A stretch of DNA of 64,000 nucleotides, taken from assembly GCF_029688845.1 (NCBI RefSeq), contig NZ_JARUKW010000013.1, positions 62,001-126,000 on the forward strand, written 5' to 3'. This document shows positions 1-64,000 of the stretch, piece after piece. Numbering within the stretch: the stretch's first letter is position 1; every line of letters starts with the position of its first letter. A program made the position numbers and the translations under genes. This stretch comes from Natronococcus sp. A-GB1. GTDB lineage: Archaea > Halobacteriota > Halobacteria > Halobacteriales > Natrialbaceae. The notes under the pieces were generated by a model. The model worked only from the letters and a program-made list of their open reading frames with translations. It was not told the origin of the DNA and did not search any database.

Positions 1-74
1 GCGATCGTCGTGCCTTCGATCTCGAACTCGTCTTCGACGGTCGAGACCTCTTTTACCGTAACGAGGATCTTCAT
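1..74 (-). CDS. etfB: Electron transfer flavoprotein beta subunit, N-terminal fragment (cut by window edge)
   Basis: Only the first 24 codons are inside the window; the gene continues beyond position 1. The peptide opens MKILVTVKEV and goes on with STVEDEFEIEG, which matches the conserved start of haloarchaeal EtfB/FixA. This is the cytoplasmic flavoprotein subunit that, with EtfA, takes electrons from acyl-CoA dehydrogenases and related enzymes. A second in-frame ATG lies one codon upstream (75-77); the inner ATG is preferred because family members usually begin M-K-I-L. The transposon begins about 75 bases upstream and is divergent, so it sits in the promoter side of this gene without breaking it. 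The call rests on the N-terminal motif alone. Confidence 0.8.
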   Translation of the reverse strand, partial: MKILVTVKEVSTVEDEFEIEGTTI

Positions 75-158
75 CATTTATCGATCGGACGCCCCTCCCG
101 TAAACGTTTTCGAAACACCGTGTCACGAACGACCAGTTGATACAGAACGATAGCGCAT

Positions 159-180
159 ACCCGCGTCTTCAGGCGCGGGT
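159..180. repeat. Left-end subterminal hairpin of the IS1341-type element
   Basis: The arms ACCCGCG (159-165) and CGCGGGT (174-180) are perfectly complementary and enclose an 8-base loop. Its place about 95 bases ahead of the first gene fits the subterminal palindrome that TnpA recognises at the left end of IS200/IS605 elements. The exact cleavage site cannot be read from one copy. Confidence 0.55.
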
Positions 181-273
181 CAAGCGGTAGGCATAGTAAA
201 CCAACCGCCGTATGACAGCAGTCCTGATTTCCCAATCACAGTGTTTAAGTTGATACAAAGTATAAACGCTGGT

Positions 274-420
274 ATGGAGGACCGCTTCGAAATCAACGGC
301 CACGAAGTAATCACAGGTGAGGTCAAACCCACCGGCAATGGAGCCCACGTCCTCGTACCCAAAGACTGGCGTGGCGCAGACGTCAAAATCGTCCGCACCA
401 GCCAGCCCAACGAAGACTAA
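274..420 (+). CDS. DUF2080-family transposon-associated protein
   Basis: A 48-aa protein, opening MEDRFEINGHEVI and ending in QPNED. It has the compact beta-rich pattern (AHVLVPKDWRG, then ADVKIVRT) of the small DUF2080 proteins that in haloarchaea almost always sit directly in front of tnpB in IS1341-type elements; the fold resembles AbrB/SpoVT-type swapped-hairpin DNA-binding proteins, but its role is not established. The stop codon at 418-420 is only three bases from the TnpB ATG, so the two are co-transcribed and probably translationally coupled. A TTTAAGT box at 244-250 lies about 27 bases before the ATG, which suggests a leaderless transcript. Confidence 0.8.
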   Translation: MEDRFEINGHEVITGEVKPTGNGAHVLVPKDWRGADVKIVRTSQPNED

Positions 421-423
421 CAC

Positions 424-1608
424 ATGAACCCTCTCACGGAGACCCTCACGCTCAAACTCGTCAATCCCAACACGCACAAAGAGCGGAAACTCCGTGAGAC
501 TCACGGCGAATACCAACTCGCCCTCCACGACGCATTCACCCAAGGCTGCGACACGCAATCCAAAGCCAACAACGTCGTCGTCAACTACGACCTCTCTGGA
601 TACGCGAAGAACGCACTGAAACAATACGTTCCCAACCTCCTCGACGACGACACGTACGGGGCAGAAGAACTCCAAGAAGGAGACCACCCCGTGCGATTCA
701 CAAACGAAGGGCCAACGCTCGACCACAAGCCACAGAACGCCATCGAATGGTACGTGAAAATCCCTCACCACGAGGATTACCACTTGTGGCTCCCCGCGCA
801 ACCTAAGTCGAATCAGCGGGAGTGGCTCGAAGCCTTGTATCGTGGGGACGCGGAGATGGGGGAGTGTCAACTCATCGGACAGGATGGCGAGTGGTATTTT
901 CACATGAGTGCGACGAGGATAGTCGAGCAGTCCAGTTCGGTGTCTGTTGAAGAGCAGACGCCGATTGGAGTAGATATCGGGGAAGCTTCGTTAGCTACGG
1001 TGTGTCACCGTACTGAGTGCGGCTCCCCGGCCAACCCAACACTCTGGAGCAGTGAAGGCAGAGAAGTCCGACGACTCCGCGAAACCTACTTCAGAGCCGT
1101 CAAACGACTCCAAGAGCGCGATAGCGAACGCCTTGCGGAAGAGTACGGCGACGAACTCTGGGCGCGAATCGACGATATCCTCCACACCGTGTCGAGTAAT
1201 ATCGTCGAATACGCCCAGCAGGTTAACAACCCCGTACTTGTCACTGAAGACTTGACGCACATCCGTGAGAACATGGATTACGGTCAATTCATGAACCGTC
1301 GATTGCACGGGTGGGCGTTTGCGAAACTCCACGCGCAGATATCGTACAAAGCGAAGGAACACGGTATCCCAGTGGAAACCGTGGACCCCGCGTACACGTC
1401 GAAGGAGTGTCACGCGTGCGGCGAGTATGGGTATCGCTTGCGACAGGCGGTGTTCAAGTGCTCGAACGCGGAGTGTTGGATTGGCGAGTATCAGGCGGAT
1501 TTAAACGCCGCACTCAACATCATCAGTAGATACTACGCCAGTTGTGAGAGCCATGTCCGAACAGATTCGGAGTTTTTATCCGACGAGAAGGTGGTGGCGA
1601 TGACATGA
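424..1608 (+). CDS. tnpB: TnpB RNA-guided nuclease (IS1341-type)
   Basis: A 394-aa protein of the size of haloarchaeal TnpB. The RuvC-like catalytic triad is complete: D184 in GVDIGEAS, E275 in VTEDLTH and D359 in YQADLNAA. A zinc ribbon is inserted before the last Asp with cysteines 329, 332, 346 and 351; the second pair is C-x4-C (CSNAEC) rather than the usual C-x2-C. Family members use an RNA made from the right end of the element to cut DNA next to a short motif, which retains the transposon after TnpA excision. The intact triad suggests an active nuclease. It follows the DUF2080 gene by three bases. The downstream 190 bases would hold the guide RNA scaffold. Confidence 0.92.
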   Translation: MNPLTETLTLKLVNPNTHKERKLRETHGEYQLALHDAFTQGCDTQSKANNVVVNYDLSGYAKNALKQYVPNLLDDDTYGAEELQEGDHPVRFTNEGPTLDHKPQNAIEWYVKIPHHEDYHLWLPAQPKSNQREWLEALYRGDAEMGECQLIGQDGEWYFHMSATRIVEQSSSVSVEEQTPIGVDIGEASLATVCHRTECGSPANPTLWSSEGREVRRLRETYFRAVKRLQERDSERLAEEYGDELWARIDDILHTVSSNIVEYAQQVNNPVLVTEDLTHIRENMDYGQFMNRRLHGWAFAKLHAQISYKAKEHGIPVETVDPAYTSKECHACGEYGYRLRQAVFKCSNAECWIGEYQADLNAALNIISRYYASCESHVRTDSEFLSDEKVVAMT

Positions 1609-1800
1609 CTGGCGACGGGGCGTGTTTGACCGTGCCACAAGACACTCACGCTGACACGAACTCTAGCATCCAGTGGTTAGGCTCTGCGGGGAGGGAGTGG
1701 ATGACGTGTGAGCGTATGCGTCTTGAAACCTTGAACGCGTAACAGCAGCGACGCGGAAATCCCATGGTGGGATTCCACGGCCTAAAGGCCGTGGAGGAGG
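1590..1800 (+). ncRNA. Candidate omega (reRNA) guide RNA at the right end of the tnpB element
   Basis: Inference from the TnpB family: the guide RNA is normally made from the end of tnpB to the right end of the element. Two adjacent perfect hairpins are seen: AATCCCA/TGGGATT with a 3-base loop (1758-1774) and CCACGGCC/GGCCGTGG with a TAAA loop (1775-1794). The guide would be the chromosomal sequence just after about 1800. The 5' border is not visible and is an estimate. Confidence 0.4.
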
Positions 1801-1937
1801 TCAATCGGCGTTCGTCCCACGAATTCCGCTCTCGTCGCGCACCCACCACACGCTCGGCGGACGAATCCCGTGGGAGACGGTCCCAGCCCGGATCTCGAGA
1901 CGGAAACGGTTTAACGGCGCCACCGGTAGTATACCGC

Positions 1938-2441
1938 ATGGCAGACTGTCCACTCGCTGATGACTGCCCGAGCTTCTCCGAGCGGATCTCGGGGATGGGC
2001 TGTCAACACTACGGCGATCGGGGTGGCAAGGAGTGGTGTAACCACTACAACCAGCCGATCCAGGATCTGAAGACCCAGCCCGTCAAACCCAGCGAGGAGG
2101 TCGTGGTCGACGTCGTCGACATGCACGAAAGCGGCGCCGGCGTCGGTCGCACCGAGGACGGCTTCATCGTGATGGTCGACGGCGTCCTGCCGGAGGCCCG
2201 AGCACGAGTCGAAATCACCCGAGTCCACAGCAACCACGCACGCGCGGAGAAACTCGAACTTCTGCCGATGGACGGCGAGGAGGACGACGAGGACGAGGAC
2301 GACGACAACGACGGCAACGACGGCGAGGGAGTCGACGACGATGACCGTGTTACCGACGACGACGAGACCGAGTCCAACGAGAGACACACCGCACCGAAGC
2401 GCGAGCGACTCGGTAGCCGCGAGAACTTCTGGGGCTCGTAG
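1938..2441 (+). CDS. TRAM-domain protein with N-terminal four-cysteine motif and acidic tail
   Basis: A 167-aa protein. Residues 1-40 hold four cysteines (C4, C10, C22, C34), a likely metal site. Residues about 48-112 form a TRAM domain (EEVVVDVVDMHESGAGVGR, then a DGFIVMVDGVLPEA-type strand pattern), a small beta-barrel that binds RNA and occurs in tRNA-modifying enzymes and stand-alone archaeal RNA-binding proteins. From about residue 113 the chain is almost only Asp/Glu. The frame stays open upstream to 1764, but that stretch is transposon right-end sequence, and the ATG at 1938 starts the conserved Cys-rich region. It probably acts as an RNA chaperone or RNA-binding factor; the target is unknown. 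Confidence 0.8.
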   Translation: MADCPLADDCPSFSERISGMGCQHYGDRGGKEWCNHYNQPIQDLKTQPVKPSEEVVVDVVDMHESGAGVGRTEDGFIVMVDGVLPEARARVEITRVHSNHARAEKLELLPMDGEEDDEDEDDDNDGNDGEGVDDDDRVTDDDETESNERHTAPKRERLGSRENFWGS

Positions 2442-2587
2442 TCCCCTCGAGTGGACAGTTTCAATTTCATTCGGACCACGGCACGGCTCGCGGACCGGTC
2501 TGCGACCGTGGAAGCTTTCATCCCGCCACCGGCTAGTAGCTCGTATGCCGACGCGAGCCCACCCGACTGCCAGCGGAGGGGATCGTC

Positions 2588-3046
2588 GTGATCGATGACG
2601 TCGCGACGGTCCTCGAGGAGATCGGTTTCGATCCCGAGAACAGCGTGTTGACCTACCGCCAGGCGCAGGTGCTCGCGTTACGCGAACGGGACGTCTCCCA
2701 GGCCGACATCGCCGACGCGCTGGGAACCTCGCGTGCTAACGTCTCCTCGATCGAGGCCAGCGCCCGAGAGAACGTCTCGAAGGCCAGTGAGACCGTCGCC
2801 TTCGCCGAGGCGCTTCAGGCCCCAGTCCGAGTTCGGGTTCCCGAGGGGACCGATCTCTACGACGTGCCACAACTCGTCTACGAGGCCTGCGACGAGGCCG
2901 GCGTCAAGGTCGACCACACCGCTCCGGACCTGATGAAGGTCGTCAGCGACGCCGCCGGATCCGCGATCACGGGCCGACAGGTGTCCGCGACGCTGACCGT
3001 CAGCGTCACCTCCGAGGGCGTCGTCCGGGTGCGCCATCAGGAGTGA
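2588..3046 (+). CDS. Tfx-family DNA-binding protein
   Basis: A 152-aa protein. Residues 20-60 are a helix-turn-helix (LTYRQAQVLALRERDVSQ, then ADIADALGTSRANVSSIE), and the C-terminal half (about 75-150) is the typical Tfx domain. The family was described from Methanothermobacter, where Tfx binds the promoter of a molybdenum formylmethanofuran dehydrogenase operon; haloarchaeal members have no firmly known target. The start is GTG at 2588, supported by a GGAGG at 2575-2579 eight bases upstream; an ATG at 2544 is in another frame. An SDR gene follows after 52 bases. The gene is likely autoregulated or a local regulator, but the sequence does not prove it. Confidence 0.85.
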   Translation: MIDDVATVLEEIGFDPENSVLTYRQAQVLALRERDVSQADIADALGTSRANVSSIEASARENVSKASETVAFAEALQAPVRVRVPEGTDLYDVPQLVYEACDEAGVKVDHTAPDLMKVVSDAAGSAITGRQVSATLTVSVTSEGVVRVRHQE

Positions 3047-3098
3047 TCGCAGTGCCGGAGTCCCGAGGGCTTTGTATCCGGACGACGTCGGTCGCGGT

Positions 3099-3884
3099 AT
3101 GGAACTGGATCTCGACGACACGACGGCGCTGGTGACGGCCTCCTCGAGCGGACTCGGGTTCGCGAGCGCACAGACGTTGGCCGAGGAGGGAGCGAACGTA
3201 ACGATCTGTGGCCGGGACGCCGAGCGACTCGAGGACGCCCGCGAGGAACTCGAGGAGACGGCCGCGGGCGAGGTGCTGGCCGTCGAGACCGACCTCACCG
3301 ATCCCGACCACGTCTCGCGACTGGTGAGCAAGACGGTCGAGACCTTCGGCGGGCTCGACCATCTCGTCACCTCAGCGGGCGGCCCGCCGAGCACGACCTT
3401 CCTCGAGACCAGCGAACAGCAGTGGTACCAGGCCTACGACCTGCTGGTGATGAGCGTCGTCTGGACGATCGAGGAGGCGCATCCACACTTGCGCGACTCC
3501 GAACACGGAGCGATCACCTGCATTACCTCCCGAACGGTCAGGGAGGTCGCCGACGGTCTGTTGCTGTCAAACTCCGTCCGGCGAGGCGTGATCGGCCTGG
3601 TGAAGACGGTCTCGCGGGAGTTTGCCCCCGAAGTCCGGGCCAACGCCGTTCTGCCGGGAACGATCGAGACGCCCCGAATCGAAGAGCTCGTCGACGCCCG
3701 CGTCGAGCGCAGCGAGTACGACGACTACGAGTCGGGACTGGTCGATCTCGCCGACGACATCCCGATGGATCGCATCGGCGACCCGCGAGAGTTGGGTGAG
3801 GTCGTGGCCTTCCTCTCGAGTCCGCGAGCGAGTTTCGTCAACGGCACCGAGGTGCCGATCGACGGCGGACTGCTGCGGAGTTAG
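3099..3884 (+). CDS. SDR-family oxidoreductase lacking the canonical YxxxK motif
   Basis: A 261-aa Rossmann-fold protein with the dinucleotide motif TASSSGLG near residues 13-20, CGRD after beta-2 and TSAGG in place of NNAG. The usual catalytic Y-x3-K is absent: after the serine in CITSRTV the chain reads LLLSNSVRRGVIG, so Tyr is replaced by Ser/Asn and Lys by Arg. A known SDR subfamily (3-oxoacyl-ACP-reductase-like) carries this SN-[AS]-VR variant, so it is probably not a dead gene, but the chemistry is unclear. The ATG at 3099 starts the conserved MELDLDD; an in-frame ATG at 3072 lies at the TATA-like TTTGTATC. C-terminal DGG motif is present. Confidence 0.85.
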   Translation: MELDLDDTTALVTASSSGLGFASAQTLAEEGANVTICGRDAERLEDAREELEETAAGEVLAVETDLTDPDHVSRLVSKTVETFGGLDHLVTSAGGPPSTTFLETSEQQWYQAYDLLVMSVVWTIEEAHPHLRDSEHGAITCITSRTVREVADGLLLSNSVRRGVIGLVKTVSREFAPEVRANAVLPGTIETPRIEELVDARVERSEYDDYESGLVDLADDIPMDRIGDPRELGEVVAFLSSPRASFVNGTEVPIDGGLLRS

Positions 3885-3905
3885 CTGAAAGAGAGGGCGC
3901 CAAGC

Positions 3906-3948
3906 CTCCGTCCTCAAGGAGTCGCCGAAGGAAACGAGTAGGGCGGAG
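3906..3948. repeat. Structured inverted repeat, probable orphan end of an IS1341-type element
   Basis: CTCCGTCCT (3906-3914) pairs with AGGGCGGAG (3940-3948) over nine positions with one G-U, enclosing 25 bases. It lies 21 bases after the SDR stop. The pattern of CTCCGTCCTCAAGGAG followed by GAGTAGGGCGGAG is, from memory, typical of left ends of haloarchaeal IS1341-group elements. No tnpB follows, so it would be a remnant or a non-autonomous derivative. It could equally serve as a transcript end. Confidence 0.35.
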
Positions 3949-4058
3949 TAGCTCACTATCGGGGGCTCGTCGGACCGCACTCCGAACAGCTGGACGAGGC
4001 GTTTACTCGACGGACCACTACCGCTACCGCTAAGAGTCAGTCCCCGCATTCACCGGCC

Positions 4059-5087
4059 GTGAGCGACCTCGGCAAGATCGATCGGCAGTTCTTCGAATCG
4101 CGGATCGCACCCAACCTCGGCGCCGAGCGCGACGACGTCGTCCTGGGGCCGAGTCACGGCGTCGACTTCGGCGTTATCGACGTCGGCGAGCGGGCGCTGG
4201 TGACCGCCACCGACCCCGTCTCGATCCTCCCCGCACTCGGCCTCGAGCGCGCCGCCCGATTCGCGCTCGATCTGATCCTCGCGGACGTCGCCGTCAGTGG
4301 AATCCCGCCCTCACACCTCTCGATCTGTTTTACGCTGCCGGAGACGATGAGCGACGAGGCGTTCGGAACCGTCTGGGAGACGATCCACGAGGAGTGTGCC
4401 GACCTCGGCGTCGCCGTCGTGACCGGCCACACCGCTCGCTACTCCGATCCCTCCCACCCCTGGATCGGTGCCGCGACCGCGATGGGCGTCGGCGACCACG
4501 CTGCCATCGTCCGTCCCGACGGCGCCCGCGAGGGCGATCGGCTGCTGCTGACGACCGGTCCCGCCGTCGAGTCCGTCGGGCTCCTGAGCACGCTCTTTCC
4601 CGAGGAGCTCGAGCTACCCGACGCCGTGATCGCCGACGCCCAGGAACGGCTCGAGGAGGTCCACTGCGTCCGGGACGCCCTCACCGCGGCCGCGGCGGGA
4701 CCCGTCCGAGCGATGCACGACGTCACCGAGGGCGGGCTGGCGGGCGCGCTAAACGAGATGGCCACGGGTGCGGGCGCGCGGTTCGAAATCGACCACGCCG
4801 CCGTCCCGATACGTCCCGGGGTCGCCGAAGTCTGTGCGCACCTCGAGATCGACCCCTGGGCGGCGACCAGCTGCGGCTCGCTCGTCATCGCCGTCGACCC
4901 CGCGGGCGTCGACGCGGTTCGCGAGGCACTCGAGGAGCGCGGCACCGTCGTGGCCGACATCGGGCGGGTCGAGGCGAGTTCCGACGGCGACGAAGGGAGC
5001 GTCCTCGCCGACGGCGAACGGCTCGAGCACCCGCGGGTCGATCCCTCGTGGGACGCCTACGCGAAGCTGGCTGATAGACGGACATAG
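4059..5087 (+). CDS. AIR synthase-related (PurM/HypE/ThiL-fold) protein
   Basis: A 342-aa protein of the PurM superfamily, with the N-terminal AIR-synthase domain (about 40-150, including the LILADVAVSGIPPSHL dimer/ATP region) and the C-terminal domain (about 165-320, MHDVTEGGLAGALNEMA). Members are HypE, ThiL, SelD and PurM; the MHDVTEGGL motif is closest to HypE-like stand-alone archaeal AIR-synthase proteins. Haloarchaea of this kind generally lack NiFe hydrogenases, so HypE function is unlikely and the substrate is unknown. The start is a GTG at 4059. It is the last gene before a convergent gap that holds the multi-hairpin repeat. Confidence 0.8.
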   Translation: MSDLGKIDRQFFESRIAPNLGAERDDVVLGPSHGVDFGVIDVGERALVTATDPVSILPALGLERAARFALDLILADVAVSGIPPSHLSICFTLPETMSDEAFGTVWETIHEECADLGVAVVTGHTARYSDPSHPWIGAATAMGVGDHAAIVRPDGAREGDRLLLTTGPAVESVGLLSTLFPEELELPDAVIADAQERLEEVHCVRDALTAAAAGPVRAMHDVTEGGLAGALNEMATGAGARFEIDHAAVPIRPGVAEVCAHLEIDPWAATSCGSLVIAVDPAGVDAVREALEERGTVVADIGRVEASSDGDEGSVLADGERLEHPRVDPSWDAYAKLADRRT

Positions 5088-5120
5088 CAGAGTTCCGCTC
5101 GAGAAAGTCGCGTGAAACAC

Positions 5121-5393
5121 GTGTTCTGTACAGACGAAGCCGATACCGTTGCGGTGCGGCTCAAGCACAGCACCCGCGAGCGACCATCGGGAGCGAGCGG
5201 TTTTTTAGCGTAGGTTTTTGGAGTCGAGTGGGACCGCTGGTCCCACTGACCATGCGAATAGTGCGAGACCAACGGTCTCGCATACCGTGTGAACGGACGC
5301 TGCGCGTCCGTGAACAGAGGGCGCTTCGCGCCCGTGAGCAGAGAGTGGTGAGCGAGCAACGCGAGCGAACCCGACGAGAAAAAGGTACGTCTG
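5121..5393 (+). repeat. Multi-hairpin dispersed repeat, copy 1
   Basis: A ~275-bp element with a near-identical second copy at 41601-41875. Its core has four perfect stems, each with a 3-base loop: AGTGGGACC/GGTCCCACT (5227-5247), TGCGAGACC/GGTCTCGCA (5262-5282), ACGGACGC/GCGTCCGT (5293-5311) and GGGCGC/GCGCCC (5319-5333). Ahead of them is a CCCGCGAGCGACC region and a T6 run; the end is marked by AAAAAGGTACGT. The left flank (5121-5175) is more diverged but still alignable. It fills the gap between two convergent genes (AIR-like and the small Cys protein). The short frames inside it on the minus strand look spurious. Function unknown. Confidence 0.85.
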
Positions 5394-5469
5394 CACGCGT
5401 TGCGTGACGAATCGACCGATTCCGAAACACGACTCCGACTGAACGAAGAACCCGTCTGCTCAACCCTTG

Positions 5470-5670
5470 CTAGGACTCGAGTTCCCGATCCGACTCCCGG
5501 AGCTCGCGTTGCTCGACTGAGTGACCGGTCTCGACGTAGTGGCGGATCATCACCTCGTTGAGTTCGCCGTCGTCGTCGTCGTCGACGCGACGGCTCCACT
5601 CACACTCCTCGCAGTACGCGATTGGCACATCCGGAGTTTCGAGTACGGGATCTTGAATTATCTGGTTCAA
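5470..5670 (-). CDS. Small acidic CxxC protein, haloarchaeal conserved hypothetical
   Basis: A 66-aa protein with one CEEC motif (residues 20-23, followed by EWSRRVDDDDD) and a conserved-looking GELNEVMIRHYVETGHS segment that could supply a His ligand (RHYVETGH). The size and C-x2-C...H-x5-H pattern suggest a single-metal zinc micro-domain. It reads away from the sulfatase at 5745, and the two starts are 74 bases apart. Its codon use and acidity match real haloarchaeal genes. No function can be given. Confidence 0.6.
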   Translation of the reverse strand: MNQIIQDPVLETPDVPIAYCEECEWSRRVDDDDDGELNEVMIRHYVETGHSVEQRELRESDRELES

Positions 5671-5744
5671 TCCCGTGAATTACGGGAGCAGTTTCCCGGG
5701 ACTCGAGGACCACCGTTAACTGCGCGCTCGCCGTACGACGCCCG

Positions 5745-7202
5745 ATGCCAGACGCCGACGGTCGTCCGAACGTGTTGTTCGTCCTCACCGATCAGGAGCG
5801 CTACGACTACTCCGCGCCCGACGGCCCGTCCGTCGAGACACCCACGATGGATCGGCTCTCGGACGAGGGGATGCGTTTCGAGCGGGCCGTTACTCCGATC
5901 AGCATCTGTACGAGCGCTCGGGCCTCTCTCCTGACGGGGCTGTTCCCCCACGGTCACGGGATGCTGAACAACAGCCACGAGGCCGACGCGATTCGGGCGA
6001 ACCTGCCGGCGGAGCTGCCGACGTTCTCCGAGCTGCTCGCCGAGTCGGGGTACGAGCTCACCTACACGGGCAAGTGGCACGTCGGCGACGACCAGACGCC
6101 CGAGGACTTCGGTTTCTCGTATCTGGGCGGCAGCGACGTACATCACGACGACATCGACGAGGCGTTCCGCGAGTACCGCGAGGAGCGCGGGACCCCCCTC
6201 GAGGAGACCGAGCTCGAGGACGAGATCTATACCCGCGGCGGCGAGGAGTCAGGAACCTTCGTCGCCGCGACGACGCCCGTCGACGTCGAGAACACCCGAG
6301 CCTACTTCCTCGCCGAGCGGACGATCGACGCGATCGAGGCCCACGCCGAGGACGACCGCGAGGAGCCGTTCTTCCACCGGGCGGACTTCTACAGCCCCCA
6401 CCACCCCTACGTCGTCCCCGAGCCGTACGCCTCGATGTACGACCCAGCAGAGATCGACCGCCCCGACAGCTACGCCGAGACGTTCGACGGGAAACCCCGA
6501 GTTCACGAGAACTTCCTGCACTACCGCGGCGTCGCCGACTTTGACTGGGAGACCTGGGCCGAGGCGGTCGCGAAGTACCGCGGGTTCGTGACCATGATCG
6601 ACGACCAGCTCGAGCGGATCCTCGACGTCCTCGAGGATCACGGACTCGAGGCGGAGACCGCGGTGGTCCACGCCTCGGATCACGGCGACTTCGTCGGCGG
6701 CCACCGCCAGTTCAACAAGGGGCCGCTGATGTACGACGACACCTACCGGATCCCATTGCAGGTGCGCTGGCCGGGCGTCGTCGATCCCGGCACGGTTTGT
6801 GAGGACCCCGTCCACCTCCACGATCTGGCCGCGACCTTCCTCGAGATGAGTGGTCTCGAGATTCCGGAGTCGTTCCACTCGCAGAGCCTCGTTCCCCTGC
6901 TCGAGGGCGAGGATCCCGAGGAGCGCCCCGACTCCGTCTTCGCGCAGTACCACGGCGACGAGTTCGGGCTCTACACCCAGCGGATGGTCAGAACGAGGCG
7001 GTACAAGTACGTCTACAACGGCCCCGATATCGACGAACTGTACGATCTCGAGGGCGATCCCGCCGAGCTGCAGAACCTGATCGACCACCCCGGCTACGCC
7101 GACGTTCGCGAGGCGATGCGGGAGCGACTGGTTGACTGGATGAACCGGACCGACGACCCGAACCGGAAGTGGGTGCCGGACGTCCTACGAGAACGGGACT
7201 AA
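5745..7202 (+). CDS. Sulfatase family protein (arylsulfatase/alkaline phosphatase superfamily)
   Basis: A 485-aa cytoplasmic-looking sulfatase without signal peptide. The N-terminal metal site is in NVLFVLTDQERYD. The formylglycine site reads ICTSARASLLTG, so C55 is present with T-S-A-R after it; the classic C-x-P-x-R has Ser in place of Pro. TGKWHVG (Lys/His site) and ASDHGDFVGGH (Asp/His metal ligands) are intact. Sulfatases hydrolyse sulfate esters and need conversion of this Cys to formylglycine; no maturase gene is in the window. The ATG at 5745 directly precedes the conserved domain. It is divergent from the small CxxC gene. Confidence 0.85.
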   Translation: MPDADGRPNVLFVLTDQERYDYSAPDGPSVETPTMDRLSDEGMRFERAVTPISICTSARASLLTGLFPHGHGMLNNSHEADAIRANLPAELPTFSELLAESGYELTYTGKWHVGDDQTPEDFGFSYLGGSDVHHDDIDEAFREYREERGTPLEETELEDEIYTRGGEESGTFVAATTPVDVENTRAYFLAERTIDAIEAHAEDDREEPFFHRADFYSPHHPYVVPEPYASMYDPAEIDRPDSYAETFDGKPRVHENFLHYRGVADFDWETWAEAVAKYRGFVTMIDDQLERILDVLEDHGLEAETAVVHASDHGDFVGGHRQFNKGPLMYDDTYRIPLQVRWPGVVDPGTVCEDPVHLHDLAATFLEMSGLEIPESFHSQSLVPLLEGEDPEERPDSVFAQYHGDEFGLYTQRMVRTRRYKYVYNGPDIDELYDLEGDPAELQNLIDHPGYADVREAMRERLVDWMNRTDDPNRKWVPDVLRERD

Positions 7203-7298
7203 CAGGACCTATCGCCCAACCCGGAAGCGTACGTTTACGGTCTCGAGGCCGGTAGGCACGCCCATGACCGACGGACCGATCGCGACGGAGGGGAACCG

Positions 7299-7745
7299 AT
7301 GAGCCGATCCGGACGCGACGAACCGGACCCCGAGGAGCTCCGCGAACAGGCCGCCGAGAACGAGGCGATCGCCGACGCGCTCGAGGACCTCGTCATTGAA
7401 CTGCGGGACGAGCCGGTCAAAGAGAGCCGACTCGAGGGGTTGTTCGACGAGGCGACGACCAGCGATCCGAGGATCTGGAACACCGTCACCGCCTTCATCG
7501 ACGTCGAGGACGGCGACGCCGTCGTCACCGACGAGTCCAAACTCGCGGCGGGAAAGTGGGCGCCCGAGATCGTCGACGACTGCGATACGATGGTGACGAT
7601 CGAGATCCAGCGCGGGCTGATGCCCGACGACTTCACGTACCAGGTCGGCCGCGAGCTCCAGGACCGGATCACGGAGTTCCGCGAGGACGCCGAGAAGAAA
7701 CAACAAGAGGCCGCCGACCTCGAGACCGACGGCAACGGAGGATAA
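7299..7745 (+). CDS. Haloarchaeal hypothetical acidic protein
   Basis: A 148-aa soluble protein, Glu/Asp-rich, with a likely N-terminal helix pair (EELREQAAENEAIADALED) and a C-terminal helix (about 120-148). There are no membrane segments or recognisable motifs. It lies 96 bases after the sulfatase and 63 before the S66 peptidase on the same strand. The central segment (WNTVTAFIDVEDGDAVVTD) looks folded. I do not recognise the family. Confidence 0.6.
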   Translation: MSRSGRDEPDPEELREQAAENEAIADALEDLVIELRDEPVKESRLEGLFDEATTSDPRIWNTVTAFIDVEDGDAVVTDESKLAAGKWAPEIVDDCDTMVTIEIQRGLMPDDFTYQVGRELQDRITEFREDAEKKQQEAADLETDGNGG

Positions 7746-7808
7746 CTCCTCGCGGCTGACGGCAACGAGTCGCGACAGAAGTATATCTGGTCGACGTGAC
7801 GGTGGCGT

Positions 7809-8864
7809 ATGTCCGAATTCGTCACGCCGCCACCGCTGGAACGGGGCGATCTCGTCGCCGTCCTCGCTCCCTCGAGCGGCGGGGCGCGGGAAGCTCTCCA
7901 CGTCTTCGAACTGGGCCTCGAACGGCTTCGCAACCGATTCGATCTCGAGCCAGTCATCTACCCGACGGCCCGGCAAGGAAACGAGTTTCTGGTCGCCAAC
8001 CCCCGCGCCAGAGCCGCGGACGTCCACGCTGCCTTCCGCGACCCCGATATCGGTGGAATCGTTGCGACCATCGGCGGCAGCGACCAGCTACGGATCCTGA
8101 AACATCTCGACCCGGACGTCCTCCGGGCTAACCCGACCCGGTTCTACGGGATGAGCGACAACACCGCCCTCCAGTTGTTTCTGTGGAACGCGGGCGTCGT
8201 CTCGTACAACGGCGCACAGCTGATGAACGAGCTCGGCGTCCCGGGCGAGCTGCCCGCCTACACCGAGCGGTACTGCCGGCGCGCGTTCTTCGAGGAGGAC
8301 CTCGGCCGGCTCGAGCCCGCCCCGGAGTGGTCCGACGAGCCCTCAACGTGGTGGACCGATCCCTCGGCGATGGATTCGCCGCCGGCATACGAGCCGAACC
8401 CGGGGCGACGGTGGGCTAGTGGGACCGACGCCGCCGAGGGCCGAACGTGGGGCGGGTGTCGCGCGATCGTCGAGTGGTTCCTGGCAACCGATCGGTTCAT
8501 GCCTGCACCGAGTGCTCTCGATGGGGCGATCCTGTGTCTCGAAACCGCCGAATCGATTCCCGGCCCCGACACTGTCGGCGGGACTCTCATGTGTCTCGGC
8601 GAGCGCGGGTTGCTCGAGCGGTTCGACGGCGTCGTGATCGGTCGTCCCCCGACCCGGAGCTTTCTGGAGGAACCGCCACAGGAGCAGCGGGAGCGCTACC
8701 GTGACCGACTCTACGAAGAAATCGTCGAGCAGGTTCGGCGGTACAACCCCGAGGCGCCCGTCCTGCTGGGTCTCGACTGGGGCCATACGACCCCGATCGC
8801 ACCACTACCGATCGGAGGTCGTCTGGAACTGGATCCGGGGTCAGAAACCGTTCGGTGTCGGTGA
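7809..8864 (+). CDS. S66-family serine peptidase (LD-carboxypeptidase / MccF-like)
   Basis: A 351-aa protein. The Ser-Glu-His triad of family S66 is visible: S116 in GMSDNT, E245 in LETAES and H326 in DWGHTTP. The long Trp/Pro-rich insert (about 175-215) between the domains resembles MccF, which cleaves the amide bond of microcin C-type aminoacyl-nucleotides, rather than LdcA, which trims murein. Haloarchaea have no murein, so a detoxifying or peptide-recycling role is more likely. It has no signal peptide, so it acts in the cytoplasm. It ends 10 bases from the convergent JAMM gene. Confidence 0.85.
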   Translation: MSEFVTPPPLERGDLVAVLAPSSGGAREALHVFELGLERLRNRFDLEPVIYPTARQGNEFLVANPRARAADVHAAFRDPDIGGIVATIGGSDQLRILKHLDPDVLRANPTRFYGMSDNTALQLFLWNAGVVSYNGAQLMNELGVPGELPAYTERYCRRAFFEEDLGRLEPAPEWSDEPSTWWTDPSAMDSPPAYEPNPGRRWASGTDAAEGRTWGGCRAIVEWFLATDRFMPAPSALDGAILCLETAESIPGPDTVGGTLMCLGERGLLERFDGVVIGRPPTRSFLEEPPQEQRERYRDRLYEEIVEQVRRYNPEAPVLLGLDWGHTTPIAPLPIGGRLELDPGSETVRCR

Positions 8865-8874
8865 ACGACGCCGA

Positions 8875-9285
8875 TCACTCGGATACGACGTCCTCGCGCT
8901 CGAACCCGTCGTCCTCGCGCCAGCGCCAGGACCCGATCTCGAATGGGTCGAGCGAGACGATGACGTACGACCGATCGGGCCAGGTCGCGTCGGCCGTGTC
9001 GGTCTCGCTGGGGTGGGGTGGGCCCTGCGGGTGGGAGTGATAGAAGCCGACGATCTCCTCGCCCCGATCCTCGAGGCGATCGAAGATCTCGAGCTGTTCC
9101 TCGGGGTCGATCCGGTACCGGGTTCGGGGGTGGTCGGCGATGTTCTCGGCGGCGTACTGGGACCGGACCTCGCTTCGACCGTTCGACTCGTACTCGCCCC
9201 CGAGGACGCCACAGATCTCGAGCGGCGTCCCGTCACGAGCTCGGTCGACGATCTCGTCGCGAACGCTTTCAGGGAGTACCAGCAC
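8875..9285 (-). CDS. JAMM/MPN+ metalloprotease (possible desampylase)
   Basis: A 136-aa single-domain MPN+ protein. The complete zinc site is seen: E23 in LEICGVLGG and H83, H85, S93 and D96 in HSHP...HPSETD (H-x-H-x7-S-x2-D). In Haloferax the similar HvJAMM1 cleaves SAMP ubiquitin-like proteins from targets, so isopeptidase action is a fair guess. The start is GTG at 9285, two bases after the stop of the cobalamin-binding gene (9288), so translation is coupled. The same frame is open upstream, but that stretch is the shadow of the neighbouring gene. Confidence 0.85.
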   Translation of the reverse strand: MLVLPESVRDEIVDRARDGTPLEICGVLGGEYESNGRSEVRSQYAAENIADHPRTRYRIDPEEQLEIFDRLEDRGEEIVGFYHSHPQGPPHPSETDTADATWPDRSYVIVSLDPFEIGSWRWREDDGFEREDVVSE

Positions 9286-9287
9286 GG

Positions 9288-10262
9288 CTACGGGGTCGGA
9301 TCTGCTTGCGGCTCGATTGACGAATCGTTCGTGTCCGTCTCGAGGCCCTCGAGGTCGTCGAACGGAACGGCGACCGACTCGGGCGGGCCGTCGAATCGCT
9401 CCGGTTGGACGATCGGCGCGAGCGCCTCGAGGGTGTCGACGAGGCGTGGTCCGGGGCGGTTGAGGTAGTGGTGGCCGTCCATCGCCCACACTCGATCCTC
9501 GCGGACTGCCGCGAGCTCGTCCCACCCCTCGCGGGCGGTGAGATCCGCCCGATTCGCCGCGGTCTGCTCGAGGTCGAACCCACAGGGCGCGACGACCACG
9601 AGTTCGGGATCGTACTCGAGGATTTCCTCCCACTCGCGTGGCGTCGAGCGCTGGCCGACGTCGGCCAGCCCGTACTCGCCGCCCGCCCAGTCGACGAGTT
9701 CGGCCGTCCAGTGGCCCGCGATCATGACAGGGTCGGTCCAGTCGAAGATGGCGACCCGGGGTTGCTCCTCGCTCGCGATATCGGCCGTTTGCTCCCGAAC
9801 GGAATCGGTTCGGTCCTCGAGCTCCGCTCGAACCGCTCGAGAGCGCTCCTCGCGACCTGTCGCACGGCCGATCCGCTCGAGGTCGTCCAGCACGTCCTCG
9901 ACGGTGTGGGGGTCGACCGTCAGGACGTCGGGATCGGCCTCGATGCGATCTACCGCGTCGGCGATCACCGCCTCGTCGACCGCACAGACGTCGCACATTC
10001 CCTGCGTGATGATCAGGTCCGGCTCGAGCGCCTCGAGCAGGTCGACGTCGACCTCGTAGACGCCGTCGTCGGTCTCGCCGATCTCGAGGACCTGGCGGTC
10101 GATCTCCTCGCTCGAGGCATCGGCATCGACGCGGGAACGCGTGATCGACGGCAGCGACGCGACGCGCTGCGGATAGTCACACTCGTGGGAGACGCCGACG
10201 GGGTCGAGATCCAGTGCGGCGACGAGCTCGGTCGCCGATGGAAGCGTCGTAACGATTCGCAT
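9288..10262 (-). CDS. BtuF-type cobalamin/substrate-binding protein (helical-backbone type)
   Basis: A 324-aa protein of the BtuF/FepB fold. It opens MRIVTTLPSATELVAALD and has DLIITQGMCDVCAV, VAIFDWTDP and the GWDELAAVREDRVWAMDGH region typical of cobalamin-binding proteins. There is no signal peptide or lipobox, a feature of a cytoplasmic subgroup annotated as cobalamin-binding proteins in archaea. No BtuCD permease or ATPase genes are near. It forms an operon with the JAMM gene downstream. Ligand identity (cobalamin or cobinamide) is inferred only from family resemblance. Confidence 0.8.
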   Translation of the reverse strand: MRIVTTLPSATELVAALDLDPVGVSHECDYPQRVASLPSITRSRVDADASSEEIDRQVLEIGETDDGVYEVDVDLLEALEPDLIITQGMCDVCAVDEAVIADAVDRIEADPDVLTVDPHTVEDVLDDLERIGRATGREERSRAVRAELEDRTDSVREQTADIASEEQPRVAIFDWTDPVMIAGHWTAELVDWAGGEYGLADVGQRSTPREWEEILEYDPELVVVAPCGFDLEQTAANRADLTAREGWDELAAVREDRVWAMDGHHYLNRPGPRLVDTLEALAPIVQPERFDGPPESVAVPFDDLEGLETDTNDSSIEPQADPTP

Positions 10263-10316
10263 ACCTCCCGTAGGAACGGCAGGATCAAAAGCTGCGGCCC
10301 CGGCGAAGCGACAAAA

Positions 10317-10871
10317 TCAGTACTCGCCGAGATCCCGCTCGGAGTTGTCGCCGAACTCGTGGTCCGGGTCCGCCGAGTCACCCGGCTGTTCGGTCGGATC
10401 GTCCTCGATGTCGATCGTCGTCTCCGAGGATTCCTCGTCGATGTCGAACTCGTCGGTCTCGAGTTCCTCCCCGTCGACGCCGACGCTGCCGTCGGTGATC
10501 TCGATGGTGACGCCGTCGTGGTCGCGCTGGCGGCCGACCATCTTCCCGGTCGCGGACTCGACCTCGTCGTTGACCGCCCAGACGAATCGCAAAACCGTCT
10601 CGAGTTCGGCGCCCGCCTGCTGGATTCCCCGTTCGGCGGGGAGCTCGCCGAGGCTCTGGGCGCCCTCGGGATGGAGGTACTGGACAGGATGATCGTTGGG
10701 TACTTCGCGGAGGTCGACGTCGAACGACCAGAGGTACGGCAGCAGCTGCACGGCGTACCCCTGCGGTTTCGGCGCGCGGCGACCCGCCGCGGTAAAGGCG
10801 AGGGTCAGCGCCGACGACTCTGCGTCGGTGTCGAAGTAGACGCCGTCGAAGCCGGGAATCGAGATGCGCAT
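10317..10871 (-). CDS. Haloarchaeal hypothetical protein with acidic C-terminal tail
   Basis: A 184-aa protein. Residues 1-115 look like a folded domain (start MRISIPGFDGVYFDTDAES; RFVWAVNDEVES near 90-102), and from about 125 the chain is nearly all Asp/Glu/Thr. There are no membrane segments or metal motifs. It lies 54 bases upstream of the btuF-like gene on the same strand, so it may be the first gene of that operon. I do not recognise a function. Confidence 0.65.
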   Translation of the reverse strand: MRISIPGFDGVYFDTDAESSALTLAFTAAGRRAPKPQGYAVQLLPYLWSFDVDLREVPNDHPVQYLHPEGAQSLGELPAERGIQQAGAELETVLRFVWAVNDEVESATGKMVGRQRDHDGVTIEITDGSVGVDGEELETDEFDIDEESSETTIDIEDDPTEQPGDSADPDHEFGDNSERDLGEY

Positions 10872-10929
10872 ACCTGAGAGTAGGTCCGTTCGAGGGTAAG
10901 ACTGGAGCCGGCACTCCCAGCCCCTTTTA

Positions 10930-11670
10930 TTAGAAGCGATCCGCGAACTTGTCTCGCCGATTGATGTCGAGTTCGCTCACGCTCGAGTGGTCCTGGCTCG
11001 CGACGAAGCGGATTGCCTCGGCGACCTCCTCGGGCTCGCTGGCCTCGCTCTCGTCGAAGGCCTCGGCGAACGTCTCACCGCTGGTGGTCTCGAACTCCGA
11101 GCGGACCTCCGCGGGGTTGACGATGCTGACGCCGACGCCGTCGTCGCCGACCTGGGCCGCGACGCTCTTGGCGAACCCCCGGACCCACCACTTCGAGGCG
11201 GCGTAGATCGGGTTAAAAGAACGGGGATACTGCCCGGCGAAACTTCCGAGGAAGATCAGGTGGCCCTCCCGCTCGCGGACGTGGGGAATCGCCGCACGGG
11301 TCGCGTAGAAGACGCCGTCGACGTTGGTCTCCTGCATCGTCTCGTACTCCTCGGTGCTCATCTCGGCGATCTCGCTTCCCCGGGAAAGCCCGGCGTTGTT
11401 CACCAGGATGTCGAACCCGCCGAAGCGATCGACGGTCTCCTCGATCAAATCGTCGACGTCCGCTTCCTCGCGGACGTTCGTCGGGGCGACGAGCGTCTCG
11501 ACGCCGTGTTCGGTCTCGAGGTCGTCGGCCAGTTCCTCGAGGTCGCCCTCGCTTCTGGCCGCGAGGACGACGTTCGCCCCCGCGTCCGCGAGCTCCCGGC
11601 AGGTCGCCGCGCCGATCCCCGCGCTCGCCCCGGTGACGATCGCCGTCTGCTGCTCGAGTTGGTCGGTCAT
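10930..11670 (-). CDS. Classical SDR oxidoreductase
   Basis: A 246-aa classical short-chain dehydrogenase with all key motifs: TGASAGIG near residues 13-20, NNAG near 91-94, a catalytic serine in FLGSFAG, and YAASK near 155-159. AARSEGD after beta-2 (Arg at 39) suggests NADP preference. It resembles the YdfG/clavaldehyde-dehydrogenase-like group that reduces small aldehydes or ketones. The substrate is unknown. It is separated by 58 bases from the downstream hypothetical gene on the same strand. Confidence 0.88.
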   Translation of the reverse strand: MTDQLEQQTAIVTGASAGIGAATCRELADAGANVVLAARSEGDLEELADDLETEHGVETLVAPTNVREEADVDDLIEETVDRFGGFDILVNNAGLSRGSEIAEMSTEEYETMQETNVDGVFYATRAAIPHVREREGHLIFLGSFAGQYPRSFNPIYAASKWWVRGFAKSVAAQVGDDGVGVSIVNPAEVRSEFETTSGETFAEAFDESEASEPEEVAEAIRFVASQDHSSVSELDINRRDKFADRF

Positions 11671-11740
11671 CGTACCGGGTGGGACGGCCGTTACCCCCTA
11701 AGCGTTTCCGAAGGGTTCGAAAGTGTCCGGTTCGGGTTCG

Positions 11741-11775
11741 TGACGTCCTCCCACGACTGAAGTCGTGGGCTTCCG
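11741..11775 (-). repeat. Solitary IS1341-type right-end hairpin
   Basis: CCCACGAC (11750-11757) and GTCGTGGG (11762-11769) form a perfect 8-bp stem with a TGAA loop, preceded by GACGTCCT and followed by CTTCCGC. In reverse orientation this resembles the right end of the complete element at 1775-1800 (8-bp stem, 4-base loop, then GAGGAGGTC). No tnpB lies beside it; where tnpB would be, the M32 carboxypeptidase ends 18 bases away, in the same orientation. A relic or a non-autonomous derivative is likely. Confidence 0.55.
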
Positions 11776-11786
11776 CTATGTTTGTG

Positions 11787-13322
11787 TCAGTACCCCTCGA
11801 GCTCGTACAGCTCGCCGTACTTTGACTCGACGTACTCGAGGAAGTAGTCGGCCGTGAGCGGTTCCCCAGTCGCGACCTCGATCAGCTCCCCGGTGGGGTA
11901 GCGCTGGCCGTGGCGGTGGACGTGCTCGGTCATCCACTCCCAGAGCGGCTCGAACTCGCCCTCGCGGACCAGGCCGTCGACGTCGAGGTCCTCGCGGATC
12001 GCGGCGTCGAGCTGGGCGGCCAACACGCTGCCGACGGTGTAGCCCTGGAACGCCGCGAAGCCGTACGACCAGTGGGTGTCCTGCAGGCAGCCGTCGGTGT
12101 CGGTCTCGGGGACGACCCCAAGGTAGTCGTTCATCTTCTCGTTCCAGACCTCGGGAATCTCGGCGACGTCGAGGTCGCCCTCGACGAACGCCCGATCGAT
12201 CTCACAGCGGAGGATGATGTGGAGGTGGTAGGTGAGCTCGTCGGCCTCGACCCGAATCAGGTTCTCCGGGTAGATCCGATTGACGGCGGCGTAGGCCTCG
12301 TCGACGGTGACGTCCTCGAGGTGGGGGAACTGCGCTTTCATCGTCGGAAGGAAGAACTCACAGAACGCTCGCGTCCGGCCGACGTGGTTCTCCCAGAATC
12401 GCGACTGGGACTCGTGGACGCCCGAAGAGAGCGAGGCGCCCAGCGGGTTGCCGTACTCCTCTTTCGGGAGTCCGAGCTGGTAGCTCGCGTGGCCGAACTC
12501 GTGGATCGTCGCCATCAGGGCGTCGAGCGGGTCGTGGGCCCGGAACCGGGTAGTGATCCGGGCATCGAACTGGTTGCCCGACATGAACGGGTGCGGCGCG
12601 GTGTCGAGACGACCGTGTTCCTCGGGATAGCCGAGCAGGTCGACGACCTCCTGCGAGAGGGCCATCTGATCGTCCTCGTCGTAGGTGTACTCCGGATCCC
12701 GGAACGGCGACGGTAGCTCCCGGCCCTCGGCCTCGATGGTCTCGATCAGCGGAACGAGCCCCTCGCGAAGCTCGTCGAAGATTCCCTCGACGGTCTCGAG
12801 CGGAAGATACGGAAGACTGTCTTCGTACAGCACTCGATACGGGTTCGCGTCGGGCTCGATCGCCGCCGCCCGCTCGCGGTGGAGGTCGATCAGCTCCTCG
12901 AGTGCGGGCGCGAAGCGCTCGAAGTCGTCGTCGGCTTTCGCCTCCTGCCAGACCTGCTGGGTCTCGGCCTGGTGGGCCGCGAGCCGTTCGACCAGCGCTG
13001 CGGGAACCTCGGCGGAGCGGTCGTACTCCCGGCGCAGTTCGCGGACGACGGCAGCCTGTTCCTCGTTCAGGTCGACAGAGTCGAGCTCCTCGAGCCACTC
13101 GCCGACCTCGTCGTCGACCAGTAGCTCGTGACCCAGTCCCGACAACGTCGAAAGCTGGCCGGCTCGCGCGGGGGTTCCGCCTTCCGGCATCATCACCCGC
13201 TGATCCCAGCCCAGCGCCATCGAGGCCATCTGGACGTTCGTGAGCTTCTCGGAGCGCTCGAGGAGGGCGTGGTAGGCATCGGGTGCGTCAGCGGTGTCGT
13301 GGGTTTCGTCGGCGGTTGCCAT
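11787..13322 (-). CDS. M32-family metallocarboxypeptidase, paralog 1
   Basis: A 511-aa cytoplasmic carboxypeptidase Taq-type enzyme. The zinc site is H274-E-F-G-H278 in TIHEFGHASYQ, with the third ligand in the following HESQSRFWENH motif. These enzymes remove C-terminal residues from peptides with broad specificity. A close paralog is at 17293-18822 (roughly half the residues identical by eye), and the two bracket the Kef antiporter pair. The start ATG gives MATADETHD. Downstream lies the solitary transposon hairpin. Confidence 0.93.
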   Translation of the reverse strand: MATADETHDTADAPDAYHALLERSEKLTNVQMASMALGWDQRVMMPEGGTPARAGQLSTLSGLGHELLVDDEVGEWLEELDSVDLNEEQAAVVRELRREYDRSAEVPAALVERLAAHQAETQQVWQEAKADDDFERFAPALEELIDLHRERAAAIEPDANPYRVLYEDSLPYLPLETVEGIFDELREGLVPLIETIEAEGRELPSPFRDPEYTYDEDDQMALSQEVVDLLGYPEEHGRLDTAPHPFMSGNQFDARITTRFRAHDPLDALMATIHEFGHASYQLGLPKEEYGNPLGASLSSGVHESQSRFWENHVGRTRAFCEFFLPTMKAQFPHLEDVTVDEAYAAVNRIYPENLIRVEADELTYHLHIILRCEIDRAFVEGDLDVAEIPEVWNEKMNDYLGVVPETDTDGCLQDTHWSYGFAAFQGYTVGSVLAAQLDAAIREDLDVDGLVREGEFEPLWEWMTEHVHRHGQRYPTGELIEVATGEPLTADYFLEYVESKYGELYELEGY

Positions 13323-13463
13323 GTTTCGGTTCGAAATACACCGGAGAGCGTACTAAACGCTCGGGTCGAGGCGACGGCCGGGCGAGCGATGAGTCGGGTC
13401 TGTCTGGTAGAGTTGAGAGCGGAATACTGGGCACAAATATCGGACGAGGTTCAGCTTGGCGTA

Positions 13464-15194
13464 CTAGGGCCGAACCGACGGCGTGTCGTCTGCGGATCCG
13501 CCGAGAGACGTATGCGTGTAGGATTCCAATTCGGTTAGCTGCTGTTCACGAAGTTCTGTGGCCGTCAGATCCCCATCGAGCACTGCCTGAATCTGCTCGA
13601 CCAACTGCCGACCGGCGAGCAACGCCGGGACGTTGACGTACAGTGCTCCTTCTTCGAGCAGGGAAAGCGCCGTCTCCTGGTCACGAGCGCGCAACACGAC
13701 GTCGGGCTCGAGGTCGAGTCGCAGGATTCGCCGGGAGAGGGATTCAGCCTCGACCGTCGAGATCACGACGCGCGCGTCCCCGACATTAGCCTTCTCCCAG
13801 GTGTACGGTTCCCATGCGTCGCCGATGACGACGGCGTCACACTCGGCTCGCACCTCGTCCCGGCGAGCCGGATCGTTCTCGACGACGACGTACGGCCGGT
13901 CGCGTTCCTCGCAGGCGTCGACCAGCTTCCGTCCGTGTCGACCGTAACCGAGGATGACGACGTGATCGGAGATGTCGTCGGGCACCTCGCTCCACGAATC
14001 GATCTTGTCGTGTCCGCTTTTGAGGACCCCGCGGTCGGATAGCACCTGGTAGATCCCGTCGCTGTAGTAGTTGGTAAGACTCGACGAGATCATCGTCACG
14101 GCTGCAGCGAGGATGATCGCGTCGAACACCGACTGGGTCAGCGCGCCGAGTAACAGCGCTTCGATCGCGATTATAAGCGCAAATTCGCTGACCTGGTCGG
14201 TGTTGAGGCCGGTCAGCGTCGCAGACCGGGCCTCGTAACCCTGGTAGAGCAGGATCGCCGTCGTGACCGCCGGTTTCACGACTGCCGTCAGGAACACGAG
14301 CACACCGGCGATGAGGACCTTATCGACGGAGGCGGCCCAGCCGACCTCGACGAACGGCCAGACGACCAGTGCCCCGATCGTCACGAAGAAGATCGCGACG
14401 AAGAAGTCCCTGATCGACTGGAGGCCGTTGACCAGGCCGAGATGCTCGATGGGGTCGTGACGGATCGCGAGGCCGGCGGCGAAGGCACCGACGACGATGG
14501 AGACGTCCGCGAACTCCGCCGCACCGATAAACAGTGCGAGCAGCGAAACGGTTCCGAGGATCATGAGCTCGGACGACTCTCCCGCGAGCCGTCCGATCGC
14601 GTCGAACAGGAACCGATTGACGAGGACGGCGGCGATGAGTAACGCGAGTCCGTACCCCAACATCTCCGCGATCGGATCGGCAGCAAGCACGCCGGCACTC
14701 AGGACGAGCAGCAACAGGACGGCGAGCAGGTCCTGCAGGAACTGGATCGATTCGGCGACCCGTCCGTGGACGAGGTCCATGCCGATCTCGGCTTGCAACA
14801 GGGCAGTTCCGACGATCGTCGACGAGAGTGCCGCGGCGATACCCAGGTAGAGCGCCTCGGAGAGCGGCACCCCGAACGCGACGCCGGCCCCGATGCCAAG
14901 CCCACCAACGACGAGGATCTGTCCGAGGGCGGCGGTCTCGCTGTCGACCAACACCGACCTGACCGACGAGAGCTCGATCCCGACGCCGAACGTGAACACG
15001 AGCAGCGCGATCCCGTACTGGGCGAGTTCGAGCGTGAGCGCCTCGTCGATCCCGAACCGGTCCATTCCGATCCCGGCGACGATCCCCGCGAGGATGAAGA
15101 ACGGAACGGTCGGCAGATCGAACCGGTTTGCGACCACGAGGAACGGCCCCATAACGATGAAGATGATCGAGACCGCAGTGAGCAGCTCACTCAT
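13464..15194 (-). CDS. Kef-type monovalent cation:proton antiporter with TrkA-N domain (distal gene of pair)
   Basis: A 576-aa membrane protein: about 12 helices of the CPA2 antiporter fold (1-385), then a cytoplasmic RCK/TrkA-N domain (about 405-520) with an intact GYGRHG nucleotide motif in HVVILGYGRHGRKL. Such proteins exchange K+ or Na+ for H+ under control of NAD(H). The ATG at 15194 follows GGAGGTGA at 15203-15210; a GTG at 15203 is in frame but overlaps that site. The start lies inside the end of the upstream antiporter gene (8-base overlap), so the two are translationally coupled. Confidence 0.88.
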   Translation of the reverse strand: MSELLTAVSIIFIVMGPFLVVANRFDLPTVPFFILAGIVAGIGMDRFGIDEALTLELAQYGIALLVFTFGVGIELSSVRSVLVDSETAALGQILVVGGLGIGAGVAFGVPLSEALYLGIAAALSSTIVGTALLQAEIGMDLVHGRVAESIQFLQDLLAVLLLLVLSAGVLAADPIAEMLGYGLALLIAAVLVNRFLFDAIGRLAGESSELMILGTVSLLALFIGAAEFADVSIVVGAFAAGLAIRHDPIEHLGLVNGLQSIRDFFVAIFFVTIGALVVWPFVEVGWAASVDKVLIAGVLVFLTAVVKPAVTTAILLYQGYEARSATLTGLNTDQVSEFALIIAIEALLLGALTQSVFDAIILAAAVTMISSSLTNYYSDGIYQVLSDRGVLKSGHDKIDSWSEVPDDISDHVVILGYGRHGRKLVDACEERDRPYVVVENDPARRDEVRAECDAVVIGDAWEPYTWEKANVGDARVVISTVEAESLSRRILRLDLEPDVVLRARDQETALSLLEEGALYVNVPALLAGRQLVEQIQAVLDGDLTATELREQQLTELESYTHTSLGGSADDTPSVRP

Positions 15195-16938
15195 CGGGCT
15201 CACCTCCGAGCAAGTGGATATCCGGAATCGATTTTTCGCTCCGTAACAGTTCGACGTCGTCGTCGATCGATGCCTCGAGTGCCTCCGTTTCGTCGAGATA
15301 CGCCCGGAGGTACTCCGCGAGCTTGTTACCGGACAGGTAGGCCGTCATGAGCACACAGTGAGCACCGCTGTCGTAGAGATCGCGCGCGTCCTGAACCCGA
15401 TCCGCCTCGAGGAAGACGGCCGTCTCGTCGCCGACCTCCCTGAGCAACGCCTTGTTCACCGCTGGATCAGCCGACGATGAGAGGACCAAGTCCGCCCGTT
15501 TCAGCGCCGCGTCCTTTCGAATCGTTGCTTTGCGGGCGTCGCCGTACACTGCGTCGTATCCGTCCGCTTCGAGCGTGTCGATGTGGTCGACGCGTCGGTC
15601 GATGACGACGATATCCTCGTAGCGGTCCGCGAGGATCGGCAGGGCGTTTCGGGTCATGTCGTCGTAGCCGACGACGACCGCGTGGTCACGGTACTCCCGC
15701 GTGCTGGTTTCGAACGTTCCCTCGCTCGTCACCCGCGAGAGCGTCGGCTCGAAGCGATCGAACAGCGGATGTCTGAACTCGATGAAGTACACCGAGACGG
15801 CCATCGTGAAGATCGCGAGCAGCGTTACGAAGCCGAGCACCTCCGCGTCGACGAAGCCGGCCGTCTGGGCGACGGCTATGACGATGATGCCGAATTCGCT
15901 GACCTGGATCATGTGGATGCTGCCGAGGAACGTCGTCTCGGTGTCGAAGCCCTGCCAGTCGAGCAGATACATGAAGACGAGGAACTTGATCGGGATCAGC
16001 ACCAGTGCGGCGACGATCGCTTCCTGCCAGTAGGCGAGCAGTTGTGCGGCCTCGAGGTCGAGCGCGACCGAGACGAAAAACACCATCACGAACAGGTCGG
16101 TCAGTGGGTTGATTCTGTCCTGGAGTTCCTTGCTAGAGGACAGCTGTGCGATGGCGACCCCAGCCATGAACGCGCCCATCTCGATCGAGAGGTACGCCTC
16201 GATGCCGAGGGGTGCAAGAAAGAGGTTGATGTTGTCCGAGACGAAGACGAAGAGGAACGCCCACGAGAGGGCGACTAGGAAAAACACCTCCTTGTTGTCG
16301 GCGATCCGGCGGAAGAGACGTGGCAGAACGGTCCGCGAGGCGGCAAGCGCCGCGATCGTTACGAGCGCGACGAGGACGAGCACGACGCCGAGCGTCGTCG
16401 CGACCTCGGCGAGGTCGTCCGGCTGTCCGGCCGCGAGCACGGCCAGGATGATGACGACGACGATGTCCTGAACGAGCAACACACCGACGTCGACCTTGCC
16501 GTGGAGCGACGTCGCCTCGTCGTTGTCGTTTAACATCTTGATGACGACCGCCGTCGAGCTGTAAATTACTGCGAGCCCGATCAGGAACGACTCGACGGGT
16601 CCGAACCCGAGCGCGAACGCGACCCCTGCGCCCGCGAGAAAGATCGCGATCATCTGAGGGATCGAAATCTTGACGATCGGCGAGAGGACGTGCTGGATCT
16701 CGTCGATTCGCATCTTGATCCCGAGCAGGAAGAGCAGGAACGCCAGTCCGAGTTCGGAGAGCAATTCGGTGAGTTCGCCGACCTCGACGAGCCCGAGGGC
16801 CGCCGGCCCGATCACGATGCCGACGAGGATGTAGGCGATGATCGTCGGCTGGCCCGTCTGTTTGGCGACGAAGCCGGCGAGCGTCGCACTCAAGAGGATA
16901 ATGGCGAGGTCAACGGTAAGCGCCGCCTCAGTGATCAT
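15187..16938 (-). CDS. Kef-type cation:proton antiporter with degenerate TrkA-N domain (proximal gene of pair)
   Basis: A 583-aa protein with about 12 membrane helices (1-395) of the CPA2 family and a C-terminal RCK-like domain (about 415-535). The nucleotide-binding glycine motif is degenerate (VVGYDDMT instead of GxGxxG), unlike its partner gene, so NAD(H) sensing may be lost here. The frame stays open upstream to 17118, but MITEAALTVDLAII at 16938 is the natural start just before helix 1. It overlaps the second antiporter by 8 bases; together they may form a hetero-oligomer in which one RCK domain binds nucleotide and the other does not. Confidence 0.87.
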   Translation of the reverse strand: MITEAALTVDLAIILLSATLAGFVAKQTGQPTIIAYILVGIVIGPAALGLVEVGELTELLSELGLAFLLFLLGIKMRIDEIQHVLSPIVKISIPQMIAIFLAGAGVAFALGFGPVESFLIGLAVIYSSTAVVIKMLNDNDEATSLHGKVDVGVLLVQDIVVVIILAVLAAGQPDDLAEVATTLGVVLVLVALVTIAALAASRTVLPRLFRRIADNKEVFFLVALSWAFLFVFVSDNINLFLAPLGIEAYLSIEMGAFMAGVAIAQLSSSKELQDRINPLTDLFVMVFFVSVALDLEAAQLLAYWQEAIVAALVLIPIKFLVFMYLLDWQGFDTETTFLGSIHMIQVSEFGIIVIAVAQTAGFVDAEVLGFVTLLAIFTMAVSVYFIEFRHPLFDRFEPTLSRVTSEGTFETSTREYRDHAVVVGYDDMTRNALPILADRYEDIVVIDRRVDHIDTLEADGYDAVYGDARKATIRKDAALKRADLVLSSSADPAVNKALLREVGDETAVFLEADRVQDARDLYDSGAHCVLMTAYLSGNKLAEYLRAYLDETEALEASIDDDVELLRSEKSIPDIHLLGGEPDE

Positions 16939-17292
16939 GCTGCTCGAACGATTCGAACGGCGTGGATTAACGGTGTCGAAACTCCCGACACGTTCGCGTT
17001 GGTCCTCCGGGAGGTCGGACAGCCCTCCCGTGTAGTGGTGGGTGGGGTTCTGGTTCTGCGTCAGAGCTTGCAGGAACAATACCCACAGTGTCCAGATTCG
17101 CGGCCAATCAGAACCCACGGCTCCGAGAACGGTTCCGGACTCCGCAGGCGACGTCCCCTCACGGGCGGTTCGGAGTGTCCCATTCCTGCCGGATGGACAC
17201 TACCGGCGGAATCGATTGCTGTGTACCCATCTACTCTGTACAGAACACTCGTCGCTTACTCGAAAAGGAAGAATCAATCCCCACAACCGGTC
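16939..17292. other. 354-bp intergenic stretch with hairpins; possible mobile-element or RNA remnant
   Basis: No convincing gene. There is a GGGAGG/CCTCCC hairpin near 17010-17031 and a GTGTCC/GGACAC hairpin near 17176-17202 whose arms extend by AT pairs around a one-base bulge. The middle (about 17040-17220) has a composition and a translation on the plus strand (GGSECPIPAGWTLPAES) that remind me of conserved non-coding or decayed transposon sequence in haloarchaea, but I cannot place it. The promoter of the Kef pair should also be here. Confidence 0.3.
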
Positions 17293-18822
17293 TCAGTACT
17301 CCTCGAGGTCGTACAGCTCGCCGTACTTCGATTTCACGTACTCGAGGAAGTAGTCGGCCGAGAACTCCTCACCGGTCGCCTCTTCGATCAGGTCAGGTGT
17401 GGTGTACCGGCAGCCGTGCTGGTGGATCTGCTCGCGCAGCCAGCCGTTGAGCTCGTCGAACTCTCCCGCTCGAATATCGTCGTCCAGATCGCCGAGGTCG
17501 TCCTCGGCGGCGGCGTACAGCTGGGCCGCGAGCACGGAGCCGAGCGAGTACGTTGGGAAGTAGCCGAAGGAGCCGTGGGACCAGTGGATGTCCTGCAGAC
17601 AGCCCTCCGCGTCGGTTTCGGGCCGGACGCCGAGGTACTCCTCGTACTTGTCGTTCCAGACTTCGGGGACGTCCTCGACAGCGAGATCGCCCGAGATCAG
17701 GTCGCGTTCGATCTCGAAGCGGATCACGATATGGAGGTGGTAGGTGAGTTCGTCGGCCTCGACTCGGATGAGGTTGTCGTCGTACACCTGATTGGCGGCC
17801 TCGTAGGCCTCTTCGGGAGTTGCGTCCTCGAGTTCCGCAAACCGGTCGGCGACGGTTGGCAGGAACTGCTCCCAGAACGGCTGCGAGCGGCCGACGTGGT
17901 TCTCCCAGAGGCGGGACTGGGACTCGTGGACCGTCAGGTCGCGGGAGTCCCCAAGGGGGGTGCCGTAGGCCTCGTCGGGAAGTCCGAGCGTGTAGTTGGC
18001 GTGGCCGAACTCGTGGATCGTCGAGGTCAGCGAACCCAGCAGGTCGTCCTCCTCGAAGCGGGTGGTAACGCGGGCGTCGAACTGCGTGCCCGACGAAAAC
18101 GGGTGCGGTGCGGTGTCGAGTCGACCACGACCCCAGTCGTACCCCAACGCGTCGAGGACGTCGCGAGCCAGCGCCTCCTGATCGTCGTCGTCGAACTCGC
18201 CGGCGAAGGTGTCGGTCGCGAGGTCGGCATCGGTATCCTGGATCGCGTCGATCAGCGGCACGAGCTCCTCGCGCAGGCGCTCGAGTACCCGTTCTGCGGT
18301 CTCGAGGTCCAGGTAGGGCTCGTAGTCGGCGAAGAGCACGGCGTAGGGGTCGGCGTCGGGGTCGATGTGCTCAGCGTACTCCCGCTTGAGTTCGACGAGC
18401 TTCTCGAGGGTCGGCGCGAACTGCTCGAAGTCGTCTTCCTCCTTGGCCTGTTTCCAGGTCGGGTGGGCGTTGGCGGTCGTCTCGGAAATCTCCTCGACGA
18501 GCTCCTGCGGGACGCTCGTCTCTCGGTCGTACTGACGTCGTACTTCCCGGACCGCCGCCTGCTGTTCGTCCCCGAGTTCTGCGGACTCGAGGGTCTCGAG
18601 CAGGTCGCCGGTCTCGTCCGCCGTGAGCAGCTCGTGGCTGATCGAGGACAGCGCCGAGAGCTGCTGTGCGCGGGCGGGCGTCGCCTCCTCGGGCATGACG
18701 ACCTCCTGATCCCACCGGAGGATCCCGGCTGCGTTGCCGACGTTCGAGATCCGCGTAATTCGCTCTTCGAACTGATCGTAGGCGTCGTTCTGGTGCTCGT
18801 TCTGGACCTGATCGGTTGCCAT
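17293..18822 (-). CDS. M32-family metallocarboxypeptidase, paralog 2
   Basis: A 509-aa enzyme with zinc motif H270-E-F-G-H274 in TIHEFGHANYTLG and the downstream HESQSRLWENH ligand motif. It has the same architecture as the gene at 11787-13322, including WDQEVVMPEEATPARA near the N-terminus and a shared C-terminus (SKYGELYDLEEY against SKYGELYELEGY). It probably arose by duplication; both copies have full active sites, so both should be active. It acts in cytoplasmic peptide turnover. The N-terminus is MATDQVQNEHQ. Confidence 0.93.
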   Translation of the reverse strand: MATDQVQNEHQNDAYDQFEERITRISNVGNAAGILRWDQEVVMPEEATPARAQQLSALSSISHELLTADETGDLLETLESAELGDEQQAAVREVRRQYDRETSVPQELVEEISETTANAHPTWKQAKEEDDFEQFAPTLEKLVELKREYAEHIDPDADPYAVLFADYEPYLDLETAERVLERLREELVPLIDAIQDTDADLATDTFAGEFDDDDQEALARDVLDALGYDWGRGRLDTAPHPFSSGTQFDARVTTRFEEDDLLGSLTSTIHEFGHANYTLGLPDEAYGTPLGDSRDLTVHESQSRLWENHVGRSQPFWEQFLPTVADRFAELEDATPEEAYEAANQVYDDNLIRVEADELTYHLHIVIRFEIERDLISGDLAVEDVPEVWNDKYEEYLGVRPETDAEGCLQDIHWSHGSFGYFPTYSLGSVLAAQLYAAAEDDLGDLDDDIRAGEFDELNGWLREQIHQHGCRYTTPDLIEEATGEEFSADYFLEYVKSKYGELYDLEEY

Positions 18823-18983
18823 TGGCTGGCAATACTTACGGGAGTGCCATCAACGTCGTGGTTCCGGAACCGACTCGCCGTGGCGGTTCGAGTTCAGTTC
18901 CCGGAAAAACGTTCGAGAATGATACACCTGTGGGAACTGCAAGCCACGGACTGTTTGTCGAGACTGGTGAGTAACGTGATGCA

Positions 18984-19340
18984 ATGGTCGTCGCATCACT
19001 CGTCGTGTTCATCGTCAGTTTGCTCATCGGCGCCCTCGGGATCTTTCTCGGGGCGAAGTTCGTCGTGGACGTCGAGGACTACACCTACGCGTTCATCACC
19101 GCCCTCATCGGGGCGATCGTCTGGGCGGTCGTCGGGTTCTTCTTCGGGTGGATCCCGCTGTTGGGCCCGATACTGGTGTTCCTCGCGTACCTCGCCGTGA
19201 TCAACTCCCGGTATCCGGGCGGCTGGATCGCAGCGCTCACGATCACCATCGTCGCCTGGCTGTCGGTGCTCGTCGTGCTGTACGTGCTCGCGTTCGTCGG
19301 GCTCACCGGGTTCGAAGCGGCTGGCGTCCCAGGTGCCTGA
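18984..19340 (+). CDS. Small integral membrane protein, haloarchaeal hypothetical
   Basis: A 118-aa protein with four predicted helices (about 2-24, 33-53, 55-73, 80-108); a Gly-rich loop follows the second. The TM2-TM3 loop is FGWIPLLGP and a short RYPGGW loop precedes TM4. It has no catalytic motif. It is divergent from the M32 gene with a 161-bp gap that would hold both promoters. The function is unknown. Confidence 0.7.
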   Translation: MVVASLVVFIVSLLIGALGIFLGAKFVVDVEDYTYAFITALIGAIVWAVVGFFFGWIPLLGPILVFLAYLAVINSRYPGGWIAALTITIVAWLSVLVVLYVLAFVGLTGFEAAGVPGA

Positions 19341-19534
19341 CGTTGTACTCGCGGTGGATACGGCCCCTCTCGAGCGGAGAACTGCCGTGAGATCGGTTGA
19401 GCGTTCGGGTGTGGTACCGACCGCCCGTTCGAAGGAACGTTCGTGTACCCGTCGCCGCTAGCAGAGGAACCACACCCGGTGTCACTCCCCTCGACGGTGA
19501 AGAGTTATCCGGTTCGATCGCCAATTCGTGACCA

Positions 19535-19837
19535 ATGGGACTGTTCGAGAAGCTCGGCCGGAAGGTCGGCGAGTTCACGCACGAGGCGAAGGAGGCGGCC
19601 GCCGACGAGGCGGGGTACCGCTGCGAGGAGTGCGGAAACACGTTCTACACCGAACAGACGTGTCCGGAGTGTGGCAGCGAGAACGTCACTGAACGCAACA
19701 CGAGTACGGACGACGGAGACTCGGACGGCCGCGACGCCGCGGAACCGGCCAGTGACGAGGAATCCGATCCTTCGACCGGTTCCGCCGACGGTTCCTCGCC
19801 GACCGATGGGACCGACAACTCGCCGAACCAGGAGTGA
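19535..19837 (+). CDS. Small zinc-ribbon protein
   Basis: A 100-aa protein. The N-terminal helix (GLFEKLGRKVGEFTHEAKE) is followed by a zinc ribbon with C-x2-C (CEEC) and C-x2-C (CPEC) at about residues 29-47, and then a disordered acidic Ser/Asp tail. Such rubredoxin-like ribbons are common in haloarchaea, often of unknown role. It converges on the M20 peptidase with a 4-bp gap. The ATG at 19535 starts the helix and no other start is plausible. Confidence 0.75.
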   Translation: MGLFEKLGRKVGEFTHEAKEAAADEAGYRCEECGNTFYTEQTCPECGSENVTERNTSTDDGDSDGRDAAEPASDEESDPSTGSADGSSPTDGTDNSPNQE

Positions 19838-19841
19838 GCTG

Positions 19842-20921
19842 TTACTGCGGCCATGTCTCGGCCGAACGACGGTAGAGATCGACGCAGCGTTCGAGCACCG
19901 CGATCGAGACGCTCTCCGTATCCGTGTGGGCCTCGCCGGGTTCCGAGGGACCACAGATCACACACTCCGTTCCGGCTCGAGCGAGCCAGCCGGCGTCGGT
20001 CGCGTGTGGCTTCGTCACGAGTTGCGGCGAGCCGGACTGGGCGCCGTCGGCTGCCTCGAGGACCGCCTCGGCGAACGCCTCGTCCCCACACTCCATCGGC
20101 GGCAGGTCCTGATCAATCGTCCACTCGACGCCCTCGAGTTCTTCGACCCGCTCGAGAGCCGCCCGCTCCCCGGGAACGGTCCGTTCGTCGACCGTTAGCT
20201 CGCAGCGGTCGGGAACCACGTTCATCGCCGTCCCGCCCTCGATCTCGGTGACGACGATGCTGCCGGCGAGCCGCTCGCCGGCCACCTCGACCGTCGGCGC
20301 CTCGAGATTCCGAACGCCGTCGACGGCGTCGCTCGCTCGGTAGATGGCGTTCTCTCCCGCTTCCTGTTCGCTCGCGTGGGCCCGCTCGCCTCGAGCGGTG
20401 ATCGTGCTCCCGCGGCGTCCCTTGTGGGCGACGGCGACGTCGGTGACGCCGGGCACCGAGTACCCGGTCGATCCCTCGCCGACGATCGCGTAGTCGGGCG
20501 CGAACCCGTTCTCGATGGCGTGGCGCGCGCCAATCCCTCCGACTTCCTCGCCGACGAAGCTCGCGAAGACGAGTTCGCCGGCAGGGTCCGCATCGCGGAA
20601 CGCGATCGCCGCCGCGGCGACCGCTCCCTTCATGTCCGCCGTTCCCCGACCGTACAGTCGACCGTCCCGTTCCTCGACGACGTACTCGTCGCCGCCCGCA
20701 ACGACCTGCGACTCGGCGGGCGCGACGACGTCGTGGTGGCCCACGAGCGCGAGCGTCTCCTCGCCCACACCCTTCCTGGCGAGGACGTTGCCGACCTCGT
20801 CTCGAGTTACCTCGGCCGCGGTCTCGCGGCGGAGCCACTCCTCGAGCAGGTCGCCCGCGGCGGTTTCGTCCTCGTGGCTCGGAATTTCGACGAACTCTCG
20901 AGTCAGATCGGTAACCGACAT
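19842..20921 (-). CDS. M20-family metallopeptidase (ArgE/DapE/ACY1-type)
   Basis: A 359-aa zinc-dependent amidohydrolase. Metal and catalytic motifs are visible: LVGHHDVV (about 60-67), GRGTADMKG (Asp ligand near 98) and GEEVGGIG (Glu pair near 131). The dimerisation domain lies at about 165-270 and HATDAGWLAR completes the site. It most likely removes acyl groups from amino acids, possibly in the lysine/ornithine AAA-type pathway. I chose ATG 20921 (MSVTDLTREFVE); ATG 20936 is in frame and also possible. The frame is open further upstream, but that part is promoter sequence. A broken copy of the first 49 codons is at 24634-24780. Confidence 0.88.
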   Translation of the reverse strand: MSVTDLTREFVEIPSHEDETAAGDLLEEWLRRETAAEVTRDEVGNVLARKGVGEETLALVGHHDVVAPAESQVVAGGDEYVVEERDGRLYGRGTADMKGAVAAAAIAFRDADPAGELVFASFVGEEVGGIGARHAIENGFAPDYAIVGEGSTGYSVPGVTDVAVAHKGRRGSTITARGERAHASEQEAGENAIYRASDAVDGVRNLEAPTVEVAGERLAGSIVVTEIEGGTAMNVVPDRCELTVDERTVPGERAALERVEELEGVEWTIDQDLPPMECGDEAFAEAVLEAADGAQSGSPQLVTKPHATDAGWLARAGTECVICGPSEPGEAHTDTESVSIAVLERCVDLYRRSAETWPQ

Positions 20922-21152
20922 GGATCGTCCTTTCATGCGAACTGTTGTAACTGTATGCCGGTGTAACCGCAGAACGGGCGTAGTTCCACCGGTACCGACG
21001 GCGACTGTCTGTATTTCCTTTGGGTAGGCGATTGTACAGTAGTCGTAATCGTTGTTGGAACCGGTACGGTCGTACGGCCCGCTGTGTCGAATTACCGAAA
21101 CGACCACAGGAGAGTCCGTGGTTGCTCCGGAATTGACGTACAGCACCCCGTA

Positions 21153-23105
21153 TCAGTCGTCGTCACTGGGGCTAGTGATATCGTACTCCGTGTGACACGG
21201 CTCAGGCGGTAGATCGATCGAGGGGTTGCCGTCGAGGAACCCTTCGGGTTTTAGCTCGAAACTCGCGATCTCGACCGGTAGCACGGGCCAGTCCTCGGCT
21301 CGAGGCACGTGGTTGACTCCCTGTGTGTACCAGACGACGAGGTCCTCGTCGACGAGCGATCGGTCCTGTTCCGTCCACTCGGGCAGGCCTGTCGTGTCGT
21401 CGTTCAGGTTCGGGTAATCGCCGGCGGCGAACCGTTCGCCGTCATCGTGTGGCGTCACCCAGAAGTTGTTCTGGATGAATCCCGACCGCTCTTTGTAACT
21501 CGAGGTCGGCTTCATCGGCGCCGAGACGTTCGTGTGGGGCTCGAGCTTGTAGCCACAGTTGCGTCCGTATGAGTTTTCTGTCTCACTGTTTGCGATCCGC
21601 CAGTATCGACCACGAAGGGGATCGATGTCCTGACGGGCCTCGTTCTCACGCTCGAGTAACGTCTCCTTGGCTCGGAATCCGTTCTTTCGGTTCCGTTCGC
21701 TGCCCGTCGGCTCGTTGTGGACTTCGTAAGCCCGCATTGGGCCGTCGTCGATGTCGAAGTCCAGCCGGAAATTAAAGAAGTGCTGGTGGATGGGGGCTTT
21801 CACCTGTGGTGCGACGATGGCGTACTGGCCGTACGTGTCCTCAGCGGTCTCTTCGGCCGGCACAACGCCGTTCGAGTCGATGCCGGTCAGTCGGACTTCA
21901 GCCTCGATACTCCCGTCGGGGTAGAAGTACCAGTAGAAGCCATAGTCGTAGTTGTACACCGTCGCAATAAAGGAGACAACGAGCCGACGTCGTCGTCGGA
22001 CCTCGGTGTGGGGTTTGCGCTCTTCGGTGTGTTTCCAGAGGACGCCGTCGTCCTCCTCGTGCATACAGATCGCACTCTCTAAGGTCTCGGACCCGCCCTC
22101 GATGGTGTTCATCTCGACGTCGAAGTACTTCATGACGCCCAGACAGTCACAGCCCTCGGTGAGCCTGTTGGCCATCCGGCCGACGTGGTACTCGCCGATG
22201 TCGAAGGCGTTTTTCCAGGAGTGATTGGGGTCCGGATCGCCGTAGGGGACGGCCATCTCACAGGCCGACGCGCGATGGAGGACCGACCGGGACTCGTCGC
22301 CGTCGTCGAACGTGATATCGTGGAAGACGAGTCCCTCGCGGGCGGTCCAGCCGACGCGGAACTCCCAGTCGAGCCACTCAACGTTGTGGCCGTCGACTTC
22401 CCAGCTGGGGCCGTCGGGCTGGACGACATCTAAGTGCTCGAAGTCGTCGCGTGTTTCGACCCTGTCGGCTCGGTAGTCGGCGTCCTCCGGCGGCAGCGGA
22501 TTCTCCGGATCCGGGACGCCGTTGTCCTCGATATCGACGATTTCCATCCCGTCTAGGTCGACGAATGCGAACAGTCCCTCTATCGGCCGTGCCCGACCGT
22601 TGTCGTTCTCGCTCGTCCGAATCCACGAGATCGCTCTGCAGAGCCGTTTCCCCTTGTGTTCTTCCGGTTCGAAGCCACTGGCTGACCAGGGGTCGACCAT
22701 GACGAGATCGAAGTTCTCCACGCCGCGTTTCGCCGCCGCCTCCTGCCACTCTGGGTCGTTCTTGACGACTTCGCGGGCTTCCTCGATCTCTTCGGGCATC
22801 ACTGCGGGCTGGGCGTCGGGCAGATGCTCCCACTCAAGGAGCGTCTCATCGGACAGCGAGACGGTCCCCTCGTAGGTCTCCGCGTCGACTCTAGCGACGA
22901 CCGATGCCTCTCGGTCGAACGCGTCACCGGGTTCGAACGCCTTGACCAACTCCTTCGGCGGTTCGTTGAGGACGATGTTGTGGAACTGTATCTCGCCCTC
23001 GAGGTCGGTCTCCGCCCCGACAGTAGCAGCTACGGTTTCGATTTCGTCGGCAGTGAGCGGATCGAGCGGGTGATCGGGGGTTACGGATTCTCGTTGTTTG
23101 CTCAT
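21153..23105 (-). CDS. Copper-containing primary-amine oxidase (TPQ cofactor)
   Basis: A 650-aa copper amine oxidase, which oxidises primary amines to aldehydes with release of NH3 and H2O2. The self-processing TPQ site is Y386 in VYNYDYGF, the catalytic base is D302 in AFDIGEYH, and the copper ligands are H440 and H442 (HQH) with H599 in GVNHVPRAEDWPV. No signal peptide is seen, so it is probably cytoplasmic. The length fits the Arthrobacter-type enzyme (AGAO). A TrmB-type regulator is divergent across a 407-bp AT-rich gap and is its likely controller. The protein is a plausible entry point for use of amines as nitrogen source. Confidence 0.92.
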   Translation of the reverse strand: MSKQRESVTPDHPLDPLTADEIETVAATVGAETDLEGEIQFHNIVLNEPPKELVKAFEPGDAFDREASVVARVDAETYEGTVSLSDETLLEWEHLPDAQPAVMPEEIEEAREVVKNDPEWQEAAAKRGVENFDLVMVDPWSASGFEPEEHKGKRLCRAISWIRTSENDNGRARPIEGLFAFVDLDGMEIVDIEDNGVPDPENPLPPEDADYRADRVETRDDFEHLDVVQPDGPSWEVDGHNVEWLDWEFRVGWTAREGLVFHDITFDDGDESRSVLHRASACEMAVPYGDPDPNHSWKNAFDIGEYHVGRMANRLTEGCDCLGVMKYFDVEMNTIEGGSETLESAICMHEEDDGVLWKHTEERKPHTEVRRRRRLVVSFIATVYNYDYGFYWYFYPDGSIEAEVRLTGIDSNGVVPAEETAEDTYGQYAIVAPQVKAPIHQHFFNFRLDFDIDDGPMRAYEVHNEPTGSERNRKNGFRAKETLLERENEARQDIDPLRGRYWRIANSETENSYGRNCGYKLEPHTNVSAPMKPTSSYKERSGFIQNNFWVTPHDDGERFAAGDYPNLNDDTTGLPEWTEQDRSLVDEDLVVWYTQGVNHVPRAEDWPVLPVEIASFELKPEGFLDGNPSIDLPPEPCHTEYDITSPSDDD

Positions 23106-23512
23106 GGGTTGTGCCGGCCCGATCGCGGTGCTCGTGGTGGATCGGACCGATACGCGTCTTTCTATCGGGTGTTGTATTGGTGCTTGGTAACAACTCCCTA
23201 GTAGTAACCTAGAGGTCCTGTGGATCGGAGCCGCTGCTTCGAAACCGAGTCGTGTGCGTCTCCAGCTGTGTCACGGCCACCAGACAGGACTCGAGCCAGG
23301 ACACCGGATACGCGTGTCTCGCTCTCGGACGCAAGATGGGCGCCGAGATGGCGAATCGTCGTCACACGAACGACACGACAACTCCGCTCGAACTCTCTTT
23401 CTCGGACTCCTCGCGTCGATGTTTTAATTATAGGTTTTTGGAAGTATATTTTTCGTACAGGTGTGTGAATACTTGACGAAGTCTTAACTCGATCGTCGTT
23501 GCCGTACGGGGT
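23106..23512. promoter_or_regulatory. Divergent regulatory region between amine oxidase and TrmB-type gene
   Basis: The 407-bp gap has no gene. Positions 23420-23460 are strikingly AT-rich for this genome; TTTTAATTATA at 23422-23432 and GTATATTTTT just after are good archaeal TATA/BRE candidates for the regulator gene. A second AT-richer patch nearer the oxidase start (about 23160-23210, AACAACTCCCTAGTAGTAA) may serve the oxidase. I see no long perfect operator palindrome. Confidence 0.5.
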
Positions 23513-24331
23513 ATGGAGCGACGGGTGATAATGTATCTCAAGGAGATTGGATTGTGCGAGTACGAGGCGCAGTCGTACGCGTGTCTCCTTCGGCAGGGTG
23601 TATCGACCGCGCAGGAAGTATCCGACGGTGCCGACGTTCCACAGCCACGTGTCTACGATGCGCTCGACGAACTCTCACAGAAGGGGTTCATCGACGTCCA
23701 GCCCGGCCGACCGAAGAAGTTCGGCCCCATCGAACCTGACACCGCGATCGACCGGTTCAAACAGTACAAACAGCGCCAGTACGACGAGCAACTGGCGGAG
23801 ATCCAGCGCCTCGGCGAACAGCTCGCCGAGACAGTCGATACCGAAACGTGCTCTCCGGACCAGCCGGACGTCTGTTGGACCTATTCCGACCGTCACCGCA
23901 TCCTGGAAAAGCTGTCCGAACTGACGCGTTCGACGACCTCAGAGATCCGAATGATCACGACGCCGATCAGCTTCGAGCGGATCCTCAACCACCACGCCGA
24001 GGAACTGGTACGGAAGGCCGACGACGGAACGACGATTCAGGCGATCGTTTCCGAGGACGGTACGATCTCACCCGCCGTCTACGAACGCGCTGTGGAGTTC
24101 ATGGACATTCGACGCGCCGAGACCATCGAAGGACGGATCTATCTCTACGATACGACGCACGTGTTAGTCGCGTTCCCCGTCAGCGACGCCGACGGCTACG
24201 CCGCAATATCTACCACAAGCGACACTTTGTACCGAACACAATCCCAGCTGTTCGATCTGCTCTGGACCAACGGCCGAGAGGCGGATCGCCGCTCTGCCGG
24301 CCCCGTTCGAGCGGAGGACGACGCTGTCTAG
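23513..24331 (+). CDS. TrmB-family transcriptional regulator
   Basis: A 272-aa protein. Residues 1-75 are a TrmB winged helix ([38 protein letters not shown]), residues 78-110 a coiled-coil linker, and 120-255 the ligand/regulatory domain with [16 protein letters not shown]. TrmB proteins sense sugars or other small ligands and repress or activate nearby genes. It is divergent from the copper amine oxidase, so an amine or its product is a reasonable effector guess. It is shorter than sugar-type TrmB (~340 aa). The C-terminal 20 residues are probably disordered. The ATG at 23513 lies about 80 bases after a TATA-like box. Confidence 0.85.
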
Positions 24332-24633
24332 GATCCCTCGGATACCGTCGGGTCCCGGGCTACGATGACGCCAGCCAGTAGGTTTCACGACAGCGTCGCA
24401 GGACCCCGAATCGAATCCGTCTTCGCGTGTATCATCGCCGAGCTCTACGGTACCCGAATTGTGAAGACCACAAGGCGGCTCTCGAGGTGGTTGCCAACTA
24501 CTTCGAAGTCGGTATACTGAGCCAGCAGATTCGCTCGACGGCGTTGAGCACGCAGTATCGTGTCCTCGTCAGGGCCGACCTCAGTTGTGTGGACCACGGT
24601 GCTACGTAGCTGCAGCCGGCTGTGCGAACTATT
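24332..24633. other. Intergenic remnant region, no supported gene
   Basis: About 300 bp of lower-than-usual coding quality. On the minus strand an open stretch continues from the broken M20 copy and ends near 24445 (with THTEVGP-like text), but it does not resemble the rest of the M20 gene. On the plus strand a 60-codon frame from 24427 has no recognisable motif. It is probably decayed DNA linked to the neighbouring duplication. Confidence 0.3.
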
Positions 24634-24780
24634 TCTGCCGGCCACGTATCCAGCATCGTTCCAGCGGACCTTCGCGGCGGTTTCGTGCCGGAGCTACGGC
24701 TCGAGGACGTTGCCGATGGCAGTCTCGTCCTCGTAGCTCGAAACCTCGACGAGCTCTCGAATCAGATCAGTAACCGATAT
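24634..24780 (-). pseudogene. Broken duplicate of the M20 peptidase gene start
   Basis: Read on the minus strand, 49 codons align without gaps to the N-terminus of the M20 peptidase at 19842-20921, with about 29 identical residues (SVTDLIRELVEV against SVTDLTREFVEI; LRHETAAKV against LRRETAAEV). The start codon has become ATA (24778-24780) and Trp29 has become a stop codon (24694-24696). After codon 49 the similarity ends. This is a clear relic of a duplicated or recombined paralog. It sits between the TrmB gene and the PIN-ATPase gene. Confidence 0.85.
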
Positions 24781-24928
24781 GAACTGTCGTTCCTCGGCTG
24801 GACAGTTGACTACACCGTAGCCGGTCGCTGGTTCGGCGAGCAGTCGACACCGTAGTCGTGGAATCGTCTGACACCACCCCTTCATATGCTTGAACACCCT
24901 TATTGGCGTTCGGAACCCAGTATCCGGT

Positions 24929-26803
24929 ATGAATGTCGTGCCGGATACGAGCGTGGTCATCGACGGCCGCGTCTCGGCGACGATCGAAGACGGGCAGTTC
25001 GAGGGAGCGACGATTTCGGTGCCGGAAGCCGTCGTCGCGGAACTCGAGGCGCAGGCCAACGACGGGCTCGACAGCGGCTGGGACGGGCTCTCCGAGCTCC
25101 AGCGGCTCGCCGACCTCGCCGACGAGGGCGCGATTTCGCTCGAGTACGTCGGCGACCGGCCGAACGCCATCGAGCGCGGTCACGCCTCGGAGGGCGAGAT
25201 CGACGCCCTGATCCGCGACCTCGCGGAGGAGCTGGGGGCGACGTTCCTTACGAGCGACATCGTCCAGGCCGAGGTCGCCCAGGCGAAGGGTCTCGAGGTC
25301 GAGCACGTCTCGCCGGAGGTCCGGGAGGTCGGGACCCTGACCGTCGAGGAGTTCTTCGACGACGGGACGATGAGCGTCCACCTGCGGGCCGGCGCCGTTC
25401 CGAAGGCCAAGCGGGGCGAACTCGGCGAGATGCGGTACGAGGAGATCGCCGACGAACCGCTCGACGAAGAGACGATCGACGAATACGCCCGCGAGATCGT
25501 CGACGGCGCAAAGGAGTCCCACGACGGCTTCATCGAGCTCTCGGAGCCGGGGATGAAGATCGTCCAGTTCCGGGACTACCGGATCGCCATCGGTCGCCCC
25601 CCGTTCTCGGACGGCATCGAGATCACCGCCGTCCGCCCGATCGCCCAGACCGACATCGATGACTACGAGAACGCCGACGAGCTCAAAGAGCGACTGCTCG
25701 AGCGCCAGCGAGGCGTCCTCATCTCGGGGGCGCCGGGCGCTGGGAAGTCGACGTTCGCCCAGGCGGTCGCCCGCTTCATTTCGAACAACGACTACGCGGT
25801 CAAGACGATGGAGAAACCGCGAGACCTGCAGGTCGGCCCCGAGATCACTCAGTACACCGAACTGGCCGGCGAAATGGAGAAGACCGCCGACGCCCTGCTG
25901 ATGGTCCGGCCCGACTACACCATCTACGACGAGGTCCGCAAGACCGACGACTTCGAGGTCTTCGCGGACATGCGCCTGGCTGGCGTCGGGATGATCGGGG
26001 TCGTCCACGCGACCCGACCGATCGACGCGCTCCAGCGGCTGGTCGGCCGAGTCGAACTCGGCATGATCCCCCAGGTCGTCGACACCGTCGTCTACATCGA
26101 GGCCGGTGAGGTCAACACCGTCTACGACGTCAGAACGGAGGTCAAGGTCCCCGCGGGGCTCACAGAGGAGGACCTCGCTCGACCCGTCATCCAGGTCACC
26201 GACTTCGAGACAGGCGAACCCGACTACGAGATCTACACGTTCAACCGACAGGTCGTCACCGTCCCGCTCAACGACGACGAGGGCGGCCCCGGCAGCGAGT
26301 CGGGCGTCGACCGCATCGCCAAACAGGAGATCGAACGCGAGATCCGCTCGGTCGCGCGAGGGTACGTCGACGTCGACCTCAAGAGCCAGGACAAGGCAGT
26401 CACTTACGTCGAAGAGGACGATATCTCGAGCGTGATCGGCAAGGGCGGCGGTCGCATCACCGACATCGAGAACCGCCTCGGGATCGATATCGACGTCCGG
26501 ACCCACGACGAGAACCCGAACTACGGAGCCGGAAGCGGCGGTAGCGGTGGCGGAGCCGGCGGAAACGCCGCGGGCTCCCAGCCCGGCGAAATGGTCACGC
26601 CGGAGATCACCTCGAGACACATCGTCATCCCCGTCGACGGCAGCCACGGCGAGACCGTCGAGGTCCAGGCCGGCGGCGACTATCTCTTCACCGCGACGGT
26701 GAGTCGCGGTGGCGAGATCCAGGTCTCGCGAGGGAGCGCGATCGCCGACGACCTCGAGCAGGCGATCGACCGCAAGGACCCGATCACGGTCGTTCCCTCG
26801 TAG
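24929..26803 (+). CDS. PIN domain - VirB11-like ATPase - KH domain protein
   Basis: A 624-aa archaeal fusion. Residues 1-140 form a PIN nuclease-like domain (VVPDTSVVIDG with D6, LTSDIVQAEVA). Residues about 250-430 form a VirB11/PilT-type ATPase with Walker A K273 in SGAPGAGKST and HATRPIDALQRL. A KH-type RNA-binding domain follows at about 490-545 (SSVIGKGGGRITDIENRLG), then a Gly-rich linker (about 530-555) and a C-terminal segment. The family is conserved across archaea and is thought to act on RNA or ribosomes, but its task is not settled. ATG 24929 (MNVVPDTSVV) starts the PIN domain. It has no operon partner. Confidence 0.93.
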   Translation: MNVVPDTSVVIDGRVSATIEDGQFEGATISVPEAVVAELEAQANDGLDSGWDGLSELQRLADLADEGAISLEYVGDRPNAIERGHASEGEIDALIRDLAEELGATFLTSDIVQAEVAQAKGLEVEHVSPEVREVGTLTVEEFFDDGTMSVHLRAGAVPKAKRGELGEMRYEEIADEPLDEETIDEYAREIVDGAKESHDGFIELSEPGMKIVQFRDYRIAIGRPPFSDGIEITAVRPIAQTDIDDYENADELKERLLERQRGVLISGAPGAGKSTFAQAVARFISNNDYAVKTMEKPRDLQVGPEITQYTELAGEMEKTADALLMVRPDYTIYDEVRKTDDFEVFADMRLAGVGMIGVVHATRPIDALQRLVGRVELGMIPQVVDTVVYIEAGEVNTVYDVRTEVKVPAGLTEEDLARPVIQVTDFETGEPDYEIYTFNRQVVTVPLNDDEGGPGSESGVDRIAKQEIEREIRSVARGYVDVDLKSQDKAVTYVEEDDISSVIGKGGGRITDIENRLGIDIDVRTHDENPNYGAGSGGSGGGAGGNAAGSQPGEMVTPEITSRHIVIPVDGSHGETVEVQAGGDYLFTATVSRGGEIQVSRGSAIADDLEQAIDRKDPITVVPS

Positions 26804-27120
26804 TCGTTCCGCGAGCAAACGAGAGCGTAGCGAAACGCGCTGCGAAAGGACGAACAGGTACCATCCGTGAGTCAGTAAGCGAGCGGCCGAGACGGGTACC
26901 TATCCTTCGAACTCTTGGCTTTGATGATACGGACCGCTGTTCGTAGATGGAAATTGAGTCTTTTCGATTGCCTCAGAGATATTGAGACATATGGACAGAT
27001 CCAGCGCTATTCGGTCGTGTCATGACCACCCATACGGGAGAGTACTAGCTGTATAACCGTAAAACACTTAACGGAGACAAATGTCTGGTTATCTGTAGAT
27101 CAACACTACGTGATTCAACT
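26804..27120. other. 317-bp intergenic region with AT-rich promoter of nadE
   Basis: No gene seen. The first 80 bases are GC-rich; from about 26930 the sequence becomes AT-rich. CTGTATAACCGTAAAACACTTAA near 27049-27071 is the best TATA-like candidate for nadE, about 60 bases before its ATG. No strong palindrome was found. Confidence 0.4.
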
Positions 27121-28017
27121 ATGGGTGCTAAAAGAAAAACGTTCATCTACTCTGAGCTCGAGAACGGTGTTGGACCCTTTATTACTGATCGGGACGCCCT
27201 CGAGGCCGTTCGGGACCGGATCACCGACGACATTCGCCAGACCGTCGCCGACGCCGGTGCGGACGGTATCGTCGTCGCGATGAGCGGCGGGATCGACTCG
27301 ACAGTGACTGCCGCGCTGGCCGTCGAGGCGCTGGGAAGCGACCGAGTGCTTGGGCTCGGGTTACCCTGTCACAAGAGCGACCGGACACAGGTCAACGAGG
27401 CCCGAACGATCGCCGACGGACTCGGCATGGAGTTCCGCGAGATCCAGCTCCAGCCGCTGCTGGGAGCCTTCGAGGAGACGATCGGGGCCGAGTTCGAGTC
27501 GGCGTCTGCCGAGCGACCAAACGAGCGCAACCGCGCGGTCGGAAACGTGATCGCGCGACTGCGGATGTGCTGTGCGTACTACGCCGCGAACCGCGGCTCG
27601 CGGCTCGTCGTCGGAACGGCGAACCGCTCGGAGCTCCTGCTGGGCTACTTCACGAAGTACGGCGACGGTGCCGCGGATACGTATCCGATCGGCGACCTCT
27701 ACAAGACCGAAGTCTGGGCGCTCGCCAAGCGACTCGGAGTTCCGAGACGCATCATCAGCAAGACGCCGACCGCCGGCTTCTGGGCCACCCAGACCGACGC
27801 CGGCGAGCTCGGCGCACCGTACGACGTCATCGATCCCCTGCTCTACCGTCTCGTCGACGAGGGCGAATCCCTCGAGGAGGCGGTTGACGCCCTCGAGATC
27901 GACCCCGGCCTCGCCCGCGAGATCGTCTCGCTGTTCGCCGAAACGGCACACAAGCGGACGACGCCGCACACGCCGGGAGTCGCGAGCCGCGAGGGATTCG
28001 CGTCGGTCGATCCCTGA
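27121..28017 (+). CDS. nadE: NAD+ synthetase
   Basis: A 298-aa ATP-dependent NAD synthetase that amidates deamido-NAD in the last step of NAD formation. The PP-loop SGGIDST (about 55-61) binds ATP, and GTANRSELLLGYFTKYGDG (written in two parts: GTANRSELLLG, YFTKYGDGAAD) is the deamido-NAD/ammonia region. There is no nitrilase domain, so it is the NH3-dependent type. The first 35 residues are less typical and AT-richer than the rest (MGAKRKTFIYSELENG), so the true start could be later, although no better in-frame ATG or SD is evident. It is convergent with the small membrane protein gene, 3 bp apart. Confidence 0.92.
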   Translation: MGAKRKTFIYSELENGVGPFITDRDALEAVRDRITDDIRQTVADAGADGIVVAMSGGIDSTVTAALAVEALGSDRVLGLGLPCHKSDRTQVNEARTIADGLGMEFREIQLQPLLGAFEETIGAEFESASAERPNERNRAVGNVIARLRMCCAYYAANRGSRLVVGTANRSELLLGYFTKYGDGAADTYPIGDLYKTEVWALAKRLGVPRRIISKTPTAGFWATQTDAGELGAPYDVIDPLLYRLVDEGESLEEAVDALEIDPGLAREIVSLFAETAHKRTTPHTPGVASREGFASVDP

Positions 28018-28020
28018 TCC

Positions 28021-28422
28021 CTACTCGAGGTAGACGTCCGGGTTTCGCCACCAGAACAGTCCCCAGGAGAGCATGAAGCCGACAGCCATCGCGACGATGT
28101 CCTGGACGATCTGGGGCAGACCGAGATCGACGATTGCGACCAGGACGATCGCCGAACCCAGCGCCGCGCCGGCGACGACGAACGCCAGGTCGCCGGCGAT
28201 CCGCTCCTGTGATCGGTCCCAGTAGTGCTGGCGACTCTCGTCGTACCAGACGCCGACGTAGATCAACACCGGCGACATGAGCGTGATGACCGTGATCGAC
28301 TGGTACGCCTCTGGCAGTCCCGCCGGAAACAACACGAGCTGGTTGAGTATCTGTGCCAGGATCGACATGACGAACAGTCCGGCCAGCAGCCACCCCCACC
28401 GCGGCAATCGCTCCTTGTCCAT
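28021..28422 (-). CDS. Four-helix membrane protein, hypothetical
   Basis: A 133-aa protein with four predicted membrane helices (about 10-28, 42-60, 77-100, 104-124) and a charged middle loop (WYDESRQHYWDRSQERIAGD). The last helix ends in LFWWRNPDVYLE. No known motif. The gap to the upstream winged-helix gene on the same strand is 45 bases, so the two may be one transcript, with the regulator first. Confidence 0.7.
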   Translation of the reverse strand: MDKERLPRWGWLLAGLFVMSILAQILNQLVLFPAGLPEAYQSITVITLMSPVLIYVGVWYDESRQHYWDRSQERIAGDLAFVVAGAALGSAIVLVAIVDLGLPQIVQDIVAMAVGFMLSWGLFWWRNPDVYLE

Positions 28423-28467
28423 ACACGGAGGCGATCACCACTGAAAAATAATCCTGCCGCTTCTGGT

Positions 28468-28761
28468 CTACTCCGCGCAGCAGGCGTCCTTCTTCGGGGA
28501 TTCCTCGACGCCGCTGCCGTCGGCCGCAACGGGTTCCTCGAGGCGGTAGAGGCTCTGTCTGGCGTCCGCAAAGTAGATGTCCTCGTCGACGATGCCGATA
28601 TCCTCGAGGCGCTCGAGGGCGTAACGGACGGTCCGAGCCGAGAGCATCGACTCCTCGACGATCTGTTTCTGCGTGAGCGGACCGTCGTACTCGAGAACCT
28701 TGAAAACGAGCTTCGCGCTCGGTGGCAGATCCTCGAGGTCCTCGCCGTCAGTCGCGGTCAT
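28468..28761 (-). CDS. Winged-helix (MarR/ArsR-like) transcriptional regulator with Cys-Cys tail
   Basis: A 97-aa protein. The winged helix spans about 15-78: LPPSAKLVFKVLEYDGPLT, then QKQIVEESMLSARTVRYALERL and a wing with FADARQSLYRLEE. The C-terminus is KKDACCAE, a vicinal Cys pair that could sense metal or oxidant. ATG 28761 (MTATDGED) is chosen; an open extension to 28839 covers an AT-rich promoter stretch. It is typical of the small haloarchaeal HTH proteins with SARTVRYAL. The target is unknown; it may be autoregulatory with the membrane gene downstream. Confidence 0.82.
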   Translation of the reverse strand: MTATDGEDLEDLPPSAKLVFKVLEYDGPLTQKQIVEESMLSARTVRYALERLEDIGIVDEDIYFADARQSLYRLEEPVAADGSGVEESPKKDACCAE

Positions 28762-28977
28762 ATTACGTTTCGAAAGCTCCCAGTAGTATAAAAGTTGAGC
28801 CTTACAGGGACGGAGTTCGACATAATATATTGGCCACAAGGTGCGAGTAAAATGGTTCCATGGGTTCTATGCCGCAAAATCCCGACTATTTGACCGATCA
28901 GTCAGCCTGACCCGGGGACTCCTCAAAAACGGTCGTCGGGAGCGGGGATACCGGCCACGGCTCGGTCAGTGGCCGAC

Positions 28978-30141
28978 TCAGATTCGTTCCCAGGCGTCGT
29001 CGTCGTCGGGATCCGGAAGTTCGCCGACCGACTCCTCGGCGGGAATCGCGGATCCGTCGCTCGTCTCCGCGGCCGTATTGCCGAGTTCGAGCTCCGGCCA
29101 GGCGGTTCGCTCCCATTTGCCGCGTTCGGAATGGTAGTAGACGACGTTATCGTTGACGACCGCGAACAGTCCGCGCTGTCGGTCGTGGACGACGCGTGCG
29201 TTCGTATCGATAGCGACATCGACGACGTCCTCGAGGGTATCGAGCTCGACGTGGTAGTCGCCGACCCACATCGGGATCGATCCCGCCGAGATCCACTCCG
29301 CGTAGCGGCGTTCGTGGACGGACCGGCGAGCCGAATCGGTGTCAACTGGCCGTCGCGTATGAACAACTCCGGCCCCACCGAGCGCAAGTAGTCCGAGCGC
29401 CGCCAGTCCGACGACGGCCGCCGCGTTCGGTGACTCCCCGACCTCGACCTGCGTCGTCTCGCTGTGATCGGTCGACTCTGCCAGCTCCGTTTCCTCGAGC
29501 CAGTAGGCGTCCTCGGTCAGCTCGAGCGTGCTCGACAGCGTCTGCTCGTCGGCATGGGTTCCCGTATCGTAGACGGCGACGATTTCGAGCACCGTTCGGA
29601 CGGTTCCGACGTCATCGAACTCCGCTTCGACGTCAGCTCGTTCGGCCGCGAGCGAGTCGACGTCGATCGTCGTCTCCGACCGCGCGACGCCGTCCTCGAT
29701 AGTTGCGGCAGTCCGTTCCTCTCGTACCGTCTCCTCCCAGAAGACCGCGTCCTCGTGTTCGGCCTCGTGGCGGACGTGGACCTCGTGGACGACCTCGGCG
29801 TCGTCACTCGGAACCGACGTCGCCGCACTGAGGGTCAGCTCCGGTGCCTCGGGCAGCGTGTAGACCGGATTCCCCTCGAGTTCCGTACCGGCCTCCCAGG
29901 GACCGTCCTCGACGATCGTCGCACTCGTCGTTACCTCGGTTGCGACGGTTTCCTGATCGACCTCCTCGGTCGTCGTCGACGTTCCCGGCGTCGCTGCAAC
30001 CCAGCCGGCGCCGACGAGTGCGAGCACCCCCACGAGCGCGAGAGCGATCGCGAGGGATCGACCGCGATCCGCGATCACCAGATCCAGACGCGGGTTATCG
30101 ATCACGCTCCCCTCCGCCCAGCGGCCTCCCCCGGTTTCCAT
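28978..30141 (-). CDS. DUF5305-family membrane protein (signal peptidase partner)
   Basis: A 387-aa protein with helix 1 at about 28-50 (LAIALALVGVLALVGAGWVAA), a 190-residue outside domain rich in beta-strands (about 55-240), helix 2 at about 247-264, and a 120-residue cytoplasmic C-terminal part containing YAEWISAGSIPMWVGDYHV. This is the arrangement of DUF5305 proteins, which are usually found next to ER-type signal peptidases in haloarchaea. It is the last gene of a three-gene minus-strand cluster (secreted protein, signal peptidase, DUF5305). The role may be in processing or assembly of the secreted subunits; this is inferred from context. Confidence 0.78.
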   Translation of the reverse strand: METGGGRWAEGSVIDNPRLDLVIADRGRSLAIALALVGVLALVGAGWVAATPGTSTTTEEVDQETVATEVTTSATIVEDGPWEAGTELEGNPVYTLPEAPELTLSAATSVPSDDAEVVHEVHVRHEAEHEDAVFWEETVREERTAATIEDGVARSETTIDVDSLAAERADVEAEFDDVGTVRTVLEIVAVYDTGTHADEQTLSSTLELTEDAYWLEETELAESTDHSETTQVEVGESPNAAAVVGLAALGLLALGGAGVVHTRRPVDTDSARRSVHERRYAEWISAGSIPMWVGDYHVELDTLEDVVDVAIDTNARVVHDRQRGLFAVVNDNVVYYHSERGKWERTAWPELELGNTAAETSDGSAIPAEESVGELPDPDDDDAWERI

Positions 30142-30247
30142 CCCATGTTCGACCCCGAGTGTCCCTCGAGCGAACAGGTCGTTCGGGAGAACTGTTCATA
30201 CATACGGCAAGAATCCCGATCGTGATAACGGTAGCGGCCCCGAACGC

Positions 30248-31405
30248 CTACCGCCACCGACGCAGTCGACGCCGAAGCCGCGTCGAGAGCGGGACGTGAT
30301 CACCGGGGCTTCGGATCCGGAAGTCGCCCCGTCCAAACATGAGTATGACAGTCCCGACGACGATGCCAACGAGCACGAGATCGACGGCGGCGATCGCGGC
30401 GAGGGGATGGATTCCGTGCAACCAGACGAGCAGCGAAGGGGGAAGAACGGTCAGATAGCGGTACTCTCCGACGTGGCTGGTGTACTCGCCGGTCTCCTGG
30501 GGGGCCGATACCGACAGCGTCGTCGCGCTCTCCGAGCGGGGACCGAGCGTCTGCGATCCGGGCTCGGCCTCGAGTCCCCCGCCGGTTTCGTGGACGACGA
30601 CCACCGGGGCGTAGCCGGCGTTTTCGACCTCTCGAGTCAGCTCGCCCGTCTCGCCCGGAGCCAGTATCTGGGGATCGTCGGTCGGCGACTCCGTGACGGC
30701 GACCTCGTACTCGTAGGTGCCGGCGGGAGCCACCATCGCTACGGTGGCCAGCGCGACGATCACGAACACCACGAGCGCGACGGTCCCCCAGAACGCGTAG
30801 ACGTTCTCCCGGGAGGTCGACCGCACCGTCTCGCGTCGCGTAACACCCACTCGATCGAGGAGGATTCCCACGCCGAACAGCGCAACGCCGAGCCCGACCA
30901 GCGCCGAACCCATACCGTGGCTGTCGGCCGGCGAGACGCCGATAACCGACGCGACCGTCCCGTACGCCGACTCGAGGGCGCCCTGGACGCCCATTATGGC
31001 CGTTCCGAGGTAGGGGATCGTCACGACCTCGCCGCCCGGCTGCCAGGCGACGGCGACGATCTGCTCGTCGCTCACCGGTGGCTCGTCGCCGCCCTGATCG
31101 GTAAAGGGGTTGGCGTCACCGGCCGTCACGTACCCCTCAGGCGTCTCCTCGACGATTCGGTGGGTCGTCAGTTCGCCCCCGTGGAGCTCTTCGGCGTCGA
31201 AGACGACGACGTCGCCCTCGCTGGGCGAGCCGGCGACGGCGTCCGGTATGGCGACGAACCCGTCGCCGGCGTCCATTGTCGGCTCCATGCTCCCCGTCGC
31301 AACGTAGCCCAGCAGGATCGGCTGGCCGAGCACCTGCCCGACGACGAGCAGGGCGACGGCGAGAACGACGAGTCCGGCTATTATGTGGGTAACGACCGAC
31401 CGCAT
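30248..31405 (-). CDS. SipW-like (ER-type, Ser/His) signal peptidase I with long C-terminal extension
   Basis: A 385-aa protein. Helix 1 (about 8-28) is followed by the catalytic serine S39 in TGSMEPTM, a His in place of the bacterial Lys (H82 in LTTHRIVEE) and the acidic site around D97/D103 (TAGDANPFTD). This Ser-His type occurs in Sec11 and in Bacillus SipW. After about residue 150 there is an extension of some 230 residues with helices near 170-185, 205-225 and 345-365 and an outside beta-domain between them. It is flanked by a secreted TasA-like protein and DUF5305, which suggests that it processes dedicated substrates rather than the general secretome. Confidence 0.88.
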   Translation of the reverse strand: MRSVVTHIIAGLVVLAVALLVVGQVLGQPILLGYVATGSMEPTMDAGDGFVAIPDAVAGSPSEGDVVVFDAEELHGGELTTHRIVEETPEGYVTAGDANPFTDQGGDEPPVSDEQIVAVAWQPGGEVVTIPYLGTAIMGVQGALESAYGTVASVIGVSPADSHGMGSALVGLGVALFGVGILLDRVGVTRRETVRSTSRENVYAFWGTVALVVFVIVALATVAMVAPAGTYEYEVAVTESPTDDPQILAPGETGELTREVENAGYAPVVVVHETGGGLEAEPGSQTLGPRSESATTLSVSAPQETGEYTSHVGEYRYLTVLPPSLLVWLHGIHPLAAIAAVDLVLVGIVVGTVILMFGRGDFRIRSPGDHVPLSTRLRRRLRRWR

Positions 31406-31580
31406 CTCTATCCCTCATCTGTACTACTTATCATAATCTACCTACACAGTTCCGGAACGGAGAAATATCTGCGTCTACTAGCAGTAACACTCGTATTGTG
31501 GCTGCGACGGGTGTTAGCGTCGGTTCTCGATATCCTGGCCAAAGATCAAATTCCTCGTTGATCAGCGACGTTCGTATTCG

Positions 31581-32075
31581 TTACTCACCGGTCTCATCGG
31601 TCGCAGAAATGGAGACATCTTCAGGAATATCTTCTTCGTCGTTATTTCGAAGATCGAAAACAACGTCCAGAGTCACATCTGTGCTATCTGTTAGTTCTGG
31701 ATCTTCGTCTCCCTCGAAGTACATTGCATGTTCTCCATTGTTGAGAAGGCCATCTCCGGTGTCTTCATCCTCAATATCGATCGAGTATTCGACGTTTGTC
31801 TCTTCTCCGTCATATCCAATTACGAGCGCGTCGTCGAACGTCGTCGTTGCGTCCTCATTGAGGTTATCGAGATCGAATTCGATGAGGTCATCATCTCCGC
31901 TCAGTGTTTCGCTATCGATCTCTAACTCCAGAAGCGCATCGCCATCACCTTCGGTACTGACGTCCACTGATCGATCCGCCTCAACTGTACTGAACGCGCC
32001 GGTGCCGAGTGCTGCGCCGCCGCCGGCGACGATCGTTCCGAGTCCGATGAGCGTGTTTCGTCGGTTGATTTTCAT
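31581..32075 (-). CDS. Secreted TasA/camelysin-like (DUF1102-type) protein
   Basis: A 164-aa protein with a signal sequence: MKINRRNTLIGLG, a hydrophobic stretch, then GAFSTVEADRS, close to the cleavage context of SipW substrates (TasA, camelysin). The paired Arg could also be read as Tat. The mature part is an acidic beta-rich domain (VDVSTEGDGDALLELEIDS) typical of such fibre/surface proteins. An AGGAG lies about 10 bases before ATG 32075. The gene is clearly AT-richer than its neighbours, a sign of recent transfer or diversification. It is the first gene of the minus-strand cluster with the signal peptidase. In other archaea TasA homologs form bundling pili; this is an analogy only. Confidence 0.78.
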   Translation of the reverse strand: MKINRRNTLIGLGTIVAGGGAALGTGAFSTVEADRSVDVSTEGDGDALLELEIDSETLSGDDDLIEFDLDNLNEDATTTFDDALVIGYDGEETNVEYSIDIEDEDTGDGLLNNGEHAMYFEGDEDPELTDSTDVTLDVVFDLRNNDEEDIPEDVSISATDETGE

Positions 32076-32338
32076 TATGAGTGTCTCCTATTGCCGCCGG
32101 CGACCGTGATCTCGAGCGAGGTCGCGGACGGTTCCTGTCTTGAACTATACGGCCCACGCACTTTGTATTTGTCATCCTGAAAGTCAATTTAGGAAGTTAC
32201 TATTTGTTCAAGCCCTCCCAGAACCGGATCCTAACGGCCGTCGTACCGTTTCAACTCCGGAACGAACGGTGAAACGAACGCGTTGGCCAGTAGGCTTATC
32301 TATCGGTGGTCGGTACTGTGCACTGCACTGACGTTCTG
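32076..32338. promoter_or_regulatory. Divergent promoter region of the TasA/SipW-like locus
   Basis: The gap separates the minus-strand and plus-strand arms of the locus. An AT-rich block at about 32155-32215 suits the minus-strand promoter, and TTATCTATC near 32297-32305 suits the plus-strand DUF7344 gene (about 34-42 bases before its ATG). An inverted repeat CGTTTCA (32247-32253) / TGAAACG (32270-32276), overlapped by ACCGTT/AACGGT, is a possible operator. Confidence 0.45.
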
Positions 32339-32905
32339 ATGGCGACGAACACGACCGCCGATGAGACGCAGACGGATCTCGACGAGCCGACGCCAAATCG
32401 AGGCGAGATCTTCGGGCTGCTTTCGAACCAGCGGCGGCGGTACGCGATCCACTACTGCAAGCGCGAGGACGGACCGGTCGAGCTCGGCGACCTCGCCGAA
32501 CACGTCGCCGCCTGGGAACTCGAGAAGGAGGTTTCGGAGCTGACTGCCGCGGAACGAAAGCGCGTCTACACCTCCCTCCAGCAGAGCCACCTGCCAACCC
32601 TCGAGCGGGCCGGAATGATCGTTTTCGACGACCGAACGATCGAACTCACCGAGGAGGCGGCCGAACTCGACGTCTACCTCGATATCGTTCCCAGCGACAG
32701 CGTCCCGTGGGGAGTCTACTACCTCGGTCTCTCCGTACTCGCGTCGATCGTAATGGCTGGGCTGTGGCTCGAGTTCGTTCCGACCGGGACGATTCCGGCA
32801 CTCGGCTGGACGACACTCGTAGTCGGGCTGTTCGCGGCGTCGTCGATCGTCCACGTCGTTCAGAATCGACGGATGCGGCTGGGAGAGGTGGAACGACCAC
32901 CATAG
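32339..32905 (+). CDS. DUF7344-type winged-helix protein with two C-terminal membrane helices
   Basis: A 188-aa protein. Residues about 20-105 are a haloarchaeal winged helix (GEIFGLLSNQRRRYAIHYC, YTSLQQSHLPTLERAGMIVF), followed by two helices (about 122-143 and 148-168) that anchor it in the membrane. The gene is located beside secreted or pilus-like proteins in other haloarchaea. ATG 32339 is used; an in-frame ATG at 32306 lies at the putative TATA region. The stop is one base before the next ATG (32907), so the two are an operon. It is the probable regulator of the locus. Confidence 0.8.
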   Translation: MATNTTADETQTDLDEPTPNRGEIFGLLSNQRRRYAIHYCKREDGPVELGDLAEHVAAWELEKEVSELTAAERKRVYTSLQQSHLPTLERAGMIVFDDRTIELTEEAAELDVYLDIVPSDSVPWGVYYLGLSVLASIVMAGLWLEFVPTGTIPALGWTTLVVGLFAASSIVHVVQNRRMRLGEVERPP

Positions 32906-32906
32906 T

Positions 32907-33782
32907 ATGCGAACGACAAAATCCCTGGCGATACTTTGTGTCGTTTTCGGCGTTGTCTTGCTCGCGGGCCCGACCTTCGGATTCGTTTCGATTTCCGCGG
33001 ACCGTGGCGTTTCGGTCGGGACTGCCGACGACGAGGAGGCGTACCTCGGCATCGAGTCGGTCGACACCGTTGTCAACGATCAGAACGATGCCGAAACGGT
33101 GCTCGTGATGACGAACAACGCCGACGAGGAGCTGTCGATCGACGCCGACGTGACGATTCGAGGGCCCGGACTCGAGGAGGCGAGCGGCTTCGACGACACG
33201 CTTTCGCCGGGCGAGGAGACGACCTACGCGGTGACCTGCGAGCCCGGAGAGGGTGTCGGAGAGACGGACCTCGAGGTCGCGGTCGACTCCGCTAGCGGGA
33301 CCGGGATCTCGATCGAAGAGCTAGAGCGATCGTTTGCGATCGAGCGTGACTGTTCCAAAGGATCCGATCCGGGATCGCCAGGTGAAACGGAGCCGGGAGC
33401 CGGTTTCGACTCGATCTTCGTCGACGACGTCTCTGGGTCCGTGAGTCCGGGAGAGGAACGCCAGCAGGTCGGTTTCACACTCGCGGGGAACCGACGACCC
33501 CACAAGGAGATCGAAATCGACCTGAATGATCCGCACGGCGACGGCGTCGACTACACCGAGACGTTCGAGGAGCAGAACCTCGAGGTCGCCGAGGGCAACG
33601 GCGACGTCCACGAAAGCGATGGGGCGATCGTCTACGAAGTCGCCCCGCAGGACGGTCACGATGATGAGATCGTTATCGAGGTCGGCAGCTACGCGACGGA
33701 CGACGACGGCGGACCCTACGAGGTTTCGTTCACTAGGACCGAGACGGAGGAGGTCGGAACGGCGCAGTTCGAGGTCGAGTAA
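32907..33782 (+). CDS. Second secreted TasA-like/camelysin-like surface protein
   Basis: A 291-aa protein with an N-terminal signal/anchor helix (about 5-22), then GFVSISADRGVSVGTADDEEAYLGIE, the haloarchaeal form of the ADRxVxVxxADD motif after the signal sequence (compare TVEADRSVDVS in the gene at 31581). There is a central beta-domain (about 40-145), an acidic/Gly-Pro linker (about 150-165) and a second beta-domain (about 168-291). Only two Cys are seen. It shares the operon with the DUF7344 protein, one base apart. It is a likely surface-layer or fibre subunit and a candidate substrate of the signal peptidase across the divergent promoter. Confidence 0.75.
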   Translation: MRTTKSLAILCVVFGVVLLAGPTFGFVSISADRGVSVGTADDEEAYLGIESVDTVVNDQNDAETVLVMTNNADEELSIDADVTIRGPGLEEASGFDDTLSPGEETTYAVTCEPGEGVGETDLEVAVDSASGTGISIEELERSFAIERDCSKGSDPGSPGETEPGAGFDSIFVDDVSGSVSPGEERQQVGFTLAGNRRPHKEIEIDLNDPHGDGVDYTETFEEQNLEVAEGNGDVHESDGAIVYEVAPQDGHDDEIVIEVGSYATDDDGGPYEVSFTRTETEEVGTAQFEVE

Positions 33783-33852
33783 CGAGGCTCGCGAGCGTTC
33801 GGCCGCTCCACAATGCGAACCCCTTTTCACCACCGACGACAGAACTCGAGCC

Positions 33853-34188
33853 ATGTCGACCGAATCGATTAGCGACCGACGCGAGCATATCCGCTCGATC
33901 AGCGTGACGGCGCTGTCAGCGCTGCTCGGCGTCGGTGCGGCGTTCGCCTCGCTGGCGATGGCGGGTGACGTGTCGTCCGTCGAGGCGGCCAGCGCTGCCG
34001 CAACCGACACGCGGGGACTGTTGCTCGTTCTGGGGGCGATCCTCGTCCAGTTCGTCCTCTACGACTTCACGGATATCTACGGCGACGACGAGTTCGGCGT
34101 GAAACACTACCTGTTCATCACGTTCATGACGTTCTCGTTCTGGTTCGTCGTCCTCGGAATCCTCCTCACGACGGAGGCAATGGGTTAA
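33853..34188 (+). CDS. EMC6-like small membrane protein
   Basis: A 111-aa protein with three predicted helices (about 16-38, 53-69 and 83-106) and the acidic FTDIYGDDEFG loop before the third. Its position one base ahead of the ABCE1 gene is the usual haloarchaeal arrangement; such proteins have been annotated as EMC6-like, that is, related to a subunit of the ER membrane insertase. The stop at 34186-34188 and the next ATG at 34190 imply coupled translation. The family assignment comes from memory of the context and topology, not from a visible motif. Confidence 0.65.
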   Translation: MSTESISDRREHIRSISVTALSALLGVGAAFASLAMAGDVSSVEAASAAATDTRGLLLVLGAILVQFVLYDFTDIYGDDEFGVKHYLFITFMTFSFWFVVLGILLTTEAMG

Positions 34189-34189
34189 G

Positions 34190-36001
34190 ATGGCCGACGA
34201 CAGCATCGCCGTCGTAGACTTAGATCGGTGCCAGCCCGACCGGTGTAGCTACGAGTGCAAAAACTACTGTCCGCCCAACCGCACGGGAAAGGAGTGTATC
34301 ACGCTCCGGGGCGAGGAGGCCGATCAGGGCCAGCCCGACCAGATACACATCTCCGAGGAGATCTGTCTGGGCGAGACCTGTGGCATCTGCGTCGAGAAGT
34401 GTCCGTTCGACGCCATCGAGATCATCAACCTGCCCCAGGAGCTCCAGGACGACCCCGTTCACCGCTACGGCGAGAACGCCTTCTCGCTGTACGGCCTCCC
34501 GGCGCCTCAGGAGGGGAAGGTCACGGGGATTCTGGGGCCGAACGGGATCGGGAAGACCACCGCCGTTCGCATCCTCGAGGGCGAACTCCAGCCCAACCTC
34601 GGCCGCGACGAGGCCGTCGGCTGGGACGACGTCCTCGAGGCCTACCGCGGGACCGAACTGCAGGACTACATCGCCGACGTCCGCGACGGCGAGGTTACCG
34701 TCGCCCGCAAACCCCAGTACGTCGATCAGATCCCGGAGAGCTTCGACGGCAACACCCGCGAGCTGCTCGAGCGAACCGACGAACGTGGGGCACTCGACTC
34801 GCTAGTCGAACGCCTCGAGATCGGTCCCGTCATGGACCAGGCGATCGAGGACCTCTCGGGCGGGGAGCTCCAGCGGGTCGCGCTGGCAGCGACGCTGGCG
34901 CGGGATACGGACTTTTACTTCCTCGACGAGGTGACGCCCTATCTCGACATCGGCCAGCGCGTTACCGCGGCGCGGCTGATCCGCGAACTCGCCGAGGAGG
35001 AGAACCGATCGATGCTGGTCGTCGAGCACGACCTCGCGATCCTGGACCTGCTCGCCGACACCCTCCACGTCGCCTACGGTGAGCCCGGCGCCTACGGTGT
35101 CATCACTTCGCCGAAATCGGTCAGAAACGGGATCAACGAGTACCTCTCGGGGTATCTCGACAACGAGAACATGCGGATCCGACAGGACCGCATCGAGTTC
35201 GAGGAACACGCCCCCCGGATCGCGTCTCACGGCGACGTGCTGGTCGACTACCCCGACCTCACCAAGAGCTACGGCGACGGCGAGTTCAGCCTCGAGATCG
35301 AGGGCGGAGAGATCCACCGCAACGAGGTGCTCGGGATCGTCGGTCCCAACGGGATCGGGAAGTCGACGTTCGCGAAGCTGTTGACGGGCAACCTCGAGCC
35401 GACCGCGGGCGACGCCGACCTCGATCTGGATATTTCGTACAAGCCGCAGTACGTCACCATCGACCAGCACATGCGGGTCGACGCCTTCCTCTCCTCCATT
35501 ACGGACCAGTTCGGCTCCTCGTACTGGAACACCGAGATCGCTCAGCCGCTGCAGTTAGAGCGGATCATGGAACAGAACCTCTCGGATCTCTCCGGCGGTG
35601 AGCGCCAGCGGGTCGCCATCGCGGCCTGCCTGTCGGAGTCGGCGGATCTCTACCTGCTCGACGAACCCTCGGCCCACCTCGACGTCGAACAGCGGGTCCA
35701 GGCCACCAGCGCCATCCGGCGCTACGCCGAACAGCAGGACGCCACCGTGATGGTCATCGATCACGACATCTACACGATCGACCTGCTGGCCGACCGCTTG
35801 ATGGTCTTCGAGGGCGAGCCCGCAGTCGAGGGCCACGCCAGCGAGCCCCAGCCGATGCGGGAGGGGATGAACGAGTTCCTCTCGAACCTCGAGATCACGT
35901 TCCGGCGGGACGAACGGACCTCGCGTCCGCGGATCAACAAGCCGGAGTCACAGCTCGATCGCGAGCAAAAGCGGGAAGGCGAGTACTACTACTCGCCGTA
36001 A
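34190..36001 (+). CDS. rli1: ABCE1/Rli1 ribosome-recycling ATPase
   Basis: A 603-aa soluble twin-ATPase. The N-terminus carries the two [4Fe-4S] sites (CQPDRC...CKNYCP and CGICVEKCPF). The two nucleotide-binding domains have Walker A lysines K122 and K391 (GPNGIGKTT and GPNGIGKST), signature motifs LSGGELQRV and LSGGERQRV, and Walker B FLDEVTPYLD and LLDEPSAHLD. ABCE1 splits the ribosome after termination and is essential in archaea. The length is standard. It is cotranscribed with the EMC6-like gene. Confidence 0.97.
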   Translation: MADDSIAVVDLDRCQPDRCSYECKNYCPPNRTGKECITLRGEEADQGQPDQIHISEEICLGETCGICVEKCPFDAIEIINLPQELQDDPVHRYGENAFSLYGLPAPQEGKVTGILGPNGIGKTTAVRILEGELQPNLGRDEAVGWDDVLEAYRGTELQDYIADVRDGEVTVARKPQYVDQIPESFDGNTRELLERTDERGALDSLVERLEIGPVMDQAIEDLSGGELQRVALAATLARDTDFYFLDEVTPYLDIGQRVTAARLIRELAEEENRSMLVVEHDLAILDLLADTLHVAYGEPGAYGVITSPKSVRNGINEYLSGYLDNENMRIRQDRIEFEEHAPRIASHGDVLVDYPDLTKSYGDGEFSLEIEGGEIHRNEVLGIVGPNGIGKSTFAKLLTGNLEPTAGDADLDLDISYKPQYVTIDQHMRVDAFLSSITDQFGSSYWNTEIAQPLQLERIMEQNLSDLSGGERQRVAIAACLSESADLYLLDEPSAHLDVEQRVQATSAIRRYAEQQDATVMVIDHDIYTIDLLADRLMVFEGEPAVEGHASEPQPMREGMNEFLSNLEITFRRDERTSRPRINKPESQLDREQKREGEYYYSP

Positions 36002-36015
36002 GTCGACTCGAGGAG

Positions 36016-36261
36016 TTACTCGTTGTTCGACTTCGAGAGTACATCGCCGAACTGTTCGTCCTTGCGCGCTCGTAGTTCGTCGAGACGCGACTGGGCGGAG
36101 AGGCGGCTCTCGCCGACCGTCGCGCCGACGAGGGCGCCGACCGCCGCACCGGAGCTCGCGGCGTTTTTGTTGAACAGGCCGCCGAGGCCGGCGCCGACGG
36201 CGGCGCCGATGGCTGCGTACCGTGCACGACTGAGCGCGAGTTCGAGTTGCTGTTTTACCAT
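36016..36261 (-). CDS. Glycine-zipper-type small membrane-associated protein
   Basis: An 81-aa protein: N-terminal charged helix, then AAIGAAVGAGLGGLFNKNAA and GAAVGALVGATVGES (about 13-50), a typical Gly-zipper repeat that inserts in membranes, and a charged C-terminal helix (about 52-81). The ATG at 36261 follows an AT-rich stretch. It converges on the ABCE1 gene. No function can be stated; similar small proteins are common in haloarchaea. Confidence 0.6.
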   Translation of the reverse strand: MVKQQLELALSRARYAAIGAAVGAGLGGLFNKNAASSGAAVGALVGATVGESRLSAQSRLDELRARKDEQFGDVLSKSNNE

Positions 36262-36470
36262 ACGGATACATCTACACGGAACGGAAATAAACGTGTTCCC
36301 GGAGAATCGCAACCACGAACACGTACGGCTCCCTGAACGGCCGTTCAGCGTTTTTCCAGAACCGGGCCGAGGTCGTCAGACTGGACGGCCGTTTCGGACT
36401 GATGGATCGAAGACTACTGAGACGGGCTGCTCGAAAACGAGAACGCTTTCTGAGGACGCGAACGGAGTCG

Positions 36471-36992
36471 TCAGTGCACGTGTCGCTGGCAGCTTCCGCA
36501 GAGGTTCTCCTCCTTGATGTCGACCTCGCGGACGGTCGGCGAGAAGTTCATCACGCACCGGTTGTTGTCGCAGTGCTCGAGCCCGTAGGTGTGGCCGATC
36601 TCGTGGACGATCTCCTTGCGGACGCGGTTCTCGAAGATCTCGCTCGCGCTCTTGTTCGAGAAGCCGCCGTCGCTCGAGGTCTGCAGGCGGTACGTGGAGA
36701 CGACGCTGCCGCTGCCGTCGAGGTAGGCAAGCCCGAAGACGTAGTTGCGACGCCGGTAGAACAGGTCGTGGGGCGTAATAGCGATGTTCTTCTCGCCGCG
36801 ACCGACCCGCTCGGCGAGCTGGATGAACGTCTCCGCGCAGTACTGGTTCCGGCCGGAGTCGTACGCGCCGGTCGGAACCGACTGCGAGTCGTTGACCGTG
36901 ACGTCGCAGTCGTAGACCGATCGCAACGCGGAGGAGGCGGCCCGCTTGACCTCCGCGGAGACGCTGCCGACCGGCACGATATCGACGAGCAT
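36471..36992 (-). CDS. amzA: Archaemetzincin (AmzA) metalloprotease
   Basis: A 173-aa protein with the complete archaemetzincin zinc signature: H130-E-I-G-H134-x5-H140-C, then CVMNFS as Met-turn and four Cys in all (HCDNNRC ... NLCGSC), which bind a second, structural zinc. The family occurs in archaea and vertebrates and cleaves peptides, but its natural substrate in archaea is unknown. There is no signal peptide in the chosen form; an in-frame ATG at 37019 would add a few hydrophobic residues but runs into the divergent gene's promoter. It is divergent from the UPF0146 gene with only 39 bases between starts. Confidence 0.93.
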   Translation of the reverse strand: MLVDIVPVGSVSAEVKRAASSALRSVYDCDVTVNDSQSVPTGAYDSGRNQYCAETFIQLAERVGRGEKNIAITPHDLFYRRRNYVFGLAYLDGSGSVVSTYRLQTSSDGGFSNKSASEIFENRVRKEIVHEIGHTYGLEHCDNNRCVMNFSPTVREVDIKEENLCGSCQRHVH

Positions 36993-37031
36993 GGCAACTG
37001 CTATGATCGCGGGTAGCATAAACGTCCCGCC

Positions 37032-37442
37032 GTGACCAGTTACCGCGAGAATCGAGCGACGCTCGAGGAATACCTCGCCACCTACGACCGGGCCGTCGAG
37101 ATCGGGATCGGGCGCCGAACCGATCTGGCAGCGACCCTCGTCGAAGCGGACGTCTCCGTGACGGCAACTGATATTACCCGGCGAGCGGTCCCCGGTGCCG
37201 TCGAGTTCATCACCGACGACGTCGTCGATCCCGATCTCGCGGTCTACGAAGGCGCCGACGTGATCTACGCCCGGAACCTGCCCCCGGAGCTCCATCGGCC
37301 GACGCTCGAGGTCGCCGAGCGCGTCGGCGCCGACTTCCTGTTTACAACGTTGGGCGGCGACCAGCCCGCGATACCGGTCGAACGGCGGACGGTTCGTGAG
37401 GGGACGTTGTACGTTGCCCGCAGTGACGGCGCGCCCCGTTAG
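37032..37442 (+). CDS. UPF0146 family protein
   Basis: A 136-aa Rossmann-like protein. VEIGIGRRTDLAATLVEADV is the SAM-like or nucleotide glycine region, followed by ATDIT after beta-2 and IYARNLPPELHRP. These are the hallmarks of the archaeal UPF0146 family, which looks like a small methyltransferase without known function. The start is a GTG at 37032, 39 bases from the archaemetzincin ATG. It is 42 bases ahead of the membrane HEFAH protein gene and probably forms one transcript with it. Confidence 0.85.
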   Translation: MTSYRENRATLEEYLATYDRAVEIGIGRRTDLAATLVEADVSVTATDITRRAVPGAVEFITDDVVDPDLAVYEGADVIYARNLPPELHRPTLEVAERVGADFLFTTLGGDQPAIPVERRTVREGTLYVARSDGAPR

Positions 37443-37484
37443 AACGCGAAGGAGTTACACGAGTTCGCGAGAGTAGCGGGAACG

Positions 37485-38123
37485 ATGGCCGTCGAATCGC
37501 TGCCACCTGCCACCACCATCCTCGCCGTCCTCGGACTGCTCGTTTCGCTCGCGGTCGTCCTGCGAGGGCTGGGATTCCTCCTTCGGATCGCGATCTCCCT
37601 GTTCGTCCTTCCGGGCGTCGTCGTCCACGAGTTCGCCCACGCGAGCGCCTGTCGGCTCGTCGGCGTCAGGGTGATCGAGGCCGTCTACTTCCGATTCGGG
37701 AACCCGCCGGGGTACGTTCGCCATACCACGCCGGATCGGTACCGCCAGTCGGTCGTGATCAGTGTTGCCCCGTTCCTGCTGAACACGGTCGTCGCGGTCG
37801 CCGCGTTCGTCGGCGCCGTCCTCGTCGTCTCCGGGGCCGGGGGAGTTCTGACCGCCTCTCTCGAGTACGCGGTCGTCGCCGGCGTCCTCGGCTGGATCGG
37901 GCTTTCGGTCGGGATGGCCGCCTTCCCGAGCACGACCGACGCGCGGACGCTGTGGACTCGCTCCCGACGGGAGTGGCGACGATCACCGGCCGTGTTGCTT
38001 GGCCTCCCGGTCGTTGCCCTGCTCTACGTCGTCAACGTGCTCTCGTGGCTCTGGGCCCACGTCCTCTACGCCGTCGGGCTGTTCGTCCTCGCGTTTGTGG
38101 CCGTCGACGCGCTCGCGATCTGA
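37485..38123 (+). CDS. Membrane protein with HEFAH metalloprotease motif (M50-like)
   Basis: A 212-aa protein with about five or six helices. H48-E-F-A-H52 lies at the end of the second helix (VLPGVVVHEFAHASACRL), like HExxH of site-2 proteases. The following KFG-like YFRFGNPPGYV and the APFLLN segment (about 91-97) fit the M50/DUF3267 layout, in which a second helix with an Asn/Asp would provide the third ligand, but no clear N-x2-DG is present. It may be an intramembrane protease or a non-catalytic relative. It is cotranscribed with UPF0146. The HAD gene follows in 39 bases with its own promoter. Confidence 0.72.
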   Translation: MAVESLPPATTILAVLGLLVSLAVVLRGLGFLLRIAISLFVLPGVVVHEFAHASACRLVGVRVIEAVYFRFGNPPGYVRHTTPDRYRQSVVISVAPFLLNTVVAVAAFVGAVLVVSGAGGVLTASLEYAVVAGVLGWIGLSVGMAAFPSTTDARTLWTRSRREWRRSPAVLLGLPVVALLYVVNVLSWLWAHVLYAVGLFVLAFVAVDALAI

Positions 38124-38133
38124 ACCGTCCGGC

Positions 38134-38139
38134 TTTATT
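38134..38139 (+). promoter_or_regulatory. TATA-like box of the HAD gene (leaderless spacing)
   Basis: TTTATT lies 29-24 bases before ATG 38163 in an otherwise GC-rich stretch, the spacing expected of an archaeal TATA box when transcription starts at the start codon. Confidence 0.5.
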
Positions 38140-38162
38140 CCCAGGGGCGCGTTCGTCCCCGT

Positions 38163-39035
38163 ATGAACGCAGACGCAGTCGTCCTGGACATCGACGGCGT
38201 GCTCGTCGACGTCGCCGACTCCTACCGCAGAGCGATCGTCGAGGCGATCGAGCACGTCCACGACCGCACGATCCGCAAGGAGGACATCCAGTCGTTCAAA
38301 AACGCCGGCGGGTTCAATAACGACTGGGAGCTGACCTACGCGGCCGCCCTCTACGTCCTGGCGACCGGGGAGGGATACCGCGCGTCGATCGACGAGTTTA
38401 CCGATGGGATCGCAGAGCGCGGCGGGGGGCTCGAAGCCGCCGAGAGTGCCGTCCGCGAGGCGATCGGCGCACGGGCAACCCAGCGCGTAACGGATCAGTG
38501 GGATCGCGAGGGGCTCCGGGACGTCTTCCAGCAGCTCTACCTCGGCAGCGAGCTCTACCGGGGTCTCGAGGGCGGCGAGCCTGACCTCGAGACGCGAGGG
38601 TTCATCCACGACGAGCCCGTCGTCCTCGAGCCCGAGAACCGGGACCGGCTCCTCGAGAACTACGACGTCGGCGTCCTGACCGGGCGTCCTGCCGCGGAAG
38701 CGGAGATCGCCCTCGAGCGGGTCGGCCTCGAGGAGGCGATCCCGCTCGAACACCGCTTTACGATGGACGACTGGGAGGAGGGGAAACCCAACCCACGGGC
38801 GCTGACGACCCTCGCGGAGCGGTTCGAGGCCGACGCGATCGTCTTTGTCGGCGACACCCTGGACGACGTGCGGACGGCGACCAACGCGAGCGAGGCCGAT
38901 CCCGATCGAACGTACCGCGGCGTCGGCGTGCTGACGGGTGGGCTCACCGGCGAGGACGGCCGCCGGGCCTACGAGCGTGAGGACGCCGCGGCCGTCCTCG
39001 AGTCGGTCAACGAGCTGCCAGATCTGCTCGAGTAG
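38163..39035 (+). CDS. HAD-superfamily hydrolase, TIGR01548 type
   Basis: A 290-aa phosphatase-like protein. The nucleophile motif DIDGVLVDV (D9, D11) is at the N-terminus; [14 protein letters not shown] is motif [11 protein letters not shown] supplies the Lys (motif III) and [11 protein letters not shown] the acidic motif IV. A large helical cap (about 20-150) with [16 protein letters not shown] is characteristic of the TIGR01548 group, which has been linked by context to histidinol-phosphate or related phosphatase activity in haloarchaea. The substrate is unproven. It has its own promoter and a hairpin with T-run after it. Confidence 0.87.
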
Positions 39036-39071
39036 ATCGACGCGATCGGGGAGCGTCGGTCGGTCGAAGCT

Positions 39072-39118
39072 GGAGCGGCCGGAACCGCGCGGCCTGCAGC
39101 TCCCCCCATCTGTTTTTT
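39072..39118 (+). terminator. Hairpin and T-run after the HAD gene
   Basis: GGAGC (39072-39076) pairs with GCTCC (39099-39103), and GGCCG (39077-39081) with CGGCC (39090-39094); a T6 run follows at 39113-39118. The order matches a terminator for the HAD transcript 37 bases after its stop. Archaea mainly use T-runs, so the stem may be incidental. The same T-rich spot is 33 bases before the next ATG and may also contribute to its promoter. Confidence 0.4.
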
Positions 39119-39150
39119 CCCCGCCTTCGCCGTACTACCCGCAGATTCCG

Positions 39151-40680
39151 ATGTCCGACTTCGCAAGCGGCGACCTTCCCGGCGAGGCGACCTCAGTCTG
39201 GCTCGCGAGCACCCGCGAGGACGATCCGGATCCCGACCCGCTCGAGGGCGATCGTAGCGTCGACGTCGCCGTCGTCGGCGCCGGGATCGCCGGCCTCTCG
39301 ACGGCGATCGAGCTGCGCGAGCGGGACCTGACCGTTGCCGTCCTCGAGCGGGATCGCGTCGCGACGGGGATCACGGGGAAGACGACCGCGAAGCTGACCA
39401 GCCAGCACGGGACGATCTACGACCACCTTCGCCGGGAGTTCGGTCCGGCGCAGGCGAGCCGGTACGCCGCCGTCCAGGAGGAGGCGATCGACCGGGTCGA
39501 GCGTCGGATCGAGGAGCTGGGGGTCGACTGCGGGTTCGAGCGCCAGCCGTCCTACCTCTACAGCAACGAGCCCGACGAGATCGAACGCGAGGCCGACGCC
39601 GCCCGCGCGGCCGGGCTCGAGGCGAGCTACGTCACCTCCGTCCCGCCGTTCGAGCGCGCCCAGGCCGCGGTCCGGTTCGACGACCAGGCCTGGTTCCACC
39701 CCCGGAAGTACCTGCTCGCGATCGCCGACGAGCTCCGGGCCGACGACGGCGCGCACCTCCACGAGGAGACTCGCGTGACGAACCTCGAGGACGGGACGCC
39801 CTGTTTCGTCCGAACCGGGCGGGGAACCGTTCGGGCGAAACACGTCGTACTCGCGACGGGGTTCCCGATCCGCGACCGGGCGGGGTACTTCGCCCGGATG
39901 CACCCGAAACGATCCTACGTCCTCGGGATCCGCCTCGACGGCGACCCCCCAGAAGGAATGTACTACCGCAGCGGCGACCCCTACCGCTCCGTTCGCACCT
40001 ACCGCGACGACGGGGAGGAGCTGTTGCTGGTCGGCGGCGAGAACCACAAGACGGGCCAGGGCGGTTCGACCGCCGACCGCTACCGTCGGCTCGAGTCGTG
40101 GGCCCGCGAGCGATTTCCCGTCGACGAGGTCGCCTACCGGTGGTCAACCCAGGATTACAAACCGGTCGACAAGGTGCCCTTCATCGGCCGCGCGGGCGCC
40201 GGAACGGAGAACGTCTCGGTCGCGACCGGCTTTCGCGGCTGGGGGATGACCAACGGCACCGCCGCGGGGCGACTGCTGGCGGCCGACATCGACAGCGAAC
40301 CGGTACCCGAACTCGACCTGTTCGATCCCCTCCGGCTGACGCCGAAAGCCTCGCTGGGCAAGACCCTCACCGAGAACGCCGACACGACGAGCGAGTTCGT
40401 CACCGACTGGTTCCAGACGCTCGTCACGCCGGATCTCACCGCGCTCGAGCCCGGCGAGGCCAAGATCGTCCGGAAGGGCGGGAAGCCGATCGCCTGCGCC
40501 AGAGACGAGGACGGCGAGCTCCACGCCGTCTCGGCGGTCTGTACCCACATGTACTGTCTCGTCGAGTGGAACGACGCCGAGGAGAGCTGGGACTGTCCCT
40601 GCCACGGCTCGCGGTTCGATCCCGACGGCGAGGTCCTCGAGGGGCCGGCGAACGAGGACCTACCCGCTCGAAAAGGATGA
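39151..40680 (+). CDS. FAD-dependent oxidoreductase with C-terminal Rieske domain
   Basis: A 509-aa fusion. Residues about 35-365 form a DAO-type FAD domain (VVGAGIAGLSTAIELRERD, the GKTTAKLTSQHG motif, and GRAGAGTENVSVATGFRGWG near 350). Residues about 425-509 form a Rieske [2Fe-2S] domain with ligands C464, H466, C482 and H485 (CTHMYC and CPCHGSRF); C469 and C484 could form the disulfide. This is the glycine-oxidase-like/Rieske protein of unknown substrate seen in many bacteria and haloarchaea. ATG 39151 starts MSDFASGDLPGEAT. It is convergent with the GDPD gene with one base between stops. Confidence 0.9.
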   Translation: MSDFASGDLPGEATSVWLASTREDDPDPDPLEGDRSVDVAVVGAGIAGLSTAIELRERDLTVAVLERDRVATGITGKTTAKLTSQHGTIYDHLRREFGPAQASRYAAVQEEAIDRVERRIEELGVDCGFERQPSYLYSNEPDEIEREADAARAAGLEASYVTSVPPFERAQAAVRFDDQAWFHPRKYLLAIADELRADDGAHLHEETRVTNLEDGTPCFVRTGRGTVRAKHVVLATGFPIRDRAGYFARMHPKRSYVLGIRLDGDPPEGMYYRSGDPYRSVRTYRDDGEELLLVGGENHKTGQGGSTADRYRRLESWARERFPVDEVAYRWSTQDYKPVDKVPFIGRAGAGTENVSVATGFRGWGMTNGTAAGRLLAADIDSEPVPELDLFDPLRLTPKASLGKTLTENADTTSEFVTDWFQTLVTPDLTALEPGEAKIVRKGGKPIACARDEDGELHAVSAVCTHMYCLVEWNDAEESWDCPCHGSRFDPDGEVLEGPANEDLPARKG

Positions 40681-40681
40681 G

Positions 40682-41533
40682 CTACCGGGCGAGTCCTGTA
40701 TCCATCCTCGCTCCCGTTCCCGCCTCGAGCCCGGGGTAGTCCGCGACGATCCCGTCGACGCCCGCCGCGGCGAGCTCGTCAAACTGAAGCCAGCTATCGA
40801 CGGTCCAGACGTTGACCGCACGGCCCTCACCGTGGGCGAGCTCGACGACGTCGAGTGCGGGCTCGCTCGTCGGGAGTCCGTAGTAGGGTTCGCTCGCGAG
40901 CGCGGTCCCCGCGACCGCGTTCCGCGGCGGATGGATCGCCTCGCAGTCGTACCGGCGCGCGATCTCGACGCCCGCCTCGAGGTCGCCCCAGACGAGCGGC
41001 GCGGCCGCGTAGTCGGCAGCGTTTCGAAGGGCAGCGAGCGCACCCTCACAGAACGAGGAGAAGAGGAGTTCGCCGCCGAAGTCCTCGCAGTCCTCGAGGA
41101 CGCACTCGACGAACGGCTGCCACAGCTCCCGCCGTCGCTCCCGGTCGTCCTCGGGAAGAGACTCGCCGACACGCAGGTCGGTCGTCCCCGGGTTCTTTAG
41201 CTCGACGTTGATCCCGACCGTCTCCGGGACGGCCTCAAGCAGCGCCGACAGCGTCGGGATCGGCTCGTCGGTTCCCAGTACCGACTGCGACTCGAGCGTC
41301 TCGAGGGGCGTCTCCCAGACGAGCCCCGAGGCGTCGGTGACGGGGCGTCCGTCCCGGGTCCCCTCGAGGCGCTCGTCGTGAAAGACGACCGGGGTACCGC
41401 AGGCGGCGGGCTGGACGTCGATCTCGATCATCGCGGTCGCGTCGCGCTCGGCAGCAGCAACGGCCGCAGCGATCGTGTTCTCGGGGGCGACACCGGCGTA
41501 GCCGCGGTGGGCGATGATGTCGGAGGTGCGCAT
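40682..41533 (-). CDS. Glycerophosphodiester phosphodiesterase
   Basis: A 283-aa TIM-barrel phosphodiesterase. The catalytic HRGYAGVAPENT motif (His and metal Glu) is near residues 7-18, EIDVQ gives the metal Glu/Asp, FHDE the second His, and VELK the further Glu; VNVWTV lies near the C-terminus. It releases glycerol phosphate or, in archaea, probably sn-glycerol-1-phosphate or polyol phosphates from lipid head groups. There is no signal peptide, so it is cytoplasmic. ATG 41533 (MRTSDIIAHRG) is chosen over an in-frame start at 41545. The second copy of the multi-hairpin repeat lies upstream. Confidence 0.9.
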   Translation of the reverse strand: MRTSDIIAHRGYAGVAPENTIAAAVAAAERDATAMIEIDVQPAACGTPVVFHDERLEGTRDGRPVTDASGLVWETPLETLESQSVLGTDEPIPTLSALLEAVPETVGINVELKNPGTTDLRVGESLPEDDRERRRELWQPFVECVLEDCEDFGGELLFSSFCEGALAALRNAADYAAAPLVWGDLEAGVEIARRYDCEAIHPPRNAVAGTALASEPYYGLPTSEPALDVVELAHGEGRAVNVWTVDSWLQFDELAAAGVDGIVADYPGLEAGTGARMDTGLAR

Positions 41534-41600
41534 ACCGACGCCCACGGCTGCGGCCCCTATCAGTGGTTGGCAGTGCAGTTCGGTCGGTCACTATGCGATT

Positions 41601-41875
41601 TGCGTTCAGTACAGGCGGAGGCGGTACCACTGCGGTAGTGCCACAAGCGCAGCACCCGCGAGCGACCAGCGGGAGCGAGCGGGTTTTTAGCGTAGATTTT
41701 TGGAGTGGAGTGGGACCGATGGTCCCACTGACCATGCGAATAGTGCGAGACCAACGGTCTCGCATACCGTGTGAACGGACGCTGTGCGTCCGTGAACAGA
41801 GGGCGCTTCGCGCCCGTGAGCACAAGAGTGGTGAGCGAGCCCTGCGAGCGAACCCGACGAAAAAAGGTACGTGTG
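41601..41875 (+). repeat. Multi-hairpin dispersed repeat, copy 2
   Basis: This is the partner of 5121-5393, in the same orientation. The four core stems are at 41709-41729, 41744-41764, 41775-41793 and 41801-41815, each offset from copy 1 by exactly 36,482 and with identical arms; loops differ once in the first (GAT against GCT) and once in the third (TGT against TGC). The T-run is GGGTTTTTAGC, and the end is AAAAAAGGTACGTGTGC. Here the element lies in a divergent gap (upstream of both GDPD and the gene at 41986), so it cannot be simply a shared terminator. Confidence 0.85.
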
Positions 41876-41985
41876 CGTAGTTAGCGGATCTGCCTCTTTT
41901 TACACCGATCCACGGCGACGACAGCACTCCTAGCGTTCGCCTGCCGGGCCGCCTTTCAATACGCTTCCGAGCGAACCGAGGGCGT

Positions 41986-42243
41986 ATGACGGACACGACC
42001 CTGGACGACGTCGAACGGAATCTGGGCCGCGTCGAGGACCTCGAGCAGGAGGAGGCCCTCTCCGTGCTCCAGACCGCAAAGCAGGACCTCGAGGCAATGA
42101 GCACCGACGGCGACATCGACGAGGAGCGCCGGCAGGCCCTCGAGGACCGGCTCGATCAGCGGATGCGGGAGATCGAGGAGCGAGACGCCTACGACGGCAA
42201 CGTCGGCGAGGCGATGAACCCCGAAGATCACGACGCGCCCTGA
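41986..42243 (+). CDS. Small acidic coiled-coil protein, haloarchaeal hypothetical
   Basis: An 85-aa, almost fully helical protein (TLDDVERNLGRVEDLEQEEA, ERRQALEDRLDQRMREIEER) with heptad-like Leu spacing and many Glu/Asp. It has no Cys, no membrane segment and no known motif. The disordered end reads NPEDHDAP. Conservation of such short proteins in haloarchaea is common, but function is not known. The VOC gene follows 58 bases downstream. Confidence 0.65.
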   Translation: MTDTTLDDVERNLGRVEDLEQEEALSVLQTAKQDLEAMSTDGDIDEERRQALEDRLDQRMREIEERDAYDGNVGEAMNPEDHDAP

Positions 42244-42301
42244 TACCGAGGTGTCAGCTGCCGGGCGAGCGCACTTGGCGCGAGCGACGCCACCACTGAG
42301 T

Positions 42302-42790
42302 ATGGCTCGCTACCCCCGTGGAGTGGCACACGTCGGCGTCACCGTTCCGGATATCGAGGCGGCGCTCGAGTGGTACGAGGACGTGCTCGGCTTCGAGACG
42401 ATCATGGGTCCCGTCGAGGTCGACCACGGCGAGGACCACATCGGGAGGCTCTGTGCGGATGTACTGGGTGAGTTCGACACCGTCTCGATCGCCCACGTCG
42501 CGACGGGCAACCAGGTCGCGATCGAGTTCTTCGAGTTCGACGACACCGAGTCGGGTCCCAATCCGGAGCCGTCCGAGGCGGGCTACTTCCACGTCTGTGT
42601 CATCGACCCGGAGATCGAGACGCTCGCGGCCGAGATCGACGACAGTGGCGGTGAACACCACACCGACGTCTGGGAGCTGTTCCCCGATCAGCCCTACCGA
42701 ATGACCTACTGCAAGGACCCCTGGGGCAACATCGTCGAGATTCACACTCACAGCCACGAACGCATCTACAGCAATCAGGGCGACTACTGA
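42302..42790 (+). CDS. VOC-family protein (glyoxalase/bleomycin resistance fold)
   Basis: A 162-aa protein with two beta-alpha-beta-beta-beta modules (about 5-70 and 85-150). GVAHVGVTVPDIEAALEWYEDVLGF is the typical first module; YFHVCVIDPEIE and PWGNIVEIHTH start and end the second. Metal-site candidates are H10, the Glu in AIEFFEF, H in YFHVC and E in VEIHTH, as in methylmalonyl-CoA epimerase or glyoxalase I. The precise reaction cannot be told. It is monocistronic or co-transcribed with the preceding small gene. Confidence 0.85.
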   Translation: MARYPRGVAHVGVTVPDIEAALEWYEDVLGFETIMGPVEVDHGEDHIGRLCADVLGEFDTVSIAHVATGNQVAIEFFEFDDTESGPNPEPSEAGYFHVCVIDPEIETLAAEIDDSGGEHHTDVWELFPDQPYRMTYCKDPWGNIVEIHTHSHERIYSNQGDY

Positions 42791-42839
42791 TCTCGAGCTG
42801 GCGCCAGAGAACCCGGCGAGATCGGCCGACCCCCACCGT

Positions 42840-42845
42840 TTTATT
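42840..42845 (+). promoter_or_regulatory. TATA-like box of npdG (leaderless spacing)
   Basis: TTTATT sits 30-25 bases before ATG 42870, flanked by GC-rich sequence. This is the haloarchaeal TATA-box position for a leaderless mRNA. Confidence 0.5.
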
Positions 42846-42869
42846 CGGCTGCCGTCCCGAGAGAGACGT

Positions 42870-43538
42870 ATGCGAATCGCACTACTGGGCGGCACCGGCG
42901 ACATCGGCGAGGGGCTCGCGCTTCGGTTCGCGCGAGATACCGACCACGAGATCCTCATCGGCTCCCGTGATCCCGAGAAGGCCCGCGACGCGGTCGCGGA
43001 ATACGAAGACGCCCTCGAGGCGATCAGCGCCGAGTCGAGCGTGAAGGGCTTTATCAACGAGATGGCCGCGGACCGAGCCGACGTCGTCGTGCTCTCGGTC
43101 CCCCCGTACTACGTCGGGGATACGGTCGAGGCCGTCGCGGACGTCCTCGATGAGGACACCGTGCTGGTGACACCAGCGGTCGGGATGCAGGGCGACGACG
43201 ACGGGCTCCACTACCACCCACCGAGTGCCGGCAGCGTCACCGAGCTCGTCGCGAAGCGCGCGCCCGACGGCGTTCCCGTGGTCGGGGCCTTCCACAACCT
43301 CGCGGCCGGCGCGCTCACGGACCTCGAGCTCGAGTTGGATCTCGACACGCTCGTCGTCGGCGACGATTCGGACGCAAAAGAGCGAGTGATCGCGCTGGCC
43401 GAGGAGATCGAGGGACTTCGAGGGCTCGACGTCGGCCCGCTGGCTAACGCGGCCGAAGTGGAAAGCGTCACGCCGCTCGTAATCAACATCGCACGGTACA
43501 ACGACGACCTCCACGACGTCGGCGTGAAGTTCGACTAG
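42870..43538 (+). CDS. npdG: NADPH-dependent F420 reductase
   Basis: A 222-aa Rossmann protein. It opens MRIALLGGTGDIGEGLALRFA (NADP motif GGTGDIG), with IGSRDPEKA after beta-2 for NADP 2'-phosphate recognition. VVVLSVPPYYV and FHNLAAGAL match the F420-binding side of Archaeoglobus Fno. It transfers hydride between F420H2 and NADP+. The C-terminus overlaps the convergent response-regulator gene by four bases. The presence of cofE at the window's end supports an F420-using cell. Confidence 0.9.
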   Translation: MRIALLGGTGDIGEGLALRFARDTDHEILIGSRDPEKARDAVAEYEDALEAISAESSVKGFINEMAADRADVVVLSVPPYYVGDTVEAVADVLDEDTVLVTPAVGMQGDDDGLHYHPPSAGSVTELVAKRAPDGVPVVGAFHNLAAGALTDLELELDLDTLVVGDDSDAKERVIALAEEIEGLRGLDVGPLANAAEVESVTPLVINIARYNDDLHDVGVKFD

Positions 43539-44023
43539 CGGGCGAGCTCTGACTCGGATTCTGACGCTGTCGCGGATTCGGTCTCGAGTTCGGTTCGCGA
43601 CCACGACGTTTCCAGCGAGCGCAGCGTCTCGAGAAAGCCGTCGGCGTCGACGGGTTTCGTCATCGCATCGTCGATGGGAAGTTCGTCGAGACCGAGCACC
43701 CGGTCCTGTGCGGGGTGGCCGGTGAGCACGACCAGGGGTATCTCCTCGATTTCGGGCGTTCCCTCGATCTCGGTCGCGACCTCGTCGCCGTTCAGCCGCG
43801 GGAGCTTGAAATCGAGCAAGACGAGATCGGGACGAGGTGCGTCGGCGAACTCTCCACGGCGGTGGAGAAAGTCAAGCGCGTCGCTCCCGTCGTCGACGAC
43901 GTGGAACGCGTGGTCGATCGGCGTCGCTCGCAACGACTCCTTCGTCAGCCGTACGTCCCCAGGGTTGTCCTCGACAAGTAAGATCTCCAGCGTAGCTGGT
44001 AGTCCACCGGCGCCATCCGACAT
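43535..44023 (-). CDS. Single-domain response regulator (Rcp1-like)
   Basis: A 162-aa receiver-domain protein without output domain. The acidic pocket E18/D19 (LVEDNPGDVRL), phosphoacceptor D71 (LVLLDFKLP), the Thr in VVLTGH and the Lys in MTKPVD are all present. The NPGD and FKLP variants are those of phytochrome- or halobacterial-type Rcp1/HalX-like regulators. The C-terminal 30 residues are a Glu/Ser tail. No histidine kinase gene is adjacent. The start is ATG 44023; the frame is open upstream but falls in GC-rich intergenic DNA. Confidence 0.87.
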   Translation of the reverse strand: MSDGAGGLPATLEILLVEDNPGDVRLTKESLRATPIDHAFHVVDDGSDALDFLHRRGEFADAPRPDLVLLDFKLPRLNGDEVATEIEGTPEIEEIPLVVLTGHPAQDRVLGLDELPIDDAMTKPVDADGFLETLRSLETSWSRTELETESATASESESELAR

Positions 44024-44195
44024 GGACGTAACTGTGAACGCTGTCCCCATCGAGCTACGGCCTGTTATTTCAGGCATTAAAGTACCCTCGGCAATCAGAC
44101 GACGGCTTCCTGTCACCCGAACCGAGAGAGAAGCAAAGCTCCACGCCCCACTATCGGCGGAAAAACGACGCAAGAAACGTCGGCTGATCGACGGA

Positions 44196-44465
44196 CTACG
44201 CGCCGGCGTCCTCGAGGGCGTCCTCGAGGTCCTCGCGCTGGGTGACGCCAACGAAGCGCTCGACGACGCCGTCGTCGTTCTCGATGATCAGGGTCGGCAG
44301 CGAGCGAACCTGGTACTCGTTGGCGACGTCCTGCTGTTCGTCGACGTTGACCTTCTCGACATCGAAGCGCCCCTCCCAGTCGTCCTCGAGCTCCTCGAGG
44401 ATCGGATCCTGGGTCTTGCAGGGGCCACACCAGTCTGCGTAGAAGTCCTTGAGCGTGACGGACAT
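44196..44465 (-). CDS. Thioredoxin-family protein
   Basis: An 89-aa short thioredoxin with the active site W-C13-G-P-C16 in FYADWCGPCK and the cis-Pro loop SLPTL. The length, without the usual N-terminal strand and helix, is typical of the short archaeal thioredoxin/glutaredoxin-like proteins. VNVDEQQDVANEYQVRS and RFVGVTQREDLEDAL complete the fold. It is a cytoplasmic disulfide reductase. ATG 44465 (MSVTLKDF) is chosen; upstream is GC-rich and carries no Trx sequence. Confidence 0.88.
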   Translation of the reverse strand: MSVTLKDFYADWCGPCKTQDPILEELEDDWEGRFDVEKVNVDEQQDVANEYQVRSLPTLIIENDDGVVERFVGVTQREDLEDALEDAGA

Positions 44466-44733
44466 GTGATCAGGGGTACTTGCCACGCGCCGCGCATAAG
44501 GGTTTCCCACTCGGGGGTTTGCGCCGATGTCGCGGACGCCGCGGGTCGATCCGCGCCGCCGTCGCGCGATCCAATCGGTGGTCGAGCCCTCGAGCAGCGT
44601 CTCCCGCCGACAGCCGACGGAGGTCCGATCGGCGTCGATGCTGCAGTCACCACGGCGCCGATTCGGACCGGGTCGGCCTCGAGGCCGTCTATGGCGGCCG
44701 CAAGCGTCCGTTCGACGGGAAACTCGCGAACGC
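44466..44733. other. Intergenic stretch without supported gene
   Basis: GC-rich DNA between trx and the palindromic element. A minus-strand frame is open through it but has biased, repetitive translation (Arg/Ser/Pro-rich) and no known motif. It may be remnants or long leader; nothing can be assigned. Confidence 0.3.
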
Positions 44734-44817
44734 TATAGTAGCCACTGAAAGTCAGTGCGCACCCGATCGCACGACTACTGTGCGATCGGTGTGCAAACCG
44801 TTTCAATTGTTACTATA
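44734..44817. repeat. 84-bp palindromic intergenic element
   Basis: The element is bounded by a perfect 7-bp inverted repeat TATAGTA (44734-44740) / TACTATA (44811-44817). Inside are a CACTGA/TCAGTG hairpin (3-base loop) and a central stem CCGATCGCAC/GTGCGATCGG with 7-base loop GACTACT, extended outward by TGCGCAC/GTGTGCA-like pairing. The organisation is that of a small palindromic mobile (MITE/REP-like) element. Only one copy is in the window. It lies 67 bases upstream of secG. Confidence 0.7.
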
Positions 44818-44883
44818 ACGCCGCTCGCTCGAACCCGTTCGATCGTCGAAAGCTTTAGTTCAGCCCGACCCGATAGTGTACGT

Positions 44884-45045
44884 ATGGACAGAGGACAGAA
44901 CTCCGGCGGGCTGATGTCCAGTGCCGGACTCGTCCGGTACTTCGACGCAGAGGACTCGAACGCGATCCGTATCGACCCGAAGACGGTTATCGCCACGGGG
45001 ATCATGCTGGGCGTGCTCGTCCAGTTGCTGATCTTCGTCTCCTGA
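44884..45045 (+). CDS. secG: Preprotein translocase subunit Sec61-beta/SecG
   Basis: A 53-aa tail-anchored protein. [20 protein letters not shown] and [13 protein letters not shown], followed by one C-terminal helix (about 34-52, [11 protein letters not shown]), match archaeal Sec61-beta. It is the small third subunit of the SecYE channel in the membrane. A CTTTAG box near 44851-44856 is about 30 bases ahead of the ATG. pdxT follows after 107 bases, a frequent haloarchaeal order. It is too short for usual gene finding but is unambiguous. Confidence 0.93.
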
Positions 45046-45152
45046 TCCTCGCCCGCCGTTCTCGACGAGCGTCTCGGTAGCCGTGGCACCAAAGCGCTCG
45101 AGACGCCACCGTGACGCGTCGTTTTTGGCCGTCCGCTCCGTACCCGACAGCC

Positions 45153-45770
45153 ATGTCACTGACAGCCGGCGTCGTCGCCGTTCAGGGCAACGTCGACGAA
45201 CACGCCGACGCGATCGAACGCGCCGCGCGAGCCCACGGACGGGAGGTTACCATCCGCGAGATCCGTGACTCCGGGATCGTCCCCGACTGCGACCTGCTCG
45301 CGATACCCGGTGGCGAGTCGACGACGATCTCGCGGCTCGTCCACGGCGAGGGGATCGCCGCCGAGATTCGAGACCACGTCGCCGCCGGGAAGCCCTTGCT
45401 TGCGACCTGTGCGGGCCTGATCGTCGCCTCGAGCGACGCGAACGACGACCGCGTCGACGAACTCGAACTGATCGACGCCTCGGTCGAGCGCAACGCCTTC
45501 GGGCGACAGAAGGACAGCTTCGAGGCACCCCTCGAGATCGACGGCCTCGAGGAGCCGTTTCCCGCGGTGTTCATCCGTGCGCCCGCCATCGACGACGTCG
45601 GCGACACCGACGTACTCGCGCGCTGGGGGGAGCGACCGGTCGCGGTGCGTGACGGTTCCGTCGTCGCGACCGCCTTCCACCCCGAGCTGACCCCCGACAG
45701 TCGCCTCCACGGGCTGGCGTTCTTCGAGAACGAGGAGTCGATTGGGCCGGCGCTCGAGGAGCTCGCGTAG
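45153..45770 (+). CDS. pdxT: Pyridoxal 5'-phosphate synthase glutaminase subunit
   Basis: A 205-aa class I glutaminase. Motifs: GVVAVQGNVDEH at the N-terminus, PGGEST (oxyanion region), the nucleophile Cys in LLATCAGLI, and the HPEL pair of the triad near the end (AFHPELTPD). It supplies ammonia to PdxS for PLP synthesis from ribose 5-phosphate, glyceraldehyde 3-phosphate and glutamine. pdxS is not in the window. ATG 45153 (MSLTAGVVAVQG) is correct; no earlier start fits. The gene stands alone between secG and the DUF151 gene. Confidence 0.95.
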   Translation: MSLTAGVVAVQGNVDEHADAIERAARAHGREVTIREIRDSGIVPDCDLLAIPGGESTTISRLVHGEGIAAEIRDHVAAGKPLLATCAGLIVASSDANDDRVDELELIDASVERNAFGRQKDSFEAPLEIDGLEEPFPAVFIRAPAIDDVGDTDVLARWGERPVAVRDGSVVATAFHPELTPDSRLHGLAFFENEESIGPALEELA

Positions 45771-45864
45771 GGCCGAGTCGACCGCCGCGATCGTTCGACC
45801 GCGCTCGGTCGTGCAAGCATGTGCGACCGAACACGTTTTTCCGCTGCCCCCCGTCGAATCGAAC

Positions 45865-46332
45865 ATGAACGCAGCGATCGACGCCGTCCGCGTCGCGGGA
45901 ACGCCCCAGGGTCCGGTTCCGGTGGTCGTTCTCGAACTCGAGAGCGAAGACGACGTCGTCCCGATCTTCATCGGGTTCAACGAGGCCGTAAGCATCGATC
46001 GCGGTCTCGAGGCCGAGGACATCGGGCGGCCGCTGACCCACGACCTGTTGCTCGACGTCATGGAGGAACTCGGCAGCCGGATCGAGCGCGTCGTCGTCAG
46101 CGAGATCGAGCCCGGGATGAACGACCGGGGCGGCACCTACATCGCCGACCTCCACCTCCAGACCCCCCGCGGCGAGACGGTGATCGACGCGCGCCCGAGC
46201 GACTCGCTCGCGCTCGCCGCCCGGACGAACGCACCGATCGAGGTCACCGAGGACGTCTTCGAGGACGGCCGAGACGACAGGGAGAAGTTCGAGCACCTCG
46301 AATCGATCCGTGACGTCTCCGGTGAGTTCTGA
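45865..46332 (+). CDS. Bifunctional nuclease family protein (DUF151)
   Basis: A 155-aa DUF151 protein. It begins MNAAIDAVRVAGTPQGPV and has VPIFIGFNEAVSIDRGLE and RPLTHDLLLDVMEELGS, the core signature of the family, and RPSDSLALAARTNAPI near 112-127. Some plant members were reported to have nuclease activity; for archaea the role is unknown. The TGA at 46330-46332 directly abuts the hisE ATG at 46333, so the pair is an operon with coupled translation. Confidence 0.88.
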   Translation: MNAAIDAVRVAGTPQGPVPVVVLELESEDDVVPIFIGFNEAVSIDRGLEAEDIGRPLTHDLLLDVMEELGSRIERVVVSEIEPGMNDRGGTYIADLHLQTPRGETVIDARPSDSLALAARTNAPIEVTEDVFEDGRDDREKFEHLESIRDVSGEF

Positions 46333-46617
46333 ATGGACGACACGCTCGAAGCCCTGTTCGCCGTCATCGAGGATCGCAAGGAAACGCTGCCCGAGGACTC
46401 ATACACCGCGTCGCTGTTCACCCACGAGAAGGGGGAGAACGCGGTGCTCGAGAAACTCGGCGAGGAGAGCACCGAGCTCGTGCTCGCGGCCAAAGACGAC
46501 GATCGCGAGGAGATCGCCTACGAGGCCGCCGACATCGTCTACCATCTGCTCGTCCTCCTGTCGATGAAGGACATGGACCTCGAGGAGCTCGAGGCCGAAC
46601 TCGAGGCGCGGCGCTAG
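46333..46617 (+). CDS. hisE: Phosphoribosyl-ATP pyrophosphatase
   Basis: A 94-aa all-alpha MazG-fold protein for the second step of histidine synthesis (PR-ATP to PR-AMP and PPi). Signature: SYTASLFTHEKGENAVLEKL (split as SYTASLF and EKGENAVLEKLGEES), EEIAYEAADIVYHLLVLL with the Mg-binding Glu/Asp (E-x2-Y-E-x3-D). Length is typical of stand-alone HisE. It starts right at the stop of the DUF151 gene, an arrangement common in haloarchaea. Other his genes are not adjacent. Confidence 0.95.
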   Translation: MDDTLEALFAVIEDRKETLPEDSYTASLFTHEKGENAVLEKLGEESTELVLAAKDDDREEIAYEAADIVYHLLVLLSMKDMDLEELEAELEARR

Positions 46618-46693
46618 ACGAACGCCCGACGAGGCCGACGCTTGCAGCCGCCCGGCCCAGATTGATTGTCCCGATCGGTGTGAGGGGGCCTGC

Positions 46694-47041
46694 ATGGCAG
46701 TCGAACAGATCGAACACGCCGACGACCACATGCAGGAGTGTATCGACAACTGTCTCGAGGCCGCGCAGGTCTGTGAGTGGTGTGCCGACGCCTGCCTCGA
46801 CGAGGGCGAGGAGATGGCCCGCTGCGTCCGGCTCTGTCGGGACGTGGCCGACATCGCCTCGCTGCACGCGCGGTTCATGGCCCGCAACTCGAGTTACCAC
46901 GCGGAACTGGGCGAGCTCTGTGCGGACCTCTGTGAGGAGTGCGCCGAGGAGTGTGAGGGCCACGACCACGACCACTGTCAGGCCTGCGCCGAGATCCTTC
47001 CGAACTGCGTCGAGAGCTGCCGCGAGATGGCTTCCAGTTGA
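46694..47041 (+). CDS. Cys-rich four-helix-bundle copper-binding protein (DUF326/Csp-like)
   Basis: A 115-aa protein with 15 cysteines on the inner faces of predicted helices: CIDNCLEAAQVCEWCADAC (about 16-34), CVRLC, CADLCEECAEEC and CQACAEILPNCVESC. This is the pattern of copper-storage proteins (Csp) in the DUF326 family, which hold many Cu(I) ions in a helix bundle. His-rich GHDHDHC (about 92-98) may add a further metal site. There is no signal peptide, so it would store or buffer copper in the cytoplasm. It may matter for cells with a copper amine oxidase, though no link in sequence is seen. Confidence 0.87.
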   Translation: MAVEQIEHADDHMQECIDNCLEAAQVCEWCADACLDEGEEMARCVRLCRDVADIASLHARFMARNSSYHAELGELCADLCEECAEECEGHDHDHCQACAEILPNCVESCREMASS

Positions 47042-47252
47042 CGCGAGTCCACGGGAGCGACGCGCCCAGGCAGCTTCCAGTCGAGATCCCCCATCCCTCG
47101 TTTTCAACAGATCTCAGCACCGCATTTTCGCATTTCCACGGGGTCTGGAACCGGTTTTCCCGCCCCGATCGCCTCCTGAACCCAGACGATCAGTTTCCGC
47201 ACGGCGTCCGTTCCCGCGACGTTCGTCGCAACTCGTCGCTCGAGCGGCCGAT

Positions 47253-47663
47253 CTACACCCGACGCCCTGAAGCCCCCGGGTCGCTCGAGGATCCGGAGTT
47301 GAAGAACCCGCCGATGGCCCCGGCGATCGCGCTCTCGAGGGCCATGACAAAGGACAGCGCCAGCGCGACGAGGAAGATCCCGAGGCCGGCGAGGCCGCTG
47401 ATGGCGCCGCCGATCGGGCCGCCGGCCCAGCCGGCGACCCCGACGACGAGCGCGACGAGCACGCCGGCGACGAGCCCGCCGAGGGCGCCGGCGAGCAGCC
47501 CGTGCCAGAAGCCGCGTCCGAGCCCGCCGCCGGCGAGGTAGCCGGCGACGAAACCGCCGATCAGTCCAGCGGCGAGCTGGCCGACGCCCGGCAGCGTGAG
47601 CCCGACGATCCCCAGAATAGTGATGACGAGAAAGCCGATGACGACGGAGCGCCAGTCTGTCAT
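47253..47663 (-). CDS. DUF5518-family small membrane protein
   Basis: A 136-aa Gly/Ala-rich protein with four predicted helices (about 7-24, 26-45, 55-80, 88-118), start MTDWRSVVIGFLVI. It fits the DUF5518 pattern of haloarchaeal membrane proteins with alternating Gly-rich helices (GGFVAGYLAGGGLGRGFWHG). The tail is SGSSSDPGASGRRV. Function is unknown. ATG 47663 matches a short start region; it is divergent from the NOG1-like gene. Confidence 0.72.
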   Translation of the reverse strand: MTDWRSVVIGFLVITILGIVGLTLPGVGQLAAGLIGGFVAGYLAGGGLGRGFWHGLLAGALGGLVAGVLVALVVGVAGWAGGPIGGAISGLAGLGIFLVALALSFVMALESAIAGAIGGFFNSGSSSDPGASGRRV

Positions 47664-47776
47664 ACCGATCCGTCGGACGCGAGCGGACATAAGCCCTCGG
47701 CGTGGATACTGCGGAGGTACGGCTCGTCGGGCCGTCGGACAGTGCCCGCACGATGGCCGCGGGATAACGAACGACC

Positions 47777-47782
47777 TTTTAC
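47777..47782 (+). promoter_or_regulatory. TATA-like box of the NOG1-type GTPase gene
   Basis: TTTTAC sits 29-24 bases before ATG 47806, in a GC-rich context, the usual place for a leaderless haloarchaeal promoter. A GGAGG at 47800-47804 directly before the ATG is too close for a ribosome-binding site. Confidence 0.45.
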
Positions 47783-47805
47783 GACCGCGGGTTCTAGCTG
47801 GAGGC

Positions 47806-48789
47806 ATGATTTTCGAAGACCTTCCGACCACGCCCACGTCGGAAGAGCTGATCGACAAGGCGTTCTCGCGGGCGGCGCGGGCCGGCAAGGCCAAGGGCGG
47901 CCTCGAGGCCCAGCAGTCGATGCTCCAGACCGCGGCGAACATCATCTCCGACAATCTGGAAAACGTCGTCACGGCCTGGCCGGACTTCGCCTACGAGGAC
48001 GACGTCGACCCGTTCTACTACGAGATCGCGGACGCGATCGTCGACGTGGACCGCCTGCGTCAGAGCCTCTCGGAGACGATGTGGGCCAGCCGCAAGGCCC
48101 GCGAGATCCACCAGGAGTACCAGCCGAAGCTGCGCAAGACCGACATCGACACCGCGCGCAAACACCGAAAACAGGCGTTCGCCCGGCTCGCGGACATCGT
48201 CGAGCAGATCGACGACGAGCTGCTGTACATCAACGAGTCGCGCAACGATCTGCGGGACCTGCCCGAGATCAACCCCGACGAGCCGACGATCGTCGTCGCG
48301 GGCTACCCCAACGTCGGGAAGTCGTCGTTCGTCAACGACGTCACGAACGCCCGCGGCGAGACCGCTTCGTACCCGTTCACGACGAAGGGGATCGGGCTGG
48401 GTCACTTCGAGCGAGACCACATCCGCTACCAGATCGTCGACACGCCGGGGCTGCTCGACCGCCCGCCGCAAGATCGAAACGAGATCGAGTCACAGGCCGT
48501 GAGCGCGATCGAGCACTTGGCCGACTGCATGCTCGTCGTCCTCGACCCCAGCGGCGAGTGTGGCTACCCCCTCGAGTCCCAGCTCGAGCTTCGGGACACC
48601 ATCGCCGCGCAGTTCGAGAACGTTCCCGTGTTCACGGTCGCGAACAAGGTCGACCGCGCCGAACACTGGACGGCCGACGTCGCCGCTGACTACGAGATGA
48701 GCGTCGAGACCGGCGAGAACGTCGAGACCGTTCTCGATGCGGCCGTCGAGGCGATCGGCTACGAACCGGAACTGCCGTTCGAGGAGTAA
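47806..48789 (+). CDS. NOG1-family (Obg-related) GTPase
   Basis: A 327-aa GTPase. The N-terminal helical part (1-155, RKAREIHQEYQPKLRK) is characteristic of archaeal and eukaryotic NOG1. The G domain has G1 GYPNVGKSS (166-174), G3 DTPGLLD and G4 NKVD; the G2 region contains ASYPFTTKGIGLG. NOG1 acts in assembly of the large ribosomal subunit. ATG 47806 gives MIFEDLPTTPT, the start usual in haloarchaea. A two-helix protein gene follows after four bases and is translationally linked. Confidence 0.92.
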   Translation: MIFEDLPTTPTSEELIDKAFSRAARAGKAKGGLEAQQSMLQTAANIISDNLENVVTAWPDFAYEDDVDPFYYEIADAIVDVDRLRQSLSETMWASRKAREIHQEYQPKLRKTDIDTARKHRKQAFARLADIVEQIDDELLYINESRNDLRDLPEINPDEPTIVVAGYPNVGKSSFVNDVTNARGETASYPFTTKGIGLGHFERDHIRYQIVDTPGLLDRPPQDRNEIESQAVSAIEHLADCMLVVLDPSGECGYPLESQLELRDTIAAQFENVPVFTVANKVDRAEHWTADVAADYEMSVETGENVETVLDAAVEAIGYEPELPFEE

Positions 48790-48793
48790 CGAG

Positions 48794-49123
48794 ATGAAGG
48801 GACCGGGAATCCTCTGGATGTTACAGACCGCGGCCGGCTTCTCGCTGGCCGGGCCGCTGTTCTTCCTTGCGGCGAACTATCTCTTCGCGGGGCGGTACGC
48901 CTGGGGCGTGAGCTTCCTCTTTTTCGGGCTGCTCGTGCTCTACTTCCCGACGTACCTCGTCAACCGAATCGGCGGGCCGCGAGCCTGGGTCCGGCGTCGG
49001 CTCGGTCGGGGCGGTGACGACGAGACGGAGGACGACAGCACCGCGGCGGACGGCGGGACCGACGCCGACCGATCGTCCGGTACCGATCGAGGATCGCCGC
49101 TCGAGCGGCTCCGGAGCCGCTGA
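48794..49123 (+). CDS. Small two-helix membrane protein
   Basis: A 109-aa protein: two helices (about 8-28 and 35-58) followed by a basic stretch (RVRRRLGRGG-like, as WVRRRLGRGGDD) and a disordered Asp/Ser-rich tail. The stop of the NOG1-type GTPase lies four bases before its ATG, so they share a transcript. Similar short membrane proteins after NOG1 are common in haloarchaea. No function can be given. Confidence 0.7.
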   Translation: MKGPGILWMLQTAAGFSLAGPLFFLAANYLFAGRYAWGVSFLFFGLLVLYFPTYLVNRIGGPRAWVRRRLGRGGDDETEDDSTAADGGTDADRSSGTDRGSPLERLRSR

Positions 49124-49174
49124 GGGTCAGAAAGCTCGGTCGAGAACGGCGCCCGAAAACGGGACGGGTGACGC

Positions 49175-50494
49175 TCACTCCTCGACGATGTTGACGTACC
49201 TGATCTCGATGTCGACGTCACCGTTGGCGTGTTGCTCGACCCGCTGATTGAGCTCCGAACCCAGTCCGGGGGCGGTCTCCCCGGGCGGTCCGCCGATCGT
49301 GACGATCACCCGTTCGGGGCTCTGGATCGGATAGTCCTGGTCCATGAGCACCTCGATCTCGAGGAACTGGTACTGTTCGAACTCCTCCTCGTCGAGTGCG
49401 AGTATTACCTCCTCGCGGGCGTTCTCCTCGAAGTTGCCAGCCTGGTACGACGAGTAGGTGATCGCCCCGAGAAACACCGAGAAGACGAGCACGATCACGA
49501 CGAGTCCGACGACGCGCTTTCGGACCCGCTTTTCGGTCGGACCGAGTTCGAACAGGCTCTCCGGTCGATACCCCAGATACCACAGCGTCAACAGGCCGGC
49601 GAGGTTCACCGAGAGCACGTTGACGAACACGAGCGCGGTCGAACCGATCGCGGCCGCGGGCTGGCCCCAGGCGATCGCGATCCCCGCGGCCGCGGCGGGC
49701 GGGATCAGCGCCGCCGCGATCATCACGCCGACGAGCGCGACGGAGATTCCCGTCGCGATGCTGACGATCCCCGCGACGCCGGCGCCGAGCGCGACCGCCA
49801 GCGAGAGCAGGTCGGGCGCGAGGCGTTCGGAGATCTCGTCGACCTCCGCAAGCTCGAGTCCGGGCGGAACGATGTTCGTAACGTGGACCGACCAAGCGAA
49901 GACGGCCGCCGCACCGATCGCGAAGACGATACCGATGAACTGGTAGGTCACGCTCTCGACGAACAGGTCCTCGTCGTCGATCACCGAGCCGACGCTGGCA
50001 CCGAGCGCCGGACCGATCAGCGGCGCGATCACCATCGAGCCGACGACGACCGCCGGCGAGTCCAGCAGCAGTCCGGCGGTTGCGACGATCGCACTGATGA
50101 TCGTCATCGTCGAGTAGACGCCGAACGTCGGCGTCAGCGACTCCGCTTCGGTCTGGAGCTCCTGTCTCGAGATCCGATCCGATTCGACGTCGCCCTCCTC
50201 GTACTCCTCGCGAAGCGCCTCGAACCGTCGAGAGACGACCGTCTCCGCATCGACGACGACCGTGTACGCGTCCTCCCCGACCCCCGCCTCCTGAAGCTCG
50301 TCGAGCACCGGCTCGACGGCCGGCGCCGGCAGCGGAAAGTAGACGACCGCCGTGTAGTCCCGGTCGCTCTCTTCGTCGGTGACGACGTAATCGATCCCTC
50401 GATCGTCGAGCGTCTCGAGGATCGTCTGTCGCTTTCCTGTCGGAACCGTCAGCTGTACGAGCCGCACAGCTGGTACGTCGACCCCAGGGGTCAT
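49175..50494 (-). CDS. DUF389 / TIGR00341 membrane protein
   Basis: A 439-aa protein. The N-terminal soluble domain (about 8-130) starts VRLVQLTVPTGKRQTIL; the membrane core (about 140-370) has the duplicated PLIGPALGASVG and PPAAAAGIAIAWGQP motifs of DUF389, and a soluble C-terminal part follows. The family is wide in archaea and bacteria and its activity is not known. The start may be ATG 50494 (MTPGVDVPA) or the GTG at 50467 (VRLVQLTVP), which is nearer the conserved part. It is divergent from the RHH gene by 133 bp. Confidence 0.85.
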   Translation of the reverse strand: MTPGVDVPAVRLVQLTVPTGKRQTILETLDDRGIDYVVTDEESDRDYTAVVYFPLPAPAVEPVLDELQEAGVGEDAYTVVVDAETVVSRRFEALREEYEEGDVESDRISRQELQTEAESLTPTFGVYSTMTIISAIVATAGLLLDSPAVVVGSMVIAPLIGPALGASVGSVIDDEDLFVESVTYQFIGIVFAIGAAAVFAWSVHVTNIVPPGLELAEVDEISERLAPDLLSLAVALGAGVAGIVSIATGISVALVGVMIAAALIPPAAAAGIAIAWGQPAAAIGSTALVFVNVLSVNLAGLLTLWYLGYRPESLFELGPTEKRVRKRVVGLVVIVLVFSVFLGAITYSSYQAGNFEENAREEVILALDEEEFEQYQFLEIEVLMDQDYPIQSPERVIVTIGGPPGETAPGLGSELNQRVEQHANGDVDIEIRYVNIVEE

Positions 50495-50627
50495 AATTCC
50501 GGACGCTTTCGGTATGCTGTCGGTCGGTTTCGCCGCTACGGCGATTGCCGGGTCGCGCATTCGGAGACCGGGGACGAACACCCGGTCGTTCGTGAACTAT
50601 ACCCGTCTCGCGTTCCTCCCGGACGCT

Positions 50628-51176
50628 ATGGCACACCGCGTCACCGTCTCGCTCGACGACGAGACGAAGGCGGCCCTCGAGACGCTCGCCGGCGAGACTG
50701 GAAGAGGACAGAGCGAGGTCGTCCGACGCGCGCTGTCGTTTTACGCCGCGAACTTCGAGGCCGCGAGCGGGCGACCGAGCGACAACTTAGAACAGTACTA
50801 CCAGATGCTCTCTTCCGGCGAGCACGTCCTGCTCGACGTCGACTTCCTGCACGCCTTCCTCGAGCACCTCTATGCGGGTGGCGATCCCGATCCGGCGTTC
50901 GTCGAGGCGGCCGACCGGGTCTCGGACTACCACGCAAGGGAGTACGAAGCGCGGTTCGAGGGTATCGGCGAACTCCTCGAGTGGCTCTCCTTCTGTGGCT
51001 TTCTCGAGGTCCGTGACGAGGCCAGCGGGGTCTACCACGTCGTCTTCCCGTCGGAGGCGATCCAGTGGTTCATGACCCGCTTTATCGAGCGCAGCACCGC
51101 CTCGATGCCGATCGAACTCGAGATCGAGCGCGGCGTCTCGAAGACGATCGTCGCCGAGCGCTCGAGCGGCGAGTAG
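50628..51176 (+). CDS. Ribbon-helix-helix DNA-binding protein with C-terminal extension
   Basis: A 182-aa protein. The first 50 residues are a CopG/MetJ-type ribbon-helix-helix (MAHRVTVSLDDETKAALETL, GRGQSEVVRRALSFYA); residues 55-182 are an extra domain rich in aromatic and acidic residues. The ATG at 50628 is in frame with a longer open stretch from 50514 that overlaps the divergent gene's promoter. It resembles haloarchaeal RHH regulators with an extra sensor domain; the target is unknown. Confidence 0.82.
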   Translation: MAHRVTVSLDDETKAALETLAGETGRGQSEVVRRALSFYAANFEAASGRPSDNLEQYYQMLSSGEHVLLDVDFLHAFLEHLYAGGDPDPAFVEAADRVSDYHAREYEARFEGIGELLEWLSFCGFLEVRDEASGVYHVVFPSEAIQWFMTRFIERSTASMPIELEIERGVSKTIVAERSSGE

Positions 51177-51307
51177 CCGGCTCTTCATACGAGATCATAC
51201 TCGATCATACGACAGGCTGCTCGAGCGGTCACGTCGGCGGGGCCGTATGATCCGCGCTCAACAACCCTTATGCTGCTCTCGAAGAGCGGATACTGTGTAC
51301 ACTCACC

Positions 51308-52552
51308 ATGGGTATTGTAGACAGGTTGAAAGCGATCGGACCGGGCGCGCTCGTCGCGGCGGCGTTCGTCGGTCCGGGAACCGTCACGACCGCGAGCGTC
51401 ATCGGCGCGGAGTACGCCTACGTGCTCGTCTGGACGATCGCCTTCTCGATTCTGGCGACGATGGTCCTCCAGGAGATGAGCGCGCGGCTGGGACTGATCT
51501 CCCGCGAGGGGCTGGGCGAGGCGCTCAGAGACGAGTTCTCGAATCCGTTGGCGAAATGGGCGTCGGTCCTGCTCGTCGTCAGCGCGATTGGGATCGGCAC
51601 GGCGGCGTTCCAGACCGGCAATATCGTCGGCGGCGCGGCCGGCCTCGCGACGATCACCGGCGTCAGCGAGAACGTCTGGGGGCCGTTGATCGGGATCGTC
51701 GCGGGCGCCCTGCTCTGGTCGGGCAACTACAAGCTGATCGAGCGCGTGTTTATCGGCCTCGTCGCCGTTATGGGTGGGGCGTTCCTGCTCAACGCGATTA
51801 TGGTCCGTCCCGACCTCGGCGCGCTCGCCGGCGGCCTCGTCCCGACGATTCCGGAGGGATCGGCGTACCTGATCGCGGGGCTCGTCGGCACCACCGTCGT
51901 GGGCTACAACCTGTTCCTGCACGCGAGCACCGTCCAGGAACGCTGGGACGGCCCCGACGACCTCGCGGAGTGTCGAACCGACACGATCGGGATGATCGTC
52001 GTCGGCGGGCTGATCACGACGGCGATCGTCGTGACCGCAGCCGCAGTGTTCCCCGAGGGGACCACGATCGCCGACGTCGGCGAGATGGCCGACCAGCTCG
52101 AGCCCGTCTTCGGCGGCTACGCGCTGACCTTTTTCGCGATCGGCCTCTTCGCGGCCGGCTTCACGAGCGCGATGAGCGCGCCCCTTGCGGGGGCCTACGC
52201 GACGGCCGGCGCGCTCGGCTGGGAGCGCGATCTGAAATCGACCCGGTTCCGGGCGATCTGGGTGACGATCCTCTCCGTCGGGGTCGTCTTCTCGGCGGTC
52301 GGCTTCGATCCGGTGCAGGTGATCGTCTTCGCGCAGGTCGCCAACGGCCTCCTGCTGCCGATCATCGCCCTATTCCTCATCTACGCGATGAACAACACCG
52401 AACTGCTCGGCGAGTACACGAACAGCACGCTTCAGAACGTCCTCGGTGGGCTCGTCACGCTCGTCGTCGTCGGCATCGGCGTCCAGACGCTCTACGACGT
52501 CCTGATCGTCGAGGGCTGGCTCGAGGTGCTGGTCGGCTTCGCCGTCTTCTGA
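51308..52552 (+). CDS. Nramp-fold transporter without the canonical metal-binding motifs
   Basis: A 414-aa, 11-helix LeuT-fold protein of the Nramp superfamily. Helix 1 has VGPGTVTTAS in place of the metal-binding DPGN: G22-P-G-T25 (Asp to Gly, Asn to Thr). Helix 6 reads V198-G-Y-N-LFLH instead of MPHN-LYLH. Both residues that bind Mn/Fe directly are therefore changed, so this is unlikely to be a classical manganese transporter. It lies 19 bases upstream of the hydantoinase/oxoprolinase A gene, so uptake of hydantoin, pyroglutamate or a related substrate is a plausible role. The ATG at 51308 follows an AT-rich promoter (about 51255-51300). Confidence 0.87.
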   Translation: MGIVDRLKAIGPGALVAAAFVGPGTVTTASVIGAEYAYVLVWTIAFSILATMVLQEMSARLGLISREGLGEALRDEFSNPLAKWASVLLVVSAIGIGTAAFQTGNIVGGAAGLATITGVSENVWGPLIGIVAGALLWSGNYKLIERVFIGLVAVMGGAFLLNAIMVRPDLGALAGGLVPTIPEGSAYLIAGLVGTTVVGYNLFLHASTVQERWDGPDDLAECRTDTIGMIVVGGLITTAIVVTAAAVFPEGTTIADVGEMADQLEPVFGGYALTFFAIGLFAAGFTSAMSAPLAGAYATAGALGWERDLKSTRFRAIWVTILSVGVVFSAVGFDPVQVIVFAQVANGLLLPIIALFLIYAMNNTELLGEYTNSTLQNVLGGLVTLVVVGIGVQTLYDVLIVEGWLEVLVGFAVF

Positions 52553-52571
52553 GGCCTTCTTACTTCCATCC

Positions 52572-54632
52572 ATGCACGATACAACTACATCCGACGAACG
52601 CACGGACACACGATCAGCAGACGCCGACGCCACCCGGATCGGCGTCGACGTCGGCGGCACCTTCACCGACGTCGCCCTCTCGGTCGACGACCGCCTCGTC
52701 ACGGCCAAGGTGCCGACGACGACGGACAGACAGCACGTCGGCGTCCTCGAGGGGATCGCGAAGGCTTGCGACGACGCCGACATCGACCCCGGCGAGATCG
52801 ACGCCTTCGCCCACGCGATGACCGTCTCGGTCAACGCCTTACTCGAGCGCGGCGGCGCGAAGACGGCGCTCGTGACGACCGAGGGGTTCCGGGACGTCCT
52901 CGAGATCGGCCGACAGGATCGGCCCGATCTGTACGACCTCGAGACCGAGAAGCCGGAACCGCTCGTTCCCCGGCGACGGCGGTTCGAGATCGACGAGCGC
53001 ACGACGGCGGCGGGCGTTGAACGCCCGGTTGACCCCGAGGAGGTCCGCGACCTCGCGGCGACCCTGCGCGAACGGGACGTCGAGAGCGTCGCGATCTGTC
53101 TGCTCCACGCCTACGCCGACGCCGACAACGAGCGACGAGTCGCCGAGATCCTGCGCGAGGAGCTCGAGGTGCCGGTCTCAGCCTCCCACGAGGTGCTCGC
53201 GGAGTTCCGCGAGTTCGAGCGGACCTCGACCACCGCGGTCGACGCCTACGTCCGTCCAGCGATCGACCGCTACGTCGGCCGACTGGTCGACGAGTCCGAG
53301 GAGCTCGGGCTACCGGCCCCACAGATCATGCAGGCCAACGGCGGCATCGCCGACCCCGAGACCGTTCGGGAACACGCCGTGACGACGACGCTATCGGGGC
53401 CGGCGGCGGGCGTCGTCGGCGCCGCCGCGACCGTCGACGACGCCGACGTCGAGGGGCTCGTCACGTTCGACATGGGCGGCACCTCGAGCGACGTGAGCCT
53501 CGTCCGCGAGGGCGAGGCCGAACGAACGACGGACGCCGAGATCGACGGCCTCCCGATCCGAACGCCGATGGTCGACGTCAACACCGTCGGTGCCGGTGGC
53601 GGCTCGATCGCCTGGGTCGACGACGGCGGCGCACTCCGCGTCGGCCCCCGATCCGCGGGCGCCGAACCCGGCCCCGTCTGCTACGGGAAGGGCGGCACCG
53701 AACCGACCGTCACCGACGCCAACGTCGTGCTGGGCTACATCGGCCCCGACACCGCACTCGGCGGCGAGATGACCCTCGACGTCGAGGCGGCCCGCGACGC
53801 GCTCGCCGATCTAGCCGAGGAGGCCGGCCTCGAGGACGCGCTCGAGGCCGCACGGGGAATCTACCGGGTCGCGAACGCGACGATGACCCGCACTATTCGG
53901 TCAGTAACCGTCGAACGGGGCCACGATCCCCGCGAGTTCGCGCTGGTCGCCTTCGGCGGCGCAGGCCCGATGCACGCCGCGGCGCTGGCCGACTCGCTGG
54001 GCGTCGACCGCGTCGTCGTCCCCCGACCCGGCGGAGTGCTCTCGGCGTTCGGGCTGCTCGCGGCCGACGAGAGCTACGACGCTGCCCGGACCGTCCAGCT
54101 CGCTCGCGCGGACGCGGATCCCGATCGGGTCGATGCCGTCTACGACGAGCTCGTCGAGCGCGTGCTCGCGGACGCCTCCGACCCCGACGCCGCGCGGATC
54201 GAACGCGCCGCCGACTGCCGGTACGCCGGACAGAGCTTCGAACTCACGGTGCCCGTCGACGACTCCGTCGACCTCGAGGCCGTCACCGAGCGGTTCCACG
54301 CTGCCCACGAGCGCGCCTACGGCTACCGAATGGACGAGGCGGTCGAGATCGTCACACTCAGAGCGTCGGCCACCGTCGAGGGCGCCTCGCCGATCGTCCG
54401 TCACGAGGGAGGGGGCGATGCCCGTCTCGGTACGCGCGAGGTGTACTTCCCTGACACCGAGGGAGCCCAGACGACGACGGTGTACGGGCGCGACCAGCTT
54501 CAGCCGCGAACGACGGTGTACGGCCCTGCGGTGCTCGAGCAGGCCGAGAGCACGACCGTCGTCCCGCCCGGCTGGGCGGGTGACATGCTCGAGGACGGAA
54601 CCGTCGTCATGACGGGGGATGATTCCCGATGA
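52572..54632 (+). CDS. hyuA: Hydantoinase/oxoprolinase subunit A (ATP-dependent)
   Basis: A 686-aa protein. The N-terminal actin-like ATPase motif IGVDVGGTFTDVALSVD is near residue 23-39; phosphate-binding DMGGTSSDVSLV and GGGSIAWVD lie in the second half. It corresponds to the N-terminal half of 5-oxoprolinase (OPLAH). With HyuB it opens a cyclic amide, typically hydantoin, N-methylhydantoin or 5-oxoproline, with ATP. The exact substrate cannot be read. The first 20 residues are a disordered Thr/Asp stretch. It overlaps HyuB in ATGA (54629-54632), so it is tightly coupled. Confidence 0.93.
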   Translation: MHDTTTSDERTDTRSADADATRIGVDVGGTFTDVALSVDDRLVTAKVPTTTDRQHVGVLEGIAKACDDADIDPGEIDAFAHAMTVSVNALLERGGAKTALVTTEGFRDVLEIGRQDRPDLYDLETEKPEPLVPRRRRFEIDERTTAAGVERPVDPEEVRDLAATLRERDVESVAICLLHAYADADNERRVAEILREELEVPVSASHEVLAEFREFERTSTTAVDAYVRPAIDRYVGRLVDESEELGLPAPQIMQANGGIADPETVREHAVTTTLSGPAAGVVGAAATVDDADVEGLVTFDMGGTSSDVSLVREGEAERTTDAEIDGLPIRTPMVDVNTVGAGGGSIAWVDDGGALRVGPRSAGAEPGPVCYGKGGTEPTVTDANVVLGYIGPDTALGGEMTLDVEAARDALADLAEEAGLEDALEAARGIYRVANATMTRTIRSVTVERGHDPREFALVAFGGAGPMHAAALADSLGVDRVVVPRPGGVLSAFGLLAADESYDAARTVQLARADADPDRVDAVYDELVERVLADASDPDAARIERAADCRYAGQSFELTVPVDDSVDLEAVTERFHAAHERAYGYRMDEAVEIVTLRASATVEGASPIVRHEGGGDARLGTREVYFPDTEGAQTTTVYGRDQLQPRTTVYGPAVLEQAESTTVVPPGWAGDMLEDGTVVMTGDDSR

Positions 54633-56242
54633 GCGACACACAAATCGATCCGATCACCCTGGAGGTACTGCGCAACCAGCTCGAAGGCGTCGCCGAGGAG
54701 ATGGGTCAGACCCTCATCCGAGGCGCGTACTCGCCGAACATCAAGGAACGTCGCGATTGCTCGACGGCGTTGTTCGACGCCGAGGGCCGGATGATCGCCC
54801 AGGCCGAGCACATTCCCGTCCACCTGGGCGCGATGCCCGAAGCCGTCGACGCCGTCCGCGAGTACGATCCCGAACCCGGCGACGTGTTCGTCCTCAACGA
54901 CCCGTTCGCGGGCGGTACCCACTTGCCGGACGTGACGATGGTGTCGCCGATCACTGTCTCGGACGACGTCGTCGGCTACGCGGTCTCGCGGGCCCACCAC
55001 GCCGACGTCGGCGGGATGACCCCCGGCAGCATGCCGGCGGGCGCCCGCGAGATCTACCAGGAGGGGCTCAGGCTCCCACCCACGAGACTCGTCGAGGGCG
55101 GCGAGATTCGCGAGGACGTCCGCGCACTGGTGCTCGCGAACGTTCGCAACCCCCGCGAACGGCGGGCCGACCTCCGGGCGCAGCTGGCGGCGAACGAACG
55201 GGCCGCCGAGCGCCTCGAGGCGCTGTTCGACGAACACGGCCGGGAGACCGTCCTCTCGGGGTTCGACGCCGTGATCGACTACTCCGGCGATCGGATGCGC
55301 GCCAAGCTTCGTGAACTCCCGGACGGTAGCTACGAGGCGACGGACGTCCTCGAGGGCGACGGCATCACCGACGAGGACGTCGAGATCCGGGCGTCGGTGA
55401 CGATCGAGGGGGCGTCGGTCGAGGTCGACTTCGCGGGGACCGCGGGTCAGTTGAAAGGGAACCTCAATGCGCCGCTGGCCGTGGCGAAGAGCGCGGTCTA
55501 CTTCGTCGTCCGTTGCGTTACGGACCCCGAAATTCCGCCGAACGACGGCTGCTACGAGCCCGTCACCGTCGACGCGCCGGAGGGGTCGCTGTTGAATCCG
55601 ACCCCGCCCGCCGCGGTCGTCGGCGGCAACGTCGAGACCAGTCAGCGGGCGACGGACGTCGTCTTCGCCGCGCTCGCGAAGGCCGCACCCGAGCGCGTCC
55701 CCGCCCAGAGCCAGGGGACGATGAACAACCTGACCGTCGGCGCCCGCGACGGCTCCTTCACCTACTACGAGACCATCGGCGGCGGTTTCGGCGCTCGAGC
55801 CGACAGCGACGGCATGGACGGCGTCCAGGTCGGGATGACGAACACGCTCAACACGCCCGTCGAATCGATCGAGACGGAGTACCCGTTCCGGGTCGACCGC
55901 TACGCCCTGCGACCCGACAGCGGCGGTCGCGGCCGGTTCCGCGGTGGTCTCGGCCTCGAGCGGACGCTCACCGTCGAGACCGACGCGACGGTGTCGTTGC
56001 TGACCGAGCGGCGTCGCCACGCGCCACGCGGCGTTGCGGGCGGCGAGGACGGCGTCGTCGGCGAGAATCTGATCGACGGCGATCCCGTCGCCGCCAAGAC
56101 GACCGTCGACGTCGAGGCTGGGACAACGATCACCGTCCGAACGCCCGGTGGTGGCGGCCACGGCGATCCCGACGAGCGCGATCCGGCTGCGCTCGAGGAG
56201 GATCGAGCGGACGGCGCGATTACGGACGGTGAGGAGCCGTGA
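54629..56242 (+). CDS. hyuB: Hydantoinase/oxoprolinase subunit B
   Basis: A 537-aa protein, the C-terminal half of 5-oxoprolinase-type enzymes. Family motifs are VLNDPFAGGTHLPDVTMV, SRAHHADVGGMTPGSMP and GGGFGARADSDGMDGVQ. The His/Asp cluster in HHADVGG is probably the metal site. Overlap with hyuA (4 bases) and with the isomerase gene (GTGA, 56239-56242) shows a single operon. The codon usage is the same as in neighbours; there is no sign of decay. Confidence 0.93.
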   Translation: MSDTQIDPITLEVLRNQLEGVAEEMGQTLIRGAYSPNIKERRDCSTALFDAEGRMIAQAEHIPVHLGAMPEAVDAVREYDPEPGDVFVLNDPFAGGTHLPDVTMVSPITVSDDVVGYAVSRAHHADVGGMTPGSMPAGAREIYQEGLRLPPTRLVEGGEIREDVRALVLANVRNPRERRADLRAQLAANERAAERLEALFDEHGRETVLSGFDAVIDYSGDRMRAKLRELPDGSYEATDVLEGDGITDEDVEIRASVTIEGASVEVDFAGTAGQLKGNLNAPLAVAKSAVYFVVRCVTDPEIPPNDGCYEPVTVDAPEGSLLNPTPPAAVVGGNVETSQRATDVVFAALAKAAPERVPAQSQGTMNNLTVGARDGSFTYYETIGGGFGARADSDGMDGVQVGMTNTLNTPVESIETEYPFRVDRYALRPDSGGRGRFRGGLGLERTLTVETDATVSLLTERRRHAPRGVAGGEDGVVGENLIDGDPVAAKTTVDVEAGTTITVRTPGGGGHGDPDERDPAALEEDRADGAITDGEEP

Positions 56243-56988
56243 TCGACGACGACGACGACCCAGAACGATCCGTCCGACTCGGGCTGATCGTCCCCTCCTC
56301 GAACACGACGGCCGAACCCGAGTTCCGCGAGTTCGCCCCCGGGGGGACGACCGTCCACGCGGCGCGGATGGCCCTCGAGGACGTCACCGTCGACGCGCTC
56401 GACGCGATGAGCCACGACGCGGTTCGAGGGGGCGAGCTGCTCGGACACGCCGACGTCGACGCCGTCGCCTACGCCTGTACGACCGGTAGCCTGCTCCACG
56501 GTCCCGGGTTCGACGCCGAACTCGAGGCCGACATTAGCGAGGCGGCGGGCGTTCCGGCCGTCGCGACGGCTCGGTCGGTGTGCCGAGCCCTCGAGGCCCT
56601 CGGCGCCGAGCGGATCGCCGTCGTCACGCCATACACCGCCGACCTCGACGCGAAGGAACGCGAGTTCCTCGAGGCGACGGGCTTCGAGGTCGTCGCGATC
56701 GAGGGTCGGGGGATCGAAGCGAATACAGAAATCGGTGCGCTCGAACCGACGAACGCCCGCAAGCAGGTACTGGAGGTGGTCGACGCCGACCTCGCGGCGT
56801 CGATCGACGCCGCGTTCCTCTCGTGTACGAACTACCGCTCGCTCGACGCTGTCGACACGCTCGAGGCCGAACTCGGCGTTCCGGTGATAACGAGCAACGG
56901 CGCGACGCTGTGGGATCTCTGTCGCCGCCTCGATATCGCGGTGGAGGCGCCGGGAGCGCTGTTCGCGGAGCCGTCGCGCCACGTATAA
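56239..56988 (+). CDS. Maleate isomerase / Asp-Glu racemase superfamily protein
   Basis: A 249-aa protein with the two catalytic cysteines of the superfamily, C80 (YACTTGS) and C196 (LSCTNYRSLD), and start motif LGLIVPSSNTTAEPEF, which is characteristic of maleate cis-trans isomerase and arylmalonate decarboxylase relatives. The family also holds hydantoin racemase, so in this operon it may racemise the cyclic substrate or product before or after HyuAB. The start is GTG at 56239, inside the hyuB stop. The engB gene begins 24 bases after its stop. Confidence 0.85.
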   Translation: MIDDDDDPERSVRLGLIVPSSNTTAEPEFREFAPGGTTVHAARMALEDVTVDALDAMSHDAVRGGELLGHADVDAVAYACTTGSLLHGPGFDAELEADISEAAGVPAVATARSVCRALEALGAERIAVVTPYTADLDAKEREFLEATGFEVVAIEGRGIEANTEIGALEPTNARKQVLEVVDADLAASIDAAFLSCTNYRSLDAVDTLEAELGVPVITSNGATLWDLCRRLDIAVEAPGALFAEPSRHV

Positions 56989-57012
56989 ACCTCGGCGAGA
57001 CGACGATCGGGT

Positions 57013-57630
57013 ATGTTCGACACCCGTCCCGACCGCGAGGCCGAGGTGGCCCTCGTCGGCCGCTCGAACGTGGGCAAGTCGACGCTCATGCGCGAGATCA
57101 CCGGTCACACGTTCGACACCGGCGGTAAACCCGGCGTCACCCGCGAACCCAACCACTTCGACTGGACCGCCGAGGACTTCGTCGTCACCGACCTTCCCGG
57201 CTTCGGCTTCATGAGCGGCGTCGACGAGGATCGCCGCGAGCAGATCAAGACCGATATCGTCCGCTACCTCGAGGAGTACGCCGACAACGTTCTCGTGGCC
57301 GTCCTCGTCGTCGACGGCAAGAGCGTCATCGACATCATCGACCGCCACTCCGGCCCCGACGAGATCCCCTACGACGTCGAGATGTTCCACTTCCTGCGCG
57401 AGCTTGATATTCCGACGGTCGTCGCGGTCAACAAGATGGACAAGGTCGACGACCGCGACGAGCGACTGAACGAGCTCTGTGACCGTCTGGGACTGCTCCC
57501 GCCCTGGAAGCAGTGGCAGGAGACGATCGCGCCGATCACCGCCAAGAAGGGGCGGATCGACCCCCTGAACGAGGCCGTTCGCGACCACCTCCACGAGCAG
57601 GGCCGGGACGACTTGTTCAAGTTCTTCTAA
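57013..57630 (+). CDS. engB: GTP-binding protein EngB
   Basis: A 205-aa GTPase of the EngB/YihA type. G1 is GRSNVGKST (about 16-24), G2 region [13 protein letters not shown]3 DLPGFGF (about 60-66), G4 NKMD (about 137-140) and G5 TAKKG. EngB assists large-subunit ribosome assembly in bacteria; archaeal members are conserved with presumably related tasks. ATG 57013 ([16 protein letters not shown]) is typical for haloarchaea. It follows the hydantoinase operon by 24 bases, so it may be read through from it although functionally unrelated. Confidence 0.93.
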
Positions 57631-57940
57631 CGATCGGTTGCGCTGCGATCTATCGCGGTCGCGTGCTCGCGACCGCGTCGTCCTCCGACAGACGGTCGAT
57701 CCGCAGCGCCGAAACGCTGGGTTTTCCGAGCTCTCGTTCGCTTTCGCTCGCGGTCGAGAGCGGTACAGCAGCCTGCCCTCCCCCCGAGTTGCGCGACTCT
57801 CGCAGTGCTCGAGCCGCGCGCCCGGCCGCCGGACCCGTCCCCAAGGCGTGTGCTGACTAGTGACGGGGCTGTACCGCGTTTGGGGCTGTCCCGCCGCTTA
57901 ACCGTCCGATAATAATAGCTCGAGCGACCACCTCCCGGAT
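57631..57940. other. Intergenic region with a perfect 10-bp hairpin after engB
   Basis: No gene is supported in this 310-bp gap. CGCGGTCGCG (57654-57663) and CGCGACCGCG (57668-57677) form a perfect 10-bp stem with loop TGCT, 24 bases after the engB stop; it may end the operon transcript. A TTATAATA-like AATAATAG near 57910-57916 lies about 28 bases before the deacetylase start and is a good TATA box. Open frames here look random. Confidence 0.5.
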
Positions 57941-59179
57941 ATGGACGACGATCGAGGGGCCGGTGTCCCGGCCTTCGAGGTGCGGACCACCCGACGCGGA
58001 CTCTTCGGACTCGGTGCGGCGAGCCTGCTCGCGCTGGTCGGCGCCGGAACGACTGCGGCCAGCGACGGCAGCGACGAGGAGTCGAACGGACGGCTCGTGT
58101 TCATCTACGACGATAGCTGGCGCGAGGACTGGGACCAGACGTTCCCGGTTCACCAGGAGGAGGGCGTGCCGGCCTGCTGTGCGGCCGTCACGGAGTACGT
58201 CGACACCGGCTGGGGGCTGCTTCCGGAACACCTCCGCGAGATGGAGGCGGAAGGGTGGGAGATCATGTCACACACTGCGAGCCACGGTGTCGTCGGAAAC
58301 CTCTACCTGACTGCGCCCGCAGAGCCGGACGATCAGCGGCTCTCGTTGAACGCGAGCTTTCTGGCCGACCGCGACGGCGAGCCGATCGTCGTCGGCGACA
58401 GCGACGGAACGGTCGAGAACGTGATCGCTGGCGGCGGCGAGGACGACGACGGGTTCTACCTCGAGCTCGAGGAGCCGATCGGCGAGTCGTTCGCGGCCGA
58501 GGAGACGTTCGTTCGCTTCACCGACGAGCGGATCCACGAGGAGGTCGTCGGCTCGAAGGCGGAACTCGAGGAGATGGGCGTCGACGTCGACTACTTCGTC
58601 TCCCCCTTCGGCCGCAGCGAGGGACTGGTCGAGGAGCTGGTCGAAGAACACTACGCGGGCTTTGCGAACCGCGAGGGGAACGGGCTGAACGGAATCGCCG
58701 ACATCGACCCGTACGATCTCGGACGAACGAGCATCGACGGCCGGTCCTCGACCGAGTCCGAGATCGAGGCGTTCTACGACCAGGTCGCCGCTGGCGAGTA
58801 CCTCGGGATCGTCGTCGGCCACAGCCAGTTCGACGAGACGACCGAAGAGCGCGTCCGCTTTGCCATTCAGGAGGCGAAAGCGCGGGACCTCGAGATCGTC
58901 ACGCTTCGCGAGGCGCTCTCGGACCTCGAGGTCGGACCCGACGAGATGCTGGGGAGCGATGAAGACGGTGAGGAAGACGACGATCAGGACGCCGAGAGCG
59001 ACGGCGACGGTGAAGCCGACGACGGCGAGGCGGCGACGAACGAGAGCGCGAGCGACTCGAGCGGGAACGGCGCTGGCTCGACCGTTCGGGAGAACGGTCC
59101 CGCGATCGCCGCCGGAACGGGGCTGCTCGCGACCGTCGCGGTCGCGGGGCGGGCTGCCCTCCAGCGTCTCAGGGAGTGA
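57941..59179 (+). CDS. Tat-exported polysaccharide deacetylase-like protein, C-terminally anchored
   Basis: A 412-aa protein. The signal is TTRRGLFGLGAASLLALVG (about 17-35, twin Arg). The NodB-like barrel (about 48-320) has the metal motif variant YDDSWREDW and SHTASHG (H-x3-H), and a GHSQFDE region near 288. The tail (about 330-380) is Asp/Glu/Ser-rich, and a final helix (about 385-405, AIAAGTGLLATVAVAG) can anchor it in the membrane. It should modify or hydrolyse amide-linked groups of an extracellular sugar polymer; the substrate is unknown. ATG 57941 is the only start that keeps the signal. Confidence 0.82.
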   Translation: MDDDRGAGVPAFEVRTTRRGLFGLGAASLLALVGAGTTAASDGSDEESNGRLVFIYDDSWREDWDQTFPVHQEEGVPACCAAVTEYVDTGWGLLPEHLREMEAEGWEIMSHTASHGVVGNLYLTAPAEPDDQRLSLNASFLADRDGEPIVVGDSDGTVENVIAGGGEDDDGFYLELEEPIGESFAAEETFVRFTDERIHEEVVGSKAELEEMGVDVDYFVSPFGRSEGLVEELVEEHYAGFANREGNGLNGIADIDPYDLGRTSIDGRSSTESEIEAFYDQVAAGEYLGIVVGHSQFDETTEERVRFAIQEAKARDLEIVTLREALSDLEVGPDEMLGSDEDGEEDDDQDAESDGDGEADDGEAATNESASDSSGNGAGSTVRENGPAIAAGTGLLATVAVAGRAALQRLRE

Positions 59180-59276
59180 ACGCGGTCGGGACACCTCCTC
59201 GAGGACACTCGCATCGACCCCCGGCAGACGACGGCCGGCGACGGCTTCTTGAACGTGACCGTGGTCGGTACGGACG

Positions 59277-59786
59277 ATGGTCGAACTCGGGCAGGTTGCG
59301 ATCTGTCGCTACACGGGACGCATCGTCGACGACGGAGAGGCGGGAAAGCCGTTCGACACCACCGACCCGGAACTCGCGAGGGAGGCGGGAATCTACCACG
59401 ACGACCGCGACTACGCCCCCCTCGAGATCCGCGTCGGCGAGGGGGCGGTCGTTCCGGGCGTCGAGCGGACGCTGCAGGAACTCGAGGCCGACCCCGAGGA
59501 GCTGCCCGTCGAGACGACGGTCCGCCTCGAGCCCGACGAGGCGTTCGGCGAGCACGAGGAGGAGTGGGTCGTCGAGTTCCCGCTCGAGGAGATCGACGAC
59601 TCACCGGCCGAGGGCTCGCTCGAGACCGAGACGCAGGTCCACACCGACGACGGAAAGACCGGCTGGATCACGGCTGTCGACGACGACACCGCCACCGTCG
59701 ACTTCAACCACGAGCTCGCGGGCGTTCCGGTGGAGATCGAACTCGAGGTGCTCGAGGTGCGCGAGAGCCCGTCACCCGGGGAGTGA
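59277..59786 (+). CDS. FKBP-type peptidyl-prolyl isomerase (SlyD-like)
   Basis: A 169-aa isomerase. FKBP parts are CRYTGRIVDDGEAGKPFDTT at the start and LEIRVGEGAVVPGVERTL (active-site region) about residue 47-64; the insert-in-flap domain with chaperone function spans about 85-140 (RLEPDEAFGEHEEEWV, DDDTATVDFNHELAGVPV). Archaeal long FKBPs assist folding in the cytoplasm. The ATG at 59277 fits the family. It is the last plus-strand gene before a convergent run and is 49 bases from the stop of the GNAT gene. Confidence 0.92.
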   Translation: MVELGQVAICRYTGRIVDDGEAGKPFDTTDPELAREAGIYHDDRDYAPLEIRVGEGAVVPGVERTLQELEADPEELPVETTVRLEPDEAFGEHEEEWVVEFPLEEIDDSPAEGSLETETQVHTDDGKTGWITAVDDDTATVDFNHELAGVPVEIELEVLEVRESPSPGE

Positions 59787-59835
59787 CGATCGAACAAACT
59801 CCGCGTCGTGCCCCGTCGAACGCCTGCGATCCGCG

Positions 59836-60336
59836 CTACGAGAGCCGCTTTCGCATCCGGAGGCCCGCGAGCGAGACGTCCGCGGTCATCTCGAGTGCGA
59901 CCGTCTCGTCGGGGTCATACCCCCGAGTACGGTAGAAGTCGATGGCGTTCTTCGAGGCGACGAGAACGAGTTTCGCAAGTCCCCTCTCGCGGGCGATCCC
60001 CTCGAGTCGCTCGAGAATCGCCGTTCCGATCCCCTCGCCGACGGCGTCCGGACGAACGTAGACGGCCACGATCTCGGCGGTCGACTCGTCGCGCTCGGCG
60101 GGATCGCGATCGAGCCAGCCGAACCCGACGACCCGGCCGTCCCGTTCTGCGACGAGGACGTCGATCCCGGCCTCGCGCTCGCCGATCGGATATCGCTCGG
60201 GGTGGACGTTCGCGAGCCAGGCCCGCAGCTCCCGCTCGTCGTAGCCCGCGCCGCGCTCGCGGATCGCCGCGGCGTGAACGTCCGCGATCGTGTCGGCGTC
60301 GCCCGGTTTCGCGCGTCGAATCCCGATGCCCGACAC
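59836..60336 (-). CDS. GNAT-family N-acetyltransferase
   Basis: A 166-aa GCN5-type acetyltransferase. AEIVAVYVRPDAVGEGIGTAIL holds the acetyl-CoA loop (R/Q-x2-G-x-G/A: VGEGIGT) near 90-103, and KLVLVASKNAIDFYRTRGY is the C-terminal motif B. The start is GTG at 60336 (as MSGIGIRRAKPG), two bases after the TGA of the dehydrogenase gene, so translation is coupled. Substrate is unknown; amino groups of small molecules or protein N-termini are both possible. Confidence 0.88.
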   Translation of the reverse strand: MSGIGIRRAKPGDADTIADVHAAAIRERGAGYDERELRAWLANVHPERYPIGEREAGIDVLVAERDGRVVGFGWLDRDPAERDESTAEIVAVYVRPDAVGEGIGTAILERLEGIARERGLAKLVLVASKNAIDFYRTRGYDPDETVALEMTADVSLAGLRMRKRLS

Positions 60337-60338
60337 GG

Positions 60339-61268
60339 TCAGGCGACCCGGTTGTGGAACGACTCGCCACGTTTCGCCCGGTCGACGTTCTCCCGGACGA
60401 GGTCGCCGACGGCCCGGTAGTAGTCCTCCGAGAAGGCCGCACAGTGAGGTGAGACGATCACGTCCTCCATCCCCCACAGCGGCGACTCCTCTGGCAGCGG
60501 TTCGGTCTCGAAGACGTCCAGCGCCGCGCCCGCGATCGACTCGGTCTCGAGGACCTCGATCAACGTCGGTTCGTCGACGACCGGGCCGCGGCCGACGTTG
60601 ACGAAGTAGGCGTCGTCGGCCATCGCGGCGAAGACGTCGTCGTCGAACATGTGGTGGGTCTCCTCGGTCAGCGGCAGCGTCACGATCACGAAGTCGGCGT
60701 CGGCGACGGCCTCGAGCAGGTCCTCGCTCGCGTAGACCGCCTCGAACCCCTCGACGGGGTCGCCCGAGCGGCGAACACCCGTGATCCGAACGCCCAGCGA
60801 CCCCAATACCTCGGCGACACCGCTGCCGAGCGTTCCCGTACCGACGACGCAGGCGGTCGTCCCCGGCAGCGTGAAGCCGTCGTCCCACTCGGGTTGCTCC
60901 CAGCGTCGCTCCTGCTGGTTCGCGACGTGTCGGTGGAGACGTCGGGCGAACGCGAGCAGGTAGCTCGCGACGGTCTCGCCGACCCAGCGGTCGTGGATCC
61001 CCGTGCTGTTGGTCAGGAGGACGCCCCGCTCCTCGAACTCCTCGAACGGGAAGCGGTCGACGCCGGCCTGGATCGAGTGAATCCACTCGCACTCGAGGAA
61101 GGCGTCGCGGTGCTCGAGGGTGACGACGGCGTCACAGGAGTCGATCTCGTCGTCGCCGATAACGGCGACGTCGACGGGAAGCTCCGAGAGGGAGTCGGCG
61201 AGCTCCGACGGCGGAAACACCAGTTCGACCGATTCGTGAACGCCCAGTCGCTCGAGTTCGGGGTGCAT
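60339..61268 (-). CDS. D-2-hydroxyacid dehydrogenase
   Basis: A 309-aa NAD(P)-dependent dehydrogenase of the D-isomer-specific 2-hydroxyacid family. The N-terminal substrate domain (1-90) contains IHSIQAGVDRFPF; the Rossmann domain has CVVGTGTLGSGVAEVL (about 134-150) with variant TGTLG glycine motif; catalytic residues are Arg in NVGRGPVVDE, Glu in LDVFETEPLP and His in VSPHCAAF. VRRSGDP after beta-2 (Arg) suggests NADPH. Haloarchaeal homologs reduce branched 2-oxo acids. It is followed directly by the GNAT gene. Confidence 0.9.
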   Translation of the reverse strand: MHPELERLGVHESVELVFPPSELADSLSELPVDVAVIGDDEIDSCDAVVTLEHRDAFLECEWIHSIQAGVDRFPFEEFEERGVLLTNSTGIHDRWVGETVASYLLAFARRLHRHVANQQERRWEQPEWDDGFTLPGTTACVVGTGTLGSGVAEVLGSLGVRITGVRRSGDPVEGFEAVYASEDLLEAVADADFVIVTLPLTEETHHMFDDDVFAAMADDAYFVNVGRGPVVDEPTLIEVLETESIAGAALDVFETEPLPEESPLWGMEDVIVSPHCAAFSEDYYRAVGDLVRENVDRAKRGESFHNRVA

Positions 61269-61359
61269 GGCCGACCGGTACGAACGACTCGGGGTTCAAC
61301 TTTGTGTCCCGCTCCCACACGGGAGAAACGACTTTGGAACGAGCTCCCCTCCCGGACCC

Positions 61360-62127
61360 TCATTCCAGCTCTTCGAGCGCGAGCGGAGACTCCGGAAGCG
61401 TCTGTCCGCCGTCGACGACGAGCGACGCGCCGGTGACGTACCCCGCCTCCTCGGAGGCGAGGTAGGCGACCGCGTGTCCGATATCCTCCGGGGTGCCGAG
61501 CGTCCCCTTCGGAATCGAAGCGCGCATCCGGTCGAGGTACTCCTCGCCCAGGTCGTCGAGTCCGCCAGTCTGGATATTCCCCGGCAACACCGCGTTGATC
61601 GTGATGTCCGCGTCGGCGACTTCCATCGCCGCCGTTCGCATGAATCCCAGCATCGCGGCCTTGCTCGCGCCGTAGTGGGTCCAGCCGGGATAGCCGACCA
61701 TCGGTCCCGTGATCGAGGAGGTGAGAACGATCCGACCGTACTCCTGCGCTTTCATATGCGGAAGACACGCCTGCACCGACAGGAGCACGCTCTTGACGTT
61801 GACGTCGAGGACGTCGTCCCAGTCGTCTGTCGACAGCTCGTCCAGCGGTGCGGAGGGATAGATCCCGGCGTTTGCACACAGGATATCGATCCGACCGTGC
61901 TCGTCGACGACGGCCTCCGCGAGCGCATTCGTCTCGTCGGGATCGGTCACGTCGACCGGTACTGCCATCGCCTCGCCCGATAGCTCGCCGGCCGTTTCTC
62001 GAGCGGCGTCCTCGTCGATATCGGCGACGACGACCGTCGCTCCCTCGTTCGCGAGTACCTCGGCGATTCCCTTTCCGATGCCGCTCGCTGCGCCCGTAAC
62101 GATCGCTACCGCATCGTCTCCCGTCAT
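61360..62127 (-). CDS. SDR-family oxidoreductase (FabG-like)
   Basis: A 255-aa classical SDR with TGAASGIG (about 11-18), VVADIDEDA (Asp after beta-2, so NAD-preferring), CANAG (about 86-90), the catalytic Ser in LTSSITG, and YGASK near 155-159. It resembles 3-oxoacyl-ACP reductase and glucose 1-dehydrogenase. The C-terminal VVDGGQTLPESPLALEE is complete. ATG 62127 (MTGDDAVAIVTG) is chosen over a longer open stretch which lies in the intergenic DNA. It is 91 bases upstream of the D-hydroxyacid dehydrogenase start on the same strand. Confidence 0.9.
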   Translation of the reverse strand: MTGDDAVAIVTGAASGIGKGIAEVLANEGATVVVADIDEDAARETAGELSGEAMAVPVDVTDPDETNALAEAVVDEHGRIDILCANAGIYPSAPLDELSTDDWDDVLDVNVKSVLLSVQACLPHMKAQEYGRIVLTSSITGPMVGYPGWTHYGASKAAMLGFMRTAAMEVADADITINAVLPGNIQTGGLDDLGEEYLDRMRASIPKGTLGTPEDIGHAVAYLASEEAGYVTGASLVVDGGQTLPESPLALEELE

Positions 62128-62417
62128 GCGCCTCCGGACCACGAGCAACAACATAAAGCTACGACGCGCCGGAACTCTCGAGGACGTCTCCACCCGGTCG
62201 TGAAAGCGAATACGGCAGCTACGGCTGAGGGAAGTAGCGATGGCGGCTCGGGGAAAATCCCTCGTCACAAGGGGCTCAGAGGGGGTAACTCTTCGTCACG
62301 GCCGCCACGACCGATCTACGCCGGTCGCACGCAAAAACCCCACGCAACGGACCGCTCGAGCGGGCCGAACACCGGCGGCTCGAACGGAGTCCGGCTCTCG
62401 AACGTCCACCGCTTCGT
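62128..62417. other. 290-bp intergenic stretch, no supported gene
   Basis: GC-rich DNA between two minus-strand genes. I see a GGGGAAAATCCCTC segment near 62251-62264 and CCGATCTACGCCGG near 62311-62324 but no long stem, no tRNA-like fold and no frame with a recognisable protein. It should carry the promoter of the SDR gene. Confidence 0.3.
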
Positions 62418-63752
62418 CTACGACCGCCAGTTCTCGAGCTCGCGCAGTTCCTCGACGACGTCCTCGAGCGCCTCCGGCTCGAGTAACCCGCGCTCGGTAG
62501 CGACCTCGCTCACGCAGTCGGCGGGCGTGACGTCGAACGTCGGGTTCGCCACGTCGATACCGGCCTCGCCGTCGTACACGGCCGAGCGGTCGCCGGACTC
62601 GAGGTTCAGCTCCTCGCGGGTCGAGAGCTTGTCAGTGGCGGCGACGACGGTCACCGGAACGCCCTCCCGTGCAGCGGCGACCGCCAGCGCCCGAGTTCCG
62701 GTCTTGTTCACGACCGCGCCGTCGGCCCGGATCGTGTCCGCGCCGACGAGCAGCCGGTCGACGTCCTCGGTCGCGAGCAGGTGCGCCGCGGCCGCGTCGG
62801 TGTGCAACGTGACAGGAACCTCGTCGGCCAACGCCTCGGCGACGCCGACGCCTTCCCGTGTGGGTCGGGACTCGGCGATGAACACCCGCGACGGCTCGCC
62901 CGCACGGAGCGCCTCGAGGACGGTGCCCGACCGCGACAGCGTCATGGCGCTCCCCTCGAGCATGTCGGCCGCGGTCGCCGCCGCCTCCGCGTCGGCCTCG
63001 AGCGCGCGGTCGATCCCTGTGAGGGCGGCCTCGAGGGCGGCGGGTGCGCCGACTGCTTCGTCCCCGCCAGTCGCGTCCGCGTCGGCCATCACCCGGTTCA
63101 CACGGTTTCGCAGGACCGCCATCGAGGGCCGGGCCTCGAGCAGCCGACGAGCGAGTTCGGCGAGCTCGTCCCACTCCTCGTCGGGGTTGCCCGCGTCCTC
63201 GTCAGTGTCACGCTCGGCAACCAACAGTCCGGCGCGATCCCGAAGAACCTCGAGTGCGCGGATCGACAGGTAAGCGGCGCCGTGCTCGCCGTCGGCCGCG
63301 ATCGAACGAACCGTCGGCGCGACCCGCTCGTAGGCGGACCACAGCTCCGGCACCGTCTCGCGGCCCGAATCGGGGTCGACAACCTCGGTCGGGGGAACCC
63401 ACTCAGCGGTGTCGTGCTCCTCGCTCAGTTCGACCTCACGGTCCTCGCAGTCGAAGAGATAGGGGTGGACGACCCACTCGCGCTCGAGGTCCGCATCGGT
63501 AAACTCGACGGACCGGCCCGAGCGGACGAGCGAGACGGCGTCGTCCTCGAGGCCGGTTTCCTCGTGGATCTCCGTGCTGACCTGGTCGTCCGGCTCCCCT
63601 TCGGCAAATCCGGAGATCCCGCCCCACTGCCCTGCGTAGGTGCCGACGGCGTCGCTGCGGTGCAACAGGAGCACGTCGCCGTCGCTGCGGAGGAAAGCGG
63701 TGACGACGTGAGAACGGTCGCGGTCGTCGTCTGCGTCGGTAGTCGCGGTCAT
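62418..63752 (-). CDS. NUDIX hydrolase fused to eIF2B/ribose-1,5-bisphosphate isomerase-like domain
   Basis: A 444-aa two-domain protein. Residues 10-150 form a NUDIX fold with box GFAEGEPDDQVSTEIHEETGL in which REx2EE reads TEIHEE (the essential E-E pair is kept). Residues about 165-444 resemble eIF2B-alpha/R15P isomerase: SMAVLRNRVNRVMAD, VFIAESRPTREGVGVAEAL, LLVGADTIRADGAVVNKTGT. The NUDIX part may remove pyrophosphate from a nucleotide sugar or ADP-ribose-like compound and the second part isomerise the released ribose phosphate. ATG 63752 gives MTATTDADDD; the frame is open further but without conserved sequence. Confidence 0.87.
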   Translation of the reverse strand: MTATTDADDDRDRSHVVTAFLRSDGDVLLLHRSDAVGTYAGQWGGISGFAEGEPDDQVSTEIHEETGLEDDAVSLVRSGRSVEFTDADLEREWVVHPYLFDCEDREVELSEEHDTAEWVPPTEVVDPDSGRETVPELWSAYERVAPTVRSIAADGEHGAAYLSIRALEVLRDRAGLLVAERDTDEDAGNPDEEWDELAELARRLLEARPSMAVLRNRVNRVMADADATGGDEAVGAPAALEAALTGIDRALEADAEAAATAADMLEGSAMTLSRSGTVLEALRAGEPSRVFIAESRPTREGVGVAEALADEVPVTLHTDAAAAHLLATEDVDRLLVGADTIRADGAVVNKTGTRALAVAAAREGVPVTVVAATDKLSTREELNLESGDRSAVYDGEAGIDVANPTFDVTPADCVSEVATERGLLEPEALEDVVEELRELENWRS

Positions 63753-63847
63753 ACCCGACTCGAAGTCGGGAGCCCTGGAGTCGCTTTCGGACCGGACAAA
63801 CGCTCCGGTGACGGTGCGCTTTTGGCGGCGCTGCCCCACGCTCCGGT

Positions 63848-64000
63848 ATGGAACTGCACGCAGTGGCGGATCTGCCCGAGATCCGGCCCGGCGACGACAT
63901 CGCCGACCTCGTCGCGGACCGGGCCGCCCTCGGGCCCGGCGACGTGCTCACGGTCGCGAGCACGGTCGTCTCGAAGGCCGAGGGGCGGACGGCGGATCTC
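63848..64000 (+). CDS. cofE: Coenzyme F420-0:L-glutamate ligase, N-terminal fragment
   Basis: The first 51 codons are inside the window and the gene runs off the right edge. The peptide MELHAVADLPEIRPGDDIAD, with ALGPGDVLTVASTVVSKAEGR following, matches the CofE N-terminus, whose VxSTxVSKAEGR segment belongs to the GTP/metal site. CofE adds glutamates to F420-0, the last step of F420 synthesis. It diverges from the NUDIX fusion gene by 95 bp. Together with npdG (42870) it shows that the organism makes and uses F420. Confidence 0.9.
   Translation, partial: MELHAVADLPEIRPGDDIADLVADRAALGPGDVLTVASTVVSKAEGRTADL

Follow-up and report, generated by a model that had tools for sequence, protein, structure and literature searches.

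What kind of surface structure is encoded by the five genes at positions 28978-33782 of the window, the whole 64,000-nucleotide stretch of Natronococcus DNA analysed here? The preliminary description took them for a SipW/TasA-like locus of a secreted fibre. On our analysis, they very probably form a locus for a Tafi-type pilus. This kind is already known from a solved Tafi pilus and from the NCBIfam fimbrial names TafA, TafC, TafE and TafF, and the locus adds a member to it. The assignment is built on observed gene content, homology, synteny, motif conservation and the identity of an orthologue with the solved filament subunit, while the mechanism proposed below would mostly be carried over from solved relatives. 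The interesting part of the locus is DUF5305 together with the long extension of the peptidase.

Layout of the two arms

All five open reading frames were confirmed, and their coordinates, families and shared motif agree with the preliminary description. The reverse strand carries the genes of a DUF5305 protein (28978..30141), a signal peptidase (30248..31405) and the pilin (31581..32075), and the forward strand those of a DUF7344 winged-helix protein (32306..32905) and a TafC-like secreted protein (32907..33782). The arms do diverge as described, from an intergenic region of 230 bases (32076..32305) that is well conserved in the alignment of four Natronococcus-type loci; a single promoter region driving both arms is plausible. 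Within it, the inverted repeat CGTTTCA-N16-TGAAACG (32247..32276) is a possible operator. The pattern was picked after viewing the alignment and has one match in the window and 0 in 100 shuffles.

The DUF7344 protein (Pfam PF24035, 2.7e-28) consists of a winged helix with two C-terminal hydrophobic segments, in keeping with the membrane-anchored protein described earlier, and we accept its suggested role of local regulator as likely. Outside the five genes, a small winged-helix protein is encoded beside DUF5305 (28468-28839). It is 95-100% conserved among Natronococcus-type loci, its gene stays adjacent to the pilus locus in many Natrialbaceae, and a protein resembling it was found near the fused peptidase of locus L129 (see below). 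In many Natrialbaceae, an EMC6-like and an ABCE1-like gene (33844-36001 in the window) are likewise constantly found next to the pilus locus.

The pilin, its partner and the solved filaments

By position, the product of the gene at 31581, 164 residues long, is orthologous to the Tafi pilin of Natrinema, which was solved as PDB 9p0a ("Structure of Natrinema sp. J7-2 Tafi pilus"). A phmmer search of solved chains returned one match, 9p0a (4.4e-16, residues 1-53), which is confined to the signal and the early mature part. A Natrinema gari protein (L070) matches the 9p0a pilin without a difference over 215 residues, and it occupies the equivalent slot, upstream of a TafF-like gene, the peptidase and DUF5305. 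Being homologous to 9p0a and placed upstream of an S26 peptidase and DUF5305, the window gene has the position and the homology expected of a Tafi pilin gene. It shares with the Natrinema pilus the slot, the signal, the donor-strand motif and the neighbours (peptidase, DUF5305, DUF7344), whereas its product is shorter (164 residues against 215) with a diverged body, the window lacks a TafF-like gene, and the TafC-like protein is just distantly similar.

In the 31581 product the signal is followed by the donor-strand motif AFSTVEADRSV. The pattern [AG]F..[VI].A.R follows the signal in 36/36 orthologous pilins, in whose alignment G26, A27, F28, V31, A33 and R35 are invariant, and no part of the protein is better conserved than signal and motif together. 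The 9p0a structure has 188 modelled residues ending at 215, so that F28 is the first modelled residue if the chain is unbroken; from this numbering, cleavage would fall near Ala27-Phe28, with Phe at P2'. TasA, the substrate of a dedicated ER-type peptidase, also has Phe at P2' (PMC10269814). Its donor strand comprises residues 28-38, of which F29 and I32, among others, touch the next subunits (PMC9674648). The positions of the pilin motif and of the TasA donor strand coincide, which suggests a likeness to the TasA mechanism.

The structure model of the 31581 product has a mean pLDDT of 76, near 90 in most of the core and below 50 at residues 7-21 and 30-34. When compared to solved structures with VIA, it gave 9p0a as the top row (Z 7.7, 111 residues, 2.9 A), with a Foldseek E-value of 0.25. 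Other Ig-like domains score close behind, at Z 7.0 and below; the third row is AbpA of the Pyrobaculum calidifontis bundling pili (7ueg, Z 6.5), which shares the Ig-like, TasA-related fold, whereas no sequence match between AbpA and the window was found. Outside the signal and donor strand, little similarity to 9p0a is left (18% by structural alignment). With weak Foldseek E-values and other Ig-like domains so near in score, the fold comparison supports the Tafi identity without deciding it.

Two further points count against the Tafi reading. One is the missing TafF-like gene, which leaves the set incomplete relative to the relatives: only 175 bases separate pilin and peptidase in the window, and a search of the whole host genome gave weak generic matches only. 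The gene is likewise absent in three close relatives (L042-L044) and present in N. pandeyae (L073), and where relatives have it, its relation to TafF is one of distant homology (hhalign probability 99.2%, 147 columns). The other is that the best NCBIfam model for the 31581 product is TafE (8.1e-29; 100.6 of 155 bits, under the cut-off), labelled an adapter by NCBIfam, while the TafA cut-off is missed (52.3 of 190 bits). The product could then be a minor adapter with the main pilin encoded elsewhere; the reference-type locus L041 has one gene for TafA and another for TafE. We consider this unlikely. The 9p0a pilin itself scores higher with TafE than with TafA (77.3 against 52.8 bits), yet it forms the solved filament, and the other well-scoring candidates of the host genome sit at a second locus on contig C45. 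That second locus consists of a peptidase, DUF5305 and two pilin-like genes. Compared to the Taf fimbriae of L041, the window locus has the same components (DUF7344, DUF5305, S26 peptidase, a TafA/TafE-like pilin and a TafC-like protein), but all its scores lie under the equivalog cut-offs, its gene order is different and the TafF-like gene is absent.

The TafC-like protein (291 residues) matches the TafC model at 1.1e-11, with 44.5 of 410 bits and thus below the curated cut-off. It consists of the donor-strand motif shared with the pilin, an Ig-like domain in which C111 and C149 are invariant in the family alignment, and a C-terminal adhesin-like domain. The ADR-x-V-x-V motif reported for both secreted proteins is real: the pilin and TafC-like families align with hhalign at E 1e-10 over 57 columns, and this homology is restricted to the signal, the motif and the first strand. 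A relaxed form of the motif occurs in 30/31 TafC-like proteins. In the structure model the Ig-like domain is confident, and residues 22-36 ahead of it are of low confidence. TapA also has a complete Ig domain behind an unstructured, donating N-terminus (PMC10151520). The C-terminal domain resembles MSCRAMM adhesin domains in a fold search, with a borderline best Z of 8.8. This part varies among relatives: 11/31 TafC-like proteins have a bactofilin-like repeat here, and the reference-type TafC has a laminin-G domain.

The peptidase, DUF5305 and their cargo

The peptidase (385 residues) scores 51.9 bits with TIGR02228, barely above the cut-off of 51.85. Ser39 and His82 are invariant in the alignment of 20 homologues, and this Ser-His catalytic pair places it in S26B; its profile matches human SEC11A at 9e-4. 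Beyond about residue 150 begins a long membrane and extracellular extension, whose hydrophobic segments span 165-183, 208-226 and 338-356. The ER-type enzyme with Ser39-His82 chemistry and a long extension was therefore described correctly. An Ig_VWA7 match in 1/20 homologues (E 0.009) and one in a distant peptidase (E 1.2e-4, under the cut-off) at most hint weakly that the extension is Ig-like. A further peptidase of the host genome, housekeeping-type by sequence, lies on contig C12.

Could this be a true SipW/TasA (camelysin) locus for a matrix fibre? The Ser-His peptidase and a signal followed by an A-F start as in TasA speak for it, as does an equivalent peptidase-DUF5305 pair beside SipW-type cargo in distant archaea. 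Nevertheless, the peptidase misses the SipW cut-off (39.5 of 190 bits), the window proteins show no match to the SipW-type signal (TIGR04088) at E up to 1, and the host genome has a separate cluster nearer to these models, whose peptidase (L022:9736-10644) matches SipW at 3e-28, under the cut-off. We regard this reading as improbable. The window locus resembles Bacillus tapA-sipW-tasA in its dedicated ER-type peptidase, the Phe right after the probable cleavage site, the N-terminal donor-strand motif and a partner with an Ig-like domain and matching N-terminus; it differs in that SipW, TasA and the SipW-type signal are not matched at family level, and in adding DUF5305 and DUF7344. The original label thus holds for the mechanism, with a dedicated Ser-His peptidase, fibre subunits and a relation to TasA and AbpA, and fails for the family; among solved systems, the Tafi pilus comes closest. 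A match to DUF1102 (Pfam PF06510) was found in neither of the two secreted window proteins. The SipW-like cluster adjoins the second host-genome locus on C45 and comprises a peptidase and three proteins with SipW-type signals, one slightly under the cut-off (L022:9736-13573, L133:666-2257), with a winged-helix protein of DUF7344-like appearance nearby.

The DUF5305 protein (387 residues; Pfam PF17231, 1.1e-44) has hydrophobic segments at 21-39 and 242-260, consistent with the two-helix protein described before. Its best conserved part in the alignment is the C-terminal 'WIS...LDTLEDVVDVAID' region, and the search for a solved relative by sequence gave a best value of 0.04, i.e., none. Its distribution was surveyed in 97 genomes of the order, with three weak partial matches excluded, and it was found at 84 places in 59 of the genomes. 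An S26 match lies within 8 kb of at least 79 of these places, and within 12 kb there is a TafE match at no fewer than 67 and a TafC match at no fewer than 55; 4/84 are without S26, TafE or TafC among the matches listed. The presence of DUF5305 and that of TafE are associated across genomes (57, 4, 4, 32; Fisher p 6e-17, evidence that is inflated by the kinship of the genomes). A second count used 64 haloarchaeal loci found via the peptidase, with full flanks: the pilin is present in 63, DUF5305 in 61, DUF7344 in 59, a TafC-like gene in 49 and a TafF-like gene in 48, and DUF5305 is immediately downstream of the peptidase in 54. The genes do travel together, as the preliminary description had expected, with DUF5305 as a constant partner; their order is strongly conserved and their association is beyond chance.

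DUF5305 was also found beyond the order. In 14 of 15 hand-picked distant loci, an S26 match lies no farther than about 5 kb away. The fifteenth, L154, keeps its DUF5305 gene intact, but the S26-like frame next to it (4291-4581) is truncated and may be a peptidase gene that was disrupted. From seven of the distant loci, eight cargo proteins are all above the cut-off of the SipW-type signal. Four others (L160, L162, L164 and L165) have pilin-like cargo with a DUF7344-like gene adjacent, and 6/7 pilin-slot cargo proteins of this type that were tested match DUF1102 (1e-35 to 1e-41). Since the cargo is SipW-type at some distant loci and pilin-like at others, the peptidase-DUF5305 pair goes with both kinds, which suggests that one pair serves both SipW/TasA-type and Tafi-type fibres. 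Such differing cargo would also be expected if peptidase and DUF5305 were a general surface-protein module and both secreted proteins non-polymerising envelope proteins. This is very improbable, for the pilin orthologue of Natrinema builds a filament, and conservation within the secreted protein is highest in the signal and donor-strand motif.

For the Tafi-type pilus, we propose the following assembly. The pilin precursor would be exported and its signal cut near Ala27-Phe28 by the S26B peptidase of the locus. The new N-terminus (AFSTVEADRSV...) may then be donated to the neighbour as the strand missing from its Ig-like fold, as in TasA, so that a filament could form. The TafC-like protein, with a donor strand and a complete Ig-like domain, would start or cap the chain (cf. 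TapA) and would bear a variable adhesive domain. DUF5305 would act with the peptidase at the membrane, and DUF7344 would control the locus. More tentatively, DUF5305 may be a dedicated partner of archaeal SipW-type peptidases, the pair forming a membrane platform that frees the donor strand and hands the subunit to the fibre, with the extension as chaperone; we hold this to be possible rather than probable. A DUF5305-like C-terminus is fused in frame to the peptidase in L129, a single case among the peptidase loci examined. Three DUF families, DUF5305, DUF7344 and DUF1102, are thereby linked to archaeal fibre loci, each with a testable role.

Exchange of the pilin gene

The AT-rich composition of the 31581 gene had been taken as a hint of recent exchange. 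This explanation was rejected: the pilin is lower in GC than the peptidase in 35/35 loci compared, and low GC, being common to all these orthologues, is a standing feature and no sign of recent exchange. Exchange of the pilin does occur at this locus among relatives. For example, two Natrinema hispanicum records (L060, L068) are 95% identical in the peptidase and 96% in DUF5305, and 42% in the mature pilin. In the topology test of the pilin tree, in which two groupings were tried, a clade of five Natronococcus-type rows was rejected (p-AU 0.0096) and a clade of four was not (p 0.216), while the peptidase tree supports both groupings at 100/100; the window pilin clusters with two close relatives. 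A pilin swapped between close relatives with the machinery fixed is what may be expected of a surface structure under pressure. With near-identical machinery and differing pilins, L060 and L068 are well suited as a natural test of such exchange.
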